Source: Veillonella atypica KON (lineage in GTDB: Bacteria > Bacillota > Negativicutes > Veillonellales > Veillonellaceae). Taken from it: a stretch of 64,000 nucleotides of DNA. The notes beneath the pieces are model-generated. The model saw only the letters and a list, made by a program, of their open reading frames with translations, had not been told where the DNA came from and ran no database searches. The stretch lies in assembly GCF_002959915.1 (NCBI RefSeq), contig NZ_PPDE01000003.1, positions 62,001 through 126,000 on the forward strand, given 5' to 3'. Made by a program: the position numbers and the translations under genes. Shown here piece by piece: positions 1 through 64,000 of this stretch (positions within the stretch are counted from its first letter, which is position 1; every line of letters begins with the position of its first letter).

Positions 1-1
1 T

Positions 2-469
2 GCTAATGCTTTACAAATCTTTGACTCTTGGGTGGGGGCCGTTAATAGTACAGAATATGAGCAAGCTATTTTCCCTCATATGAAACGTATTATTTCCACA
101 GTAAAATCTAGATTCCCTAACTTGCCGCTCGCTATGAATGGTGTCGGTACAGACCACCTTGTTTCTACTTGGGCTAAATTACCTCTTGATGTTATCGCCT
201 TAGATTGGCGAAGCTCTCTTGGGGCGGCTAAGGATAGAGGTGTTACACAAACAGTACAGGGAAACCTTGATCCGGCTTATTTATACGGGGATACAAAAAC
301 AATAGCCAAGGTGGTAGATGAAATCTTAATGGATGGCGTTCGCCATGGTAAACATGTATTTAACTTAGGGCATGGCGTATTCCCTGAGGCAGACCCAGCA
401 AAATTACATTGGTTGACAGACTATGTTCATGAAAAGAGCCGTGAATTGTGGGCTCGTGAAAGCCGATAA
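2..469 (+). CDS. hemE: Uroporphyrinogen decarboxylase, 3' end only
   Basis: The window opens inside this gene. The readable C-terminal part (about 155 residues) matches the uroporphyrinogen III decarboxylase family: a TIM-barrel end with LDWRSSLGAAKDRG, then VQGNLDPAYLYGD, then FNLGHGVFPEADPAKLHWL, which are the conserved late-barrel blocks. The enzyme removes four acetate carboxyls from uroporphyrinogen III to give coproporphyrinogen III in the cytoplasm. It is followed directly by the ferrochelatase gene, with ATG one base after the stop, so hemE-hemH-hemY form one operon. The 5' end lies outside the window. A related corrinoid methyltransferase-type member of the same fold is possible but the neighbours argue for HemE. 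Confidence 0.9.
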   Translation, partial: ANALQIFDSWVGAVNSTEYEQAIFPHMKRIISTVKSRFPNLPLAMNGVGTDHLVSTWAKLPLDVIALDWRSSLGAAKDRGVTQTVQGNLDPAYLYGDTKTIAKVVDEILMDGVRHGKHVFNLGHGVFPEADPAKLHWLTDYVHEKSRELWARESR

Positions 470-470
470 T

Positions 471-1352
471 ATGAAGCAGGCTATACTGTTATTATCTTTT
501 GGTACACCTCGTCAACCATCTGATTTATTACCCTATTTGACGAGCATTCGACGCGGAAAAATTCCGACAGAACGAGAGTTGAAGGTTCTAACTGCTCGTT
601 ACGATGCCATCGGACAATGGGATAATAAGCTGTTGCAAACGATGGGGGAAGAGCAAAAGAAAACTCTTAAATCCCTATTGGCGATAGACGCGATGTATTT
701 GGCCTATCTTCATATGCCTAATAGTATGGAACAAGCTATAGAATCCATAGCAACTGCAGGGTATACTTCTATTTTATGTATTGTCACATCGCCGTTTTAT
801 TCTATGATTGGAACAGGCGCGTATGAACGGAAATTACATTCTATATTACGAGCGTATCCGGATATATCTTGTGAAATTATCAAATCTTGGTGGAATAGAC
901 CACAGTTTTTTGAATACTGGCGTTCACAGTTGATGGCCGCGAATCCATTACAAGCTGATACAGCCTGTATTTTCTCTGCCCATAGTGTACCTACTTCAAC
1001 GGTTGGTAGCTATGAAGATGAGGTCATGTCCGCATCAAATCAAATTGCAAAAATGGTAGGCCTTAATCACTGGTATCAGGCATGGCAAAGTGCGGCGCCC
1101 TATGGTGAATGGTTAGGTCCTACCATTGAAAGTGTCATTGAACAGGCTCTTATAGATGGAGCAAAACGGATTGTATGTATTCCTTTTGGGTTTGTTAGCG
1201 ATCATGTAGAAATTTTGTATGATAATGATATTATTTGTCGGAATATCGTTGAAAATGCTGGGGCTACATATGAACGTCTGCCTATGCCCAATGGAAATAC
1301 CCTATTTATGGAGGCCATGGCAAAGGCTATACGAGAAAGGATTAATAAGTGA
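471..1352 (+). CDS. hemH: Ferrochelatase (probably coproporphyrin ferrochelatase)
   Basis: 293-residue class I chelatase starting MKQAILLLSFGTPRQP, the typical N-terminal strand of HemH. Further family blocks are FSAHSVPTSTVGSYEDEV (the SxHs motif carrying the metal-binding His) and, near the C terminus, CIPFGFVSDHVEILYDND with the conserved Glu of the active site. It inserts Fe2+ into a porphyrin in the cytosol or at the membrane face. I chose ATG 471 because the longer reading frame only adds residues that overlap hemE. The gene overlaps hemY by 4 bases. Because a HemQ homologue is encoded just downstream, the physiological substrate is inferred to be coproporphyrin III rather than protoporphyrin IX. 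Confidence 0.92.
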   Translation: MKQAILLLSFGTPRQPSDLLPYLTSIRRGKIPTERELKVLTARYDAIGQWDNKLLQTMGEEQKKTLKSLLAIDAMYLAYLHMPNSMEQAIESIATAGYTSILCIVTSPFYSMIGTGAYERKLHSILRAYPDISCEIIKSWWNRPQFFEYWRSQLMAANPLQADTACIFSAHSVPTSTVGSYEDEVMSASNQIAKMVGLNHWYQAWQSAAPYGEWLGPTIESVIEQALIDGAKRIVCIPFGFVSDHVEILYDNDIICRNIVENAGATYERLPMPNGNTLFMEAMAKAIRERINK

Positions 1353-2857
1353 AGGTAACGATTGTTGGTGGTGGCCTTACGGGGCTTACTGCAGCCTATT
1401 ATTTAGGCCATGCCAAACCAGATTGGCAGATACAATTATATGAACAGGCCCCTCGATTTGGCGGTAAAATTCAAACGCAACAAGTAGATGACTTTGTTGT
1501 TGAGTTAGGACCGGATTCCTACTTGGGCCGCAAAACGGAAATGACGGATCTCATTACAGATCTTGGTCTAGCAGATACGCTTGTATCCAATGAAACGGGG
1601 CAGGCCTATGTGTATGACCGCGGTAACATTCACCCAATTCCAGGTGGTTCCATCATGGGCGTTCCTACGGAAATGATGCCTTTTGTGAAAGCGACCTTAA
1701 TTTCCTGGGCTGGTAAAGTGCGTGCTGGTCTTGATTATTTTAAGAAACCGTATCCCTTAGATGCTCACGGTGATGTATCGATTGGTCATTTCTTCCGCTA
1801 CCATTTAGGTCAAGAAATGATGGATAAATTAATTGAGCCATTATTGGCGGGTATTTATGGTGGCGATATTTATAAAATCAGTCTATTATCTACGTTTCCA
1901 CATTTTATTCAAGTAGAACAAAAATATGGCAATATGGTTAAGGGCATGATTGCTGCTAAGATGAGCCATCAAAAGGCGGGGGTATCTAAGGCTGCTAAAG
2001 GTGCTGTTAATGAAGGCGACGTTCCCCGTGCTGGTAAAGGAACGATGACGGATGCTCAATTTGATAAGAAACAATCTAGTATTCAGCGAACGAATGGAAA
2101 TCTAAAAGCATCAAAAGGAACCGCATCACAATCCGGTATGTTTAGACAATTAACGGGTGGTCTTGAAAGCGTGGTAAGTGCGATTGTGGAACAAATGCCA
2201 TCCAATGTTACATTGACTACTAAGGCCCTTGTTCGAGATATATCGTATGCTGATGCAGTGTATCGTTATAATGTGAATGGTCGAGAAGAAACCTCCCATA
2301 TGTTGGTTATCTCTACACCACCAGCTACGTATAAAGATTGGTTTATGGGGGATACTGGATTTGATGGCGTACGCAATATGGAACAATCCAGTTGTGCTAT
2401 TGCAATCATGGCCTTTGATAAAGCGTCCTTTGATGGCGAACTAAAAGGCTCTGGCTTGTTGATTACTCGTAAAACGGATACACCATTAACGGCGTGTACC
2501 ATATTAAATCAAAAATGGCCACAAACAACGCCAGATGATAAAATCGTTCTTCGCGTTTTTATCGGTAAACCTGGTAATGATGTGGTGGAGCGCTATAGTG
2601 ATGAAGAACTTTCTGCATTAGCTCTTAAAGAAATTCAACGTATTATGAACTTTAAAGCTAATCCAGAGTGGATTAAGATCAATCGTTTAATACATTGTAT
2701 GCCTCAATATAATGTGGGCCATCGTGCTGCTATCGCAGCCGTTCGGGAGCATGTGAAAGAACATTATCCTAATTTGTATCTCATTGGGACACCGTTTGAT
2801 GGGATTGGGATACCGGATGGGGTGAAGCAGGCTAAGGAACTTGTGCAACGGTTGTAA
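1349..2857 (+). CDS. hemY: Coproporphyrinogen/protoporphyrinogen oxidase, HemY type
   Basis: FAD-dependent oxidase of 502 residues. It begins at GTG 1349, overlapping the hemH stop (GTGA), with the N-terminal dinucleotide-binding motif VTIVGGGLTGLTAAYYL. C-terminal signature: YPNLYLIGTPFDGIGIPDGVKQAKE, the FAD-contacting end of the HemY family. It oxidises coproporphyrinogen III (or protoporphyrinogen IX) to the porphyrin at the membrane. Oddity: residues about 203-262 form a Lys/Ser/Gly-rich, apparently disordered stretch that makes the protein roughly 30 residues longer than usual HemY (about 470). It sits between the substrate-domain helices and the MFRQLTGGLESVV block. Part of hemE-hemH-hemY. 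Confidence 0.92.
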   Translation: MKVTIVGGGLTGLTAAYYLGHAKPDWQIQLYEQAPRFGGKIQTQQVDDFVVELGPDSYLGRKTEMTDLITDLGLADTLVSNETGQAYVYDRGNIHPIPGGSIMGVPTEMMPFVKATLISWAGKVRAGLDYFKKPYPLDAHGDVSIGHFFRYHLGQEMMDKLIEPLLAGIYGGDIYKISLLSTFPHFIQVEQKYGNMVKGMIAAKMSHQKAGVSKAAKGAVNEGDVPRAGKGTMTDAQFDKKQSSIQRTNGNLKASKGTASQSGMFRQLTGGLESVVSAIVEQMPSNVTLTTKALVRDISYADAVYRYNVNGREETSHMLVISTPPATYKDWFMGDTGFDGVRNMEQSSCAIAIMAFDKASFDGELKGSGLLITRKTDTPLTACTILNQKWPQTTPDDKIVLRVFIGKPGNDVVERYSDEELSALALKEIQRIMNFKANPEWIKINRLIHCMPQYNVGHRAAIAAVREHVKEHYPNLYLIGTPFDGIGIPDGVKQAKELVQRL

Positions 2858-3446
2858 TTCTACGTAGCCGATTCGGTATGGGCGTCAATAGGTTGTTGGT
2901 ATAAGTACTACGTTGCCGGCGATGGATAAGTCTCCTTCAGCTCCAGCTAGCTTAACGGTCTTCGGCCTAGGGCCTCGACCTACTAAAGTCGCTTCAGAAG
3001 GCTTATCCATCGCCTACAATAGTAGATACTGAATGTACAATGGTTACCTATTGAGACCCATCCCTCACCTACTGTAGATTTCTTTAAACAACCGTAGCAC
3101 AAGGTTCCTTTAGCCCAGACTAGAGGAGAATCGTCATCGGCCTAGGGCCTCGACTTACTAAAGTCGCTTCAGAAGGCTTATCCATTGCCTACTGTAGTAG
3201 ATTTTAGTCTCCAGCTAGTACAAGGTCCTTTAGCCTAGGTTAGAGGAAAACGGTCTTCGGCCTAGGGCCTCGACTTACTAAAGTCGCTTCAGAAGGCTTA
3301 TCCATTGCCTACTGTAGCGGATTTTAGCCTCCATCTAGTACAAGGTCCTTTAGCCTAGGTTAGAGGAAAACGGTCTTCGGGTTAGGGGCTCGATTTTGTA
3401 ATTGTAAATTGTGTTTTATATATTTTATGTGAAAAGGAGTGGTATT
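2858..3446. other. Non-coding gap with repeats, hemY to hemQ
   Basis: Nearly 590 bases without a credible gene. Most of it is filled by the repeat block described separately (2918-3395). The first 60 bases after hemY show no clear intrinsic terminator. The last 50 bases before hemQ are AT-rich and hold the ribosome site AAGGAG at 3434-3439. No tRNA or known riboswitch was recognised. Confidence 0.6.
2918..3395. repeat. Degenerate 120-bp tandem repeats with inverted arms
   Basis: A unit containing GGCCTAGGGCCTCGAC, then an imperfect hairpin around CGACTTACTAAAGTCG, then CTTCAGAAGGCTTATCCAT occurs at about 2956-3025, 3131-3200 and 3251-3320; a broken fourth copy starts at about 3361. The last copies have an exact 120-base period (3121, 3241 and 3361 are in register). 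The first is 175 bases before the second. Bases 2918-2930 (GGCGATGGATAAG) are the perfect reverse complement of 3002-3014, so the first unit is bounded by an inverted arm. CGACTT/AAGTCG forms a 6-bp stem with a 4-base loop in each unit. No open frame runs through it. It looks like an intergenic repeat family rather than a CRISPR, because units are adjacent without unique spacers. Confidence 0.75.
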
Positions 3447-4178
3447 ATGGGTAAGGCAATTCCTACTGTTGAGGGTTGGCATAGTCAACATATGGTGTTT
3501 TCCATGGATTTTAGTGCTTGGAATTGTTTTGATGCAGAGGAGAAGGCTGAGGCTCGCGGTGAGTTAAAGGCGTTTTTGGCTGAGTTGGAGTCTATGCACC
3601 AAGCTAAAGAAGGCAGTTATGCATTCTATGATGTGAATGGTTATAAGGGCGATCTTTTGTTGTGGATTTTGGCGCCGTCTCTTGAGGATTTGGCGAAATG
3701 GGAACGCAAATTCCGCCGTTTAACGATTGCATCTGTGCTTATTCAAACGTATTCTTATACGTCTGTAACTGAGGTCAGTGCATATGTGAAAGCTAAGCTT
3801 GATACGCCTGAGGTGGATGCGAAATTGTATCCAACTGTACCAAAGGATAAATATATTTGTTTTTATAATATGACGAAGAAGCGTGAAGGCAATGATAATT
3901 GGTATATGTTGCCTCAAGAGGAACGCGGTCGTATGATGCGTGAACATGGCATCACTGGTAGACCATATTTAGAAGTACTATCTGAGTACACTACAGGTGG
4001 TGTTGGTCTTGATGATTGGGAATGGGGCGTTACTATTTTTAGTAATGATGACATTCAATTCAAGAAAATTGTTTACGATATGCGCTTTGAAGAAGCGAGT
4101 GCACGATATGGTATCTTCAGCGATTTCTATGTAGGAACGTTGATTGATGAAGCACGCTTTGATGAAGTGTTTGCTTAA
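3447..4178 (+). CDS. hemQ: Coproheme decarboxylase HemQ (chlorite dismutase-like)
   Basis: 243-residue member of the chlorite dismutase-like haem family. Seen: FYNMTKKREGNDNWYML (the YPMxKxR block with the catalytic Tyr), MREHGITGRPY (the proximal haem-ligand His), GGVGLDDWEWGVTIF and the hallmark MRFEEASARYGIFSDFYVG. HemQ/ChdC converts Fe-coproporphyrin III to haem b by two oxidative decarboxylations, the last step of the coproporphyrin-dependent pathway. Start ATG 3447 is chosen for the AAGGAG site 8 bases upstream; the frame extends further up without another good site. It lies 589 bases after hemY on the same strand and completes the hemE-hemH-hemY-hemQ set. Confidence 0.93.
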   Translation: MGKAIPTVEGWHSQHMVFSMDFSAWNCFDAEEKAEARGELKAFLAELESMHQAKEGSYAFYDVNGYKGDLLLWILAPSLEDLAKWERKFRRLTIASVLIQTYSYTSVTEVSAYVKAKLDTPEVDAKLYPTVPKDKYICFYNMTKKREGNDNWYMLPQEERGRMMREHGITGRPYLEVLSEYTTGGVGLDDWEWGVTIFSNDDIQFKKIVYDMRFEEASARYGIFSDFYVGTLIDEARFDEVFA

Positions 4179-4210
4179 TCTATAACTACCAGTAGTAGTA
4201 CTGTAAAGGG

Positions 4211-4297
4211 AAGGGGTTAAAGTTTTGACGCTAGCCATACGAAGCCTTGAGGGCTAAGTAAAATCGGCTGGTGGAAAAATTTTACCCCTTTTTGTTT
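4211..4297 (+). terminator. Branched hairpin terminator after hemQ
   Basis: AAGGGGTTAAAGTTTT (4211-4226) is nearly the reverse complement of AAAATTTTACCCCTT (4276-4290), followed by TTTTGTTTT. Inside the closing stem lies a smaller stem TAGCC/GGCTA (4232-4236 with 4251-4255) and a GGCTGG element. The outer stem plus U-run is a good intrinsic terminator. The roughly 50-base internal part is larger than needed and could be a ligand- or protein-binding structure, but I do not recognise a known riboswitch class. Confidence 0.55.
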
Positions 4298-4342
4298 TCC
4301 TATAATGAATCATGTATACAAAATACGCATATGGCTATGATT

Positions 4343-4370
4343 TTACCGCAAGTTAGATTGCGGTTTTTAT
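4343..4370 (+). terminator. Small hairpin terminator upstream of gltB
   Basis: ACCGCAA, a 6-base loop, TTGCGGT and then TTTTAT. It follows the TATAAT-like box at 4301-4306, so it would end any transcript begun there or read-through from hemQ. Confidence 0.6.
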
Positions 4371-4535
4371 ATTATCAATTTACAGTGGACTTTGGTATAC
4401 TGTGTATAGACACTAAATTCTATAGAATTTGAATTTTATATGAATATTGAAATGGAATTAACTTTCACAAGGCTTATATATAATGATTATAGAGGTTGTG
4501 AAACATCAAGTGATATGAGAAGGAGTACAAAAGCT

Positions 4536-7500
4536 ATGGAGATGAATGGTAGCGTTATTGATCAACAACGTTTAGATCAGGCTAGACTTGAAGCAAATGG
4601 CATGTATAGCAGCCAATTTGAAAAAGATGCCTGTGGTATGGGTTTTGTCGTAAATATTAAGGGCAAAAAATCCCATGATATCATCGATGATGGCTTGCGT
4701 ATTTTAGAGCGTCTTGAGCATCGTGGTGGTGCTGGTGCAGATAAGGATACAGGCGATGGTGCTGGTATCTTGGTACAAATCCCACATGAATTTTTTAAAC
4801 GTGAATGCGAAGTGTTGGGCATTAGTTTACCTGCAGCAGGCGAATATGGTGTGGGCATGATTTTTGCGCATAAATATGAAAGTCTTCGCAATGAGCAAAA
4901 ACGTATTTTTGAAGAAGTAGTACGCGAAGAGGGGCAAGTCGTTCTCGGTTGGCGTGAAGTGCCTGTAGATGGTACTAAAGTTGGTAAGGAAGCGGCTGCT
5001 ATTCGTCCTTGGATGATCCAAATTCTCATTGGTAAAGGCCCTGATGTAACGAATAATGCGGAATTTGAACGTAAATTATATGTTATCCGTAAATTGGCGG
5101 AAAAACGCATTATTCCATTGAGTAAGGAACTATCTAGCGACTTTTATATTGCATCCTTGTCCTCTAAAACAATTGTATATAAAGGTATGTTGACTCCTGG
5201 CCAATTGCGTGACTTCTACCTTGATTTGAGCGACCTTGATTTTACATCTGCATTGGCAATGGTTCACTCCCGTTTTAGTACGAACACATTCCCAAGCTGG
5301 GCTCGGGCGCATCCTAACCGTTTCTTAGTGCACAATGGTGAAATTAATACAATCCGCGGTAACGTAAACTGGATCAATGCTCGTGAAGGTAAAGCTGAGT
5401 CTCCATTGTTCCCTGATATTAAAAAGGTATTCCCTGTAGTCGATGATAGCGGTTCTGACTCTGCTATGTTCGATAACACATTGGAATTCTTGCACATGAC
5501 AGGTCGTTCCTTGCCTCATGCGATCATGATGATGATTCCTGAACCTTGGGAACGCAATAAGCTCATGAGCCAAGAAAAACATGACTTCTACGAATTCAAT
5601 AGCTTTATGATGGAACCATGGGATGGTCCTGCTGCTATGGGCTTCACTGATGGGACTGTTATCGGCGGTGTTCTCGACCGTAATGGCTTGCGTCCTGCTC
5701 GTTACTATGTAACAACAGATGATCGAGTTATCATGGCATCCGAAGTGGGCGTTGTGAATGAAAATGCGGAAAATATTCGTGCTAAAGGCCGTTTGGAACC
5801 AGGCAAAATGCTTCTCATCGATACAGAGGAACAACGCATTATTTCCGACGAAGAAATCAAACAACGCGTTGCTACTGAATTGCCATATAATGAATGGGTA
5901 AAAGAACATGTTATTCATTTGTCTGAAATTACTCAAGCTGATGAAAGCGATATTCCAAAAGTAGAAGATTTGTTCCAAAAGCAACAAGCCTTTGGTTATA
6001 CTCAAGAAGATTTGGTACGTATGATCGTACCTATGGCAAAAGATGGTAAAGACCCTGTAGGTGCCATGGGTGCCGATGCGCCTTTGGCAATCCTCTCTGA
6101 TAAACCACAATTGTTATACAGCTACTTCAAGCAAATGTTCGCACAAGTAACAAATCCTCCAATCGACTCCATTCGTGAGGAAATGGTTACATCTACTCGT
6201 GTTATGCTTGGTAATTCTGGTAACTTAACAGATCCAAATAAAGCTGGTACCTATGCGTTGTCCATGCGTACACCAATTCTTACAAATCAAGAATTGGCGT
6301 CCATTAAGGCTCTTGATTGCCGTCGTATGAAATCTGTTACATTGCCAATCCTCTTCAATCCAACTAAGGGTGCGGATGGCTTGCGTGATGCGTTGAATGA
6401 ATTGTGCGAAAAAGCAGAAGAAGCAGCACGTACAGAGCAAAATGTATTGATTTTATCTGACCGTGGAGTTGATGAAAATCATGCACCAATTCCAGCGTTG
6501 TTAGCTGTAGCAGCTGTTCATAATCACTTAATTAGAAAAGTATTGCGCACAGAAATTGGTCTTATCCTCGAATCTGGTGAGCCTCGTGAAGTACATCATT
6601 TCTGTACATTGATCGGTTATGGTGTAACAGCTATCAATCCTTACTTGGCTCTTGAAACTGTACGCGATTTACAAGCTCGTAAACGTCTTGGTGATATTAC
6701 ACCTGAACAAGCAGAAAAGAACTACATTAAAGCAGCTGTAGGCGGCATTATGAAGGTTATGTCCAAAATGGGCATCTCCACAGTTCGTTCCTATCATGGT
6801 GCACAAATCTTCGAAGCCTTGGGCTTGAACACCAACTTTATTAATAAGTTCTTCGTAAATACACCAACACGTATTGGCGGTATTGGTCTTGTAGGCGTTG
6901 CCAATGAAGCATTGGCTCGTTATGACCGTGCTTTCAAATCCGACGAATCTGTGCTTGAACCAGGCGGTTGGTATGGCCCTGTAAAAGATGGGGAAGAGCA
7001 TTTGTTTAACCCTAAAACGATTGATTTGTTACAAGAATCTCTTATCAACGGCGACTATGCTAAATATAAAGAATACTCTAAAGCTATCCGCAACGATTAC
7101 CATGTAACATTGCGTTCCTTGATGGAATTGAACTATCCTGTAGGCGGCGGTATTCCTATTGAAGAGGTTGAACCTGAAGAATCCATCGTAAAACGTTTCA
7201 AAGCAGGCGCTATGAGTTATGGTGCCATCAGTAAAGAGGCGCATGAAACAATCGCTATTGCGATGAATCGTCTTGGCTCTACATCTAACTCCGGTGAAGG
7301 TGGCGAAGATTCTGCACGTTTTAAACCATTGCCTAATGGGGATAGCATGAACTCTGAAGTAAAACAAATTGCATCCGGTCGTTTCGGTGTAACTGCTAAT
7401 TACTTGATTCATGCCAAAGAATTGCAAATCAAATGTGCACAAGGTGCTAAACCAGGTGAAGGTGGTCAATTACCAGGTAAAAAGGTATATCCTGAAATCG

Positions 7501-9119
7501 GTAAGGCTCGTCACTCCACACCAGGTGTAGAACTTGTTTCTCCTCCACCACATCATGATATTTACTCCATCGAAGACTTGGCGGAATTAATTTACGATTT
7601 GAAATGCGTCAATAAAGATGCTCGCATTTCCGTTAAATTGACTTCCGAAGCTGGCGTTGGTACAATCGCAGCTGGTGTGGCGAAAGCAAAAGCAGATAAT
7701 ATCTTGATTTCCGGTTATGACGGCGGTACAGGTGCGGCTGGTCGTACATCTGTAAAACATGCTGGTGTGCCTTGGGAACTTGGTTTATCTGAAACTCATC
7801 AAACATTGATGCTCAACCGTTTGCGTGACCGCGTTCAATTAGAGGTAGACTCTAAATTGATGACTGGTTTCGACGTAGCTGTTGCGGCTATGCTTGGTGC
7901 TGAGTTGTTTGGTTTCGGTACATTACCACTTGTAGCTGTAGGCTGTAAAATGGCTCGTGTATGTAACCTCAATACATGCCCTTATGGCGTGGCTACACAA
8001 GATGAAAAATTACGTGCTCGTTTCAACGGCAAACCTGAATATGTAGAAAACTTGATGATCTTCATTGCACGTGAATTGCGTGAAATCATGGCTCGCTTAG
8101 GCATCCGTTCCGTAGCTGAACTCGTTGGCCGTATCGATCTGGTTCGTCAAAAATCTCAAGACGATAACTTCAAATTGTCTCGTGTCGATTTGAAACGTAT
8201 CTTGTTCCATCCATACATCGATGCGTCTGTTGGTCATATGCATACCATCGATCAAGATCATGAATTAGAACGCACATTGGATATGTCCAAACTCTTGCGT
8301 ATGTGCCGTCCTGCTATCGAAGATCAAAAACCTATTCGCGCTAAATTGGCTATCAACAACATTAACCGTGTAGTAGGTACATTAGTTGGTTCTGAGGTAA
8401 CACGTCGTTATGGTGAAAGCGGACTTCCAGATAACACAATTAAGTTGAACTTTGAAGGTTCTGCAGGTCAATCCTTTGGTGCTTTCATTCCAAAAGGCAT
8501 GACATTAGAACTCGAAGGGGATGCGAATGACTACCTCGGTAAAGGTTTATCCGGCGGTACCATCGTTGTTTACCCTCCTAAGAAATCTATTTTTGAAGCT
8601 GATGAAAACATTCTTATCGGCAACGTTGCCTTCTATGGTGCTACATCTGGTAAATCCTATATCAATGGTGTAGCTGGTGAACGTTTCGCTGTTCGTAACA
8701 GTGGTATTACAGCTGTTGTGGAAGGTGTAGGCGACCATGGTTGTGAATACATGACAGGTGGCGAGGTTCTTGTACTCGGTAAAATTGGTCGTAACTTCGC
8801 AGCCGGTATGTCCGGTGGCTATGCGTACATCCTCGATTGCGATGAACGTTATGTAAATACTGGTCTTGTAGAATTACGTCCTGCTAATAATGATGACCTT
8901 AAACGAATCAAAGAATTAGTCGAACAACATGTATTGCATACTAATTCCACAAAAGGCCGTCATATCCTTGAAAACTGGAATAACTTTGCAAATAGATTTA
9001 CTAAGGTTGTTCCTGTAGCATACGAAGAAATGCATGCTGCTATTGAACGATTCAAAGAACAAGGCTTGTCCTTAGAAGAAGCTCAATTGGCTGCATTTAA
9101 AGAAAAATATGCAAAATAA
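4536..9119 (+). CDS. gltB: Glutamate synthase large (alpha) subunit
   Basis: 1527-residue GOGAT alpha chain. A class II glutamine amidotransferase domain starts at Cys33 (DACGMGFVV), so a 32-residue propeptide would be removed to expose the nucleophile. A central domain follows, then the FMN-binding barrel (GYDGGTGAAGRTS) and the 3Fe-4S motif CKMARVCNLNTCPYGVATQ at about 1137-1155. The C-terminal GXGXG beta-helix is also present. It transfers the glutamine amide to 2-oxoglutarate, giving two glutamates. I place the start at ATG 4536 because AAGGAG lies 11 bases before it; upstream in-frame starts lack a site. No gltD (small, NAD(P)H-oxidising subunit) lies next to it, which is unusual. The gene ends in the terminator at 9158-9190. 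Confidence 0.97.
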   Translation: MEMNGSVIDQQRLDQARLEANGMYSSQFEKDACGMGFVVNIKGKKSHDIIDDGLRILERLEHRGGAGADKDTGDGAGILVQIPHEFFKRECEVLGISLPAAGEYGVGMIFAHKYESLRNEQKRIFEEVVREEGQVVLGWREVPVDGTKVGKEAAAIRPWMIQILIGKGPDVTNNAEFERKLYVIRKLAEKRIIPLSKELSSDFYIASLSSKTIVYKGMLTPGQLRDFYLDLSDLDFTSALAMVHSRFSTNTFPSWARAHPNRFLVHNGEINTIRGNVNWINAREGKAESPLFPDIKKVFPVVDDSGSDSAMFDNTLEFLHMTGRSLPHAIMMMIPEPWERNKLMSQEKHDFYEFNSFMMEPWDGPAAMGFTDGTVIGGVLDRNGLRPARYYVTTDDRVIMASEVGVVNENAENIRAKGRLEPGKMLLIDTEEQRIISDEEIKQRVATELPYNEWVKEHVIHLSEITQADESDIPKVEDLFQKQQAFGYTQEDLVRMIVPMAKDGKDPVGAMGADAPLAILSDKPQLLYSYFKQMFAQVTNPPIDSIREEMVTSTRVMLGNSGNLTDPNKAGTYALSMRTPILTNQELASIKALDCRRMKSVTLPILFNPTKGADGLRDALNELCEKAEEAARTEQNVLILSDRGVDENHAPIPALLAVAAVHNHLIRKVLRTEIGLILESGEPREVHHFCTLIGYGVTAINPYLALETVRDLQARKRLGDITPEQAEKNYIKAAVGGIMKVMSKMGISTVRSYHGAQIFEALGLNTNFINKFFVNTPTRIGGIGLVGVANEALARYDRAFKSDESVLEPGGWYGPVKDGEEHLFNPKTIDLLQESLINGDYAKYKEYSKAIRNDYHVTLRSLMELNYPVGGGIPIEEVEPEESIVKRFKAGAMSYGAISKEAHETIAIAMNRLGSTSNSGEGGEDSARFKPLPNGDSMNSEVKQIASGRFGVTANYLIHAKELQIKCAQGAKPGEGGQLPGKKVYPEIGKARHSTPGVELVSPPPHHDIYSIEDLAELIYDLKCVNKDARISVKLTSEAGVGTIAAGVAKAKADNILISGYDGGTGAAGRTSVKHAGVPWELGLSETHQTLMLNRLRDRVQLEVDSKLMTGFDVAVAAMLGAELFGFGTLPLVAVGCKMARVCNLNTCPYGVATQDEKLRARFNGKPEYVENLMIFIARELREIMARLGIRSVAELVGRIDLVRQKSQDDNFKLSRVDLKRILFHPYIDASVGHMHTIDQDHELERTLDMSKLLRMCRPAIEDQKPIRAKLAINNINRVVGTLVGSEVTRRYGESGLPDNTIKLNFEGSAGQSFGAFIPKGMTLELEGDANDYLGKGLSGGTIVVYPPKKSIFEADENILIGNVAFYGATSGKSYINGVAGERFAVRNSGITAVVEGVGDHGCEYMTGGEVLVLGKIGRNFAAGMSGGYAYILDCDERYVNTGLVELRPANNDDLKRIKELVEQHVLHTNSTKGRHILENWNNFANRFTKVVPVAYEEMHAAIERFKEQGLSLEEAQLAAFKEKYAK

Positions 9120-9157
9120 GTTCTAATCTAATATAACTTAGAGAGAATGTAATGTAG

Positions 9158-9190
9158 AATGCCTCTATAGTTTTGACTATAGAGGCATTT
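9158..9190 (+). terminator. gltB terminator overlapping the SRP RNA promoter
   Basis: AATGCCTCTATAG (9158-9170) pairs perfectly with CTATAGAGGCATT (9177-9189) over a 6-base loop, followed by a short T run. The loop and first bases of the right arm contain the -35 box of the following RNA gene. Confidence 0.85.
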
Positions 9191-9201
9191 TCATGTATAA
9201 T
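9173..9201 (+). promoter_or_regulatory. Promoter of the SRP RNA gene
   Basis: TTGACT (9173-9178), 17-base spacer, TATAAT (9196-9201): a near-consensus sigma-70/sigma-A type promoter. Predicted start about 9208, exactly where the terminal stem of the SRP RNA begins. Confidence 0.8.
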
Positions 9202-9206
9202 ATTTG

Positions 9207-9352
9207 TATTGCAATATTGGATCATGGCAGTTCTCGGGCCCGTGCAATGGGGGCCTGTGAATCGTGTCAGGACTGAGAGGTAGCAGCACTAAGCGGTAAC
9301 CTTCATGTGCCACGGGGAACCCGGGGGCTGTCGTGATCGAATATTGCAAGGC
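9207..9352 (+). ncRNA. ffs: Signal recognition particle RNA (4.5S/scRNA type)
   Basis: Terminal arms TTGCAATATTGGATCATGG (from 9209) and the complementary strand ending at 9349 form a long imperfect stem. The apical Ffh-binding part reads GTCAGGACTGAGAGGTAGCAGC, matching the GTCAGG...AGG.AGCAGC signature of bacterial SRP RNA helix 8. The length of about 145 bases is longer than E. coli 4.5S (114) and shorter than the B. subtilis form with an Alu domain. I see no Alu domain. The RNA binds Ffh and targets nascent membrane proteins to FtsY. It has its own promoter and terminator and sits just before dnaX. Confidence 0.88.
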
Positions 9353-9375
9353 GGCCTTGGGGGCCGCTTTTTTTA
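9351..9375 (+). terminator. SRP RNA terminator
   Basis: GCGGCC, short loop, GGCCGC and then a run of seven T. A classic strong intrinsic terminator directly after the terminal stem. Confidence 0.9.
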
Positions 9376-9415
9376 TTCTATTATTGAAGCTAAAACGGGT
9401 ATTAGTTACATGCAA

Positions 9416-9446
9416 AGAGGACGTGAAAGGACGCCCTCTTTTTTGT
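9416..9446 (+). terminator. Second hairpin before dnaX
   Basis: AGAGG-A-CGT, loop GAAAGG, ACG-C-CCTCT followed by TTTTTT. Only one A/C mismatch. No gene lies between it and the SRP terminator, so it is either a back-up terminator or ends a very short transcript. Confidence 0.65.
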
Positions 9447-9452
9447 GTAATA

Positions 9453-9461
9453 TGGTATAAT
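9453..9461 (+). promoter_or_regulatory. Extended -10 promoter for dnaX
   Basis: TGGTATAAT at 9453-9461 is a TGnTATAAT extended -10 box, about 50 bases before the dnaX start. No -35 at the correct distance is clear. It lies just downstream of the hairpin at 9416-9446. Confidence 0.55.
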
Positions 9462-9510
9462 AAAGTATTGCTAATTACGGACTGTTTACAGGGAAAAGGG
9501 GGGTGTTCCT

Positions 9511-11925
9511 ATGGCATATATGGCGCTATATCGTAAGTATCGTCCGCAGACGTTTACCGATGTGGTTGGGCAACATCAGGTATCAGATACGTTGATGCGC
9601 GCTATTCGCGAGGATAAGGTGGCTCATGCGTATCTATTTGCCGGCCCGCGCGGGACTGGTAAGACAAGTATGGCTAAGATTTTTGCACGTGCCATTAATT
9701 GTGAACATGGCCCTACCGACCATCCTTGTAATGAATGTAGCGTATGTAAATCGATTTTGAGTGGTCAGTCTATGGACGTCCTCGAAATTGATGCGGCGTC
9801 GAATCGTGGTATCGATGAGATTCGTGCTTTACGTGAAAGCGTAAAGTTTATGCCTGTAGAGGGGCGTAAAAAGGTATTCATCATCGACGAAGCCCATATG
9901 CTTACCAATGAAGCGTGGAATGCCCTATTAAAGACGATAGAGGAACCACCAGATCACGTGATGTTCATCTTTGCGACCACTGAGATTGAAAAACTGCCTG
10001 TTACCATCGTATCTCGTTGCCAACGATATACATTTAGACGTATCACATCTGATGATATTGCACAGCGGTTACAATATGTTGCGGATAAAGAAGGCTTTGC
10101 CTTAGAAGATAATGCAGCACGTCTCATCGCGGTTCATGCGGATGGTGGCTTGCGCGATGCGTTAAGTATTCTCGATCAATGTGTGGGCATGGCCAGTGGC
10201 GAGATTACACCGGCCGTTGTGGAGGAACTCATTGGCCTCGTTAGTAAGGACTGGATTATTAAATTCCTATCTGCCTTGCATAATGGAGATGGCCCAGCTG
10301 TATTGAAATATATTCAAAATGCACTCAGTGAAGGGCGTGATGGGGCTCAAATTATGGAGGCCCTTACGCAACACTTACGGGCTCTATTGATTGCTAAGGT
10401 CGCTCCTGATGCGGAGGAATTAAAGGTATATGATTCGTTCCGCACTGAATTCTTAGAACAAGCAAAAGACATTGAGTTTGGTACCATCAATCAATATATT
10501 AAACAGTTACAATCCATCATGAGCGATGCGAAACAGGTAGATAATCCACGCACGGTTATTGAAATGGGCCTATTGGTTTTATGTGCAGGCGTATCCAAGG
10601 CTCATGACGATGTGGAGGACCGTTTGGCTGCATTAGAACAGTCTGAACGCGAGTCACGTGAAGGCGTACTCAATCGGCTGGCCAAATTGGAACAACAAGG
10701 TCCACCGATGGCGGCGCCATCTATTAATTTTGTGGCTACACCTAATGCATCAAGATCAAATGTGGTAGATGATGATTTCATTCCACCGCCTATGGAGGAA
10801 TACGAATCTGTTACGATTCATGAGGTGCCAACAAATTATAAGCCTTCACCTATTGTAGCGGAATCGAAACCTAGCGGTAGTAATCAAACGGCTACTATAG
10901 GTTTGACGCCGCCACCTATGCATGGTGTTGGTATGACACCACCACCGATGAAGACTTCTGGTGCAGTACCACCTAAGACCGGCACATCTCGAACGACGAG
11001 ACATACGGGCCGTCAGAAGAATACAGGTATTAGCCAAGTCGCTGTTATCGGTGAAACCATGGTGGACTCTGGGGAATATAGAACCATTCAGACTACTGTG
11101 ATAAAATATCTAAAGGACAGCGATAAGGGATTAGCATATAATATTATTGGTCAAGGCCAAGTTATTTATGTAGATCGTGAAAAAGCAGTAGTAGCTTTTA
11201 AAAAGGGAATATCCCTTACCTTGGCTACTAATGAAGCAAATCGCAAGGAAATTGCATTAGCGTTCCAATATGCGTTGGGCTATTCCGTGTCTTTAGAGAT
11301 TGTCGATATAGAGACAGATGTCTATAAAGAATATATGATGGCTAGCGGAGCGCGGTCCAATCGAGCTGTACAGCCTAAGAGGTCACAGCCTACACTGGTT
11401 GTTGAGGCCCCGCCACCACCGGTAGAAACAGACTTACTTGATAATGGTGAAACAATATCCTCTACGCCTATAGCGAATCAGGATACTGAAGAGAAGTCTG
11501 GAGCTACTATACAATCTGAAACCCAAGATGTATCTGGTGGTGTAAAACCGCCAGAGTCTATAAGCTCCGAAGCTCGCAATAATGCTAGAGAGGCTGCGTT
11601 AGCTGCTCTTAAAGCAAGAGGTATAAAACCACCGAGCAGTAAGGGCGATGAGGATTCATCTGCTAAGAAAAAGACAGCTCATGATGACGGTGGTATACCC
11701 GTTATGAGTTTAGACGGAACACAGGTAATGACCGATGATGGTGAAGTTATCAATCGGCCTATGGATAGCGGTGCCACCGTGGAGGTAGAAGCCGTCCCAA
11801 AGCGTGAATACCAGTGGGACCCTGAACACATGGGCGTTGAAGAACAACAAAACCCACTGTTGGCTAAAACATTAGAGAAACTTTCAGAAGACCATGACAT
11901 TTATGTAGAGGTCATAGAAGAGTAA
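9511..11925 (+). CDS. dnaX: DNA polymerase III subunit gamma/tau
   Basis: 804-residue clamp-loader ATPase beginning MAYMALYRKYRPQTF, the standard DnaX start, after a G-rich ribosome site (AAAAGGGGGG). Walker A GPRGTGKTS near residue 45, a zinc module with four Cys (CEHGP...CNECSVCK), Walker B/DEAH IIDEAHMLT and sensor SRCQRYTFRR are all present. Residues about 380-700 are Pro/Thr-rich linker and a tau-like C-terminal region, ending QWDPEHMGVEEQQNP. It loads the beta clamp and bridges polymerase cores. I saw no obvious slippery site for making a short gamma form. It heads the dnaX-ebfC-recR-bofA cluster that is conserved in Firmicutes. Confidence 0.97.
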   Translation: MAYMALYRKYRPQTFTDVVGQHQVSDTLMRAIREDKVAHAYLFAGPRGTGKTSMAKIFARAINCEHGPTDHPCNECSVCKSILSGQSMDVLEIDAASNRGIDEIRALRESVKFMPVEGRKKVFIIDEAHMLTNEAWNALLKTIEEPPDHVMFIFATTEIEKLPVTIVSRCQRYTFRRITSDDIAQRLQYVADKEGFALEDNAARLIAVHADGGLRDALSILDQCVGMASGEITPAVVEELIGLVSKDWIIKFLSALHNGDGPAVLKYIQNALSEGRDGAQIMEALTQHLRALLIAKVAPDAEELKVYDSFRTEFLEQAKDIEFGTINQYIKQLQSIMSDAKQVDNPRTVIEMGLLVLCAGVSKAHDDVEDRLAALEQSERESREGVLNRLAKLEQQGPPMAAPSINFVATPNASRSNVVDDDFIPPPMEEYESVTIHEVPTNYKPSPIVAESKPSGSNQTATIGLTPPPMHGVGMTPPPMKTSGAVPPKTGTSRTTRHTGRQKNTGISQVAVIGETMVDSGEYRTIQTTVIKYLKDSDKGLAYNIIGQGQVIYVDREKAVVAFKKGISLTLATNEANRKEIALAFQYALGYSVSLEIVDIETDVYKEYMMASGARSNRAVQPKRSQPTLVVEAPPPPVETDLLDNGETISSTPIANQDTEEKSGATIQSETQDVSGGVKPPESISSEARNNAREAALAALKARGIKPPSSKGDEDSSAKKKTAHDDGGIPVMSLDGTQVMTDDGEVINRPMDSGATVEVEAVPKREYQWDPEHMGVEEQQNPLLAKTLEKLSEDHDIYVEVIEE

Positions 11926-11994
11926 ATTATAATTTTCAGTATATAGTTAATTTATTTTGCAAGGACTTTCACAGTCCTATAAGGAGGAAATACA

Positions 11995-12324
11995 ATGTTC
12001 GGTAAAGGTATGGGCAATATGGCAGGCATGATGAAAAAAGTTCAAAAAATGCAAGCTGACATGAAAAAAATGCAAGAAGAGTTAAAAACTCGTACAGTAG
12101 AAGCATCCGTAGGTGGCGGTGCTGTTACCGTTGTTATGAATGGCGAAAAGATGATTGAATCTTTGAAATTGAACCCGTCCGCAGTTGATCCTGAAGATGT
12201 GGAAATGCTTGAAGATTTGGTAATGGCTGCTGTTAATGAAGCAAGCAAAAAGGTAGATGATCTATTGTCTCAAGAAATGGGCAAGGTGACAGGTGGTCTT
12301 AACTTGCCAACAGGTTTATTCTAA
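11995..12324 (+). CDS. YbaB/EbfC nucleoid-associated protein
   Basis: 109 residues; N-terminal Met/Lys-rich helix (MGNMAGMMKKVQKMQADMKKMQEEL) followed by VEASVGGGAVTVVMNGE and a C-terminal helix with SQEMGKVTGGLNLPGLF-like end. This is the YbaB/EbfC family, a small dimeric DNA-binding protein found between dnaX and recR. Ribosome site AAGGAGG about 8 bases upstream. The stop codon abuts the recR ATG (TAAATG), implying translational coupling. Confidence 0.95.
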   Translation: MFGKGMGNMAGMMKKVQKMQADMKKMQEELKTRTVEASVGGGAVTVVMNGEKMIESLKLNPSAVDPEDVEMLEDLVMAAVNEASKKVDDLLSQEMGKVTGGLNLPTGLF

Positions 12325-12921
12325 ATGACAAACGCATTAGAACGGCTCGTAGAACAGTTGCGCAGATTGCCAGGCATTGGATCAAAATCTGCCCGTCGCT
12401 TGGCATACCATCTTGTGGAAATGCCGCAAGAAGAGGTGGACCGATTGGTCAATACCATTGTTGAAGCTAAAGGGGCAACCCGCCATTGTTCTATCTGTTT
12501 TAATCTATCTGCGCAGGACCCTTGTGAATTTTGCTCTAATCCTAATCGGGATCAAACCACGATTATGGTGGTTGAAACATCTCGCGATGTGATTGCCATA
12601 GAACGCAGTGGTGATTACAAGGGGCTCTACCATGTCTTAGAGGGGGCGTTGTCACCTTTAGAGGGCATCGGTGCTGAAGACATTCGCGTTAAAGAGCTGA
12701 TTGCTCGTTTGCGTGATGGTGTCGTACAAGAGGTTATTCTCGCAACGGACCCTGATGTAGAAGGGGAGGCGACGGCCTTATATTTGGCACGTCTACTAGC
12801 GCCGACTGGCATCAAGGTAACGCGTATTGCCCGCGGTGTTCCTGTAGGTGGAGATATCGAATATGCCGATGAATTGACCTTGGGCGGTGCCGTTGTAAAC
12901 CGCCAGGAGATGAAAGGATAA
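12325..12921 (+). CDS. recR: Recombination protein RecR
   Basis: 198 residues with a helix-hairpin-helix (LPGIGSKSARRLAYHL), a four-Cys zinc finger (CSICFNLSAQDPCEFC), a Toprim domain (VVETSRDVIAIERSGDYKGLYHVL...LATDPDVEGEATALYLA) and a C-terminal Walker-B-like stretch (IARGVPVGGDIEYADELTLGGA). RecR forms a ring clamp that works with RecO and RecF to load RecA at gaps. Immediately follows ebfC and precedes the BofA-like gene by one base. Confidence 0.97.
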   Translation: MTNALERLVEQLRRLPGIGSKSARRLAYHLVEMPQEEVDRLVNTIVEAKGATRHCSICFNLSAQDPCEFCSNPNRDQTTIMVVETSRDVIAIERSGDYKGLYHVLEGALSPLEGIGAEDIRVKELIARLRDGVVQEVILATDPDVEGEATALYLARLLAPTGIKVTRIARGVPVGGDIEYADELTLGGAVVNRQEMKG

Positions 12922-12922
12922 T

Positions 12923-13183
12923 ATGAACGTATTACTCGCGCCATTATTGGCAGCGCCTATGACTGAGGCGATTATATCTGTATTGGTCATTGTTATCGCC
13001 TTGAAACTTGCTTTTTTTACTATTAAAAAGGTAGCTCTAAATGTAGTATTAGGCATTGTGACATACATGGTATGCATTCATGTATTGCATATACCAATGG
13101 ATATTGGCTTAGGTGTGTGGGCTTTGACCGTACTGTTTGGCCCCATTCCGATGGTACTGGCCGCTCTATACTACGGCTTATGA
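12923..13183 (+). CDS. BofA-like small membrane protein
   Basis: 86 residues and almost wholly hydrophobic: transmembrane segments at about 13-33, 38-57 and 61-86. Position directly after recR and the C-terminal pattern (ILGI-like, NVVLGIVTY...FGPIPMVLAALYY) fit the BofA family, which in Bacillus holds the pro-sigma-K protease complex in the forespore membrane. Veillonella-type cells do not sporulate, so the role here is unknown; the family assignment rests on synteny plus a weak sequence resemblance. Ribosome site GAAAGG upstream of ATG 12923. Confidence 0.65.
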   Translation: MNVLLAPLLAAPMTEAIISVLVIVIALKLAFFTIKKVALNVVLGIVTYMVCIHVLHIPMDIGLGVWALTVLFGPIPMVLAALYYGL

Positions 13184-13200
13184 AATAAGGAGAGGATATC

Positions 13201-15786
13201 ATGGTTATCAATAGCGAACAACAACGCGTCATCGATGAACTAGATAGAAATATCCTCTTGTTGGCGTCCGCTGGGACGGGAAAAACGAATACACTGGCTT
13301 ATCGAGTGGCCCATATTATTGAAAGTGGCCGCTGCGAGGCTCATCAGATTTTGTGCATGACCTTTACCAATAAGGCGGCACAAGAGATGAAGTCGCGCAT
13401 CGAATCCCTCGTTGGCCAACCTGCAAAGGCTGTGGAGATTAGTACGTTCCACAGCTTTTGTTTTTACGTTCTTCAACAAGAGGGCAAGCGAGATGAGTCG
13501 CTCTATACAGATGTGACCATATTTGATGAAGAGGATTGTAAAGAACTATATTTGCCATATAAACCGAGAAATATGCGGGATATGAACTTTGCTAGCCTTA
13601 TAAGCCTGGTAAAGGAATATCGTTCTGTGTATGAATTCTATTCTGAATCGTTGATAGATGATTACAAACGAACGATACAACGTTTAGAGCGGGAGCAATC
13701 TAAGCAAATAGAGAAATTATTTTACAATTACAATACTCTTGCTACTGAGGACTTGTCGGACTTTTGGGCGCATGGTCATGAATGGATTGCTCGTTATGAT
13801 GAAAGTTTACAATCTGTTCACGGCGTTGATTTTACTGATTTAATCTGTGGTGTGCATCGACTATTTCAAAATCCAGATATTCGAGAACGGTGGCGCAGTC
13901 GTTATCAGTATATTTCCGTTGATGAAATGCAAGATACGGGCTCATTAGAATATAAGGTTATGGAAATGCTATGGGAAGGCAATCACGTTCTTTTATGTGG
14001 CGACTATTTCCAAACTATCTACGAATGGCGCGGCTCAGATCCGTTCCGTTTATTAGAGGCATTTACCCGTGATTTTAATCCTCTAAAAATCATATTCTAT
14101 AAAAACTATCGCTCCAACCGTACTTTGTTCACGATGGCTTTCAAAACATTGCAGAACATGTTTCCTCAACTGGTAGGCGATGTATATGATGAAATGCCAG
14201 AGGCCAACAGTGCTAGTGATGGGGCACCTATCCTTGTGAAAGGTTGTCGCAATGAATATACGGAATCAAAATTTATTTATGACCGTATTTGCGCGCTTCC
14301 AAAGGATGCATCTATCGGTGTGTTGGTTCGCGATAATCGCAAGGCACAGCGTTTAAGTGAACAGTTTGAACGATATAATCAAGATAAGCCAGAATCTGAG
14401 CGTCGTCCGTTTATGATTATTGATGAATATAAATTCTTCCGCCGTCAGGAAATCAAGGATATCATGGCGTACTTTAAGCTCTTGATGAATCCTAATGATG
14501 CGGTTAGTGCAAAACGCATTATTAAACGCTATGTATCGGGCATTGGCGACGCGCGTATTCGCGATATTGAAAGTCCAAAAAATCGCAGAGTAGGGTTAAA
14601 ATTGACGGATTTTATGGATATGCCCATCTTTGAAGCCGAGCCATATGCCAAATTGGTAGCTGGTCTTGAGGTGGGTGAAGTGGTGGTGTACGATGTAGAA
14701 AGCACTGGTACTGATACGACACAAGATAGAATTATACAAATTGCAGCGATGCGCATTGATAAAGATGGCAATGAAATAGAACGGTTTGAACGTTTTATCA
14801 ATCCTGGTAAATCGGTAGGCACATCTCAACTTGTTCATGGTTTTTCAGATGAATATTTAGCAGAGCATGGTGAAAGCCCTGAAGTTGTATTAGAGGCTTT
14901 CAAAGAATTTTCTAACAATCGTATCATTGTAGGTCATAATGTAAATTATGACATTAGCATTTTGAGCCATGAATTAGCGCGCCATAATTTAGGCGAGCCT
15001 CAATTTAAGGCCGTATATGATACATTAGATATCTTTAGACGGTTCTATCCAACACTGGAAAATCATAAGTTAGGATTTTTATCAAAATATTTTCCTATTA
15101 ATCATACGCCTACCCATAATGCGATGGATGATATTATTGCTACGGGCCAATTATTAACCTACGCAGTCCGTGAAAATATTGTGCCCACAACGACAGATCG
15201 CATGGTAGCCATTAATCAATATAAGGCGGCTTTCACAACGATTGCGTCTCAAATGGCAACCTTGCGCAGAAAGATGCATACCGATAATCCTACGGAATTA
15301 TTGGCCTATATTATGAATCAAATGGGCGTACTAGACTATTATAAGAGTCATGGCGAAATGGCCAAGGTTGAACATATACGAGATTTGTATCGTATTATGG
15401 AATCATTAGATAAGGAATATGAAGGTACAACGGGATTAGCTCGTCTCAATCATATTTTGCAATTAGCTGCCTTGACGGCTGGTGAGCCACAACAGATGAG
15501 TAAACAATCTAAGATACCGATTATTACGGTTCATCAAGCAAAGGGGAGTGAGTTTGACCATGTATTTTTGGCGGGTATGAATCAAGGGACCTTCCCTAGT
15601 TTTATGTCCTTACGCGAGGGCAATGAGGATGAAGAAAAACGCTTGTTCTATGTGGCCATTACGCGACCAAAACAGGAGCTGGTTATTACCTATACCAATG
15701 AATCACAACGGGGCCAAGGCACAGCGCCAAGTGCATTCCTTGATTATATGCCAAGGGATGTAAAACTCGTAGAAAGGAGTATGTAA
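13201..15786 (+). CDS. UvrD-type helicase with embedded DEDDh exonuclease
   Basis: 861 residues. Superfamily 1 helicase motifs: I ASAGTGKTNT (about 22-31), Ia FTNKAAQEM, II ISVDEMQDTG, III GDYFQTIYEWRGSDP, IV YKNYRSNRTL, V VHQAKGSEFDHVF, VI FYVAITRPKQ. Between IV and V, residues about 493-655, sits a complete DnaQ-like 3'-5' exonuclease: Exo I VYDVESTGTD, Exo II GHNVNYDIS, Exo III HNAMDDIIATG. So unwinding and 3' trimming are joined in one cytosolic chain, probably for repair. ATG 13201 follows GGAGAGG. The stop overlaps the next start (TAATG). The family is related to PcrA/UvrD but shorter at the C terminus. Confidence 0.9.
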   Translation: MVINSEQQRVIDELDRNILLLASAGTGKTNTLAYRVAHIIESGRCEAHQILCMTFTNKAAQEMKSRIESLVGQPAKAVEISTFHSFCFYVLQQEGKRDESLYTDVTIFDEEDCKELYLPYKPRNMRDMNFASLISLVKEYRSVYEFYSESLIDDYKRTIQRLEREQSKQIEKLFYNYNTLATEDLSDFWAHGHEWIARYDESLQSVHGVDFTDLICGVHRLFQNPDIRERWRSRYQYISVDEMQDTGSLEYKVMEMLWEGNHVLLCGDYFQTIYEWRGSDPFRLLEAFTRDFNPLKIIFYKNYRSNRTLFTMAFKTLQNMFPQLVGDVYDEMPEANSASDGAPILVKGCRNEYTESKFIYDRICALPKDASIGVLVRDNRKAQRLSEQFERYNQDKPESERRPFMIIDEYKFFRRQEIKDIMAYFKLLMNPNDAVSAKRIIKRYVSGIGDARIRDIESPKNRRVGLKLTDFMDMPIFEAEPYAKLVAGLEVGEVVVYDVESTGTDTTQDRIIQIAAMRIDKDGNEIERFERFINPGKSVGTSQLVHGFSDEYLAEHGESPEVVLEAFKEFSNNRIIVGHNVNYDISILSHELARHNLGEPQFKAVYDTLDIFRRFYPTLENHKLGFLSKYFPINHTPTHNAMDDIIATGQLLTYAVRENIVPTTTDRMVAINQYKAAFTTIASQMATLRRKMHTDNPTELLAYIMNQMGVLDYYKSHGEMAKVEHIRDLYRIMESLDKEYEGTTGLARLNHILQLAALTAGEPQQMSKQSKIPIITVHQAKGSEFDHVFLAGMNQGTFPSFMSLREGNEDEEKRLFYVAITRPKQELVITYTNESQRGQGTAPSAFLDYMPRDVKLVERSM

Positions 15787-16793
15787 TGGCACGAAAAACG
15801 CATAGACCAGATGATATTATTTGGCCAGTTACTACCCAGGATATAGAATCCATACAACATGCAAATACAGATGCGATAACATTAGGGCAACTGTTAGATA
15901 CTAAATATCCAAGAAAAGCGATGGTAAAGTTATTTGATGAGAAATTAATCCATGTAAATGGTCATAAAGCAACACCTCATACAGAGGTTGCCGTAGATGA
16001 TGAAATTTGGATAGCTATGGCCAAAGAGAAGATTGATTATGAGCCAATTGCAATGGATTTACATATTCTCTATGAAGATGACGATTTGCTCATTGTGGAT
16101 AAGCCTGCCGGTGTTACGGTAAACTCAAAAGATCAAGTATCCCTTGCTAATGGCATTGCCCATTATTTTATGAAACATGGTATTAAGCGAAAAGTACGTT
16201 TTTTGAACCGTCTTGACCGCGATACAACAGGCTGTATTGTAATTGCTAAAAGCGGTCTAGCCCAAAGCTTATATCAACAACAAATGGATGATAACACATT
16301 TGAAAAGTGGTACATGGCTATTGTTGAAGGCCTTGTCGAATCAGATTCGGATTCGTTGGTGCTTCCTATGGATAGAAGTATTGATGGCATTCATTACGAA
16401 GTAAATTCTAAGGGGAAAGAAACACGGACTGATTTTACCGTTTTACACCGATATCCGTATGGGGCTGTGGATAACTCTGTGCATAACCTACAAAATATTG
16501 TGGATATATCCCATGAAAATGTGGACAGCACAGTGAATACTGTGGATAAACAGGGTGGAATTGTGGATAATTCTGTGCATAACTTAGAAAATCAGCCTTG
16601 TACAGCAGTGGCAGTTCGCTTATATACAGGTAAAACACATCAAATTCGAGTGGCCTTCAGTCATATAGGTCATCCTTTGTTAGGGGATACATTGTATGGG
16701 GCGAAATCTACGGGAGAACCATTTGCACTACGTGCAATGAAGGTTGTTTTTACACATATGCGTTCTGGAGACCGTATAACCGTTCAAGCTTAA
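15786..16793 (+). CDS. RluA-family pseudouridine synthase with inserted loop
   Basis: 335 residues. N-terminal S4-like region (residues about 30-85, KAMVKLFDEKLIHVNGHKA), then the synthase domain with the catalytic-Asp motif LNRLDRDTTGCIVIAKSG near 140 and YTGKTHQIRVAFSHIGHPLLGD near 280. It isomerises uridine in rRNA or tRNA; which site cannot be told. Oddity: residues about 226-269 form an insertion between HRYPY and the strand before TGKTHQIR, a surface turn in family members. The insertion is made of V-D-N, V-D-K and V-H-N motifs. Its DNA carries an array of DnaA boxes (see 16466-16582), and all its Val codons are GTG. Coupled to the helicase gene by TAATG. Confidence 0.9.
   Translation: MARKTHRPDDIIWPVTTQDIESIQHANTDAITLGQLLDTKYPRKAMVKLFDEKLIHVNGHKATPHTEVAVDDEIWIAMAKEKIDYEPIAMDLHILYEDDDLLIVDKPAGVTVNSKDQVSLANGIAHYFMKHGIKRKVRFLNRLDRDTTGCIVIAKSGLAQSLYQQQMDDNTFEKWYMAIVEGLVESDSDSLVLPMDRSIDGIHYEVNSKGKETRTDFTVLHRYPYGAVDNSVHNLQNIVDISHENVDSTVNTVDKQGGIVDNSVHNLENQPCTAVAVRLYTGKTHQIRVAFSHIGHPLLGDTLYGAKSTGEPFALRAMKVVFTHMRSGDRITVQA
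16466..16582 (-). promoter_or_regulatory. Phased cluster of DnaA boxes inside a gene
   Basis: On the minus strand the 9-mer TTATCCACA occurs perfectly three times (plus-strand positions 16466-16474, 16541-16549, 16562-16570). TTATGCACA, which fits the TTWTNCACA consensus, occurs twice (16478-16486, 16574-16582). Near-matches lie at 16499-16507 (one mismatch) and 16520-16528 (two mismatches). Start-to-start spacings are 12, 21, 21, 21, 21, 12, mirror-symmetric and close to two helical turns. All boxes point the same way. DnaA binding is inferred only from sequence. Confidence 0.6.
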
Positions 16794-16917
16794 TTAGAAT
16801 GGACATTCAGTAGTAGAATGAGTTCTTAAATACATAAAAGTTTCTAATTGAGAAATGAGAATGACTGATAAGTTCAGTAAAATCAATGGATTTCGTGAAA
16901 ATATATCAAAAATTATA

Positions 16918-16946
16918 GTGACAAATGATAATCCATAAGCTATAAT
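16918..16946 (+). promoter_or_regulatory. Promoter of the CDF transporter gene
   Basis: GTGACA (16918-16923), 17-base spacer, TATAAT (16941-16946), 65 bases before the start codon. Confidence 0.6.
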
Positions 16947-17011
16947 ACAAATAAACGTACACATATAAATTATTTAATATTGTACATATAGTATGTAAGA
17001 GGTGTAATAGT

Positions 17012-18136
17012 ATGATTTTACAAGATAATAGTGCTGAACGTAATCGGGGTATTACGCTCGCCAGTATCAAGGGTATTATAGGCAATGTGGTGCTTGTCAT
17101 TTTTAAGATGATAATAGGATTGGCATCGAATTCCATCGCCATAATCCTTGATGCAGTAAATAACTTAACAGACGTTCTTTCGTCGGTGTTGACGATTGTC
17201 GGTACAAAACTGGCTGCAAAAGGGGCCGATAAGGAACATCCATTTGGACATGGCCGTATAGAATATATGACTACCATGGCCATTGCTTTCATCATTCTCG
17301 GTGCAGGCATTGGGTCCCTTAAGGAATCGATAGATAAAATTCTTTATCCAGAGGTATCCACATTTGATATTCCAAGCCTTGCCATCATCGCGGTGGCCAT
17401 TATCGTAAAGGTTGTGATGGGGCGATACATTAAATCTCAAGGTGAGAAATACAAATCGGATGCCCTTGTAGCGTCTGGTATTGATGCTCTTTTTGATGCG
17501 GTGATTACCTTTGCTACATTGGTGTCTGCAGGCCTCGTATATTTCTTTAATGTAGATATTCAAGGCTATGTAGGGGCTTTAATTTCGCTATTAATTTTGA
17601 AAGCAGCCTATGAAATCTTGCGGGATATGTATAATCATTTGCTTGGTATTCGCGCCGATGATGATCTTATCCGAAACATCAAAGAAACTATCGCACAACA
17701 TCCAAATGTAGGCGGTGTATATGACTTAGTGCTAAATAGCTATGGACCAGGTGAAGTGATTGGTTCTGTTCATATTTCGTTGCCAGATACGATGACAGTG
17801 GGCGAGGTTCATCCTTTAACTAAAGGCATTGCTGTTCATCTTTATAAAAAGTTTGGCATTAATATGACTGTCGGCGTATACGCAGAAAATCAACCAAGCG
17901 TAGAAGTTCTTGAAATCAAAAAAGCGCTTGATCAAGTTGTAAGTTTATATACTAATGTAGTACAAGTACATGCCTTCTACGTACGAGAAGATAAAAAGAT
18001 TATCTATTATGATATTATCTTTAACTTTGACGAAGAAGATCCACATGGTACATTAGAAAAGATTAAGGCGGAACTTCATAACCGTTATCCAGATTATACA
18101 CAATTTGCTATTGTGGATACGGATTTTAGTAATTAG
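17012..18136 (+). CDS. Cation diffusion facilitator family transporter
   Basis: 374 residues. Six membrane segments in the first about 210 residues and a cytoplasmic ferredoxin-like C-terminal domain typical of CDF exporters. Metal-site motifs: DAVNNLTD in TM2, KEHPFGHGRIEYM before TM3, SGIDALFDAVIT in TM5. CDF proteins exchange divalent metal (Zn, Mn, Fe or Co) for protons, moving metal out of the cell. The TM2 site starts with Asp where many zinc exporters have His, which fits the manganese-type branch, but substrate is inference. Start ATG 17012 follows AAGAGGTG. Ends in its own terminator. Confidence 0.92.
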   Translation: MILQDNSAERNRGITLASIKGIIGNVVLVIFKMIIGLASNSIAIILDAVNNLTDVLSSVLTIVGTKLAAKGADKEHPFGHGRIEYMTTMAIAFIILGAGIGSLKESIDKILYPEVSTFDIPSLAIIAVAIIVKVVMGRYIKSQGEKYKSDALVASGIDALFDAVITFATLVSAGLVYFFNVDIQGYVGALISLLILKAAYEILRDMYNHLLGIRADDDLIRNIKETIAQHPNVGGVYDLVLNSYGPGEVIGSVHISLPDTMTVGEVHPLTKGIAVHLYKKFGINMTVGVYAENQPSVEVLEIKKALDQVVSLYTNVVQVHAFYVREDKKIIYYDIIFNFDEEDPHGTLEKIKAELHNRYPDYTQFAIVDTDFSN

Positions 18137-18148
18137 TTTTATATAAAG

Positions 18149-18195
18149 AATAACCGATATGTATCCTTGTATGAGGAGCATATCGGTTATTTTTA
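18149..18195 (+). terminator. Terminator after the CDF gene
   Basis: AATAACCGATATG (18149-18161) pairs perfectly with CATATCGGTTATT (18179-18191), then TTTTA. Confidence 0.85.
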
Positions 18196-18212
18196 TGGGG
18201 CTGGATCGTCAC

Positions 18213-18241
18213 TTGATAAATACATTATTTATGCCTATAAT
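18213..18241 (+). promoter_or_regulatory. Promoter of the secreted protein gene at 18294
   Basis: TTGATA (18213-18218), 17-base spacer, TATAAT (18236-18241). Confidence 0.7.
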
Positions 18242-18293
18242 GAATTGTATAAAATATAGTTAGTCATATATTATATATAGTATGGAGAGAACT

Positions 18294-18860
18294 ATGAATA
18301 AATTGGTATTATCCACATTAGCAGTTATGACTGCAGTTAGTATCTGTGGAGTGCAACCTGTAGATGCTAAATCAGTTAAACCAGATCCAACCATGACTAT
18401 GTTGCAAATGCCGAAGAATGATGAAATCTCGGTAGGTAATGGTACTACAAAAGAAATCAATAAACAAACACAATCATTAGTGAATAATGTGGCCGTATCC
18501 ACTAGATCAATGATTAAAAAGAATTGGAAAACCATCTATATTAAGGCTGTACCATCTGACAATACAGTTCGTTTCTACTATACGGATACGATGGGCCAAG
18601 TTTATAGTGGTCAAACTATTAAAAATACTGGTTTATCTAAGGGAAAATATAGAGCAGGAGCATTACGTCAGGCTCAGGCGTTGCAGGACTTGTATAGGTA
18701 TCTACAACAAACGAATCAGGAAATTCCTTCTTCTATAGATATTATCGTTACCAGTCAAGGGCGTCAGATTCGAACCATCATGAATTACGATGAAAATATA
18801 GGAGATAGTTCAATCTATCAACAAAATTATGAACAAATTAATTTCCCAAATTTGAAATAG
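18294..18860 (+). CDS. Secreted protein, function unknown
   Basis: 188 residues. Signal peptide MNKLVLSTLAVMTAVSICGVQPVDA with probable cleavage after VDA (about residue 25). The mature part is polar, without Cys or membrane segments, and no catalytic motif is recognised. The signal peptide ends CGVQPV, nearly the same as FGVQPV in the protein at 21387, suggesting a shared paralogous leader. ATG 18294 is chosen because TATGGAGAG just before it is the ribosome site; the ATG inside that site (18282) is not a likely start. It has its own promoter and a bidirectional terminator shared with the permease. Confidence 0.75.
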   Translation: MNKLVLSTLAVMTAVSICGVQPVDAKSVKPDPTMTMLQMPKNDEISVGNGTTKEINKQTQSLVNNVAVSTRSMIKKNWKTIYIKAVPSDNTVRFYYTDTMGQVYSGQTIKNTGLSKGKYRAGALRQAQALQDLYRYLQQTNQEIPSSIDIIVTSQGRQIRTIMNYDENIGDSSIYQQNYEQINFPNLK

Positions 18861-18873
18861 TTTGGATATAGTG

Positions 18874-18905
18874 AAAGCCCCTACCTCGGTGAGGTAGGGG
18901 CTTTG
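18874..18905. terminator. Bidirectional terminator
   Basis: AAAGCCCCTACCTC (18874-18887), loop GGT, GAGGTAGGGGCTTT (18891-18904): perfect 14-bp stem with A and T runs on the two sides, between convergent genes. Confidence 0.9.
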
Positions 18906-18907
18906 TG

Positions 18908-20353
18908 TTAAATTACATAATCATCGTGATCATCTGTTGTTTGTTTTTTAGCTTGCTTTTTAGCACCTGCTAGGTCTAATAGTTCTTCTTCAAGTGTATC
19001 TTCGTCGCCTGTATTGAGCATGGAGTAGAAGGCCCATAAGATAATGAACCAAACTGGTGTGAAGAATAAGGCAACTCTTGTGTCATCATTCAAGGCCAAG
19101 ATAATGAGGATAAACGCGAAGAACGCAAGAATTAAATAGTTCATCATTGGATATAGAGGCATTTTAAATTTAGATTTTGCCGCTAATTCAGAATTTTTTT
19201 TGCGGTATTTTAAATGGCAAATAACCATGATAGCCCAGATGAAAATGAAGCAGAATGTAGAGATAGATGTAATCATAACGAAGACTGCTTCTGGCATGAC
19301 ATAGTTAAGTACAACTGTAATAAGTAGTACGGCAGCAGAGAAAATAGTCGCTTGATATGGCACGCTACTATGTGTTAAGCGACGCATTGATTTAGGTGCG
19401 TGACCGCGTTTTGCAAGGGCATAGATCATACGACCTGTACTAAAAATACCAGAGTTTGTAGCTGATGCGGCAGAGGTAAGCACAACAAAGTTGACGATAC
19501 CTGCTGCTGCGGTAATACCAACTGCTGTAAATACGGCCACAAATGGGCTGGCTGCAGGGTTAACGGCTGTCCATGGGTAAATACTCATGATGATGGCCAA
19601 GGAACCAATATAGAACAAAATAATACGCAAAGGAATATTATTGATGGCCATTGGAATAACCTTTTCAGGGTTTTCAGTTTCACCTGCTGTCAAACCTACA
19701 AGTTCAATGCCGGTGAATGCAAATACAACCATTTGGAAGGATAAGATAAAGCCCATCGTTCCATTCGGGAACCATCCGCCGTAATTCCATAAATTACTAA
19801 AGGCGGCAGCTACACCAGCATCGGTACTAAATCCAGAGAAAATCATGATTAAGCCGATGATGATAAGGGACACAATGGCAATAACCTTGATCATGGCAAA
19901 CCAGAATTCCATTTCACCAAAGTGCTTTACGGCTGTTAAGTTCATGAGTAATAGAGCTATTAAGACGACGAGGGCTGGTACCCATTGAGGAAGCCATGGT
20001 ATCCAGTATTGCATATACAGTCCGACAGCCGTTAAATCGGCCATGGCTAGTGATAGCCAACAGAACCAATATGTCCACCCTGTGATGAACGCAGCGCGAT
20101 CACCTAGATAATCCTCTACAAAGTCGATAAAGGAATGATGATTAAGATTAGATAATAATAATTCCCCTAACGCTCTCATTACAAAGAAACATATAAGACC
20201 AGTAATGAGATAAGCAAAAAGAATGGATGGACCTGCCAAATGGATGGCCCGACCGGAACCTAAGAATAAGCCTGTACCAATGGCACCGCCGATGGCGAGC
20301 AATTGTACGTGGCGATTCTTAAGGCCCCGCTCTAACTGATTCGTATCAGACAT
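18908..20353 (-). CDS. CycA-like amino acid permease (APC family)
   Basis: 481 residues with 12 predicted membrane helices. The N-terminal block LKNRHVQLLAIGGAIGTGLF is the AAT-subfamily signature. VMRALGELLLSNL, GWTYWFCWLSLAMAD, VKHFGEMEFWFAMIKVIAIV and NFVVLTSAASATNSGIFS follow the E. coli CycA protein closely. CycA imports glycine, D-alanine and D-serine with protons. Glycine or D-alanine/D-serine uptake is therefore likely, not proven. The start is ATG 20353, with AAAGAGG upstream on the minus strand. It is monocistronic. Confidence 0.85.
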   Translation of the reverse strand: MSDTNQLERGLKNRHVQLLAIGGAIGTGLFLGSGRAIHLAGPSILFAYLITGLICFFVMRALGELLLSNLNHHSFIDFVEDYLGDRAAFITGWTYWFCWLSLAMADLTAVGLYMQYWIPWLPQWVPALVVLIALLLMNLTAVKHFGEMEFWFAMIKVIAIVSLIIIGLIMIFSGFSTDAGVAAAFSNLWNYGGWFPNGTMGFILSFQMVVFAFTGIELVGLTAGETENPEKVIPMAINNIPLRIILFYIGSLAIIMSIYPWTAVNPAASPFVAVFTAVGITAAAGIVNFVVLTSAASATNSGIFSTGRMIYALAKRGHAPKSMRRLTHSSVPYQATIFSAAVLLITVVLNYVMPEAVFVMITSISTFCFIFIWAIMVICHLKYRKKNSELAAKSKFKMPLYPMMNYLILAFFAFILIILALNDDTRVALFFTPVWFIILWAFYSMLNTGDEDTLEEELLDLAGAKKQAKKQTTDDHDDYVI

Positions 20354-20639
20354 AGTAAAGACCTCTTTTCTACAAACTACCTATAAATACAAAAAGCCAT
20401 GGATGACCATAACTTTCATAATCTATAGAATATATAAAACTATTTTCTTATAATACAGTATCTATTATAAAAAGTCAAATGTATTTTTACAGTAGACACA
20501 TCATGTAAATAGTATTATTAACATACGAATAAAAGAAAGCGTATTCATACTTTTAAAAGCATACTATACGTTAAAAGGTTTTCATAATTTGCTATAATAA
20601 TTGATAGATTATCTTTTACGTAAAGTAGTGGAGGTTATT

Positions 20640-21152
20640 ATGAGACGACAAGACAGAAGAGTTACAGATATAGAAGAAATTAAGGGCATTTTAAATAGCA
20701 CTCGCATCATTCACCTAGGCATGATGGATGGTGACTACCCTTACGTGGTGCCCTTACATTTTGGTTTTGAATTTATAGATGAGGTGCTTTATATCTATGT
20801 GCATGGGCATCATGAGGGAAAGAAGTTTGACTTGATTAAAGCAAATCCTCATGTATTTATCGAAATTGATGGCAGTGATGAAGCCCTTGTTTCAGGTGGT
20901 GATATTCCTTGTGCATATAGTTCAGTTTATTCCAGTGTGATGGGCCGTGGAGAGGCTACCTATTTAGAGGCTATTGATGAAAAGTCTCATGGCTTACAAG
21001 TATTGATGAAACATCAGACAGGTCGTGAGTTTACTTTTACGGAAGCCATGGTAAACTCTGTGGGCGTAGTTCAAATTAAAATTGTCGACTATACGGCCAA
21101 AAGACGAAGACAACTTGAACAAGATGCTATTATGCCTCCATTAACTAAATAA
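20640..21152 (+). CDS. Pyridoxamine 5'-phosphate oxidase-like protein, NimA type
   Basis: 170 residues starting MRRQDRRVTDIEEIKGIL, the characteristic start of NimA-like flavin-binding split-barrel proteins. Further typical blocks are RIIHLGMMDGDYPYVVPLHFGFE, YVHGHHEGKKFDLIKANPHV and SVMGRGEA. Homologues bind FMN, and some reduce 5-nitroimidazoles, but most are housekeeping reductases; resistance should not be assumed. ATG 20640 follows GTGGAGGTT; the frame extends 13 codons upstream without a better site. TATAAT at 20593-20598 may be its -10. Confidence 0.85.
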   Translation: MRRQDRRVTDIEEIKGILNSTRIIHLGMMDGDYPYVVPLHFGFEFIDEVLYIYVHGHHEGKKFDLIKANPHVFIEIDGSDEALVSGGDIPCAYSSVYSSVMGRGEATYLEAIDEKSHGLQVLMKHQTGREFTFTEAMVNSVGVVQIKIVDYTAKRRRQLEQDAIMPPLTK

Positions 21153-21160
21153 TGATACAA

Positions 21161-21207
21161 CAATCCTATTGAACTCTATTATGATATAGTGTTCAGTAGG
21201 ATTTTTT
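21161..21207 (+). terminator. Terminator after the NimA-like gene
   Basis: ATCCTATTGAAC pairs with GTTCAGTAGGAT (one mismatch) over an AT-rich loop and is followed by TTTTTT. Confidence 0.75.
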
Positions 21208-21386
21208 ATATCGAACCTAAGCATTAGATACATTATTTGGTTGTGACGATGCTTTCACAAAAGGAAAGATAAAAGTTTTATGAAGTAGCTAGAGCTACAG
21301 AAACGGTAGCTTGATTTTGATATAAATAAGAAAATATATCATTATATGTGTGGAGTATATTATAAATTTTTGTAATAGGAGAGAAT

Positions 21387-22712
21387 ATGAAGAAAATAAT
21401 AACATCTGCTGTTTTATGTGCCGCGATGGCTACTGCAGTAAGCACCTTTGGCGTACAGCCAGTTAGTGCTACATACCCGTTAATAGATAAAAATGGTAAT
21501 ACCGTTCCTGTTGAACGAGATGTAGATAATAAAAATCTCATCGATGATAATAAAAAACTCGCTGATCGTTATCGTTGGTATGATCAAGTTGATGATTATG
21601 ATTTAGTTAAAACTAATATTGAGAGTATCGCGCAGGAATTTAGCTATCCTATACAAGTTCCGTCTTATATGCCTAAGGATTATGCAGTACGCGATGTAAA
21701 GGCCAAGGACCATGACGTATTAGAAATCGTTTATACAGAAACAGGCCGTGATGGAGAATTTGGTCCGAAATTAATCTTCTCTAATACAGATATTGTATAT
21801 CGTATGGGTTGGGCTATCGATACAGTGGTAACACCTATATTAGAAAAGACAAATTACAACGCTAAGGATGCAGTTAGCTTTACTACCCCTAATGGGATCG
21901 CTGTACATACGTTAGGTTATAGTAAAGACGCTATTCAAATTGCTTATTGGGAAAAAGATAATAAAGTTTATATGCTCTACTTTGCTTCTTTAAGAAATCA
22001 AAACTTTGTAAGCAAAATTGTAGACTCTGTAGGTCCTGTGAGTAACGTAGCCATTGATGATACTCGACTACGTGGTGACCGCAATGATAAGCAAAATGTT
22101 GAAGAAAACGATGCGAAAAAGGTTAAACAAAATGATGACCCGGATTGGCCTCCTTATGAAACGATTGGGTTACCATTGCGTACACATACGAATTCTGTGT
22201 GGCCTATACTTACCAGCAAAACCATCGGTTTACCTAGCGGTGTAATTAATGCATCTCATAAGATGTCCTATGACGTATCTGTATCAAGTTATTTACCTCT
22301 TGGCTATACATACTATGCTACACATTTTTATGACAATGATGTATTAGAAACGGTATATTGGAAGCAAGGTGAAGAGTATCAAGAGCGCAGTGGCCGTTGG
22401 GTAACTCATACGATGGTCTTCCGCATGAGCTACTCTATGGACACCGTATGGCCTGAAGAATATATTCCAATGGAGTACCATGACGTACAGTGGAGCGACT
22501 CTACTCCAATAGGGGAGGTTCACTATACAGGGGATGTAGATAAGGGCTTAGTACGCAGTGTTACGTGGTACAAGGATAATATGGCATATTTCTTGTTCTT
22601 CCAAGTGCCTGTGAAAGCCTCTGAAGCAGACTTTTATAGAGATCATGTAGTGCCGTTAAAAGATATCAATCCAAGTCGTACAGACTTAATTGGTGTAAAA
22701 ACAATTCGTTAA
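21387..22712 (+). CDS. Secreted protein with two repeated domains
   Basis: 441 residues. Signal peptide MKKIITSAVLCAAMATAVSTFGVQPVSA cleaved near residue 29. Two similar domains follow: residues about 80-215 (IQVPSYMPKDYAVRD, DVLEIVYTETG, VYRMGWAIDTVV) and about 285-425 (VSVSSYLPLGYTYYA, DVLETVYWKQG, VFRMSYSMDTVW). They are linked by a charged Asp/Lys/Asn segment. The repeated unit resembles DUF4367-type domains that sit outside the membrane; no enzyme motif is visible. It shares a leader motif with the protein at 18294. The gene is followed by the long inverted repeat at 22730-22839. Confidence 0.75.
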   Translation: MKKIITSAVLCAAMATAVSTFGVQPVSATYPLIDKNGNTVPVERDVDNKNLIDDNKKLADRYRWYDQVDDYDLVKTNIESIAQEFSYPIQVPSYMPKDYAVRDVKAKDHDVLEIVYTETGRDGEFGPKLIFSNTDIVYRMGWAIDTVVTPILEKTNYNAKDAVSFTTPNGIAVHTLGYSKDAIQIAYWEKDNKVYMLYFASLRNQNFVSKIVDSVGPVSNVAIDDTRLRGDRNDKQNVEENDAKKVKQNDDPDWPPYETIGLPLRTHTNSVWPILTSKTIGLPSGVINASHKMSYDVSVSSYLPLGYTYYATHFYDNDVLETVYWKQGEEYQERSGRWVTHTMVFRMSYSMDTVWPEEYIPMEYHDVQWSDSTPIGEVHYTGDVDKGLVRSVTWYKDNMAYFLFFQVPVKASEADFYRDHVVPLKDINPSRTDLIGVKTIR

Positions 22713-22729
22713 TACTAAATAGCACTAAA

Positions 22730-22839
22730 AAAAGAACCTATCCATTAGATATTAAAGTGAACCGACCTCCTTAACGTTAAGATTTTTGGTCTAACATTAA
22801 GGGGGCGGTTCAGTAATATCTTTTGAGATAGGTTCTTTT
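22730..22839. repeat. Long nested inverted repeat between convergent genes
   Basis: Outer arms AAAAGAACCTATC (22730-22742) and GATAGGTTCTTTT (22827-22839) are perfect complements. Inner arms GATATTA...TGAACCG.CC.CCTTAA (22748-22774) and TTAAGGGGGCGGTTCAGTAATATC (22797-22820) also pair with few mismatches. A third short pair TTAAC/GTTAA is at the top. The outer arms with flanking A and T runs would act as a bidirectional terminator. The inner TGAACCGCCCCC-like ends resemble the tips of IS3-type elements, so a small non-autonomous insertion into a terminator loop is possible. Confidence 0.7.
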
Positions 22840-22848
22840 AGCTATTAA

Positions 22849-24216
22849 TTAGAAGAATACGTAACGGATGATAACGAGTACCGCTAATACGTACATAATC
22901 CAGTTAACTTCTTTTGCACGACCTGCAATGATTTTGAGTAGAGGGTATGCAATAAGACCTGCAGAGATACCGTTAGCGATGCTGTATGTGAACGGCATCA
23001 AAACGATAACGAGGAATGCAGGAAATCCTTCTGTCCAATCATCGAAGTCGATATTGCGGATAGCACCTAACATGAGGGCACCGACAATGATAAGAACAGG
23101 AGATGTGGCTGCATTTGGTACCAAGGATACCAATGGAGCCAAGAATAAGCAGATTAGGAATAATACGCCTGTTGTGACAGCTGTTAAGCCTGTACGGCCA
23201 CCAGCACCTACACCTGCTGCACTTTCAACAAAAGCAGTGATCGTAGATGTACCGAGTAATGCGCCAGCACTAACGCCGATAGCGTCAACAGTCATCGCTT
23301 TACCAAGACCTGGGAATTTACCAGATTTTGGATCCGCAATTTTCGCCTCTGTAGCAGTACCGATTAACGTACCCATAGAGTCGAACAATTCTACGAATGT
23401 GAAGGAGAAGATAATCGTAATCAAGCCCATGTGGATCGCACTAGGAATATCTAATTGAAGAAATGCGGCTTTTGAGAAGTCAGGCACTGCCAATACTGTG
23501 AAGTTCTCAGGCATTGTAGATAGTCCCGTTACATAGGACACAATTGTTGTTACCAACACACCAATCAAGAGTGAACCTTGAATCTTACGAGCCATTAATA
23601 GAGCGGTAAAGATGAGGCTGAATAGGGCTAACAATGTTTCGCCACTGTGCAAGTTACCTAGTGTTAACAATGCTTCAGATGCTGGAGGTACTAGATTGCC
23701 ATGTGTTTGTATAACTTGGCCTAAGGTGTTAGGAGATAAACTGATGGAAATCGCCATCAAACCGGATAGTTTTAAACCGATGATGGAGATAAATAGCCCA
23801 ATACCAACGGTAATAGCGACTTTCATAGAAGCCGGTATACCAACAACAATCATTTGTCGTATCGATGTCAGCGTTAGGACGAGGAATACGAGACCGGAAA
23901 TGAACACCGCACCTAGTGCCGTTTGCCATGATACACCCATACCGAGAACTACGGTAAAGGAATAAAAGGCTAAGAGGCCAACCCCTGGAGCCAGTGCGAT
24001 TGGATAGTTAACAAATAAACCCATAGCAATCGTTACGAGGCCACCACCTAAAGCTGTAGCGATGAGGACGGCATCCTTGTCCATGCCAGCAAGACTCAAG
24101 ATGTTTGGCGCCAAAAATAGGATGTACGCCATCGTGATAAACGTGGTAATACCTGCTAAAATCTCGGTTTTAACGGAGGTACCTCGTTCATTGAGTTTAA
24201 ATAGTTTATCTAACAT
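22849..24216 (-). CDS. Purine permease, NCS2/AzgA family
   Basis: 455 residues, 12-14 membrane helices. Begins MLDKLFKLNERGTSVKTEILAGITTFITMAYILFLAPNIL, the hallmark of the AzgA-like guanine/hypoxanthine/adenine permeases (PbuG/PbuO, YgfQ). Other family blocks are APGVGLLAFYSFTVVLG, FVELFDSMGTLIGTA and ESAAGVGAGGRTGLTA. It imports purine bases by proton symport. No purine riboswitch was seen in the 145 bases upstream, where the B. subtilis counterpart has one. Divergent from the Rrf2 regulator. Ribosome site GGAGG upstream of ATG 24216. Confidence 0.93.
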   Translation of the reverse strand: MLDKLFKLNERGTSVKTEILAGITTFITMAYILFLAPNILSLAGMDKDAVLIATALGGGLVTIAMGLFVNYPIALAPGVGLLAFYSFTVVLGMGVSWQTALGAVFISGLVFLVLTLTSIRQMIVVGIPASMKVAITVGIGLFISIIGLKLSGLMAISISLSPNTLGQVIQTHGNLVPPASEALLTLGNLHSGETLLALFSLIFTALLMARKIQGSLLIGVLVTTIVSYVTGLSTMPENFTVLAVPDFSKAAFLQLDIPSAIHMGLITIIFSFTFVELFDSMGTLIGTATEAKIADPKSGKFPGLGKAMTVDAIGVSAGALLGTSTITAFVESAAGVGAGGRTGLTAVTTGVLFLICLFLAPLVSLVPNAATSPVLIIVGALMLGAIRNIDFDDWTEGFPAFLVIVLMPFTYSIANGISAGLIAYPLLKIIAGRAKEVNWIMYVLAVLVIIRYVFF

Positions 24217-24317
24217 TAGATAAATCCTCCCTGTATGAAATTATAAATCATATCAAATAAAAATATTTCGATATACCTATAGTGTATCATATTTCCCACC
24301 ATTTTTTGTATGAATTT

Positions 24318-24327
24318 ATGTTATACT
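24318..24327 (+). promoter_or_regulatory. Extended -10 promoter for the Rrf2 gene
   Basis: TGTTATACT (24319-24327) is an extended -10 element, 35 bases before the start codon. Confidence 0.5.
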
Positions 24328-24361
24328 ATACATATATTGTGAATGACTTAGAGGTTAACTT

Positions 24362-24781
24362 ATGAAAATATCTACAAAAGGGCGGTATGCCTTGCGAATC
24401 CTAGCGGATATTGCAGAACACGGGACGGAAAAAAATGTGCCTATCCGTGAAATCGCAGAACGCCAAGGGTTTTCAGATAAATACTTAGAAGGAATTGTAT
24501 CTCGCTTGTCCTCTGCAGGCCTCGTTAAAAGTGGCCGTGGTAAATATGGTGGATATCGCTTGGTTAAAGATCCTGCTGAATATAATGTATATGAAATCTT
24601 ATATGCTGCAGAGGACTCTATTGCTCTTGTGTCCTGTTTAGAGGATGATGTAGAGCCATGTCCTATGTTTAATGATTGTTTGACTGCTCCTCTTTGGCAG
24701 TATTTACAAGATGAGTTTCGCCATGTAATGGAGCGCGTTTCCTTGCAAGATGTAATGGATCACAAGTTTCCAGTGGAATAA
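24362..24781 (+). CDS. Rrf2-family transcription regulator
   Basis: 139 residues. Winged helix-turn-helix at the N terminus (MKISTKGRYALRILADIAEH, then IREIAERQGFSDKYLEGIVSRLSSAGLVKSGRGKYGGYRL), as in IscR and CymR. Three Cys in SCLEDDVEPCPMFNDC (about residues 98-112) match the Fe-S cluster Cys triplet of IscR-like members, so cluster sensing is plausible. No iscS/iscU or cysteine genes lie beside it; the following MFS gene is separated by a terminator. Its targets cannot be read from the window. Confidence 0.9.
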   Translation: MKISTKGRYALRILADIAEHGTEKNVPIREIAERQGFSDKYLEGIVSRLSSAGLVKSGRGKYGGYRLVKDPAEYNVYEILYAAEDSIALVSCLEDDVEPCPMFNDCLTAPLWQYLQDEFRHVMERVSLQDVMDHKFPVE

Positions 24782-24786
24782 TTGAG

Positions 24787-24817
24787 AGAGTCGCGTTTTA
24801 TATGCGACTCTTCTTTA
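24787..24817 (+). terminator. Terminator after the Rrf2 gene
   Basis: AGAGTCGC (24787-24794), 9-base loop, GCGACTCT (24804-24811), then TCTTTAT. Confidence 0.75.
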
Positions 24818-24874
24818 TATAATTTTGTAAAAGCATATTTTTATACACTTTTATATGTGGAAAGAAGGCGAAAG

Positions 24875-26107
24875 ATGAGTACAATCGCAGATGATACTCG
24901 TGGTGGCATGCGCAATGTATGGATTATTACGGCTGCCATGACTGTATTAGCTATATGCTACACCATGATTATTCCTTTTTTGCCTATATATCTCTTGGAA
25001 TTAGGTGTCCCAAAAGCCGATGTAGCCCTTTGGTCGGGCCTTGTCTTTGGGATTACATTCCTCATTGCGGGCATTATGGCTCCAATTTGGGGAAAAATCG
25101 CCGATAATAAAGGGAAAAAACGGATGGCCTTGCGCGCTGGCTTTGGCATTGCTGTCTGTTATGTATTAATTGGTTTAGTTACAGACCAATATCAACTACT
25201 CATGGGGCGGGCCCTCGTTGGATTTGCCAATGGGTTTTATCCCGCGGCAATGACTATGGTATCCCTCAGTGTCGATGAGAAACAGGTTGGTCGAGCTTTA
25301 GGTATCTTCCAGACAGGGCTTATCTTGGGGAATGTCATCGGTCCATTCTTAGGTGGTGCTGTTGAAAGTGTAGTAGGGATGCGTCCTGTATTTTATGTAT
25401 CTGGTGTTGCTGTACTTATTGCGACATTGGCTGTATTGTTCTTTGTGAAAGAACCAAAATTACATGCTGTAGGTACTGATGGAAAAGAACAGCCGGCTCA
25501 ACCTACTAAATCTACATCCTTACGTGAAGACTTTAAGGCCGTTCAACAACAACCTGTACTAGTACGGTTGCTTGGGATTTTCTTCTTTATGCAATGTGTC
25601 ATCATGATGCTACAGCCTATTTTGGCCCTTTATGTAGGGGATATGCAAGGCACCATGGAAGGGGCGGCTATAATCTCTGGTACAATCCTCAGTATCGGCG
25701 GTTTAGCAGGCTCCTTAACGACTAATCTATGGGTTCGCCTTGGTGAACGTCGTGGTTATTTTAAGACCATTTCCTACTGTATGATGGGTAGTGGTATCGT
25801 TCTATTGCTGCAAAGCTTACCAGTGGGTATATGGTGGTTTGGTGTTTTACAGGTTCTAATTGGTTCATGCATTGTAGGCATTAACCCATCCTTGAGTGCA
25901 GCAGTAACCCTTAATACAGATCCAAGCTTTAGAGGTCGTATGTTTGGTATGACGACGACAGCTCAACAATTTGGTTCTATGGTAGGGCCTGTATTTGCTA
26001 GTATTGTATCGACCTATGTGGGCATATCCTACGTATTTAGTATTACTGGATTGTTATTGTTATATATGGGCTTTCAGTCTAGAAAATTATCTAAAAAACA
26101 TGAATAA
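24875..26107 (+). CDS. MFS transporter, MdtG/DHA1-like drug efflux type
   Basis: 410 residues, 12 predicted membrane segments. Conserved motif A after TM2 (GIMAPIWGKIADNKGKKRMALRAG) and antiporter motif C in TM5 (GLILGNVIGPFLGGAV) place it among proton-drug antiporters of the MdtG type. The frame is open upstream, but ATG 24875 is preferred because GAAAGAAGG precedes it and the family starts at this position. Substrate unknown. It lies between the Rrf2 regulator and aroD and may be under Rrf2 control, which is inference. Confidence 0.85.
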   Translation: MSTIADDTRGGMRNVWIITAAMTVLAICYTMIIPFLPIYLLELGVPKADVALWSGLVFGITFLIAGIMAPIWGKIADNKGKKRMALRAGFGIAVCYVLIGLVTDQYQLLMGRALVGFANGFYPAAMTMVSLSVDEKQVGRALGIFQTGLILGNVIGPFLGGAVESVVGMRPVFYVSGVAVLIATLAVLFFVKEPKLHAVGTDGKEQPAQPTKSTSLREDFKAVQQQPVLVRLLGIFFFMQCVIMMLQPILALYVGDMQGTMEGAAIISGTILSIGGLAGSLTTNLWVRLGERRGYFKTISYCMMGSGIVLLLQSLPVGIWWFGVLQVLIGSCIVGINPSLSAAVTLNTDPSFRGRMFGMTTTAQQFGSMVGPVFASIVSTYVGISYVFSITGLLLLYMGFQSRKLSKKHE

Positions 26108-26174
26108 TACTATGATGAGTCATAGATAGTATTAAGGGAATCATTTGTTTCGTATGAGATGCAAAGGAGTTGTT

Positions 26175-26969
26175 ATGGTCCGTATCGGTCAAACTGTACT
26201 TGGAGAAAAGGGTACAAAGATATGCGTGCCTATTGTGGGCACAACGGTAAAAGAAATTCTAGATGCTACTGCGGTGGCATGCAGTACACCTTGTGATGTG
26301 GTGGAGCTACGCATTGACTATTACGAACGAGCTCATTCCATTGATGCTATTATTGAACTATTGATGCTCATGAAACCTCAATTAAAAGGTCGTGGGCTGC
26401 TGTTTACGTGGCGCACGAAGGGTGAGGGGGGCGAGAAATCTATCTCCTCACAAGATTACTTTACAATGTTAGAACGCCTTATCCCAACGGGCTTGGTAGA
26501 TGCTATTGATATTGAGTTATTCTTTGATCAAGATAGAATGGTCAAAACCATAGAATTTGCCAAGGTTCATGGTGTAACAATCGTCATGAGCAATCATGAT
26601 TTTAATGGTACACCAAGTAGAGATGTTATTGTAAATCGACTCATTCAAATGAAAGGATTTTTAGCGGATGTGCCAAAGATAGCCGTTATGCCTCATACAA
26701 CAGGTGATGTATTAACACTTCTTGAAGCGACGTCTGAGGTGAAATCCTTATATCCATCTGACCCAATCATTACGATGGCCATGGGGCCATTGGGGGCTAT
26801 TACACGTGCTTCAGGAGCTTTATTTGGCAATGCTATGACCTTTGCTTCAGCGGGCAAAGCATCGGCACCAGGTCAAATTGATGTACATGAACTAAAACGT
26901 ATCTTAGATACTCTTGATGTAGATGGTGTATTTGATGAACAACAACATAAACGGGTAAAAGTGCATTAA
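26175..26969 (+). CDS. aroD: 3-dehydroquinate dehydratase, type I
   Basis: 264 residues. Type I (Schiff-base) enzyme: VVELRIDYYE (substrate-binding Glu/Arg), MSNHDFNGTP (catalytic His) and VPKIAVMPHTTGDVLTLLEAT (Schiff-base Lys). It converts 3-dehydroquinate to 3-dehydroshikimate in the cytoplasm, the one shikimate step missing from the aro operon at 28161-35158. ATG 26175 follows AAAGGAG; upstream in-frame starts have no site. It lies alone on the plus strand and ends in a terminator. Confidence 0.95.
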   Translation: MVRIGQTVLGEKGTKICVPIVGTTVKEILDATAVACSTPCDVVELRIDYYERAHSIDAIIELLMLMKPQLKGRGLLFTWRTKGEGGEKSISSQDYFTMLERLIPTGLVDAIDIELFFDQDRMVKTIEFAKVHGVTIVMSNHDFNGTPSRDVIVNRLIQMKGFLADVPKIAVMPHTTGDVLTLLEATSEVKSLYPSDPIITMAMGPLGAITRASGALFGNAMTFASAGKASAPGQIDVHELKRILDTLDVDGVFDEQQHKRVKVH

Positions 26970-26997
26970 AAAAGTCGGCTCTCGCCGACTTTTTTAT
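26968..26997. terminator. aroD terminator, also serves the toxin gene
   Basis: AAAAAAGTCGGC, loop TCTC, GCCGACTTTTTT: perfect stem with A and T runs. The minus-strand toxin stop lies within its 3' edge. Confidence 0.9.
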
Positions 26998-27284
26998 ATA
27001 TTCATACCTTGCGCTAATATTTTATTAATTATTACAGTTTTATTTCTTATAGAGTATAAGATAATATAATGTTTTGTGACCATTTTTCGTAAATTTTGCT
27101 TATTATACTTTCCGTGATATAAAGGGTATCTTTCTGGAAAAATATCAAGCGAGAATGCATTATCAATAATTTCTGACTGATGCTGAATAATAAGGTTTAA
27201 ATCTTCTGTTTTTTTCTTTAAAGATAATAGTATATTTTTTAGGTCTTTCTTAGCGATTTTAGACAGTAAAATCTTATGTATCAT
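26994..27284 (-). CDS. RelE/ParE-family toxin
   Basis: 96 residues, basic (MIHKILLSKIAKKDLKNILLSL at the start). The pattern of an N-terminal beta strand, two helices and then a sheet with FPERYPLY, LRKMVTKHYIILYSI and VIINKILAQGMNI fits the ParE/RelE ribonuclease-like fold. The ...HYIILYSI...V.I..ILHG-type end is the usual C-terminal block, with Gln-Gly in place of His-Gly. In such systems the protein either cleaves mRNA on ribosomes or poisons gyrase. Its start overlaps the antitoxin stop by 4 bases, the standard antitoxin-toxin coupling. Confidence 0.85.
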   Translation of the reverse strand: MIHKILLSKIAKKDLKNILLSLKKKTEDLNLIIQHQSEIIDNAFSLDIFPERYPLYHGKYNKQNLRKMVTKHYIILYSIRNKTVIINKILAQGMNI

Positions 27285-27898
27285 AAGAGAAGACCTTCTT
27301 TCTTTAATTCAGAAATAACATCTTCTAAAGGCGTTACATTACCTTGTTCTATATCTGCATATGACAATTCCAGTAGTTGATCGATTTCTTCGTCAGTAAG
27401 AAAGTCTGCATTCATGGAGTCACAAGCGATAGGTTTGTTTACTGACTTAGGAATTGCTTTTGAAAATTGTATTTGTTTAGAGATAAGTGTAATCAACAAT
27501 GATATAGTTAAACCCATTTCTTTCAAGATAGCTGTTGTTAGTGTTTTAATTTTAGGGTTTATACGGATATTGAGTATGCCTGTTTTATCAATTTTATCAA
27601 AGGATATTTCAACCTCGTTTGTGGTTGATGTTCCGTACGAGCTAGTAGTATCTGATGCCTTTAATGTGATTCGGGGTTGTTCGTAGGTGCCGTCATTGTT
27701 GAGTGTACTTGGCGTTGGTGTTTCATCTGTAGATGTTGTTGGTAATGCAATGGCGAAAGGAATGCGACGTTCTTTGATAATTTGACGAAATAGTGCGTCA
27801 AGCATGGAGGTGTAGGATAGGCCTTGTGCTTTTAATATGCTAGATACCTCTTGTTTTAGATCTTCGTTGATGCGGACTTGTAGGTTTACGGTTTTCAT
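27281..27898 (-). CDS. RelB/DinJ-type antitoxin with duplicated RHH domain
   Basis: 205 residues, twice the usual length. Residues 4-48 are a normal RelB/DinJ ribbon-helix-helix (NLQVRINEDLKQEVSSIL, GLSYTSMLDALFRQI, RRIPF). Residues 109-150 repeat the pattern (LNIRINPKIKTLTTAIL, GLTISLLITLISKQI, KAIP), about 14 identities in 42 aligned positions. A Ser/Thr-rich linker (about 54-100) joins them. The acidic C-terminal tail (about 165-205) looks like a toxin-neutralising segment. It should bind its own operator; ATGAC and GTCAT half-sites at 27927-27931 and 27944-27948 are a candidate. The start has GGAGAG upstream. Confidence 0.8.
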   Translation of the reverse strand: MKTVNLQVRINEDLKQEVSSILKAQGLSYTSMLDALFRQIIKERRIPFAIALPTTSTDETPTPSTLNNDGTYEQPRITLKASDTTSSYGTSTTNEVEISFDKIDKTGILNIRINPKIKTLTTAILKEMGLTISLLITLISKQIQFSKAIPKSVNKPIACDSMNADFLTDEEIDQLLELSYADIEQGNVTPLEDVISELKKEGLLL

Positions 27899-28056
27899 AG
27901 TATCTCTCCTAATATTCTTTTGGATTATGACTATAACACTTTGGTCATGTTGTTGATTTTATATTAAAAGTATTTAAGTTACTCAACTCTATTTGTAATT
28001 ACATTGTAATTGCAAGCGTGAATTTTTACAAATACATATAAAACATAGCGAATATA

Positions 28057-28094
28057 AAAAAGCAGTAGTTATCTTAGGGATAACTACTGCTTTT
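28057..28094. terminator. Terminator of the aromatic operon
   Basis: AAAAGCAGTAGTTATC (28057-28072) pairs perfectly with GATAACTACTGCTTTT (28079-28094), loop 6. It lies 67 bases past the aroE-aroK stop on the minus strand. Confidence 0.88.
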
Positions 28095-28160
28095 AGTACT
28101 ATATCTATGAAGTTAAGATATGAGTTTTAGTTTTATCTAGAAATACAGATGAATAATTTT

Positions 28161-29396
28161 TTAGAGTAAATTAGTTTCGAAGTCTTCTAGAATAGCCGCT
28201 ACTGTTTCTGGTGCATTGCGATGGTGTTCCACGATGGATTGTGCAAAGCTTTCATACATTGGTGTACGAATTTCTTCGAGTTCGCGTAAGCGTTCGATAC
28301 CACCACTAGAGAGAACCCGACCGGATGTAGATAAATTTTCTATAGGTTGGGTTAATTGGTAGATACGACCATTTTGGCGTAAGTGTGCGTAGTTTTTAGG
28401 CACTGTTACACAGCCGCCACCAGTGGAGATAACAAGACCTGTTTGAGTGCCCAGTTTCGCAATCATTTCCGCTTCTTTTTCACGGAATGCTGGTTCCCCT
28501 TGTTCTGTAATGTATGTGGAAATGTCTCCAATTTCTTTTTCTAACTCATGATCCACGTCAATGCAGGTACGGCCCATTTCTTCACCGAGCGCTTTACCGA
28601 CTGTAGTTTTTCCTACACCAGGCATGCCGATGAGGATAATGTTTTCCTTTTCACGGCGCATATCGCGCAAGATTTGTTCAATTTCCTTTGTACCAAAGCT
28701 TTCACCGTGGAAATGATTAGCCGCCTCAACACCTTGAGCCACAAGGAATGGCAAGCCATCACAATGAGGAATTTCCATCATTTCTGCTTGTAACAGCAAA
28801 ATTGTACGGCGTGGATTATAGATGAGGTCTACAACGCCTTCCAATTTGGAAAATTGTGTAATATCGATGAGATTAGCTGGATTATGAGGATACATCCCGA
28901 TAGGTGTGCAGTTAATAATAATCTGTGCTGTTTCATAGTAATTAGGAGTATCACCATAGAATGGTGCGGTCTTACGAGAGAGATGAACTATGTTCTTAGC
29001 TCCTAAGTCTTCAAGAGCTACGTGAACGGTAGCGGAGGATGCGCCATCGCCAAGAATGATACATTCCTTGCCAGCTACATCGATGCCTGCATGTTGTAGG
29101 GTAAATACGAAACCATCATAGTCTGTATTATAACCGTGCCATTTGCCATCCTTGCGAACCATCGTATTTACACAGCCAATGCGTTCTGCCCGTGGATCTA
29201 CAACATCACAAGCTTCAAGGGCATTTACCTTGTAAGGGATAGTGATATTGATACCTTGCAATTCTGGATCTGCGAAGAACTCTTGCAATTGGCTCGGTTC
29301 GCGTTCAAATAATTCATAATTTGTATTTCCTAATGCACTGTGAATGCGAGGGGAGAAGCTATGGCCCAACGTACGGCCAAGTAAACCAAATTTCAT
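28161..29396 (-). CDS. Shikimate dehydrogenase - shikimate kinase fusion
   Basis: 411 residues joining two consecutive-pathway enzymes, AroE and AroK. Residues 1-245 are shikimate dehydrogenase: GLLGRTLGHSFSPRIH (shikimate-binding SxS), INITIPYKVNAL (catalytic Lys), GYNTDYDGF and NADP-site region LGDGASSATVHVALEDLGA. Residues 251-411 are shikimate kinase: P-loop IGMPGVGKTTVG, DVDHELEKEIG and ISTGGGCV. The product is shikimate 3-phosphate, the AroA substrate. ATG 29396 is preferred because AGGAGG precedes it. It is the last gene of the operon. In the NADP loop the usual GAGG is GDGA. Confidence 0.95.
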   Translation of the reverse strand: MKFGLLGRTLGHSFSPRIHSALGNTNYELFEREPSQLQEFFADPELQGINITIPYKVNALEACDVVDPRAERIGCVNTMVRKDGKWHGYNTDYDGFVFTLQHAGIDVAGKECIILGDGASSATVHVALEDLGAKNIVHLSRKTAPFYGDTPNYYETAQIIINCTPIGMYPHNPANLIDITQFSKLEGVVDLIYNPRRTILLLQAEMMEIPHCDGLPFLVAQGVEAANHFHGESFGTKEIEQILRDMRREKENIILIGMPGVGKTTVGKALGEEMGRTCIDVDHELEKEIGDISTYITEQGEPAFREKEAEMIAKLGTQTGLVISTGGGCVTVPKNYAHLRQNGRIYQLTQPIENLSTSGRVLSSGGIERLRELEEIRTPMYESFAQSIVEHHRNAPETVAAILEDFETNLL

Positions 29397-29519
29397 AGGA
29401 CCTCCTAGGTCAATATACATAGAATGGCTAATAGGCTGGTACCTATTAGCCATTGAAGTTTTATAACTATATGTATTGTACTATATATGTTCTTATAGGG
29501 ACTAGTACATATAAGTATA

Positions 29520-30659
29520 TTAGTTTTCAGGGTAATTGCCGAGTAAGCGGAACTTATCTTGTGATGTGTGTAGCTCTGCTAGAACGGATAATACCTTAGG
29601 ATCTGCTAGAGATGCCTCTAAGTCGAGGTAGAACAAGAACTCAAAGTTATGGCCTACAATCGGGCGAGACTCGAGTTTTGTAAGGTTGACACCGATGTTT
29701 GCAAACTTGGTAAGTAATGTACCAAGGCCACCTGGAGCATGGCTTGCTGTAGTTACTACGGAGATTTTATTAGCCCCTGGGTATACATGGAAGTCCTTGC
29801 TGATGCAGATAAAGCGCGTATAGTTGTTATCGCTATTTTGGATATTGCGCATTAATGGAGATAAATTATATAAGTCGGCACATTGAGGAGCTGCAATAGC
29901 TGCCACACCTGGGTCGTCACTAGCCGCTACGAGCTGGGCTGCACGAGCCGTGTTATCGAAGGAGCGCAATTCTACGCCTTCTAATTTTTCTAGGAAGTGA
30001 CTGCATTGGCCCAACGCTTGAGGGTGGGAGATGATAGTGTGAATATCTTCTAGTTTTGTGCCTTTTTTCACGAGTAAATCGTGAGAAATCCAAAGGCGCG
30101 TACCGCGCACGATATAGCATTTACGCTCTTCTAATAGGTCGTATACTTCTTTTACAGAGCCATTGGAGCTATTTTCGATAGGCAATACACCAAATTGACA
30201 TTCACCGGATTCTACCGCATCAAATACAGCACGGAATCCTGTTACATAGTGAATTTGGCTGAGTGGTAATAATTTATCGCACGCCACTTGCGCATTACTA
30301 CCGAAGACGCCAGCACAAGCTACGCTACCACGTTGTGGAGGTAATGTAGGGGACTGCTCAATAGCCTTTTTCATTTTAACAGTGAACTCATTATCTTGGA
30401 ACAATTGTTCAGACTGATAGGTCCGGCTCAAGCTGAATAAGGCTTCAAAGAAACGGCGTGCGTATAGGTCGAGGTCTGGGCCTGCATCTCGAGTTACTTT
30501 ATCGAGGATATCTCGTTCCCGTTTGGCATCGTAAATAGCCTTGTTCATTTCTTTTTTGGCTGCCGCGACATCCTTGGAGAGTTCCATGCGCTCTTTGAAG
30601 AGGGCGAGCATTTGGTCGTTTATATCGTTAATTTTAACGCGTACTTCATCTAAGTTCAT
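29520..30659 (-). CDS. pheA: Bifunctional chorismate mutase/prephenate dehydratase
   Basis: 379 residues with three domains. An AroQ chorismate mutase helix bundle covers 1-about 85 (VRVKINDINDQMLALFKERMELSKDVAAAKK). Prephenate dehydratase covers about 105-290 (VACAGVFGSNAQVACDKLL, FGVLPIENSSNGSVKEVYDLL, ISHPQALGQCSHFLE, NYTRFICIS). The ACT regulatory domain covers about 295-379 with the ESRP motif for phenylalanine binding. It turns chorismate into phenylpyruvate and is usually inhibited by phenylalanine. ATG 30659 is chosen because AGGAG lies 9 bases upstream; a TTG two codons before is too close to that site. It overlaps the aroC end by 14 bases. Confidence 0.95.
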   Translation of the reverse strand: MNLDEVRVKINDINDQMLALFKERMELSKDVAAAKKEMNKAIYDAKRERDILDKVTRDAGPDLDLYARRFFEALFSLSRTYQSEQLFQDNEFTVKMKKAIEQSPTLPPQRGSVACAGVFGSNAQVACDKLLPLSQIHYVTGFRAVFDAVESGECQFGVLPIENSSNGSVKEVYDLLEERKCYIVRGTRLWISHDLLVKKGTKLEDIHTIISHPQALGQCSHFLEKLEGVELRSFDNTARAAQLVAASDDPGVAAIAAPQCADLYNLSPLMRNIQNSDNNYTRFICISKDFHVYPGANKISVVTTASHAPGGLGTLLTKFANIGVNLTKLESRPIVGHNFEFLFYLDLEASLADPKVLSVLAELHTSQDKFRLLGNYPEN

Positions 30660-31740
30660 GGTCAATATCTCCTAAGAAATCAAGAATAACAAGGGCCGTA
30701 ACAGCTTCGATTACAGGTACTGCACGAAGCGCTACACATGGGTCGTGACGACCTTGGATTGTGAGCAATGTGTCCTCTTTTTGTGAAAGTGACACAGAAT
30801 GTTGTTCTTTATAAATGGATGGTGTTGGTTTGATGCCCACTTGCATAACGAGGGGCAAGCCGTTAGTTATACCACCTTGAATACCACCGCTATTATTAGT
30901 TGTGGTTGTAATCTTGTCGCCGTCCATGGTGAAAGCATCATTCACTTCGGAACCCAGTTGTGCACACATATCGAAGCCACCGCCAAAGGATACGCCTTTA
31001 ATGGCGGGCACCCCAAAGATTACGCGAGCTAAGCGGTTTTCGATACCGTCAAAGTTTGGGTTGCCAAGGCCAATTGGTAGACCTGTAGCAATGACTTCAA
31101 CTATACCACCTGTAGAGTCCCCATCTTTTTTGAGGTCCATAACAAGGGTTTCTACTTCGTTACGTTTTTGTGGATCAACCATAGCAATTGGTTCTGTAGC
31201 GATGCTAGCTAATGCTTTCATATCTGGATGGACCATGTTGATATGAGCATCTTGGATGGTTCCCACTTGTTTTAAATGGCCGTGGATTTCAATGCCTTTT
31301 TCACGTAATAGTTGTAGAGCGATGCCACCAGCTACGCAAAGCGGAGCTGTAAGGCGCGCTGAAAAATGGCCGCCACCGCGCATATCTACCTTATCACCGT
31401 AGCGTATACGAGCTGTAAAATCTGCATGAGATGGGCGAGGGATATCGCGTAAGTTGTTATAATCGCTAGAGTGTTGAGATGTGTTGCGGATCATAAATGC
31501 CAATGGGGAACCACTGAGCATGCCGTCCACCAAACCTGCTAAAAATTCAGGTGTATCGGCTTCCTTACGCTGTGTTGTTAATTGATTTTGTCCTGGCGCA
31601 CGGCGCTTTAAAAAGGCTTTTAACTCATCGATATCGATGGTATGTCCACAAGGTAGACCTTCAACAATACCGCCGATAGCGTATCCATGAGAGGCGCCAA
31701 AGGTAGATACTTGTATAGTTTTACCGAAATTAGATGCCAT
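30646..31740 (-). CDS. aroC: Chorismate synthase
   Basis: 364 residues. Signatures are FGASHGYAIGGIVEGLPCG, RRAPGQNQLTTQRKEAD, PRPSHADFTARIRYG, RGGGHFSARLTAPLCVAGGIA and GGIQGGITNGLPLV. It makes chorismate from EPSP using reduced FMN as cofactor. ATG 31740 is favoured by AGGAGG 8 bases upstream; the possible GTG 9 bases earlier is inside that site. It overlaps aroA by 11 bases, implying coupling. Confidence 0.97.
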   Translation of the reverse strand: MASNFGKTIQVSTFGASHGYAIGGIVEGLPCGHTIDIDELKAFLKRRAPGQNQLTTQRKEADTPEFLAGLVDGMLSGSPLAFMIRNTSQHSSDYNNLRDIPRPSHADFTARIRYGDKVDMRGGGHFSARLTAPLCVAGGIALQLLREKGIEIHGHLKQVGTIQDAHINMVHPDMKALASIATEPIAMVDPQKRNEVETLVMDLKKDGDSTGGIVEVIATGLPIGLGNPNFDGIENRLARVIFGVPAIKGVSFGGGFDMCAQLGSEVNDAFTMDGDKITTTTNNSGGIQGGITNGLPLVMQVGIKPTPSIYKEQHSVSLSQKEDTLLTIQGRHDPCVALRAVPVIEAVTALVILDFLGDIDHELR

Positions 31741-32998
31741 GAGCATCACCTCCTAATAAGTTCCAGTCCTCGAAGAAATCTGGATAGGATTTTGTGATAG
31801 CTTCGCTATCTTTTAAGGTAACAGGATTTTCACTGATGAGGGCCATCAATGTGCCGGCCATAACGAGGCGATGGTCATTTACGCAATCACCTTGACCGCC
31901 TTTAAGTATACCATTACCGATGATATATAGGTCATCGCCTTCTTCACGCACTGTACCGCCTAAGTCTCTTACGAGATTAGCAACAGCTATGAGACGATCG
32001 GATTCTTTTAAGCGTAGGCGAGCACCCTTAATAAAGGAGCTTTCACCAGAAATAGAGCAAGCAAGGGCGGCCATAACAGGCAACATATCCGGCATTTGCT
32101 CAAGGTCTGCATGGATTGGCTTGGAAGCACGACCTGTGACCGTTATATTCATGCCATCCCATACAACATCACAACCAGCATCAATCATAACCTGCATGAT
32201 GCGGCGGTCAGCTTGTACAGAATTTTTGTTCATGCCTGTAATCGTAATTGGTTTGCCCGTCATACCGGCTGCCACCATCCAAATTGCTGCATTAGACCAG
32301 TCACCTTCGATTTGGTAATTATCACGGCCGATAAAGGACGCACCAAATGGGACTGTGAAAGCCTCGTTGATGTTTGTATCAGGTAACGTATGCTCTACCT
32401 CCACGCCAAAATCACGCATGGTTTCTGTCGTTAATGTTACATAATCACTAGATTGTAGTGGGGTAGTAGCCGTGATAGTAGATAGGCCGATTTGAGGGGC
32501 TGCCAACAATAATCCAGAGAAGAATTGGCTGCTTACATCACCTACCATGGAGAAATTACCGCCTTGGAGACGACCTGTCATAGTAAATGGCGGTTTATCT
32601 TGGGAGAATGTTACGCCATGCGCTTTCATTTCACTGAGCATAGGTTCGAGAGGGCGATCTGGTAAACGACCTTTGGCATCTACGTTTACATCGTTACAGA
32701 TGGATGCAGCTACAGGTAATAAGAGACGTAATGTAGTGCCTGATTCGTGAGGTACTACATTGCCTTTTGCTGGGACAGGACCTGGTGTAACAGTGACAAC
32801 TTTATTTTCATATACTACGTGAGCACCTAAGCCTCGCAAGGAGTCCATAGTAGCATCGATGTCTTTAGAGGTACGGCTTAGTAGTATAGTAGATGGAGAG
32901 TTAGCAAGGGCAGCACAAATTAATGCGCGATGTGCATGTGCCTTTGCTGGGATGGACGCAATCGTTCCTGTAGGAATGGCGTTCGTTACGGAATGCAT
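31730..32998 (-). CDS. aroA: 3-phosphoshikimate 1-carboxyvinyltransferase (EPSP synthase)
   Basis: 422 residues. Family blocks are IPAKAHAHRALICAALA (shikimate/PEP-binding Lys), ESGTTLRLLLPVA, GDVSSQFFSGLLLAAP, GDWSNAAIWMVAAGM and RLRLKESDRLIAVANLV. It joins PEP and shikimate 3-phosphate. The PEP-loop reads SGTT rather than the NAGTA/T of class I enzymes, so glyphosate response cannot be assumed from E. coli. Ribosome site AAAGGAG before ATG 32998. Follows aroB by 19 bases. Confidence 0.96.
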   Translation of the reverse strand: MHSVTNAIPTGTIASIPAKAHAHRALICAALANSPSTILLSRTSKDIDATMDSLRGLGAHVVYENKVVTVTPGPVPAKGNVVPHESGTTLRLLLPVAASICNDVNVDAKGRLPDRPLEPMLSEMKAHGVTFSQDKPPFTMTGRLQGGNFSMVGDVSSQFFSGLLLAAPQIGLSTITATTPLQSSDYVTLTTETMRDFGVEVEHTLPDTNINEAFTVPFGASFIGRDNYQIEGDWSNAAIWMVAAGMTGKPITITGMNKNSVQADRRIMQVMIDAGCDVVWDGMNITVTGRASKPIHADLEQMPDMLPVMAALACSISGESSFIKGARLRLKESDRLIAVANLVRDLGGTVREEGDDLYIIGNGILKGGQGDCVNDHRLVMAGTLMALISENPVTLKDSEAITKSYPDFFEDWNLLGGDAHGI

Positions 32999-33017
32999 AG
33001 AAATCTCCTTTTACGTC

Positions 33018-34070
33018 TTAGTCTAAATAGGTGGCAAGTTCTTCGTGGGTAACAACCTTAAGTTCGCTATGGCCATAGCTTGTTGGTACTATAATTTTAA
33101 TAGTGGCGCCTTCGCTTTTCTTATCGTGCTTAGCAGCTGCTAGGATTTCTTCCTTTGTTACAGTCGTTGTAGTTGGTAAATGATGGGCTTCGATGAGGGA
33201 TTTTAACTTATCTAGAGCCTCAATATCTAGTTCTCCATGTTTTACCGCACCCTGTGCCATGAGTACCATTCCAATAGCAACCGCATAACCATGATGAACC
33301 TCAAAGTGACTCGCTTTTTCGATGCCGTGACCAAAGGTGTGGCCTAGGTTTAAGAGGGCGCGAACACCAGATTCGCGTTCGTCTTGCTCTACGATATCCG
33401 CCTTTGCTTGTACGCATCGCGCAATGACAGCACTAACGCTATCGCGGTGTGTTATCAAGGGCTTATTTTCTAGCTGAGTTAATAAACCTGGTACATCAAG
33501 GAAACCATATTTGATGATTTCGCCGCACCCATTTTTCCATTCCATGTCTGGCAATGTATTAAGCGTTTCCGGATCACAGAGGACAAGAATGGGTTGTTTG
33601 AAAGCACCCCACAGGTTTTTACCTGCTTCAAGATTGACAGCTGTTTTACCGCCTACAGAGGAGTCTACCGCCGCTAATAGGGAGGTAGGTACCTGTACAT
33701 AGTCAATGCCACGCAAATAGGTAGCCGCTGCAAAGCCTGCCATATCGCCTACAACACCACCGCCAAGCGCGATGAGAAGGTCCTTGCGTGTTAACGATTG
33801 AGTTGCCATATATTCCACTAAATCGATGAGTTGGTGGGCATTTTTAGAGCTTTCACCAGCAGGGAATACATAATCACAAACAGTATAACCCGCATGCTCC
33901 ATATTAGCTTTCACAGAACTCAAATAGTGCGGTGCTACATTGCTGTCGCTGACGATGATAACACGACAATTTGGTTTTAATGGTTTTATATAATCGCTGA
34001 TGCGTTGTAAAGCACCGTTTTCGATGACGACGTCATACGGCGTGGATGCGTTAATATGGATGCGAGTCAT
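33018..34070 (-). CDS. aroB: 3-dehydroquinate synthase
   Basis: 350 residues. NAD-binding GGGVVGDMAGFAAATYLRGIDYVQVPTSLLA, then SSVGGKTAVN, the catalytic/zinc region LNLGHTFGHGIEKA and HHGYAVAIGMV. It is a Zn- and NAD-dependent enzyme that cyclises DAHP to 3-dehydroquinate. Ribosome site AAAGGAAT upstream of ATG 34070. 74 bases separate it from aroF, within the operon. A hairpin of ACTAGCTTATT-type arms in the gap (34092-34128) lacks a T run on the transcribed side long enough to be a sure terminator. Confidence 0.96.
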   Translation of the reverse strand: MTRIHINASTPYDVVIENGALQRISDYIKPLKPNCRVIIVSDSNVAPHYLSSVKANMEHAGYTVCDYVFPAGESSKNAHQLIDLVEYMATQSLTRKDLLIALGGGVVGDMAGFAAATYLRGIDYVQVPTSLLAAVDSSVGGKTAVNLEAGKNLWGAFKQPILVLCDPETLNTLPDMEWKNGCGEIIKYGFLDVPGLLTQLENKPLITHRDSVSAVIARCVQAKADIVEQDERESGVRALLNLGHTFGHGIEKASHFEVHHGYAVAIGMVLMAQGAVKHGELDIEALDKLKSLIEAHHLPTTTTVTKEEILAAAKHDKKSEGATIKIIVPTSYGHSELKVVTHEELATYLD

Positions 34071-34144
34071 AATAATTCCTTTCTTAAAAGAATAAGCTAG
34101 TATCTATTATAACGGATACTAGCTTATTTGTGTGATATTTAAGA

Positions 34145-35158
34145 TTATTTAGTGCATTCTACTAATGCTTTACGCAATGCGAATACTTCTTTCATAAGGC
34201 TAGTGAATTGATCTGGGCGTAATGCTTGAGGGCCATCGCATAATGCTTTGGATGGATCATTGTGAACTTCGATCATAAGGCCATCTGCACCGCCCCCTAC
34301 GGATGCAAGGGAAAGTGGGCGAACCATACGGCTCATGCCTGCAGCATGGCTAGGATCCATGATGATTGGCAAGTGAGATAGTTCGTGCATCATAGGGATT
34401 GCTGTTACATCTAATGTATTACGTGTTTTAGGTTCGAATGTACGAATACCACGTTCGCATAATACGATTTGATCATTGCCTTCGGACATGATGTATTCAG
34501 CAGCCATCAACCATTCTTCGTATGTAGCGGATAGACCACGTTTCAACAATACAGGTTTTTTCAATTTGCCCACTTCTTTTAAAAGTGTGAAGTTTTGCAT
34601 GTTACGAGCACCGATTTGAAGCATATCTACATTGTCGAAGTATTGTAATTGGGAAACATCCATAACTTCGGATACGATAGGAAGACCAGTTTCTTTTTTT
34701 GCTAATTCTAAAAGTTTTAAACCTTCAGGGCCCATACCTTGGAAGGAGTATGGGGATGTACGAGGTTTGAAAGCGCCACCACGAAGGATTGTAGCACCTG
34801 CATCTTTACATGCTTGGCAAGATGCGAGAACTTGTTCTGGTGTTTCCACGGAGCAAGGACCAGCCATTACAGCGAAGTGACCGCCACCGATAAGTGCACC
34901 GCCTACATTGATAACGGAATCTTCTGGGTGGAATTTACGGTTTGCTTTTTTGAAAGGTTCTTGAATACGTGTTACTTTATCTACGAAATCAAGGGATTCA
35001 ATTTGACGGGAATCAAGGGATGCTGTATCGCCGATAAGACCTAAGATATTATAGTGGGCCCCTTCTACTGGATGGATAACAAGACCTTTCGCTTCTAATT
35101 CATTGCGTAATTTTGTTACCTCTGCTTCTGTAGCTGTTGTTTTTAACGTGATAATCAT
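34145..35158 (-). CDS. aroF: DAHP synthase, class I beta with N-terminal regulatory domain
   Basis: 337 residues. The first about 70 form a ferredoxin-like regulatory domain (MIITLKTTATEAEVTKLRNELE...VIHPVEGAHYNILGLIGD), as in the Thermotoga-type enzyme. The catalytic barrel has MAGPCSVETPEQ (metal Cys), RGGAFKPRTSPYSFQG, LLKRGLSATYEEWL, CERGIRTFE and MDPSHAAG. It condenses PEP and erythrose 4-phosphate, the entry step of the pathway. The regulatory domain suggests allosteric feedback by an aromatic amino acid. First structural gene of the operon, behind the attenuator. Confidence 0.95.
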   Translation of the reverse strand: MIITLKTTATEAEVTKLRNELEAKGLVIHPVEGAHYNILGLIGDTASLDSRQIESLDFVDKVTRIQEPFKKANRKFHPEDSVINVGGALIGGGHFAVMAGPCSVETPEQVLASCQACKDAGATILRGGAFKPRTSPYSFQGMGPEGLKLLELAKKETGLPIVSEVMDVSQLQYFDNVDMLQIGARNMQNFTLLKEVGKLKKPVLLKRGLSATYEEWLMAAEYIMSEGNDQIVLCERGIRTFEPKTRNTLDVTAIPMMHELSHLPIIMDPSHAAGMSRMVRPLSLASVGGGADGLMIEVHNDPSKALCDGPQALRPDQFTSLMKEVFALRKALVECTK

Positions 35159-35214
35159 AATAAGTCCTCCTCAAATAACAATGCGAATAGTGGGGCCAAC
35201 CATACGGGATAGCA

Positions 35215-35257
35215 AATAAAAAAGGGCTACCCGTATTCTAATACGGGTAACCCTTTT
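35215..35257 (-). terminator. Attenuator hairpin of the aromatic operon
   Basis: On the minus strand ACCCGTATT pairs with AATACGGGT (plus positions 35240-35248 and 35229-35237), extended by GGGTT/AGCCC, then a run of about six T. It stands between the leader peptide and aroF. The 5' arm can alternatively pair, over 9 bases (TTACCCGTA with TACGGGTAA), with the end of the leader peptide coding region at 35312-35320. That gives a mutually exclusive antiterminator. Confidence 0.85.
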
Positions 35258-35311
35258 ACTATTCTAAGCAACGATTGATGATTTCTAAATTAGCGTAGCT
35301 CAAATAGTTCC

Positions 35312-35380
35312 TTACCCGTACGTTGGATAAAGAACCAATAAAAGTATTGTTTTGCTACTGTGCTAATTTGGTTAGTCATC
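35312..35380 (-). CDS. Leader peptide of the aromatic operon (22 residues)
   Basis: ATG 35380 with AGGAG 10 bases upstream encodes a 22-residue peptide, MTNQISTVAKQYFLLVLYPTYG. It contains three Tyr and one Phe codon and its stop codon lies inside the antiterminator segment. A ribosome stalled at Tyr12-Phe13 would leave that segment free to pair with the terminator arm; one that finishes would mask it. Known logic: ribosome-mediated attenuation as in the trp and phe operons. Odd: the neighbouring frame reads Tyr-Trp-Phe-Phe right after the T5 run at 35340-35354, so one base less would give a 29-residue leader with a dense aromatic cluster. Confidence 0.7.
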
Positions 35381-35413
35381 TTATTGTTGCTCCTTTCTAA
35401 ATTTGATGTGTAC

Positions 35414-35443
35414 AGTATAAACCCATTTGAGAATTTTATGCAA
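35414..35443 (-). promoter_or_regulatory. Promoter of the aromatic operon
   Basis: On the minus strand TTGCAT (35443-35438), 18-base spacer, TATACT (35419-35414). The predicted start, about 35407, gives a leader of about 250 bases containing the leader peptide and the attenuator. Confidence 0.65.
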
Positions 35444-35580
35444 GTATTTTTTTCAAAAAATTACAAAATTCTATAGAAAAAAGTTGTTTTAATATTCCTT
35501 TGCCTTTATACCCATGGTAAAATTAAAGGGAGAAAATGCTAGCAATATAACGTTATAGAACATAATTGGTAAGGAGAGTT

Positions 35581-35997
35581 ATGATTATTCAAATTTTAAA
35601 TACAATTAACGATGATATTAAACAAATTCGTACAGATGTGTTTATGAAAGAACAAGGTTTCGAGAATGAATTTGATGAAATTGATGAAAATGCAAAATTC
35701 GTGCTTTTATATATAGATGGAAAAGCTGTTGGTACTTGTAGATTTTTCCCCAGCGATATAGAAGGGGATGCTCATATTGGTCGTATGGCAGTACGCAAAT
35801 TATATCGAGGTCAAAACTTAGGCTCAAAAATTATGCTCGCTGCTGAAAATGGAATCCGTCGCGATGGATTTAAGACCTGCTCCTTGTCGGCGCAAGTACA
35901 GGCAAAACCATTTTACGAATCCCTTGGATATAAAGCAGAAGGGGAAGAATACCTTGATGAAGGCTGTCCACATGTGATGATGCGGAAACACTTATAA
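35581..35997 (+). CDS. GNAT-family N-acetyltransferase
   Basis: 138 residues. Acetyl-CoA motif A is present as HIGRMAVRKLYRGQNLGSKIMLAAENGIRRDG (R-x-x-G-x-G/A type: RGQNLG), followed by SAQVQAKPFYESLGYKAEGEEYLDEGCPHVMM. This end pattern (F.ESLGY...G..F.E.GI.H..M) is typical of the ElaA/YjcF-like branch. Substrate unknown. ATG 35581 follows AAGGAG. It stands alone, divergent from the aromatic operon. Confidence 0.88.
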   Translation: MIIQILNTINDDIKQIRTDVFMKEQGFENEFDEIDENAKFVLLYIDGKAVGTCRFFPSDIEGDAHIGRMAVRKLYRGQNLGSKIMLAAENGIRRDGFKTCSLSAQVQAKPFYESLGYKAEGEEYLDEGCPHVMMRKHL

Positions 35998-36073
35998 TAT
36001 TCCAGTTTAGTGTTATTAGAAATATAATCAAGATAAAGATATGTATTGATTGATATTCGCGGGAGGTACAACC

Positions 36074-36532
36074 ATGAAACTTGCAGAAGCATTACAAGAA
36101 CGAGCTGATTTAAATAAAAAAATTAGCGATTTGCGAGGCCGTTTGAATCAAAATAGTTTGGTACAAGAAGGGGAAAAGCCTAATGAAGACCCTGCAGTGT
36201 TGATGCAAGAACTAGAAGCGGCAATTGCAAGACTTCAACAACTCATTAAAGATATTAATCTTACTAACTGTGCAACTATTGTTGAAGGGCGCTCTTTAAC
36301 ACAAATTATAGCAGAGAAAGAAGGAGCTATTATGCGACTTTCTGCATATCGTGCCTTAGCAGATAGTGCGAGTGCGATTAATTATCGTGCTCGTGGATCG
36401 GAAATCAAAATGATAGCAACTGTAAATGTTAGTGAATTACAAAAAACAGCAGATACAATATCTAAGGAGATTCGTACATTAGATAATTTACTACAGTCAA
36501 CTAATTGGACGGTTGATTTAATAGAGTATTAA
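36074..36532 (+). CDS. DIP1984-family protein
   Basis: 152 residues, highly helical. MKLAEALQERADLNKKISDLRGRLNQNSLVQEGEKPNEDP at the start and RTLDNLLQSTNWTVDL at the end follow the DIP1984/DUF6847 family, predicted to be a coiled-coil bundle; a few relatives were once labelled septicolysin. No signal peptide. Function unknown. ATG 36074 follows GGGAGGT. No operon partner is evident. Confidence 0.75.
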   Translation: MKLAEALQERADLNKKISDLRGRLNQNSLVQEGEKPNEDPAVLMQELEAAIARLQQLIKDINLTNCATIVEGRSLTQIIAEKEGAIMRLSAYRALADSASAINYRARGSEIKMIATVNVSELQKTADTISKEIRTLDNLLQSTNWTVDLIEY

Positions 36533-36728
36533 GTATAAGTTGGTAATCAAGATAGGGTGGATACAAAGCCACGATTGCTTAATTCGTAAAAAGATGATAT
36601 TCCATTACATGTACGGGGCGTTGATGATATGTATCGTGTAGGCCCTTATTGCGTATAAATGTATGGTTATTTTTTATAATGTATTACCATGTGTCAACTA
36701 TTTTGATGAGGGTGGCGTTGGGGACTAT

Positions 36729-36775
36729 AAAAAGGAGTGTTTTCACAGATTTGTTGTGAAAGCACTCCTTTTATT
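36729..36775. terminator. Bidirectional terminator before nrdB end
   Basis: AAAAGGAGTG-TTTCACA pairs with TTGTGAAA-GCACTCCTTTT around a short loop. It lies between the DIP1984-like gene and the 3' end of nrdB. Confidence 0.8.
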
Positions 36776-36791
36776 TATATGTAAGTTTTAT

Positions 36792-37820
36792 CTATTCTAA
36801 ATCATCAAAATCAAATGCTGCTGCTTTTGTATAGTTTGTAACTTTTGCTTCGAAGAAATCAGTTTTTGTGCTGTTTAAGTTGGAGAAGCTTTCAATCCAT
36901 TCCATTGGATTGTCCTTGATTTCAGGATATAGATGAGGCAAGCCGATTGCTTCTAAACGGATATTGGCAAGGTATTTGATGTAGCGTTCAATAAGAACGT
37001 TGTTAAGGCCGAGGATTTTATCATCAGTGATGTATTGACCCCAAGCGATTTCATTTTCTGCACCTTGGCGAATCATGTCAGTGATTTTCGCTTCCAGTTC
37101 AGGCGTGAACAAGTCAGGGCGTTCACGACGTAATTCGCGGATGATGTTTTGGAACAATACAAGATGAGTTACTTCGTCTCGGTTGATGTATTTGAAAATA
37201 GTGGATGTAGCTGTCATTTTACCTTGGCGTGCCAATGTGTAGAAGAAGCTAAAACCAGAGTAGAAGTAAATACCTTCTAAGATATAGTTAGCGATGATTG
37301 TGTGAATGAGGTTTGCTTCGCTAGGATCATCACTGAAACGTTGGTATGCATCGGCGATGAATCGATTACGTTCAAGTAATGTTTTATCTGTACGCCATTC
37401 GTCATAAATTTTGTCACGTGTAATAGGATTTGTTACAGTGTCCAAAATGTAGGAATAACTTTGAGCGTGAATTTCTTCTTGGAATGCTTGTATATTCAAT
37501 AAAGATGCCACTTCAGATGCTGTAATATAACGGCTCAAGTTAGGCAAGTTTTCAGATTGAATAGAATCAAGGAAGTTCAAGAATGCAATAATTTTGTCGA
37601 ATGCACGGCGTTCGTAATCTGTTAAGTATGGGAATTGCTTAACGTCTTCATTCAAGGAAATCTCTTCAGGAATCCAGAAGTTGTTGAGCATTGTACGGTA
37701 CATTTGGTTCGCCCAATCGTACTTGATACGGTTCCATTCGCGAAGGTTTGTGGTGTTGCCACCAATCATAGATTGCGTGCCACGTTCACCATGTTCGTTG
37801 AAAATTAGTTTTTTATCCAT
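36792..37820 (-). CDS. nrdB: Class I ribonucleotide reductase, small (beta) subunit
   Basis: 342 residues, ferritin-like. Metal ligands and radical site: LDSIQSENL (first Asp), EEIHAQSYSYI (Glu, His and radical Tyr at the E. coli Y122 position), LEGIYFYSGF (Glu) and NRDEVTHLVLF (Glu/His). It houses the tyrosyl radical needed by NrdA to make dNTPs. The frame is open 43 codons further upstream into the nrdA end; ATG 37820 is chosen because AAAGGAG lies just before it. Co-transcribed with nrdA, 40 bases upstream. Confidence 0.95.
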   Translation of the reverse strand: MDKKLIFNEHGERGTQSMIGGNTTNLREWNRIKYDWANQMYRTMLNNFWIPEEISLNEDVKQFPYLTDYERRAFDKIIAFLNFLDSIQSENLPNLSRYITASEVASLLNIQAFQEEIHAQSYSYILDTVTNPITRDKIYDEWRTDKTLLERNRFIADAYQRFSDDPSEANLIHTIIANYILEGIYFYSGFSFFYTLARQGKMTATSTIFKYINRDEVTHLVLFQNIIRELRRERPDLFTPELEAKITDMIRQGAENEIAWGQYITDDKILGLNNVLIERYIKYLANIRLEAIGLPHLYPEIKDNPMEWIESFSNLNSTKTDFFEAKVTNYTKAAAFDFDDLE

Positions 37821-37860
37821 AGTGGACTCCTTTATATTATCTGTGAAGATTACTCTGTTT

Positions 37861-40143
37861 CTATGAAGAGCAGCTAGTGCACTCATCCATTTCAAGGGAT
37901 TGGTTACGGATGTAGTAGATTGTTTTAATCCCTTGTTTGTATGCCTCAACGTAAAGGTCTAGAATTTCTTTTGCTTTCATTTGAGGTGTGATATACAAGT
38001 TGAAAGATTGTGCTTGGTCAATATGACGTTGACGTACGCCACAAGCTTTGATGGACCATTGTTGGTCGATTGTATGCGCCTCTTTGTAGAGCCAGAAAGT
38101 TTTATCGTTCAAATCTGGTGCAGTTTTTGGAGTGAAAGAACCTTTCTTCTCTTCGATGAAGAATTTTTTGAAGATGGGGTCGATACCAGCCGTTGTGTTC
38201 GCAATGTTGGAAGTAGAACCTGTAGGAGCTACGGCCATCAAGTAACCATTGCGGATGCCGTATTTTGCAACATCTACAGCCAATTGTTTCCAACGATCGG
38301 ATGTGTAGCCACGACGCGTGAAGTATTCACCAGTTTCCCATTCGGAACCTTTGAATGCAGGGTATGCACCTTTTTCTTTCGCCAATTCCATGGAAGCTTT
38401 GATGGCATAGTATGCAATGTTTTCAAATAGTTTGTCCGCTGCTTCGATGTGTTCATCAGATTCCCATTGGATATCGTGGTTTACAAGGTAGTGGTGGTAA
38501 CCAGAAGTACCAAGACCAATAGCACGGTATTTATCAGACGTCATGCGAGATTCTGGTACTGGTGCTTGATTGATAGAGATAACATTGTCTAGCATACGAA
38601 TTTGAAGGGCAATGTTTTCTTCTAACTCTTCGTCAATAATACGGCCAAGGCTAATGGAGTTCAAGTTACATGTAACCATGTCGCCTGTATTTGTTTTCGT
38701 AGTGATGGTGCCGTCTTCGTTGATGATTTCTTCAGCAAGGTTTGTGAAGCCAACGTTTTGTGCGATTTCGTGGCACAAGTTAGATGCGTAAATCATACCT
38801 GCATGTTTGTTAGGGTTGGCAGCGTTTACAGTGTCGCGGAAGAAGATGAATGGTGTACCAGTTTCAACAGCAGAGCGCATGATTTTTTTCATCATGTCTA
38901 GTGCTGGTACTTCGATGCCGTGCAAGTTTGGATCTTGTTCACATTCAAGGTAACGTTTTGTGAACTCTTTGTTATCGTCTGTGTCGTAGAAGTCCTCTAG
39001 AGCATAGCCTTTTACAGCCAAGATTTCATGAGGGTCGAAGAGGGTGAAGTTTTCACGAGCAATCATGCGTTCCATGAAGATGTTTGGAACAGAGATAGCA
39101 GGGAAGATATCGTGTGCTTTACGACGGTCGTCACCATTGTTAGTACGAAGTTCTACGAATTCGTAGAAGTCTTTGTGCCAAATATCAAGTGTTACTGTGG
39201 CGCCGCCTTTACGTTTACCCAATTGGTCTACTGCAACAGCTGTATCGTTGTACAAACGAATCCAAGGAATAACGCCACCAGAGGAGTTTTTGAAACCGCG
39301 GATGTCGGAGTTCAATGCGCGAACTTTACCAAGATAGATACCAAGAGCACCACCGTGTTTAGATACGCGGGAGAACTTGCTGTTTACGTCGTAAATGGAC
39401 CATAAGTTATCATCTACACCAGAGATAAAGCAAGAGGACAACTGATGGAATGGTGTACCTGCATTTGCCAATGTAGGTGTAGCTGTTGTCATTTTTAACT
39501 GGCTCATCAAATCGTAGAATTTTTTAGCGTATTCTACTTTGTTTTCTCCCTCTACCAATGCCAAGTGCATTGCTATAGCCATGAAGCGTTCTTGTGGCAA
39601 TTCAAAGATTTCTTTGTTGAAGCCTTTTACCAAGTAACGGTCAGCCAATAATTTAAGACCTTCATAGTTGAAGAGGTAGTCGCGCTTAGGTTTGATGTAA
39701 TCGCCTAACTCTTGCAATTCGTCAGCTGTATATTCTGTAACGAAGAAGTCAGCGTATTTTTTCTCTTCTACAAGCATATGTACAAGATTTGGGAAGTTGC
39801 CATAACCGAATGCTTTATAACGACGAGTGATAGCTGCTTCTTTATAGAGATCGAACAAGAAGAGGCGAGCTGCAACAAACTGCCAATCTTGGTTCATTTT
39901 ATTAACTTGGTTGCCGAAACCGTCGTCTTTTTTAGCGATAACCTTTTCGATAGCTGTTTGTACTAACGTTTTTTGAATTTCTTTAGTTGTCATGCCATCA
40001 ACGAATTGTAACTTCGCATCCATTTCCAATTCTAGTGGATCACAAGAATCTAACCCCAAACATGCGAAGGCAATCATGCGTTTCGTTTTTTCAACGGATA
40101 GCGGTTCAAAATGGCCATCCCGTTTCTTGATCATAATCTCCAT
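37861..40143 (-). CDS. nrdA: Class I ribonucleotide reductase, large (alpha) subunit
   Basis: 760 residues. A short N-terminal ATP-cone (IKKRDGHFEPLSVEKTKRMIAFA) is followed by the catalytic barrel: NAGTPFHQLSSCFISGVDDNL (substrate-site Cys), MVTCNLNSISLGRI (second active-site region), VAPTGSTSNIANTTAGIDP and YIRNQSLEMDECTSCSS. The last carries the C-terminal Cys pair that receives electrons from thioredoxin or glutaredoxin. It reduces ribonucleotides to deoxyribonucleotides. A class I (oxygen-dependent) enzyme in a presumed anaerobe suggests use under microaerobic exposure; a class III nrdD is not in the window. Ribosome site AAGGGG before ATG 40143. Confidence 0.96.
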   Translation of the reverse strand: MEIMIKKRDGHFEPLSVEKTKRMIAFACLGLDSCDPLELEMDAKLQFVDGMTTKEIQKTLVQTAIEKVIAKKDDGFGNQVNKMNQDWQFVAARLFLFDLYKEAAITRRYKAFGYGNFPNLVHMLVEEKKYADFFVTEYTADELQELGDYIKPKRDYLFNYEGLKLLADRYLVKGFNKEIFELPQERFMAIAMHLALVEGENKVEYAKKFYDLMSQLKMTTATPTLANAGTPFHQLSSCFISGVDDNLWSIYDVNSKFSRVSKHGGALGIYLGKVRALNSDIRGFKNSSGGVIPWIRLYNDTAVAVDQLGKRKGGATVTLDIWHKDFYEFVELRTNNGDDRRKAHDIFPAISVPNIFMERMIARENFTLFDPHEILAVKGYALEDFYDTDDNKEFTKRYLECEQDPNLHGIEVPALDMMKKIMRSAVETGTPFIFFRDTVNAANPNKHAGMIYASNLCHEIAQNVGFTNLAEEIINEDGTITTKTNTGDMVTCNLNSISLGRIIDEELEENIALQIRMLDNVISINQAPVPESRMTSDKYRAIGLGTSGYHHYLVNHDIQWESDEHIEAADKLFENIAYYAIKASMELAKEKGAYPAFKGSEWETGEYFTRRGYTSDRWKQLAVDVAKYGIRNGYLMAVAPTGSTSNIANTTAGIDPIFKKFFIEEKKGSFTPKTAPDLNDKTFWLYKEAHTIDQQWSIKACGVRQRHIDQAQSFNLYITPQMKAKEILDLYVEAYKQGIKTIYYIRNQSLEMDECTSCSS

Positions 40144-40447
40144 TATGGTTCCCCTTACATTGTAAATCTATGTAAAATCATCTATAGAGCTAGCGTAAAT
40201 CAGATGTACTCTTTTAAACTAGTTCTAATCAGAAAAATAAGAAAACTACAATATATGGTAGTTTTCTTATTTATTAAATACATTATGTAATGATTATAGC
40301 GAAAAAAATCTATATATTCAATATTGACTTTTTTAAATTTATCAATGTGGTTAGATTAAATTTATCGATGTAGTTTGTGATTAATTTTATTATAGATAGA
40401 TACTATATGATTTATAATAAATATAGCTTTACAATAGGAGGTTAGCT
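40144..40447. other. Divergent intergenic region nrdA / flavodoxin
   Basis: 304 bases, AT-rich. It contains a perfect 14-bp hairpin AATAAGAAAACTAC/GTAGTTTTCTTATT (40236-40249 and 40258-40271) with A and T runs on both sides, which would stop transcription in either direction and may insulate the two promoters. I searched for NrdR boxes and found no convincing pair. Confidence 0.55.
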
Positions 40448-40966
40448 ATGAAATCTATCGTTATATATTCGTCCCTTACGGGAAATACAAAACAAGTGGC
40501 AGAGACCATTGCCAGAGTATTGCCAGCGGACACACCATGTGTATCTATGTCGGAACTACCCTCAGATATGGCATCCTATGATCTGGTGTTTGCCGGATTT
40601 TGGGTTGATAAAGGGACAGCTAATAAAGAGGCCCGTGATGTACTAGGCACATTACATAACCCTCATATTGCTCTGTTTGCTACAGCTGGTGTTCCACCAC
40701 AAATGGCACATGCTAAGGAGAGCTTAATTAATGCAGCCAATTGTTTACCCGATGGCGTAGAGCCTGTAGGAACTTTCATCTGCCAAGGTAAGGTAGATCC
40801 TAAGGTTATCGAAATGATGTACAAGATGTTCCCGAAAGGGCATAGCCACGGTCAATCTGCTGATCGCGATGCACGTCACAAACAAGCTGCAGTACACCCA
40901 AATGAAGACGATTTTAAAGCGGCCCAAGACTTTGCCCAACATATTCTAGTCAAGTTAGATCGATGA
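40448..40966 (+). CDS. Flavodoxin-family protein
   Basis: 172 residues. FMN phosphate-binding loop SSLTGNTKQVA at residues about 8-18; LVFAGFWVDKGTANKEA is the second ribityl/isoalloxazine region seen in a subgroup of long flavodoxins, and FATAGVPPQ the third. A His-rich stretch GHSHGQSADRDARHKQAAVH near the C terminus is unusual. It should be an FMN electron carrier; its partner is not identified. AGGAGG precedes ATG 40448. Ends in a terminator. Confidence 0.87.
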   Translation: MKSIVIYSSLTGNTKQVAETIARVLPADTPCVSMSELPSDMASYDLVFAGFWVDKGTANKEARDVLGTLHNPHIALFATAGVPPQMAHAKESLINAANCLPDGVEPVGTFICQGKVDPKVIEMMYKMFPKGHSHGQSADRDARHKQAAVHPNEDDFKAAQDFAQHILVKLDR

Positions 40967-40971
40967 ATAAA

Positions 40972-41004
40972 AGCAGTACCCTTTCCGGGGTACTGCTTTT
41001 GTCA
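40972..41004 (+). terminator. Flavodoxin terminator
   Basis: AAAAGCAGTACCC, short loop TTTCC, GGGGTACTGCTTTT. Confidence 0.88.
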
Positions 41005-41048
41005 TATTATATATGATGTTGTAATTATTACTATATTGTATTATATGC

Positions 41049-42608
41049 TTAATTATAAAGTACATTAAATTTAAGTTTACGCGTATCGAATTGGTTTATG
41101 AAGTACGACGTAATCAATAGCTTATATCCATTGCCTTCTATAATGATAGGATCGACAGCTGTTTTATCGACTGTAAGGAACTTATCATAAATATGATGCA
41201 CCTCTGTTACTCCATTTGGTAGAGATACCTCTAAATCAAGGCCTTTGTTGAGGAAATTGAAGGAGATGGAGTCGAAGTTGGCAGACTCTACTTGGTATTC
41301 TTTAAGATCTTGTTCGTATACAATTAACTCGATGTTTTCAATGTATTTATCGTATCCTGCAATCGAAATAACCTTTGGTACAGACAAAGCATCAAAATTA
41401 ATATACTCGATGCGTCTGCCGTTTATTGGGTTGGTATCTGGCAGTTTTAAATCATCTACAGGTACATATGGTGTGCCGTAGTCCGTGAAGTTAGGATCAA
41501 AAGTAGATGTTATTGGTAGGCTTGCATGCCATTCTCCATCAACTTTAGTATAGGTCACAAATTCACGATACGTTGTATAGCCTATGAATGGTGTCAAGAG
41601 AACAGCACCTAAGGCAAGAGCCATAACGGTTGTGTGTACAGAAGGTTTTAAACCTTTCACAAGAGAGTATACATTGTGTACTAAGAAGATTAAATTGAAT
41701 GCACTCACGTAAATCGTATTGAGCCAGAGAATTGGTTCATTAATCACACGTTTACCGATAAGAACTAAGCACAGTGTAGTTAGTGTAATGAACAAGAAGC
41801 ATAGGATTTGCTGTGTTCTGCTACTTTCACTAGATCTAAAGCTAGCCAAGTAGAATAGGTAGAAAATGGCTACATACGGATAATAGGTGTAGAAGAAACG
41901 CGTATCCTCTCGAAGCCCTAACAGAATCAAGACCAAATAGATATTAGCTAGAATGCCTGTAATAATGGATGCCTTAGGTAAGATGATGCCGAATACAACA
42001 GTAAAAAATGAGTTTGGTGCCGGAGGACCTGCGGGATCTTCTTTGTAAGAACATACCATAGATAGACAAATGAATATATTAATGGATGCGAGTACCTTAA
42101 AAATGGTTTCTTCAAAGTTGAATGGTTGGTCCACGATGATGAAGAAGAACCATAAACTCATGATGATAACAATGTTATATAGAGTAGACGTAACAAGGGT
42201 GATGCCAATCCGTTTGATGCGGTTAATGATTTCACCGATGTAGTGTTCACCAGGCGATGTGAAATACAAGGCAATCATGGAGTATAGCCATAGGTACGAT
42301 ATATTTTCCGTAGCCAGTTCAATACCTCGCACATATTCGTAGCTTTCGTGAATCATATAAAGGCCAACGCTGATTCCGATACTTACTAAGGTATATAAAA
42401 TGGAAAACTTTCGAGTCCTTGTTATATAGCTTTGTAATATAACGATAAAGAAATACAGTGAGTATAGCTTAATATCGATTTCGGCAAACCAATCTTGTTC
42501 AATATACAACGGTGTACATGAAAATATGGCAATTAATGCCAGTAATATAGGCGACTGCGTTGCTAGGTCCCGCAGCGAAGACCATACATGTTTAACAGCA
42601 AATTTCAT
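41049..42608 (-). CDS. Multi-pass membrane protein, DUF4153-like
   Basis: 519 residues. About ten hydrophobic segments over residues 15-360, then a soluble C-terminal part of about 160 residues predicted outside or inside the membrane. Blocks such as ILPKASIITGILANIYLVLILLG and the run RTQQILCFLFITLTTLCLVLIG resemble DUF4153 proteins. No enzymatic motif recognised; function unknown. ATG 42608 has GGGAGAG upstream. It is monocistronic. The C-terminal domain contains many Tyr/Asp and a possible beta structure (PINGRRIEYINFDALSVPKV). Confidence 0.6.
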   Translation of the reverse strand: MKFAVKHVWSSLRDLATQSPILLALIAIFSCTPLYIEQDWFAEIDIKLYSLYFFIVILQSYITRTRKFSILYTLVSIGISVGLYMIHESYEYVRGIELATENISYLWLYSMIALYFTSPGEHYIGEIINRIKRIGITLVTSTLYNIVIIMSLWFFFIIVDQPFNFEETIFKVLASINIFICLSMVCSYKEDPAGPPAPNSFFTVVFGIILPKASIITGILANIYLVLILLGLREDTRFFYTYYPYVAIFYLFYLASFRSSESSRTQQILCFLFITLTTLCLVLIGKRVINEPILWLNTIYVSAFNLIFLVHNVYSLVKGLKPSVHTTVMALALGAVLLTPFIGYTTYREFVTYTKVDGEWHASLPITSTFDPNFTDYGTPYVPVDDLKLPDTNPINGRRIEYINFDALSVPKVISIAGYDKYIENIELIVYEQDLKEYQVESANFDSISFNFLNKGLDLEVSLPNGVTEVHHIYDKFLTVDKTAVDPIIIEGNGYKLLITSYFINQFDTRKLKFNVLYN

Positions 42609-42757
42609 AGATGTTCTCTCCCTCTATAAATATAAATACCCACCTCTTATTATTAGTATACCTGTTTTCTGGTGAAAGCCCTATGAGGTTTTACATGCTT
42701 GTAAATATCCTTTACAATAACACTAAGAACTAGTTTTCAAAGAAAAGAGGTTATCAC

Positions 42758-43930
42758 ATGGAATTCTCTTATTTTTTACCTGTAAACATTCAATTCGGTT
42801 GGAATAAAGTAGATAATGTTGCTGGTTTTGCTGCACCATATGGCAAGAAAGCACTTATTGTAACTGGTCGTACTAGTGCTAAAAAATCTGGTTTATATGA
42901 CCGCGTAGTAGCTAAGCTTGATGCGGCCCATATTGAACATGTTCTCTTTGATCAAGTGGATGCCAATCCATTGACTACGACTGCCTTAGACGGCGCTGCG
43001 TTAGCTAAATCTGAAAGCTGTGATATGGTTATTGCCATCGGCGGTGGATCCATTATGGATTGTGCAAAGGGCATTGCTTTTATGGCTGTGAATGACGGCG
43101 ACATTAATGATTATATCTTTAACCGTAAAACGAGTGATAATGCGTTACCGCTTATTGTGATTCCAACCACTTGTGGCACAGGTTCTGAAGGCAACGGTTT
43201 TGGTGTTCTTACTAATCCTGAAACAGGGGATAAGAAATCTTTACGCTGTAATGCCATCGTGCCTAAGGTATCTATCGTGGACCCTGCTGTAATGGGGACT
43301 ATGCCTCCTCATGTGTTGGCATCTGTTGGTTTCGATGCATTGTGCCATAATATTGAGGCCTATACCTCTAAAACGGCGCAACCTTTCACCGATGCACTAG
43401 CTCATTATGCAGTAACATTACTAGCACAATATCTTGTACCTCTATATAAACATGTGAAAGCGATTGCGAATGGTCAAGAAGCTGTACTTAACAAAAAACA
43501 ATTAACAAAAGCATGGGAGTCCGTTACATTGGCTAGCACCATTGGCGGTATGGTTATCAATACAGCAGGCGTCACACTTGGTCATGGTATGGAACACCCT
43601 GCTAGTGGCCTTAAAGATATTACCCATGGTGTTGGTCTTGCAGTTATTGAACCTGTTGTAGTGGAATACACATGGAGTGCTAACTCTGAAAAATTCAACT
43701 CATTGGCACGTATATTCAACCATGGTGATGGTTCTAAGCTGGGTGAAGCATTACGCCTAATCGTACATGACCTAGACCTTACTACAAACCTTACAGAATT
43801 AGGATTTACGAAAAAAGACATTCCATGGCTCGTGGATAATGTATACGTTGTAGCTACAGGAAATATTGCTAATACAGTAGCTGAAGTAAGTCGTAACGAT
43901 ATAGAAGTGCTATATAAGAAAATGTTGTAG
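42758..43930 (+). CDS. Iron-containing alcohol dehydrogenase
   Basis: 390 residues of the group III Fe-ADH family. NAD(P)-binding IAIGGGSIMDCAKG and PTTCGTGSEGNGFGVLTN are conserved; metal ligands lie in GFDALCHNIEAY (His) and GVTLGHGMEHPASGLKDITHGVGLAV (His residues). The order resembles butanol/propanediol dehydrogenases. It probably reduces an aldehyde or oxidises an alcohol with NAD(P)H; substrate unknown. AAAGAGGTT precedes ATG 42758. The next gene starts 24 bases downstream. Confidence 0.92.
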   Translation: MEFSYFLPVNIQFGWNKVDNVAGFAAPYGKKALIVTGRTSAKKSGLYDRVVAKLDAAHIEHVLFDQVDANPLTTTALDGAALAKSESCDMVIAIGGGSIMDCAKGIAFMAVNDGDINDYIFNRKTSDNALPLIVIPTTCGTGSEGNGFGVLTNPETGDKKSLRCNAIVPKVSIVDPAVMGTMPPHVLASVGFDALCHNIEAYTSKTAQPFTDALAHYAVTLLAQYLVPLYKHVKAIANGQEAVLNKKQLTKAWESVTLASTIGGMVINTAGVTLGHGMEHPASGLKDITHGVGLAVIEPVVVEYTWSANSEKFNSLARIFNHGDGSKLGEALRLIVHDLDLTTNLTELGFTKKDIPWLVDNVYVVATGNIANTVAEVSRNDIEVLYKKML

Positions 43931-43954
43931 TCATAGAAGTATAGGGAGAGCGTT

Positions 43955-44782
43955 TTGGTTCGCATATTTTATGGCCTATTAACTGCATATATAATTATGC
44001 TATTTATTGTGGCAATGCTATTTAATATAGCACCTATAACATATATTGTATTTGGCGTAGCAATAGTATTGCTTTTAGTACTACAATATGACTGGTATAA
44101 GAAACATGCTTTATCTGAAAAAACACATATTAAATTGATTTGCTGCGTATTTATTATATTTAATTTATGTTTAGCAGGACTTGTTGCGGATTGGCTTAAG
44201 TATGATACTCAAACGACTCTTGAACAAACCGATGGATTTGAGTTTAGTACTATGGACTGGCAACGAGGTTGGCCAAATGATGACGGGTTGCCGGAAGGTC
44301 TAAAGCGTCCTAAGAACCTTCCTGAAGGTATTTCAAAGGCCTCTGCATCTGGCGATAGCTTAGCGTGGGCAAATGCATATCCTACAAGATATACTGTATT
44401 AGAAGGAAATCCTACAGTTATTGCACAGTATGAGGAGATTGCTAAGGAACACACTGTGTATCAAGCGCAAATTGATGCGGATGGTGTATTGCGTGATTTA
44501 GACACTGGGGAGAAAAAGCGTTTTATATCTCATCCCAATAGCTATAACATTATAGAGAGCATCGAGGAAGAACCTCTAAACTTACCACAACGGAGTTTTA
44601 TAGAGTGGTTACGCTTTGCTCCTCGAAAAGAAACGAAAAAAGTGGTGAAGTACACATATAATTCTACTGAAAATCATAGACTATATGTCTTTGTAGACGA
44701 TGGGAATACTAAAAGACCTCATTTCGTGGAACTTTTGATCAGTAATGATGGGACACGGGCTGTGTTTTATCAATCTAAGTAA
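43955..44782 (+). CDS. Membrane-anchored protein, function unknown
   Basis: 275 residues beginning at TTG 43955 (GGGAG 7 bases upstream, no better ATG). Three hydrophobic segments in the first about 85 residues, then an extracytoplasmic part of about 190 residues with Trp- and Pro-rich start (FSTMDWQRGWPNDDGLPEGL). The C-terminal half (VIAQYEEIAKEHTVYQAQ...YVFVDDG...VELLISNDGTRAVFY) recurs in the fragment just downstream. No catalytic motif seen. I do not recognise the family. Confidence 0.6.
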   Translation: MVRIFYGLLTAYIIMLFIVAMLFNIAPITYIVFGVAIVLLLVLQYDWYKKHALSEKTHIKLICCVFIIFNLCLAGLVADWLKYDTQTTLEQTDGFEFSTMDWQRGWPNDDGLPEGLKRPKNLPEGISKASASGDSLAWANAYPTRYTVLEGNPTVIAQYEEIAKEHTVYQAQIDADGVLRDLDTGEKKRFISHPNSYNIIESIEEEPLNLPQRSFIEWLRFAPRKETKKVVKYTYNSTENHRLYVFVDDGNTKRPHFVELLISNDGTRAVFYQSK

Positions 44783-44784
44783 TG

Positions 44785-45215
44785 GAGGGAATCAAAGCTG
44801 TTTAGTATTAGATGGTGATAAAGCTACGATTTCAAGGTATGAGGAAACGGTTAAATCTAATGCTTGGTATTCGTTTATAAATGGCAGGGACAAAGATACT
44901 ACAGTTGAAGTACTTAATTCGTTTACATATCCAAAAGATAAAAATGTATTGGTTAGTGATGTAAGCAATTATTATGAGATTATTACCATTCGACGACAAA
45001 ATTGGAAATTATTTCCCTGGTTAATTGACGGTAGACAAAGTGTCGGTGATGATCCCAACGAAGATTTTTATTATAGTACTCGAGTATCAGCTGAGAAATA
45101 TGTAGTATATGTTGTTTATCATAATTTTGATCAAGATCAGCCTAGAGTCATTTACTTTATGTTTAACCCAGAGCGAACTCGAATGATTACTGTAGATATA
45201 GATATGTATCATTAG
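44785..45215 (+). pseudogene. Truncated copy of the upstream gene's C-terminal half
   Basis: An open stretch overlapping and following the previous stop in another frame. From about 44796 it reads LVLDGDKATISRYEETVKSN...YVVYVVYHNFDQDQPRVIYFMFNPERTRMITVD. This aligns with residues about 145-275 of the preceding protein (ISRYEETVK with IAQYEEIAK; PRVIYFMFNPERTRMI with PHFVELLISNDGTRAV). The N-terminal membrane region is missing and there is no start codon with a ribosome site, so it looks like a degenerate tandem duplication. Translational coupling from the upstream gene remains possible (in-frame ATG at 44745). Confidence 0.6.
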
Positions 45216-45247
45216 AGTTGGGCAGAGTTTGTATATATAATTTGGAA

Positions 45248-45283
45248 CAATACTTGAACATATTACAATATATTCAAGTATTG
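45248..45283. repeat. 11-bp inverted repeat upstream of the symporter promoter
   Basis: CAATACTTGAA (45248-45258) and TTCAAGTATTG (45273-45283), 14 bases apart, ending three bases before the -35 box of the promoter at 45287. Either an operator or the terminator of the upstream fragment; no T run follows. Confidence 0.6.
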
Positions 45284-45286
45284 TAA

Positions 45287-45315
45287 TTGACAATTCTAAA
45301 ACATATTTTTATAAT
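45287..45315 (+). promoter_or_regulatory. Consensus promoter of the dicarboxylate symporter gene
   Basis: TTGACA (45287-45292), 17-base spacer, TATAAT (45310-45315): a perfect sigma-A consensus. Expected start about 45322, leaving about 95 bases of leader that include the hairpin at 45351-45375. Confidence 0.85.
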
Positions 45316-45350
45316 GGGTTTTATGAAGAGACTCGGATGTGATTAATTAT

Positions 45351-45375
45351 CCCAGCCCCTAGGGCTGGGGTTTCT
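45351..45375 (+). terminator. Leader hairpin of the symporter gene
   Basis: CCCAGCCC, loop CTA, GGGCTGGG, then GTTTCTTTA. The stem is perfect and GC-rich. It lies after the transcription start and before the gene, so it acts as a leader attenuator or a start-site insulator. Confidence 0.65.
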
Positions 45376-45416
45376 TTATTGGTCTCTAGTAGTTTTATTA
45401 GTTGAGAGGTGTTTTT

Positions 45417-46739
45417 ATGGCAGATCAAAATAATAAAAATGTTGATGCCTTAGCGCAAGAGATTACCTTGAAAAGTCGTGGTCAAGGTAAATTACGTCAA
45501 TTTATATTATGGATGGGTGCGCTCATCATCGGCGCTATCTTAGGATGGCAACATATTCCAGTTCTTAATGATTTATTTAATTTCATTGCTGCAGTATTTA
45601 CGCATTTATTCCAATTTATTGCAATACCTACTGTATCACTAGCGGTTATTACTACATTGTCCATGTTGGGTGCTAAGAAGGATACAGGCCGTATCTTTGG
45701 TCATGCTGTCACCTATACATTGTTAACAACAATTTGTGCAGCCGCTGTTGGTCTTGGTTTATTCCTTTGGATTGCGCCAGGTAACTTACCATTTGATGTA
45801 ATCGGTGCCGGTGCAGCGCAAGTACCTGAAAAATTAGGTCACGTAACATATTATGATCATTTCTTATCCGTTATTCCTAACAATATTTTGAAACCGTATT
45901 TAGAAGGTAACGTATTGTCCGTTATGTTCATTTCTGCTTCTGTTGGTTTAGCTTTTGCTTTCATGCCTCGTACAGAAGGTCGTGAAGCAGTATTGAAGGT
46001 GTTATTTGGTTTACAAGAATTACTATTCACATTGATTAGAGGTTTACTTTACGTTTTACCAATCGGTATCCTTGCTTTTGCAGGTCAATTATCTGCACAA
46101 ATCGAAGCAGGGGTCATTGTTGGTGCATTAGGTAAATATACAGCTGTTGTAATCGGCGGCAACTTGATTCAATTCTTTATTGTAATTCCATTGTTCTTGT
46201 TATTCCGTGGTTTAAACCCTCTCGATGTATTCCGCAAAATGTCTCCAGCCGTAGCTGTTGCATTGTTCACGAAATCTTCTGCTGCTACATTGCCTGTTAC
46301 ATTGGCCTCTGCAGAAGACAATTTGAAAGCCCATCCTTCTGTAGCGCGTTTCGTGTTACCAATTTGTACAACTATTAATATGAATGGTTGCGCAGCTTTC
46401 ATCCTTGTAACATCCTTATTTGTAATGCAAAATGCAGGTATTGAATTAACTATGGGTACCATGATTGCTTGGTTATTCATTGCTGTTCTTGCTGCGATTG
46501 GTAATGCTGGTGTTCCAATGGGCTGTTACTTCTTAACATTGTCCTTGATGAGTTCCATTGGTGCGCCAATCGGTTTGCTTGGTATTATCTTACCAATCTA
46601 TACAATTATCGACATGATTGAAACGGCCGAAAACGTTTGGTCCGATGCATCTGTATGTGCTATGGTTGATAATGATTTGAAAGGTACCTTAGACGATCCT
46701 GACTCTCATGATGACATGCCTCAATTCCAAGGTGCGTAG
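45417..46739 (+). CDS. Dicarboxylate/amino acid:cation symporter (DAACS)
   Basis: 440 residues, 8 helices plus two hairpins. The substrate region reads TKSSAATLPVTLA (serine-rich hairpin, usually SSS/SST) and INMNGCAAFILVTSLFV (NMDGT-like motif with Gly-Cys in place of Gly-Thr), then GNAGVPMGCYFLTLSLM. It resembles GltP/SstT: import of glutamate, aspartate, serine or C4 acids with Na+ or H+. The changed NMNGC motif makes substrate assignment uncertain. ATG 45417 follows GAGAGGTG. It is separated from its neighbours by terminators and has its own strong promoter. Confidence 0.9.
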   Translation: MADQNNKNVDALAQEITLKSRGQGKLRQFILWMGALIIGAILGWQHIPVLNDLFNFIAAVFTHLFQFIAIPTVSLAVITTLSMLGAKKDTGRIFGHAVTYTLLTTICAAAVGLGLFLWIAPGNLPFDVIGAGAAQVPEKLGHVTYYDHFLSVIPNNILKPYLEGNVLSVMFISASVGLAFAFMPRTEGREAVLKVLFGLQELLFTLIRGLLYVLPIGILAFAGQLSAQIEAGVIVGALGKYTAVVIGGNLIQFFIVIPLFLLFRGLNPLDVFRKMSPAVAVALFTKSSAATLPVTLASAEDNLKAHPSVARFVLPICTTINMNGCAAFILVTSLFVMQNAGIELTMGTMIAWLFIAVLAAIGNAGVPMGCYFLTLSLMSSIGAPIGLLGIILPIYTIIDMIETAENVWSDASVCAMVDNDLKGTLDDPDSHDDMPQFQGA

Positions 46740-46768
46740 ATTGTACGTTATAAAAGCATAATATAAAT

Positions 46769-46803
46769 AGGTTGCCTCTTATATGTGAGGCAACCTATTT
46801 TGC
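46769..46803 (+). terminator. Symporter gene terminator
   Basis: ATAGGTTGCCTC, short loop, GAGGCAACCTAT then TTTGCTT. Confidence 0.85.
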
Positions 46804-46888
46804 TTTCAAATAGAAAATATAATAATGTGCCACGTTTACTATTTTCTGGAAAACAATTATTGGTATAATTAAGAAAAGGGGGATGGCT

Positions 46889-47512
46889 ATGGACAGACAG
46901 TTAAGCACATATTTAAATGGGCGAGAACCGCAAGTGATTACAGATATTGATGTTATAACGGCAGCGGTAGCAGTGCCATTGCTTAAAATTGATGGTGAGG
47001 ATCACATCCTATTTACGGTGCGTAGTCAGACATTACGTAGGCAGCCTGGTGAAATTAGCTTTCCTGGTGGACATTGTGAAAGCACCGATAAAACTGGAGC
47101 TGCTGCGGCTATTCGTGAATGCTCGGAAGAATTAGGGATAGATACAGAGCAAATTGAATTGTTAGGCTCATTAGATTGTTTAGTATCTGCCATTGGTGTT
47201 AAATTACATGCAGTGGCGGTACGTTTACATACGGATGAATTTCGCCCTAATATTGATGAGGTCGGTGAAATTTTTACGGTACCACTTTCGTATTTATTGA
47301 ATATGGAACCAACGGTAGGGCACTTAGATATCGGAACTAAACCATTACGAGATTTTCCGTTCCATTTATTAGAAGGGTATCAAATAGATTGGAAAATTCG
47401 GCAGAACTATTCTGTTTATTTTTATCCCTATAAGCAATATACGATATGGGGATTAACAGGTCGAGTCCTCAAAAATTTCTTAGATTTATATCGACAAGGT
47501 AATACTATATAA
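46889..47512 (+). CDS. Nudix hydrolase, CoA pyrophosphatase-like
   Basis: About 207 residues. The Nudix box is GHCESTDKTGAAAAIRECSEELGI (about residues 61-84), preceded by RRQPGEISFPGG, the QPGeisFPGG motif of CoA-cleaving NudL/NUDT7-type enzymes. It likely hydrolyses CoA or related nucleotide diphosphates. ATG 46889 is preferred over ATG 46883, since AAAAGGGGG would be only about two bases from the latter. TATAAT at 46864-46869 with TGG before it is an extended -10. The following cobT-like gene begins two bases after the stop. Confidence 0.88.
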   Translation: MDRQLSTYLNGREPQVITDIDVITAAVAVPLLKIDGEDHILFTVRSQTLRRQPGEISFPGGHCESTDKTGAAAAIRECSEELGIDTEQIELLGSLDCLVSAIGVKLHAVAVRLHTDEFRPNIDEVGEIFTVPLSYLLNMEPTVGHLDIGTKPLRDFPFHLLEGYQIDWKIRQNYSVYFYPYKQYTIWGLTGRVLKNFLDLYRQGNTI

Positions 47513-47513
47513 A

Positions 47514-48551
47514 ATGAAAGATAACGAAATAACTTCATTTGATAAAGAATTGAATAAATTCCTCCAACCTAAGTGCCTAATACCTGGTGGCCTTGGTTTA
47601 TGGGAAACCTATTTTCGTAAAATTTGTACGGCTTGGGGCCGTATCGATAGTGAAATTAGACCTCAGCACATCATATTTTCCGCCGATAATGGGTGCAATA
47701 TGGAAGGTTATGTAGGTTATAACTATGAGGTAACGCAAAAGCAGTCGCGTAATATGCTCTTGGGTCGTTCGTCAGCTACACAGTTTTGTAACTTTAACAA
47801 TATTCCTTATGAAGTTGTGGATGTAGGAATTGCCTCAGATGATGGCATCGGAGTGAATCGCAAGGTCGCAAAGGGGACTAAGAATATATTAAACCATCCT
47901 GCTATGACTGAGGATGAATTTAATAGTGCCTTTCAAGCTGGCTATGAACGAGTTGAACATTATGTAAAGCAAGGGATAAATCTTTTTTCCTTTGGGGAAA
48001 TGGGACTCGGTAATACGACGACCTCTGCCTGTGTGTTGTCTGCCTTAACTGGAGCGGATCCTACTGAAACAGTAGGACCCGGTTCTTGGCCCGATAAACC
48101 AGATTTGATAAAGCGTAAAATTGACTTTGTCTATGCTGTATTAGATAAACATAAGAATAATATTATTGCTGAAAGTGAGTATGATCGCGTTCGCAAAATT
48201 GTAGCCCATGTAGGGGGCTTTGATATTGCTGCTATTCTTGGGGCTATGCTCGCTTGTGTTGAGTTTAAAAAGCCCTTCGTCATTGATGGCTTTATTACAG
48301 CTGTATCAGCAGCTTGTGCGGTACATATGAATGATCGTGTTAAGGATTATGCATTGCCATCTCATAACTCTCGAGAAAAAGGCACAGAGCTAGCTTTAGC
48401 AGAGGTAGATATTACACAAGACATGGTTCCTATTCAAGCCCACATGTCGATGGGGGAAGGGACAGGAGCTATCTTAATGGTTCAAATGCTCAAAACTACA
48501 CAGCATATGTTTGTAAACGTAGGGACCTTTGCAGATTTGATGAAATTATAA
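47514..48551 (+). CDS. cobT: CobT-like nicotinate-nucleotide:base phosphoribosyltransferase
   Basis: 345 residues. Motifs: GLGLWETYFRKIC at the N terminus (the GSLG..E block), FSADNGCNMEGY (AGDHGV-like), FGEMGLGNTTTSACV, VIDGFITAVSAACAV and SMGEGTGAILMVQ with the catalytic Glu. It activates the lower ligand base of cobamides, making alpha-ribazole phosphate or its phenolic analogue. The HGV motif is replaced by NGCN, so base choice may differ from benzimidazole; Negativicutes such as Sporomusa make phenolyl cobamides with ArsAB (known). Here one copy stands alone. Coupled to the Nudix gene; DUF389 follows 9 bases later. Confidence 0.85.
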   Translation: MKDNEITSFDKELNKFLQPKCLIPGGLGLWETYFRKICTAWGRIDSEIRPQHIIFSADNGCNMEGYVGYNYEVTQKQSRNMLLGRSSATQFCNFNNIPYEVVDVGIASDDGIGVNRKVAKGTKNILNHPAMTEDEFNSAFQAGYERVEHYVKQGINLFSFGEMGLGNTTTSACVLSALTGADPTETVGPGSWPDKPDLIKRKIDFVYAVLDKHKNNIIAESEYDRVRKIVAHVGGFDIAAILGAMLACVEFKKPFVIDGFITAVSAACAVHMNDRVKDYALPSHNSREKGTELALAEVDITQDMVPIQAHMSMGEGTGAILMVQMLKTTQHMFVNVGTFADLMKL

Positions 48552-48560
48552 GGAGGACGA

Positions 48561-49874
48561 ATGAAAATAAATAAATACTTTGATATACATTTTGAGCGAG
48601 CTGATGATGCAACTATCGCTAAAAGACTGATAGGTGGTGCTAAGATTAAGGGACCTGCTTTGGTTATCCTGATCCTCTCCATGTTTATTGCCTCTATTGG
48701 GTTGAATATGAATAGTACGGCAGTTGTTATTGGTGCTATGCTTATATCGCCGTTGATGGGACCTATTTTAGCAACTGGTTTTGGCTTCGCTACGCTTAAT
48801 TTTACAGTTGTGAAGAGCGGTATTTTAAGATTGTCCTTACAGATTACGATTGCTGTTTTGGCATCTGCTTTATATTTTTATATTTCTCCCGTTCAGACGG
48901 CTACATCTGAACTATTAGCGCGTACAGAACCGAATATTTTTGATGTATTCATTGCTATATTTGGTGGGTTAGCTGGGATTATTGGGCAAACGCGTAAGAC
49001 CTTAGATAATGTTATACCAGGTGTTGCGATTGCGACTGCACTTATGCCACCACTATGTACGGCAGGATATGGACTTGCTAATGGAAATTGGAACTATTTC
49101 TTTGGGGCTAGCTATTTATTCTTTATAAATGCATTCTTCATCTTCTTTGCATCTTTTATTGTTTTAAAGGGTGTATATAGTTTGCCATTCCATAAACAAG
49201 CAGAAGAGGTTAATCGTCGTAACCAGCTAATATTTCTCGTAATTGGTCTTATTATGGCTATACCAAGTATTTATGCAGGCTATGATATGACCATCAAGTA
49301 TTCTGAGTCAAATCATATGGAGCAGTTTATTAAGAATGATATTAATCAAGAGGGACGTCGACAAGTGATTGATTATTCATTGGATCAAACGAATAAGCTA
49401 GTAGACATAGTAGTTATAGGAGCTCCTGTGACTTCAGAGGAGCAAGCCCAGTTGGATGACAAGTTACATAAGGATGAGTACTTGCAGCCTTATACATTAC
49501 GATTTGTTAATAGCGTAGATGAGAAAAAATCTACTATGGATAAGACGAACTTGAATAAATCTTCAGAGAATCTTGAAACATATAAAAACTTGAGCAATCT
49601 ATACCAGCCAACTTATCAATTAGTAAGTGAAACTATAAATACTATGAAAACGACAGAAGCTGAAGCAAAGGCGTTATTCCCGTTTGTAAGCAAAGTGGAA
49701 GGCATGCCTTTAATAGATAACCTAGAACAGCCTAAAGCGAGTCGCTATATGGTGATTATCCATACTACATCCACTATATCTGATGCCGATTTGGAACGAA
49801 TAAAAGCTTGGTTAGAGGCTAAATTATCAGCGCCTGTAACTATTTCTATCGAGCAAACAACGTCAACTCTATAA
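48561..49874 (+). CDS. DUF389 membrane protein
   Basis: 437 residues. A membrane domain of about 7 helices (residues 30-220) has the DUF389 signature GLNMNSTAVVIGAMLISPLMGPILATGFG, GQTRKTLDNVIPGVAIATALMPPLCTAGYGLA and FINAFFIFFASFIVL. A hydrophilic C-terminal half (about 235-437) may fold into a cytoplasmic or outer domain with a coiled stretch. Family function is unknown. Ribosome site AGGAGG before ATG 48561. It is the last gene of the Nudix-cobT-DUF389 operon, followed by a terminator. Confidence 0.85.
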   Translation: MKINKYFDIHFERADDATIAKRLIGGAKIKGPALVILILSMFIASIGLNMNSTAVVIGAMLISPLMGPILATGFGFATLNFTVVKSGILRLSLQITIAVLASALYFYISPVQTATSELLARTEPNIFDVFIAIFGGLAGIIGQTRKTLDNVIPGVAIATALMPPLCTAGYGLANGNWNYFFGASYLFFINAFFIFFASFIVLKGVYSLPFHKQAEEVNRRNQLIFLVIGLIMAIPSIYAGYDMTIKYSESNHMEQFIKNDINQEGRRQVIDYSLDQTNKLVDIVVIGAPVTSEEQAQLDDKLHKDEYLQPYTLRFVNSVDEKKSTMDKTNLNKSSENLETYKNLSNLYQPTYQLVSETINTMKTTEAEAKALFPFVSKVEGMPLIDNLEQPKASRYMVIIHTTSTISDADLERIKAWLEAKLSAPVTISIEQTTSTL

Positions 49875-49959
49875 GGGAGCTATCATCCCAGCGTTCTAAT
49901 TGATCGTTAATAATATATGTATCTGATACAATACCTTCTCATGACAAATTCTATAGATA

Positions 49960-49996
49960 CGAAAAGGGGCTGTTTTGTTACAGCCCCTTTTTTACA
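49960..49996. terminator. Bidirectional terminator
   Basis: AAAAGGGGCTG, loop TTTTGTTA, CAGCCCCTTTTTT; lies between the DUF389 gene and the convergent DXS-like gene. Confidence 0.88.
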
Positions 49997-50009
49997 TATA
50001 TGTATTGAA

Positions 50010-51764
50010 TTAATGTTGTATGTTTTGTATATCATCTAAAATGTGTTCAAAATCTAGGTGATTTTGTTGTAATACATCTTCTGGATTGTATCGGTCGTAG
50101 AATTGTTTGGAAATGCCATAGTTTAAGACGTTCATGGACGTTTTTCCATAATAGCTAGCAATTTTTTGACCATAGCCACCTTCGAGTTCGCCGTCCTCTA
50201 AGGTGATGACGATATTGTGGTCCTTTGTTAATTCATTCAATGTATCAGTGTCTAAACTAGAAATACAAAGTGGTTTGACAAGCGTCGGAGAGATATGAAT
50301 GGCATCATGGATTGCGTGGCTAAGTTCGACCGCCTTATGGTAGAAATTACCGACACCTATGATGGCAATCGTATTACCTGATTGGGTTATGTTACACGAC
50401 GTTACAGGACATTCTGTTGTATTGGATTGACTAGTTTCGTAAATCGGTGATCCTACAGGAATACGGATGGCGATAGGATGATTGTGATGTTCTACTCCAT
50501 AACGAATGGAAGATTCTAATTCCTCTACTGTTGTAGGTGCTAGGTACATGAGATTTGGCATGTTGCTGAGCATAGTAATATCGTTGAATCCAAGGTGTGT
50601 CATATCCTTATTACCATAAATGGACGCGCGATATACAAGGATCAGTGCATTGCTATTATTAATACATAGGTCATTAATAATTTGATCATAGGCGCGTTGT
50701 AAAAATGTACTGTAAATCGGTAAAATCGGCGTGCCACCGTTGTGGGCAATGCCAGCAAGTAATGTTGTAGCATGTTCTTCTGCAATGCCTACGTCGATGT
50801 ATTGAGCACCTAATTTTTCACGTATATCTTTGGTTAAACAGAAACCGCCAGGCGTAGCAGCTGTAACGATACATGCAGCTTTGTTTTGCTCCAGTGCATC
50901 AATGAGTTGTTTTGCAACGATAGATTCATAGCTGTTGGTATAGCGTTTTTTTGTTTCCCCTGTGTCAATATCAAATCCTGATGGATTATGAAAGCTTTCA
51001 GGATTGGTAATAGCCTTGTTGTAACCGTAGCCCTTTGTCGTATGGATGTGGAGCACTATCGGTGTTGTCTCTGCTTTACATTCTTTTAAAGCCTTAATTA
51101 CGGTTGGCAACGAATTGCCATCGTCGACGTAACGATATGAAAATCCTAGAGCTTTAAAGATATTATTAGGGCTTTCACCATTAGTTTCGCGTAATTGTTG
51201 AAGATGGCTATATAAACCGCCGTGATTTTCTGCAATAGATTGGTCGTTGTCGTTGAGGATAATCAAACATTGAGAGGACATTGTGGCTAAGTGATTTAAT
51301 GCTTCATAAGCCTCGCCACCAGAGAGAGCGCCGTCGCCGATTAACGTAATAATTGGATGCGTTTTATGCTGTAAATCGCGTCCAATCATGAGCCCACAAG
51401 CTAAACTGAGGCTTGTGGAAGCATGACCTAAGTGAAATGCGTCGTAGGTGCTTTCATCAGGATTGCTATAACCGGATACGGTGTGAAATTTGTTTTTATT
51501 TTTAAAGCCTTCGTAACGGCCTGTTAAAATTTTATGAGCATAACTTTGATGGGAAATATCAAATATAAATTGAGCATCATCAGGGCTGAACACATGATGC
51601 AAGGCAACAATAATATCAGTGGCTCCTAAAGATGAACCAATGTGACCGCCAATGTGTGATGTTCTATGGATAATTAAATTGCGTATATGTTGTGCGATGA
51701 CCTCGAGTTCTGTGAGAGAACAGTCGCGCAAATCGCTAGGAATTTGAATGTCTGTCAGTTCCAT
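50010..51764 (-). CDS. Divergent DXS-like thiamine-diphosphate enzyme
   Basis: 584 residues, shorter than typical DXS (620-640). Kept: SHIGGHIGSSLG (ThDP His), FDISHQSYAHKILTGR, GDGALSGGEAYEALN (Mg/ThDP motif), GIAEEHATTLLAGIA (catalytic Glu) and LEDGELEGGYGQKIA. Changed: the block that is usually GADG.THQGAFD reads YGNKDMTHLGFND, and WDVGHQ is FDISHQ. DXS makes 1-deoxyxylulose 5-phosphate for isoprenoids, thiamin and pyridoxal. This may be a second, specialised copy; no other isoprenoid gene is adjacent. Some Firmicutes carry such short forms. Substrate is uncertain. Confidence 0.75.
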   Translation of the reverse strand: MELTDIQIPSDLRDCSLTELEVIAQHIRNLIIHRTSHIGGHIGSSLGATDIIVALHHVFSPDDAQFIFDISHQSYAHKILTGRYEGFKNKNKFHTVSGYSNPDESTYDAFHLGHASTSLSLACGLMIGRDLQHKTHPIITLIGDGALSGGEAYEALNHLATMSSQCLIILNDNDQSIAENHGGLYSHLQQLRETNGESPNNIFKALGFSYRYVDDGNSLPTVIKALKECKAETTPIVLHIHTTKGYGYNKAITNPESFHNPSGFDIDTGETKKRYTNSYESIVAKQLIDALEQNKAACIVTAATPGGFCLTKDIREKLGAQYIDVGIAEEHATTLLAGIAHNGGTPILPIYSTFLQRAYDQIINDLCINNSNALILVYRASIYGNKDMTHLGFNDITMLSNMPNLMYLAPTTVEELESSIRYGVEHHNHPIAIRIPVGSPIYETSQSNTTECPVTSCNITQSGNTIAIIGVGNFYHKAVELSHAIHDAIHISPTLVKPLCISSLDTDTLNELTKDHNIVITLEDGELEGGYGQKIASYYGKTSMNVLNYGISKQFYDRYNPEDVLQQNHLDFEHILDDIQNIQH

Positions 51765-52210
51765 AGGTCTCCTACATAATCCATACTAATGGATAAATCA
51801 ATTACAGTTAATGAAATATATGACTCATTAATAGTTATTATAACATTATAGAGTAAAATTATTTATAAATAAAAAGGTAATTCGGTATATTTAGATATAT
51901 AAATAAGTGATAGCTAACCATATTAATTTTAGAATGTATCTTTACACACAATATTTTTCACTTCAAAGTGGTATAATAAAAAATACACGACATGTAGAGT
52001 TATATATATTTTATTAGGAATAGTCATGTTCTATATACCACATTGGAATATGGCAAAATCTAGAATTAATCTCTGTTTGTTGTATAATATATTTAATATT
52101 TAATTTTTTAGATGTGTAGTTAAAAGCTTTATTATTTAACTTTTACTTAAATGTATGAAGAAAAATGGTGCGAGCGTACCAATTCTTCATTTTTTTCAAG
52201 AGAGGTATAT
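51765..52210. other. Intergenic gap between divergent genes
   Basis: 446 AT-rich bases between the DXS-like gene (minus) and the dehydratase activase (plus). TATAAT at 52083-52088 is a candidate -10 for the plus gene, without a good -35. The only strong structure is the terminator at 52155-52197. No gene was seen. Confidence 0.5.
52155..52197 (+). terminator. Terminator hairpin in the activase leader
   Basis: ATGAAGAA (52155-52162) pairs with TTCTTCAT (52183-52190), with a second stem GGTGC/GTACC inside, followed by seven T. It ends only about 15 bases before the start codon and overlaps the region where an upstream in-frame ATG would otherwise be used. Confidence 0.7.
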
Positions 52211-55200
52211 ATGCAAAAATCCTTACGTATGGGGATCGATGTTGGCTCTACAACGGTCAAGGTCGTTTTGTTGGACGAACAAGATAATTATTTGTATAAA
52301 AAATATATCCGACATTACGCCAATATTTTGGATACTGTTCATACATTGCTACAAGAGGCTCAAGTGGGCTATGAAGAAGCAAAAGTACATGTAGCAATTA
52401 CAGGTTCTGGTGGTATGGCGATGGCTGATAAGGTGCGTATACCTTTTGTACAAGAAGTAATTGCCGAAACAAAGGCGATAAAAGCGTTGTACCCACAAAC
52501 TGATGTTATTATCGAACTTGGTGGTGAAGATGCTAAGGTTACGTATCTAGGTCGTACTGCAGAACATCGCATGAATGGTTCTTGTGCCGGTGGTACAGGT
52601 GCTTTCATAGATCAAATGGCAACATTATTGCAAACGGATGCATCCGGCCTTAATCAATTGGCGATGAATGCGGATACTATTTACCCAATTGCCGCTCGTT
52701 GTGGCGTATTTGCGAAAACAGACGTACAAGCATTGCTAAATCAAGGCGCATCTCATGAAAATATTGCAAAGTCCGTATTTCAAGCCATCGTTAACCAAAC
52801 GATTGCAGGCCTTGCATGTGGTCATAAAATTGAAGGGAATGTAGCATTCCTCGGTGGTCCATTGACATTCTTATCCGAATTACGTCAATGCTTCTGTGAC
52901 ACCTTAGAACTCGATGAAGCACATCGTATCATCCCTGAAAATGGTGAGTTGTTTATTGCCCTAGGCGCAGCTCTCATGAATGATGAATGTCGTGATATTA
53001 CAGTAGGTGAATTGACGAAGGAAATCGGTGCGCTTATTGGTGTACCAATGGAAGCAACCGATCGTGTGGATCCGCTATTTAGAAATGAAGCGGAACTAGA
53101 AGAATTCCGTGCACGTCATGCTAAGGCGGTAACACCGAAGGGTGATATTAAAGATGCTGAAGGTCCATGTTACCTCGGTATCGATGCGGGTTCTACGACG
53201 TTGAAAGTCGTCTTGATCAATAGCAAGAATGAAATCATCTTCTCTCACTATGGCCCAAATCATGGGAAACCATTAGAAAAATCCCAAGAACTAATAGAGA
53301 AAATCTATAGCTTATTGCCAAAAGGGGCTTACATCGCTCATTCTGGTGTAACTGGATATGGCGAAGCCTTCTTGAAACGAGCTCTTGGTATCGATATTGG
53401 GGAAGTAGAAACAATTGCCCATTATCGTGCTGCTCAATTCTTCTGCCCTGATGTATCCTTCATCTTGGATATTGGCGGTCAAGATATGAAATGTACAAAG
53501 GTGCGCGATGGATACATTGAAGACATCGTATTGAATGAAGCCTGCTCCTCTGGTTGTGGTTCCTTTATTGATACCTTTGCTACATCCTTGCGTTTGCCGA
53601 TTGAGCAATTTGCCAAGGAAGGTTTATTGGCACCTATGCCAATCGACTTGGGGTCTCGCTGTACCGTATTTATGAATTCCAAGGTAAAACAGGCGCAAAA
53701 AGAAGGGGCTACTGTACCAGATATCGCCGCTGGCCTTGCATATTCTGTTATCAAGAATGCATTGTATAAGGTGCTTAAGGTAAAAGATCCTAAGGAATTA
53801 GGTGACCACATCGTCGTACAAGGCGGTACATTCTATAATGAAGCGGTGCTTCGTGCCTTTGAAAAATTAATGGGCGTCGAAGTAATTCGCCCTGATGTAT
53901 CCGGCTTGATGGGTGCTTATGGTATGGCATTGCTCGCTTCTGAAGCGGCAGAAGAGTTACAAAATCAACATAGCACATTGCTTGATAGTGACGGTTTGAA
54001 ATCCTTGCAAGTGTCTACATCCATGCGTAATTGCGGATTGTGCTCTAATAATTGTATGCTTACCATCAATGCATTCTCCGATGGCCGTACCTATGTAACG
54101 GGTAATCGTTGCGACCGTGGTGCCGGTGATATGATTCAAGAGAAACATAAGCCTGTTCCCAATATGGTAGACGTAAAATTACGCCGTTATTTTGATTACT
54201 TCCTCAAGAAAAATATTCCTGAGTTTGAAGGTAAATTGCGTATAGGTATTCCTCGCGTCCTCAATATGTACGAAGATTTCCCATTCTGGTTTACATTCTT
54301 CAATCAATTAGGTTGCGAAGTGGTATTGTCCGATTATACGACAAAGGATCAATATAATAAGGCGATTGATACCATCCCATCTGATACAGCATGTTATCCT
54401 GCTAAGGCCGTTCATGGTCATATTCGTGATCTTGCCCAAGCCCAAGTTGATTTAATCTGGTACCCATGTATTCAACATGGTCCAAAGGAATTTAGCCATG
54501 ACAATAATTACCATTGCCCTATGGTTATTTCTTACCCAGAATTGATTCGAAACAATATGCAAGATGTGATGGGAAAAACGCCATTTTATGCGCCATTCTT
54601 ACCACTAGCAGATAAGAAATCATTGGTGCCTGCTTTGGTGAAAGCCTTAAAAGATTTGCCATTCTCTAAATCTGAAATTTCTAATGCCGTTGAGACCGCT
54701 TGGGCCGAACAAGAAAAATGTAAGGCTGACTATCGCGAGATGACAAAGAAAACTGTATCTCGTCTCGTAGCAGAACAAGTGCCTACCATCGTATTGGCTG
54801 GTCGTCCATATCACTTAGACTCCGGTATTAATCATGGTATCCCTGAGCTCATTACCTCTCTTGGTATGGCGGTTCTTACCGAAGATGGTGTAGCACCATT
54901 AGGTAAGGATATTAAACATCTTCGCGTTGTAGATCAATGGTCATACCATAGTCGTCTATATCATGCAGCCGAATTTGTAAGTCGTACGGAAGGCTTCCAA
55001 ATTGTTGAGTTGAACTCTTTCGGTTGTGGTCTTGATTCCATTGTGGCAGACCAAGTAAAGGATATCTTATCTGCAAAGCATAAGATTCATACATTGCTTA
55101 AAATTGATGAAGGTACAAACTTAGGCGCTGTCACTATTCGCTTACGTTCCTTGCAATCCGTAATGGAACGGAGTATGCGTAAACACCATAATCCAGAAGC

Positions 55201-56467
55201 TCCTATAGAGACCGTTATTGATGATACACCAGCATATGATTATGAACGTGTTGTCTTTACTGAAGAAATGCGTAAAACCTATAAGATTTTGGTGCCTCAA
55301 ATGTCACCTCTTCATTTCCAACTATTGGAGCCAGTGCTTAAGTCTGAAGGTTATGACTTTGACATGTTACCAGCACCTACGCGTGAAGATGTAGAGATAG
55401 GTCTAAAATATATCAATAATGATGCATGTTATCCTGCTATCATCGTTGTAGGCCAATTGATGAGCGCCTTATTGTCTGGTAAATACGATGTTAATAAGAC
55501 AGCTGTTATTATCTCTCAAACCGGTGGCGGTTGTCGTGCTACCAACTATATTGGTTATTTGCGTAAAGCCCTCATCGATGCAGGTATGAAACAAGTTCCA
55601 ATCTTGTCACTTAATGCGAGTGATATGGAACGTCAACCAGGCTTTAAATTGACTAAATCCTTCTTACATCGCATGATTCAAGCCGTAGTATACGGCGATG
55701 CGTTGATGCAATGTGTATTGGCTACGCGCCCTTATGAAATTAATCCAGGATCTGCAGATGCATTGTGCGATTATTGGGTTAAAAAATTACGGGAACGTAT
55801 TACAAAAGCTAATATATTCCAATATAGTAAATATATTAAGAACATCATTGAAGACTTTGACAATTTACCAGTCGATAAATCTAAGCCGAAACCTCGGGTT
55901 GGCGTGGTAGGTGAAATCTACGTTAAATTCCATCCAAGTGCGAACAACCATATTAATGAACTTATAGAGAAGGAAGGTGGCGAGGTTGTAACCTCTGGTC
56001 TACTAGACTTTTTCTTGTACTGTGCTATGGATAGTACATATCGTGCTAAACACTTAGATGGTACATGGCTTTCCGGATTCTTTGGATCCTTGGCTCGCGA
56101 AGCGTTAGAATTATACCGCTTACCATATGCAAAAGCTGTTGCAGCATCTAAGCATTTTGATCCATTGCAACGGATGACGAAGGTTGCAAAAGAAGCGGCT
56201 CATTATATTGACCTTGGTAATCAATGCGGTGAAGGTTGGTTCCTTACAGGTGATATGATTGATCTTATCGAAAAAGGTGCGAAACAAGTAGTTTGCTTGC
56301 AACCATTTGGCTGCTTACCTAACCACGTTAGTGGTAAAGGCATGGTAAAAACATTATCCGAAGCATATCCTGATGTGCGCATTGCAGCCATCGACTATGA
56401 CCCAGGTTCAAGTGCGGTAAACCAAGCAAATCGATTGAAATTGTTGTTAGCAACAATGTTTGAATGA
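52211..56467 (+). CDS. Giant 2-hydroxyacyl-CoA dehydratase activase fusion
   Basis: 1418 residues. Two ASKHA activase domains of the BadF/HgdC type: 1-about 270 (GIDVGSTTVKVVLLD, GSCAGGTGAFIDQM) and about 322-590 (GIDAGSTTLKVVLIN, LDIGGQDMKCTK, ACSSGCGSFIDTF). Then a Cys cluster CGLCSNNC near 606 with NRCDRG, a DUF2229 region (about 640-900) and a C-terminal part (about 1030-1400) similar to dehydratase subunits. Such proteins use ATP to inject a low-potential electron into an Fe-S dehydratase; the Cys in CAGGTGAF and CSSGCGSF hold the 4Fe-4S cluster. Partner unknown. ATG 52211 has AGAGAGGT upstream. Monocistronic. Confidence 0.9.
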   Translation: MQKSLRMGIDVGSTTVKVVLLDEQDNYLYKKYIRHYANILDTVHTLLQEAQVGYEEAKVHVAITGSGGMAMADKVRIPFVQEVIAETKAIKALYPQTDVIIELGGEDAKVTYLGRTAEHRMNGSCAGGTGAFIDQMATLLQTDASGLNQLAMNADTIYPIAARCGVFAKTDVQALLNQGASHENIAKSVFQAIVNQTIAGLACGHKIEGNVAFLGGPLTFLSELRQCFCDTLELDEAHRIIPENGELFIALGAALMNDECRDITVGELTKEIGALIGVPMEATDRVDPLFRNEAELEEFRARHAKAVTPKGDIKDAEGPCYLGIDAGSTTLKVVLINSKNEIIFSHYGPNHGKPLEKSQELIEKIYSLLPKGAYIAHSGVTGYGEAFLKRALGIDIGEVETIAHYRAAQFFCPDVSFILDIGGQDMKCTKVRDGYIEDIVLNEACSSGCGSFIDTFATSLRLPIEQFAKEGLLAPMPIDLGSRCTVFMNSKVKQAQKEGATVPDIAAGLAYSVIKNALYKVLKVKDPKELGDHIVVQGGTFYNEAVLRAFEKLMGVEVIRPDVSGLMGAYGMALLASEAAEELQNQHSTLLDSDGLKSLQVSTSMRNCGLCSNNCMLTINAFSDGRTYVTGNRCDRGAGDMIQEKHKPVPNMVDVKLRRYFDYFLKKNIPEFEGKLRIGIPRVLNMYEDFPFWFTFFNQLGCEVVLSDYTTKDQYNKAIDTIPSDTACYPAKAVHGHIRDLAQAQVDLIWYPCIQHGPKEFSHDNNYHCPMVISYPELIRNNMQDVMGKTPFYAPFLPLADKKSLVPALVKALKDLPFSKSEISNAVETAWAEQEKCKADYREMTKKTVSRLVAEQVPTIVLAGRPYHLDSGINHGIPELITSLGMAVLTEDGVAPLGKDIKHLRVVDQWSYHSRLYHAAEFVSRTEGFQIVELNSFGCGLDSIVADQVKDILSAKHKIHTLLKIDEGTNLGAVTIRLRSLQSVMERSMRKHHNPEAPIETVIDDTPAYDYERVVFTEEMRKTYKILVPQMSPLHFQLLEPVLKSEGYDFDMLPAPTREDVEIGLKYINNDACYPAIIVVGQLMSALLSGKYDVNKTAVIISQTGGGCRATNYIGYLRKALIDAGMKQVPILSLNASDMERQPGFKLTKSFLHRMIQAVVYGDALMQCVLATRPYEINPGSADALCDYWVKKLRERITKANIFQYSKYIKNIIEDFDNLPVDKSKPKPRVGVVGEIYVKFHPSANNHINELIEKEGGEVVTSGLLDFFLYCAMDSTYRAKHLDGTWLSGFFGSLAREALELYRLPYAKAVAASKHFDPLQRMTKVAKEAAHYIDLGNQCGEGWFLTGDMIDLIEKGAKQVVCLQPFGCLPNHVSGKGMVKTLSEAYPDVRIAAIDYDPGSSAVNQANRLKLLLATMFE

Positions 56468-56501
56468 TAATGTAATAATCAATTATATAATTACTGAATA
56501 T

Positions 56502-56580
56502 AAAAAAAGCGTCTCTAGCGATATGGCCCCTCTTTACTGAGCAACCGGTAAAGAGGGGCCATATGAGGGACGCTTTTTTA
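56502..56580. terminator. Long bidirectional terminator
   Basis: ATATGGCCCCTCTTTA pairs perfectly over 16 bases with TAAAGAGGGGCCATAT, extended outward by AAAAAAGCGTC/GACGCTTTTTT. Between the activase and the convergent Bcr-like gene. Confidence 0.92.
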
Positions 56581-57771
56581 TGAAATTGATGAATCTTCTT
56601 TAATCATTGTATAGAAGCATACTAATGCTAATACAGCACATACAACCATAACAATCCCCATAGGGATACCAGTATGACTTCCACCAATACCGACTAATGG
56701 TGTTACAAAACCAGCTGAAAACATGCCTGCAAATCCTAAAATAGCAGAGGCGCTACCTGCTTTGTGTCCATATTTCGCCATTGCCATAGAGAACCCTGTT
56801 GATCCAAATACAGATACGGTACAAACTGTACAGAACAGGATGATACTAGTTATAATAAAGGACCAATTAAAGTACATTGCACAAAGAAATAGGATAGAAC
56901 CAATCGTTAATTGCAATAGACTAGTATGTAAAATGGTTTTTATTTTTACAACATTACTTACTTTGGCACTGATTACGCTAGCGAGGATAATACCGCAACT
57001 ATTAATCCCGAACATATAACTAAACTCTTGTGCAGATAAATTGAATATATTTTGATATACAAAGGATGAACCCGAAATATAGGCAAAGAAACCACCAAAG
57101 GCGAATAGCTGAACTAGAGTCTGGCCTAAGAAAGAGTTATCTTTTAGTAGAACACCGTAGTTTTTAAATGCTGTTGTTATACCACCGGAAATACGCTTTT
57201 CTGATGGTAGGCTTTCAGTAAAAATGAAAGAGCCCATAAGTAACACTGCAGAGAAAACGGCGAGGACAATAAAAATAAAGCGCCATGTAGAAAATAATAA
57301 AAGCTGACCACCTATAAGCGGTGCAATAACAGGAGCTAATCCGTTGACGAGCATCAGTAGAGACATGAGTCGCATTAATTCTTTACCAGATGCAAAATCT
57401 CGGGAGATGGCCTTAGCAATAACAACTCCGATAGAACCTGTTAAACCTTGTAAAAATCGTGCAACTAGTAAAATCTCAATATTGGGCGCAATAGCACAGA
57501 GTATACTAGCGATTACACAGAGGATATTGCCAATGATGAGTGGTTTTTTCCGCCCCAATGAGTCACTAAGAGGACCGCCAATCAATTGACCAATAGCGAT
57601 ACCAAAAGTCATAATACCAATTGTCATCTGAATGAGGGACGCATTTGTATTAAGTTCATGAGGCATGATTGGTAATGCTGGTAGATATAAATCAGTACCA
57701 AGTGGCGTGATAGCCGTAAGAAGTCCTAGAAATACGACAATGAATAAAGATATTTTCTTTGTAGACTCCAT
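56578..57771 (-). CDS. MFS drug-resistance transporter, Bcr/CflA family
   Basis: 397 residues, 12 predicted helices. Signatures: TDLYLPALPIMPHELN in TM1, GQLIGGPLSDSLGRKKPLIIG (motif A), ARFLQGLTGSIGVVIAKAISRD (the Bcr/CflA block after TM4) and PVIAPLIGGQLL (TM5). It exports amphenicols, bicyclomycin or other small compounds by proton antiport in relatives. The GGAG ribosome site is 5-8 bases before ATG 57771. A terminator-like hairpin with a T run on this strand (57796-57831) lies in the leader, consistent with attenuation control. Confidence 0.88.
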   Translation of the reverse strand: MESTKKISLFIVVFLGLLTAITPLGTDLYLPALPIMPHELNTNASLIQMTIGIMTFGIAIGQLIGGPLSDSLGRKKPLIIGNILCVIASILCAIAPNIEILLVARFLQGLTGSIGVVIAKAISRDFASGKELMRLMSLLMLVNGLAPVIAPLIGGQLLLFSTWRFIFIVLAVFSAVLLMGSFIFTESLPSEKRISGGITTAFKNYGVLLKDNSFLGQTLVQLFAFGGFFAYISGSSFVYQNIFNLSAQEFSYMFGINSCGIILASVISAKVSNVVKIKTILHTSLLQLTIGSILFLCAMYFNWSFIITSIILFCTVCTVSVFGSTGFSMAMAKYGHKAGSASAILGFAGMFSAGFVTPLVGIGGSHTGIPMGIVMVVCAVLALVCFYTMIKEDSSIS

Positions 57772-57795
57772 AAAATCTCCTATATTAAAAAAAGG

Positions 57796-57831
57796 GAAAA
57801 ATAAAAGTCTGCGAATCGCACTTCGCAGACT
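57796..57831 (-). terminator. Leader hairpin of the Bcr-like gene
   Basis: AGTCTGCGAA (57806-57815 on the plus strand) and TTCGCAGACT (57822-57831), 6-base loop, T-rich on the minus-strand 3' side. It ends about 25 bases before the start codon. A short frame of 16 codons (57785-57835) overlaps it but has no ribosome site. Confidence 0.6.
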
Positions 57832-57850
57832 GCATTTAATTTTATCTATT

Positions 57851-57919
57851 TAACAAGGGTATTGTAACATGATTAATAAGAAAAAGCTATAGGTTTATGT
57901 ATGAGTAACAAGGGTATTG
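57851..57919. repeat. Direct repeat TAACAAGGGTATTG in bcr upstream region
   Basis: The 14-mer TAACAAGGGTATTG occurs at 57851-57864 and 57906-57919, 55 bases apart, between the lactate permease terminator and the Bcr-like leader. Candidate regulator binding sites. Confidence 0.55.
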
Positions 57920-57939
57920 CTTATTAGTATTTGAAATAA

Positions 57940-57975
57940 AAAGAACAGCTCACGAATGAGCTGTTCGTTTATATT
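57940..57975 (-). terminator. Lactate permease terminator
   Basis: GAACAGCTCA, short loop, TGAGCTGTTC with T-rich DNA downstream on the minus strand. Confidence 0.85.
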
Positions 57976-57983
57976 ACCAATTC

Positions 57984-59621
57984 TTAGAAGAAGATGTGGT
58001 GAATTTCATGGATGAAATGTTGACCGAAGAAGGAGATACAACCATGCATGATGATGAAGATGATGAAGTATTTGAACGCGCTGTTCATGATAACACTTGC
58101 TTCGATTTCATGTTCTAAGTTGTGAGCTTCTTCTGCATTGATTTCTTTGTGGTTTTCTAAGTATGCTTTCAAAGCAGGACCTACGGCACCAATAGAAATT
58201 GCAATGGATTGTGGGGACAACATTTTGCCGATACCAGCTGCACCGGAGTTAACAGCTGCTAACCAGAAGCCAAGATCTTCGAAGTTTGTAGGATTTAAAC
58301 CTTGAGCTGCAGCGATTTGAAGTGGTCCAAACAATACGTTGGAGTTTGTACCGGAACCTGTTAAGAACGCACCCAATGCACCTACGATAGGAGCGAATAG
58401 AGGGTATAAGGAACCTGTACCAGCAACCATTGCTTTCGCAATATCTGCAGTCATACCGGAGTATGTCATCAATTTAGCAGTCATAACAACTGTGATGATT
58501 GTAAGGTATGTGAACTTCAAGTTTTTAACCGTGGAACCTAATGTACCGAAGATTTCACCAGCTTTTGCTTTTTGGATGAAACCACCAACGATACCAGCGA
58601 TGAAAATCATGATACCAGGAGTTGCAATCCATACGAATGTGTAAGGTTTTGCACCAGCACCTTGGTAAATAGGTACAGATGTTTTAATGGATGCAAGAGG
58701 ACCATTGATTGCTGGGAACAATTTAGAGGTTAATAATAATAATACGAAGATTAAGATGAATGGCATTGCAGCCACAAGGCCTTCGCCACCAGAAACTTTA
58801 GGAACTTCGCCAGTTTGTTTAACTGCGTATTGAGGATCATTAGGAGGCATAATTTTTGCACAACCGATGATCACTGCCATGATTACGATGGATGCAGAAA
58901 TTACGGATAATTCAGGACCCATTACAGCATTGATTACAGTTTCAGGAATAGCTAATGCTAAACCAGAAAGTAATGTTACAAGGAATACGCCTTTTAATGC
59001 TTTGATACCGCCACCGATAATCATAACTACGAAGAAAGGAGCGATAAGGTTAAGCAAGAATAATTGTACGGAAATGAATGTACCTAAATGGCTTGGATCA
59101 AGGCTTGTTAAGGAAGCCAATGTAGTTGTTGGGATACCAATGGAGCCGAATGTTGTTGGTACGGAGTTTGCAACGAGACATGCGATGATAGATTTTAGTG
59201 GGTCAAAACCTACGGCAACCATCATAGCTGCAGGAATTGCAACGGCAGTACCGAAGCCAGCCATACCTTCCATGAAAGCACCGAAGCCCCATGCAAGTAA
59301 TAATGCAAGTACACGAGTATCAGATGTTACAGAGGAAAGCATGGTTTTAATAGTTTCCATAGCTTTCGTATGTACTACCAAGTTGTAAACGAAGATAGCT
59401 GCTGTAATAACTAATAGGATAGGCCAAATTGCCAATGCGGCACCTTCAAGGGCACCAGTGACCATAATAAATGGGTCGGATTGGAATGCTGTAATAGCGA
59501 TGATGAAAGAACCGATTGCAGCAACACTTGTTGCTTGCCATGCAGGTAATTTCAAGATGGATAACGCTACAATCAACCAAATGATTGGAGATAGCGCTAA
59601 TAGAACGGTGAGAGCACTCAT
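57984..59621 (-). CDS. lldP: L-lactate permease
   Basis: 545 residues, about 12-14 helices. Family blocks are LLALSPIIWLIVALSILKLPAWQAT, GFGAFMEGMAGFGTAVAIPAAMMVAVGF, LVANSVPTTFGSIGIPTTTLASL, GALGAFLTGSGTNSNVLFGPLQ and NSGAAGIGKMLSPQSIAIS. It imports lactate (and possibly glycolate) with protons, the main carbon source for this type of organism. ATG 59621 gives a good spacing to the AAGGA site; ATG 59633 would overlap it. Separated by hairpins from the upstream dehydrogenase gene on the same strand. Confidence 0.94.
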   Translation of the reverse strand: MSALTVLLALSPIIWLIVALSILKLPAWQATSVAAIGSFIIAITAFQSDPFIMVTGALEGAALAIWPILLVITAAIFVYNLVVHTKAMETIKTMLSSVTSDTRVLALLLAWGFGAFMEGMAGFGTAVAIPAAMMVAVGFDPLKSIIACLVANSVPTTFGSIGIPTTTLASLTSLDPSHLGTFISVQLFLLNLIAPFFVVMIIGGGIKALKGVFLVTLLSGLALAIPETVINAVMGPELSVISASIVIMAVIIGCAKIMPPNDPQYAVKQTGEVPKVSGGEGLVAAMPFILIFVLLLLTSKLFPAINGPLASIKTSVPIYQGAGAKPYTFVWIATPGIMIFIAGIVGGFIQKAKAGEIFGTLGSTVKNLKFTYLTIITVVMTAKLMTYSGMTADIAKAMVAGTGSLYPLFAPIVGALGAFLTGSGTNSNVLFGPLQIAAAQGLNPTNFEDLGFWLAAVNSGAAGIGKMLSPQSIAISIGAVGPALKAYLENHKEINAEEAHNLEHEIEASVIMNSAFKYFIIFIIMHGCISFFGQHFIHEIHHIFF

Positions 59622-59807
59622 TTCTAAAATCATCCTTTCAAGAAAAATAAAAATATATGCTTAACAGGACGATGTAGCAATAATCAATTTAATTGATGAG
59701 TAATTCGCTATTGGATTGAGTTGTAAAAGTTCAGTAATAATAAAAGATTACAATAAAATAACAGATATACTTATCAGAAAAAGTGATATATCTCTTAAAA
59801 TTTTTTA

Positions 59808-59876
59808 ACCTCATAGTTTATGAGGTTAAAAAAATATAAGAGAGGGGACATAAACAGTGTTTATGTCCCCCTCTGT
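59808..59876 (-). terminator. Two hairpins after the dehydrogenase gene
   Basis: AGAGGGGGACATAAA/TTTATGTCCCCTCT-type stem (59841-59875) followed by a second stem AACCTCATA/TATGAGGTT (59814-59835) with A/T runs. Together they separate the dehydrogenase from the lactate permease transcript. Confidence 0.7.
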
Positions 59877-59917
59877 ACTAACTACATGTCCGTGTTAGGG
59901 CCAACACTAATTAGATA

Positions 59918-61057
59918 TTAGTAGTTACCTTTGAACATTGTAGCAGGAGCTTCTGGTACATAATCGCCGAAGTAGGATTTGAAGTCTAAACCTAATTCAT
60001 TGCAAAGATCTTGAACTTCAAGCATTGTACCGTTAAGTACAGGGATGCCTTCAGCTTTAACTTTAGCAACAGATTCATGTTCTTTTTCGCCATGAGTATA
60101 GATGCGGTCTTGACCTTGAGCTTTAGGAGCTTCACGTAATTCTTGTAAGAATTGAGAGAAGTGTTTTTTGATTTCAGCTGGGTCACCGAAGAATTCAGGG
60201 TTGATAGCCATGAAGCCGTGGCAGATATTGGATTTGCCGCCAACCATACATTTATTGGAAGTACCACCTTGGGAAAGGATGGAGGAGAACAATTCAGCAA
60301 TCATGCCGTTACCATAACCTTTGTGGCCGCCAAGAACTTCTGTAGCACCACCTAAAGGAAGGATACCGCCGCCTTCATGACGGGAAATGTTGCCCAATAC
60401 TTCAGCTGCGTCAGTGGAAGGAACGCCGTCTTTGTTAACAGCCCAGCCATCTGGAGTAGCTTTGCCCATTTTGTTGTACATTTCAAGTTTACCACGAGTT
60501 ACTACTGTAGTGGAGCAATCGAAGAAGAAGTCAACAGGATCAGCTGGTACAGTCCAAGCGATAGGGTTGGAACCAAGCATAGCTTTACGAGCATATACAG
60601 GAACCATGATTGCTTCGGAGTTTGTACAAGAGAAACCGATTAAGCCTTGGTCGGATGCCATTTTAGCATAGTAACCAGCGATACCATAGTGGTTGGAGTT
60701 ACGTACGGATACGATACCAACACCGGATTTTTTAGCTTTTTCGATAGCCATTTCCATAGCTTTGTGACCCAACAATTGGCCCATGCCGTCATGACCGTCG
60801 ATAACTGCGGAGATTGGAGTTTCTTTTACGATTTCAGGTTTTGCATCGATTTTAATCAAGCCGTTGGAGATACCTTTGTGGTAACGTACCATACGTTGCA
60901 TACCATGGCTTTGAATACCGAATAAGTCGGAAGTCAAAAGTACGTCTTGAATGATGTCAGCTTCTTTTTCGGAAAAACCGAATTTTTGGAAAGCATCCAT
61001 GCAAAGTTTGTGAAGTGTTTCATAAGGGAAAAGTACAGTGTTTTTAGCTTCTGCCAT
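59918..61057 (-). CDS. Malate/lactate dehydrogenase, LDH2 family
   Basis: 379 residues of the LDH2/MDG2 NAD(P)-dependent oxidoreductase family. Blocks: SDLFGIQSHGMQRMVRY (substrate site with catalytic His), VRNSNHYGIAGYYAKMASDQGLIGFSCTNSE, LGSNPIAWTVP and LGGHKGYGNGMIAELFSSILSQGG. Relatives oxidise malate, L-lactate, sulfolactate or ureidoglycolate. Next to the lactate permease a role in 2-hydroxyacid (lactate or malate) oxidation is likely. Ribosome site AAGAGGTT before ATG 61057. Extended -10 TGCTATACT lies upstream on this strand (plus positions 61171-61179). Confidence 0.9.
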   Translation of the reverse strand: MAEAKNTVLFPYETLHKLCMDAFQKFGFSEKEADIIQDVLLTSDLFGIQSHGMQRMVRYHKGISNGLIKIDAKPEIVKETPISAVIDGHDGMGQLLGHKAMEMAIEKAKKSGVGIVSVRNSNHYGIAGYYAKMASDQGLIGFSCTNSEAIMVPVYARKAMLGSNPIAWTVPADPVDFFFDCSTTVVTRGKLEMYNKMGKATPDGWAVNKDGVPSTDAAEVLGNISRHEGGGILPLGGATEVLGGHKGYGNGMIAELFSSILSQGGTSNKCMVGGKSNICHGFMAINPEFFGDPAEIKKHFSQFLQELREAPKAQGQDRIYTHGEKEHESVAKVKAEGIPVLNGTMLEVQDLCNELGLDFKSYFGDYVPEAPATMFKGNY

Positions 61058-61654
61058 TGTTAAAACCTCTTTTCAGAAAATATGACCTGATATAGTTGAC
61101 TCCACTCCGTTATATCAATGAATGTGATATGATGTCCGGTGAGTTCTATATCCTCTCAAATGACAATGTCAGTATAGCACACAAAGTTGAGTTATTGAAT
61201 AGTTTTACATAACTTAATACATTACATAATTTGCATAACTTACGTGAAATTTATTACACAGGTTGACAAAAAGCGCTGAAATAATCGATAATACCTTGAA
61301 ATTATAAATTATGACTTTTGGTAATAGATACATTCCTGAACGTAAAAAATGGTACTTTTATGCGTTGCTTATCTGTTTGTATTGTAGGGGAGAAACTATA
61401 AATAAATACTGAAAAGTATCGATATTTATTGTGTATCTACATGGTATACATTAATAAAAGTTATAACATCACACACTTATTTTGATAAGTGATTTTGCTA
61501 TATGCATTGATATACAATGTATTCATTGATACGAAGTTTGAAAAATATCGATATTCGTTAATTTTATTACAGATTGAGTGGCTTATGTATGATACTATAA
61601 ATATACATATAGAATTATTATTACTAGAGAGACGATAATAAGCGAGGTGCTTAT
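61058..61654. other. Long divergent intergenic region with palindromes
   Basis: 597 AT-rich bases between the LDH2 gene (minus) and the molybdopterin enzyme (plus). ATATCA-N7-TGATAT is at 61112-61130; an extended -10 TGCTATACT for the minus gene has its -10 at 61171-61176. A perfect 12-bp palindrome AATATCGATATT is at 61544-61555, and a related TATCGATA is at 61417-61424. These are candidate operators. No gene or RNA was recognised. Confidence 0.5.
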
Positions 61655-63691
61655 ATGAAAGAATATAAAAGTGTATGTCCCTATGATTGTCCTGATGCTT
61701 GTGGACTTATACTTACAGTAGATGACAATAAAGTGACAAAGGTTCGCGGTAATAAAGAGCACGCTTTCACACGGGGCACATTATGTCCTAAGATGGCTCA
61801 TTATGAGCGTGTTATTCATTCGCCTAAACGTTTAATGACACCATTACGCCGAATTGGTAAAAAAGGTATTGGTCCAGATCAATTTACACCCATTTCAAGG
61901 GATGAGGCCTTAGAGCGAATTGTAGAAAATTTTAACCATACTATTAATACCTATGGTAGTGAAAGTATTCTTCGTTATTCCTATGCGGGGACCATGGGGG
62001 CTGTAAATAGTCCTGCAGCGGATTATTTCTTCCGTTGTATTGGCGCTACTAGTCAAGACAGAGGGATTTGTTCTCCTGCGAAACAAGCAGCATTTAAGTC
62101 TGTTTATGGAGACACAGTAGCTATCAAACCACAAGAAGCACAACATAGTGATTTGATTATATTATGGAGCCTTAATGCGACGGCTACAGATGTACATATA
62201 TTACACGATGTGAATGTAGCAAAACGAAACGGCGCTTTTGTATGGATTATAGATACCCATAAAACATATACTTATGATCAAGGCACACATCATGTGTATG
62301 TAAAACCCGGTTCTGATGGTGCATTAGCACTTGGTATGATGCATATCATACATCGGGATGGTCTTGAGGATACTACATTTATTCAAGCATATGTGCAAGG
62401 TTATGATGAGCTAGTACGAGATGTATTGCCTACATTTACTCCAGAATATGTTTCCTCTATATGTGGTGTACCGGTTGAAATCATAGAAGAACTAGCTCAT
62501 GCCTATGCAAAAGCAAAGGCTCCATTTATCCGTCTCGGTAGTGGTGTATCCCGCTATGGTAATGGAGCAATGAGTTGCCGGTGTATCAATGCACTTCCGG
62601 CTGTAGTAGGTGCATGGCAACATTTAGGTGGCGGCTTATTATCTAGTTCTAGTAGTAGCCAATATTTTAATAAATCATTCATGCAACAACCTAATACACC
62701 AACGCCATCTAAACGGATGATGCCGATGATATTATTAGGGGATTTGTTGACAAATCCAAAAGCGCTTCTAGAGCATGGATTAGAGGATACTAGTGGCGGG
62801 GTGCCCGTTCATAGTCTATATATCTTTTCATCAAATCCAGCTATAACGGCACCAAATCAAAATCTCGTTAGACAAGGTCTTATGAGAGATGATTTATTTA
62901 CTGTTGTGCATGAACGCTTCTTTACAGATACATGTGCATATGCAGATATTATCTTACCAGCCACGAGCTCTGCTGAATCCGATGATATTTTTAACTCTTA
63001 CGGACACTATACAATTGCGGCCAGTTACCAAGCTATTCCTCCGGTTGGTGAATCGAAATCTAATTGGCAAGTTATTTCTGAACTTGCTCAGCGTATGGGT
63101 TTAGATGATCCTTTCTTTACCATGACAGAACGAGAACTAATTGAGCATATGGTTCGCAATTCGTCTAAACTTTCACAAGACGAACAAGATGCCATTTTAC
63201 GTGGCGACTTGGTTGAAGTAGCATTGCCAGACAATTATAAGATGGATTTTAAAACGCCGTCAGGCAAAATCGAAATCTTAAATCATCGAGAATCCATTCC
63301 GTTGATTACCTATACAGAACCTTATGGTGATGATGAACCATTCTGGTTGATTATCGGTAATGATATACGTATATTAGATTCTAGTTTTTGTGAACTAGAA
63401 TTTGATGATTCTGAATTGATGAAGCTACGAATGCATCCAGATGATGCTGCATTATATAACATTAATAATGGTGATGCTGTGGAAATTTATAATAATCGAG
63501 GGGCTGTTCGTATTAAAGTATATCTAGATGATACGGTACAACGAGGTACACTTGTGACCCTTGGTGTATGGTGGCAATCTCAGTCCAGTGACGCTAAGGT
63601 AGGAATCAATGTTGTAACTGCATCTAGACCGACTGATGAAGCATGGGGGAGTACATTCTATGACGTACAAGTTAATATTCGTAAGGTGTAA
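61655..63691 (+). CDS. Molybdopterin-dependent oxidoreductase, DMSO reductase family
   Basis: 678 residues. N-terminal 4Fe-4S motif CPYDCPDACG...GTLCPK (C-x3-C-x3-C then Cys near residue 43), followed by the molybdopterin domains: PISRDEALERI, LILWSLNATATD, PGSDGALALGMMHII, IRLGSGVSRYGNGAM and the C-terminal dinucleotide-binding domain (MHPDDAALYNINNGDAVEIYNNRG). No signal peptide (no Tat motif), so it is cytoplasmic. The candidate metal ligand in SQDRGICSPAKQAA is Cys. Formate-dehydrogenase-like or BisC-like; substrate unknown. Ribosome site GCGAGGTG before ATG 61655. Confidence 0.87.
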   Translation: MKEYKSVCPYDCPDACGLILTVDDNKVTKVRGNKEHAFTRGTLCPKMAHYERVIHSPKRLMTPLRRIGKKGIGPDQFTPISRDEALERIVENFNHTINTYGSESILRYSYAGTMGAVNSPAADYFFRCIGATSQDRGICSPAKQAAFKSVYGDTVAIKPQEAQHSDLIILWSLNATATDVHILHDVNVAKRNGAFVWIIDTHKTYTYDQGTHHVYVKPGSDGALALGMMHIIHRDGLEDTTFIQAYVQGYDELVRDVLPTFTPEYVSSICGVPVEIIEELAHAYAKAKAPFIRLGSGVSRYGNGAMSCRCINALPAVVGAWQHLGGGLLSSSSSSQYFNKSFMQQPNTPTPSKRMMPMILLGDLLTNPKALLEHGLEDTSGGVPVHSLYIFSSNPAITAPNQNLVRQGLMRDDLFTVVHERFFTDTCAYADIILPATSSAESDDIFNSYGHYTIAASYQAIPPVGESKSNWQVISELAQRMGLDDPFFTMTERELIEHMVRNSSKLSQDEQDAILRGDLVEVALPDNYKMDFKTPSGKIEILNHRESIPLITYTEPYGDDEPFWLIIGNDIRILDSSFCELEFDDSELMKLRMHPDDAALYNINNGDAVEIYNNRGAVRIKVYLDDTVQRGTLVTLGVWWQSQSSDAKVGINVVTASRPTDEAWGSTFYDVQVNIRKV

Positions 63692-63720
63692 TGAAAGTTC
63701 GATATAATTCGATTTTGCTG

Positions 63721-63749
63721 TTGAATCAGATTACCATATCATATATAAT
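63721..63749 (+). promoter_or_regulatory. Promoter of brnQ
   Basis: TTGAAT (63721-63726), 17-base spacer, TATAAT (63744-63749), about 40 bases before the start codon. Confidence 0.75.
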
Positions 63750-63790
63750 GTTATCTAATATGATAGTGTAGTACGAAGGGAGATAACCTT

Positions 63791-64000
63791 ATGGATGGAA
63801 AAGAAAATCTATCACTGCGCGCCTATTTAGCTATAGGCATGATGTTATTCGCCCTATTCTTTGGTGCGGGAAATCTTATTTTCCCGGCCGCATTAGGTCA
63901 ACACGCAGGGTCTAATGTAGGATGGGCATTAGCTGGTTTTGTATTAACTGGCGTAGGATTACCGTTACTTGGCGTTATGGCCATGGGCTATTCCGGATGT
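63791..64000 (+). CDS. brnQ: Branched-chain amino acid carrier BrnQ, 5' end only
   Basis: The first 70 codons are in the window. [40 protein letters not shown] is the typical start of the LIV-II carrier family (Na+/H+-coupled Leu/Ile/Val uptake), with the [10 protein letters not shown] block, followed by a second hydrophobic segment. ATG 63791 follows GAAGGGAG. The rest lies beyond the window. Confidence 0.9.

Follow-up and report, generated by a model that had tools for sequence, protein, structure and literature searches.

A phased array of DnaA-box-like sites inside an RluA-type pseudouridine synthase gene of Veillonella, a probable hidden replication-control site

Introduction

In Bacillus subtilis, six DnaA-box clusters (DBCs) are located outside oriC, and loss of all six leads to early initiation, as stated in two papers that cite Okumura 2012 (PMC5295017, PMC13220808). 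In Escherichia coli, datA is described as a DnaA-box cluster that restrains initiation and whose relative distance from oriC is kept among strains (PMC4585315, PMC5295017), as non-coding (PMC4585315, PMC12371093), and as requiring IHF and promoting the hydrolysis of DnaA-ATP (PMC5295017, PMC5835720). DARS1 and DARS2 are presented as chromosomal DnaA-box sites that tune DnaA activity (PMC5295017), and the high box density near the E. coli origin is reported to be conserved, with titration taking place on the chromosome (PMC12371093). In Campylobacter jejuni, oriC boxes are reported to lie in the 3' end of dnaA (PMC6052347). A survey of the literature at the level of titles and abstract openings, with most subscription papers out of reach, found no account of a DnaA-box array in an unrelated coding gene or of DnaA control in Veillonella.

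Here, we describe an array of DnaA-box-like sites in Veillonella atypica KON, found in a 64,000-nucleotide stretch of contig NZ_PPDE01000003.1 (hereafter, the window). Like the B. subtilis DBCs, it consists of several DnaA boxes clustered away from dnaA and oriC. However, there is one array per genome, and it follows a strict 12/21-bp grid. Its host is a coding sequence. It resembles datA in being clustered and origin-proximal but differs in being coding, inside a 335-codon open reading frame (ORF). DARS1 and DARS2 are non-coding, regenerate DnaA-ATP, and involve IHF and Fis at DARS2; the Veillonella array is likened to them as a chromosomal DnaA-box site only. With C. jejuni it shares DnaA boxes with a possible replication role in a coding region, whereas the boxes there are beside the origin, in dnaA itself, and the Veillonella array is distant from the origin, in an unrelated gene.

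Results

Seven DnaA-box-like sites on a 12/21-bp grid

The host gene had been annotated as an RluA-type pseudouridine synthase gene, and its product indeed matches PF00849 (PseudoU_synth_2, E 1e-24). Our genus sample comprised 14 genomes, 13 of which contain an orthologue; NRLDRDT, which includes the RLD motif, is present in all 13. We take the Asp of this motif to be the catalytic residue of the enzyme. The array consists of seven sites on the minus strand (Table 1), with start spacings of 12-21-21-21-21-12, corresponding to steps of one and two helical turns. Three are TTATCCACA, two are TTATGCACA, and two are near boxes, so that five of the seven match TTATNCACA exactly; the coordinates, strand, and spacings agree with those of the initial annotation.

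Table 1. Coordinates of the host gene, the insertion, and the DnaA-box-like sites in the window
Feature	Position	Strand	Basis or remark
Host gene, encoding an RluA-type pseudouridine synthase of 335 aa in which the NRLDRDT and TGKTHQIR motifs are intact	15786..16793	+	ORF; PF00849
In-frame lineage-specific insertion, residues ~226-269, predicted disordered loop	16461..16592	+	Between strands 211-223 and 272-279
DnaA-box array, seven sites	16466..16582	-	Same grid in 12/13 genus orthologues
Box 1 TTATCCACA	16466..16474	-	
Box 2 TTATGCACA	16478..16486	-	GAG linker to box 1
Box 3 ATATCCACA, 1 mismatch	16499..16507	-	
Box 4 CTGTCCACA, 2 mismatches	16520..16528	-	One mismatch here in the other 11/11 array-bearing genomes
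Box 5 TTATCCACA	16541..16549	-	
Box 6 TTATCCACA	16562..16570	-	
Box 7 TTATGCACA	16574..16582	-	
Further exact TTATCCACA, in the IVDKP motif of the host gene	16094..16102	-	Membership in the element uncertain

The genome of the window (2,035,710 bases) contains 101 exact copies of TTATNCACA, compared with 95 copies of a reversed control, indicating that DnaA boxes are not enriched overall and that the clustering is the exceptional part. Under a Poisson model, the probability of at least five exact TTATNCACA in 117 bp is 5e-14, and approximately 1e-9 to 5e-9 such clusters are expected per genome.

The additional box in the IVDKP motif is exact in 10 of the 13 genus orthologues. One of these is L015, which lacks the array, and protein constraint may therefore explain its conservation. 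Exact boxes also occur outside rluA on the plus strand at 18094 and 18309; both were excluded as parts of the element, as V. denticariosi, V. caviae, and V. agrestimuris have no exact box outside rluA at the corresponding locus.

The AT fraction of the array (0.62) is close to those of its 200-bp flanks (0.61 and 0.57) and of the window (0.60), and that of the intergenic stretch beginning ~210 bp past the array is 0.76. No GC-skew switch was found over the 64 kb, the skew being positive in all 16 windows of 4 kb. A secondary replication origin was rejected because the skew does not switch across the 64 kb, although the AT-rich intergenic stretch ~210 bp away could provide an unwinding element.

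Two other features of the window were recorded. A UvrD-type helicase is encoded at 13201-15786, with an RNase_T/DEDDh exonuclease domain (residues 495-651) within its UvrD_C match (298-833), and a tandem repeat of 120 bp (2.5 copies, 91% matches) is located at 3095-3393.

Conservation of the array in the genus and family

The seven-place grid was recovered in 12 of the 13 genus orthologues. Among the 84 sites of these 12 genes, 48 match TTATNCACA exactly, 34 have one mismatch, and two have two mismatches. Variations of the grid were also observed. In L014, which is identical to V. caviae L071 over 1 kb, four places are imperfect and the third is followed 9 bp later by an extra box; V. agrestimuris L072 retains the left part of the grid and is missing the right end; and in seven species (L005-L011) an eighth box, TGTGGATAT, is read in another frame (Cys-Gly-Tyr). 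In L015, which is identical over 1 kb to V. montpellierensis L074, the gene is present and the array is absent, and no orthologue was found in genome G001 at E <= 1e-40. The element is therefore not needed genus-wide.

In three other genera of the family, all 14 orthologous genes examined lack the array and are free of exact boxes; their loop is either short or different in sequence. The putative element is restricted to one genus among the genomes searched. Several orthologues among L008-L014 contain a second insertion of variable length near residues 20-30, and that of L008 holds one TGTGGATAT.

Selection acts on the DNA of the boxes

The initial annotation had noted that every Val codon in residues 226-269 is GTG, and this holds for eight of eight. 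The same bias extends across the 12 species when read at the grid: 82 of 83 array Val codons are GTG (at one more place the codon is GGG, Gly), whereas outside the array only 75 of the gene's 300 are. The preceding codon ends in T in 82 of 84 cases, against 1409 of 3720, while encoding nine different residues. The five invariant Val columns in the array use one codon each, and the six elsewhere use two or three. Asp codons are not distinctive (GAT in 52/60 in the array versus 256/312 outside).

As the species are related, sequence counts are not independent events, and kinship was addressed by parsimony on a tree of 11 species inferred from the gene outside the array; L014, whose spacing displaces the alignment, was omitted. 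The 42 box-core positions (TGTG.AT) need only 4 changes in total, every one at a third position. For the 21 core third positions, these 4 changes compare with a mean of 43.6 for random third positions and a minimum of 19 in 100,000 draws. In the spacers, the mean over 66 positions is 2.15 changes (2.41, 2.32, and 1.73 at codon positions 1, 2, and 3). All three codon positions of the spacers thus evolve fast, and positions 1 and 2 faster than the rest of the gene.

At the level of sequence comparison, these codon and rate tests demonstrate purifying selection on the box DNA, with the encoded spacers evolving freely. They strongly support the selection at the DNA level that the initial annotation had suggested, since the box cores hardly change at synonymous sites and the peptide of the spacers is variable, and they reject its alternative of a simple amino-acid repeat (VDN/VHN). 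Boxes varying freely at synonymous sites over a conserved peptide, which would have told against selection on the DNA, are the opposite of what was observed: across the 12 genus orthologues with the array, the synonymous sites in the boxes are almost all kept.

In the AlphaFold model of the window's protein (mean pLDDT 84.8), residues 228-266 are the sole segment below 50, a low confidence that is partly due to the small number of insertion-bearing sequences in the model's alignment. The loop encoded by the array is probably a tolerated, disordered segment in a beta-hairpin of the enzyme.

Chromosomal position and known regulators of DnaA

The position of the locus relative to oriC, a point raised by the initial annotation, was determined in single-contig relatives. 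The gene is 253 kb from dnaA in G004, 208 kb in G009, and 249 kb in G012, and ~326 kb in G008 by coordinates. The locus is origin-proximal, roughly 0.2-0.33 Mb from dnaA, in all five such genomes, with G007 judged by its similar coordinate. In all five, the host gene sits to the same side of dnaA and on the opposite strand (minus, with dnaA on the plus strand), an arrangement in which the host gene would be co-directional with the replication fork. The conserved distance from oriC may simply reflect conserved gene order.

YabA (PF06156) was not detected at the cut-off in any of the 14 genus genomes; G006 alone gave a match below it, and the B. subtilis and Lactococcus lactis controls were positive. 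Hda (TIGR03420) likewise had no match at the cut-off in the 14 genomes, the best match being dnaA itself where dnaA was placed. The absence of a profile match is compatible with a divergent YabA or Hda.

DnaA as the likely reader of the array

The oriC of the window's genome resembles the array in both motif and spacing. With one-mismatch boxes included, spacings of 11, 11, 21, 22, 21, and 22 occur upstream of dnaA and of 12, 11, and 12 downstream, and oriC holds a ATATCCACA/TTATCCACA pair joined by GAG, with the same linker and 12-bp spacing as boxes 1 and 2. Just upstream of oriC, a 55-bp tandem repeat of 5.8 copies was also observed (L002 747-1066; G000:C11:186456-186775), in which CTATACACA, one mismatch from a DnaA box, is present in four of the five copies examined.

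A search of the 14 genus genomes for three TATNCACA at gaps of 1-30 gave 92 matches, overlapping ones included. Of these, 44 fall at dnaA and 48 in the array, and the reversed control gave none. Here, dnaA was placed by protein search in eight of the 14. DnaA motifs in the locus marked it in G002 and G005, and an adjoining long open frame matching the Hda profile did so in the remaining four. Apart from the dnaA region, no other locus of these genomes has three boxes on one strand at short gaps. In the wider family, the three-box search gave one control match (G025), and clusters also occur in other genera.

The strict pattern of three boxes at 21 bp matched 22 times in 10 of the 14 genus genomes, always in the array and with no control match; it is unmatched in the window's genome and in G002 because boxes are degenerate there. 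Class-wide, 17 of 380 genomes matched, 10 of them via the Veillonella array and the remaining seven with one match each, and one genome gave two control matches. No dnaA motif was found around the seven non-Veillonella matches, either in loci of 2.2-3 kb (7/7) or in larger stretches (six of the seven). A relaxed search in the genus of G134 gave matches in 7 of 16 genomes and control matches in two.

These searches also yielded sites in other Negativicutes genera. In L183 (G134:C10:24500-40500, at 8037-8151) and L184 (G130:C22, at 2047-2119), both of one such genus, minus-strand DnaA-box-like sites are spaced 21 and then 11 bp. They are flanked by an integrase-like ORF on one side and a short XRE-repressor-like ORF on the other, as labelled by reading the translations, with no dnaA motif in the stretch examined, and are possibly a mobile-element control region using DnaA boxes. 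L181 (G169:C1:210000-226000, at 8038-8287) has clustered DnaA boxes pointing either way, some of them 21 or 12 bp apart. The site is not covered by any open frame of 100 aa, and no dnaA motif is present in the 16 kb; this may be a classical DnaA-box cluster.

Domain IV of the Veillonella DnaA aligns to the DnaA chains 8btg and 1j1v, and the PRQ and DHTT motifs, presumably the box-contacting residues, are common to them. Taken together, the motif and spacings shared with oriC, the confinement of three-box matches to dnaA and the array, and the domain IV alignment suggest that DnaA is the likely reader of the array.

Discussion

The selection on box DNA and the likeness to oriC argue that the array is, with high confidence, a DnaA-binding cis element. 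That it acts on replication initiation is likely, and the sign of this effect leans slightly toward the negative. We favor, as the quite probable explanation of the insertion as a whole, a DnaA-binding element that acts in cis from within a coding gene and modulates initiation in the manner of datA or the B. subtilis clusters; the host gene probably carries a hidden replication-control site.

Alternatively, DnaA could act as a transcription factor, with the array serving as a roadblock or regulator in a helicase-rluA-transporter cluster and linking its expression to the DnaA level. Genes for the helicase, rluA, and a cation-efflux protein adjoin in this order in all 12 array-bearing genus loci, the 4 kb downstream in the array-less V. 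montpellierensis L074 contain no cation-efflux match, and DnaA works as a transcription factor at some B. subtilis regions (PMC4447404). However, 430 bp separate the end of the array from the transporter start, with no exact box in the intergenic stretch; seven phased sites would exceed the need of a regulator, and the oriC-like spacing is left unexplained. We regard this explanation as unlikely.

It is less likely still that the sites are maintained as targets of some other protein, or function at the mRNA level through the sense motif UGUGNAUAA. Selection at the DNA level names no reader by itself, and the sense strand is transcribed, but the motif and spacings match the oriC of the same genome, and the other three-box matches in the genus occur only at dnaA. 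The predicted RNA structure of the array is no better than those of shuffled sequences (z -1.0; 33 of 200 shuffles fold as well), and a role through mRNA structure was rejected for want of any signal.

A heptad repeat selected in the protein, with box-matching codons by accident, is highly improbable: Val-Asp pairs do recur every seven residues in 11 species (V-D-x5), but the frozen synonymous sites, the T-ending preceding codon, the fast spacer codon positions 1 and 2, and the predicted disorder of the loop reject it, and the 21-bp box array of L183, in a mechanically called 96-aa ORF of another Negativicutes genus, also reads as VDN/VDI heptads. There is equally little to commend a neutral remnant, copied for example from oriC or borne by a mobile element, inserted in frame and pending decay, which would suit the GAG-linked 12-bp pair at oriC and the 21-bp arrays beside integrase-like ORFs but not the strongly diverged spacers (2.15 steps per position) beside boxes with 4 steps over 42 core positions.

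If the array acts as a DnaA-binding control element, a mechanism can be proposed. DnaA would bind the sites head to tail on one helix face and form an ordered assembly like that on the oriC boxes of the same spacings. The locus would be duplicated early after initiation, and two copies of it would take DnaA away from oriC or alter the nucleotide state of DnaA. This withdrawal or inactivation would make re-initiation less likely, a negative control comparable to that of datA or a DnaA-box cluster. The initial annotation had envisaged a DnaA-titrating or replication-timing element. The selection on the DNA that it suggested is borne out and the locus is origin-proximal, but titration is doubtful: the array holds 5 of the 101 exact boxes and faces ~95 competitors, so that a purely stoichiometric sink is questionable and an ordered DnaA assembly is favored. 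The selected feature is probably the cluster and its phasing. More tentatively, and with the balance somewhat against it, this phased, gene-hosted platform with the spacing grammar of oriC could be a main brake on DnaA in a genus without a recognizable YabA or Hda.

The locus provides a clear comparative case in which selection maintains a chromosomal DnaA-box element within an unrelated protein-coding gene, the constraint on the DNA being evident at the codon level, where E. coli control sites of comparable kind are described as non-coding. It is also a warning that what looks like a lineage-specific "disordered insertion" of a protein may be an element of the DNA. In a genus without recognizable YabA or Hda, the array offers one compact target for how re-initiation is prevented. 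Because its 12/21-bp grid is fixed, the part that helical phasing plays in DnaA assembly can be tested directly at a site away from oriC. If the more tentative reading of a main brake is true, Veillonella would have a replication regulator written in the synonymous sites and disordered loop of a housekeeping enzyme.
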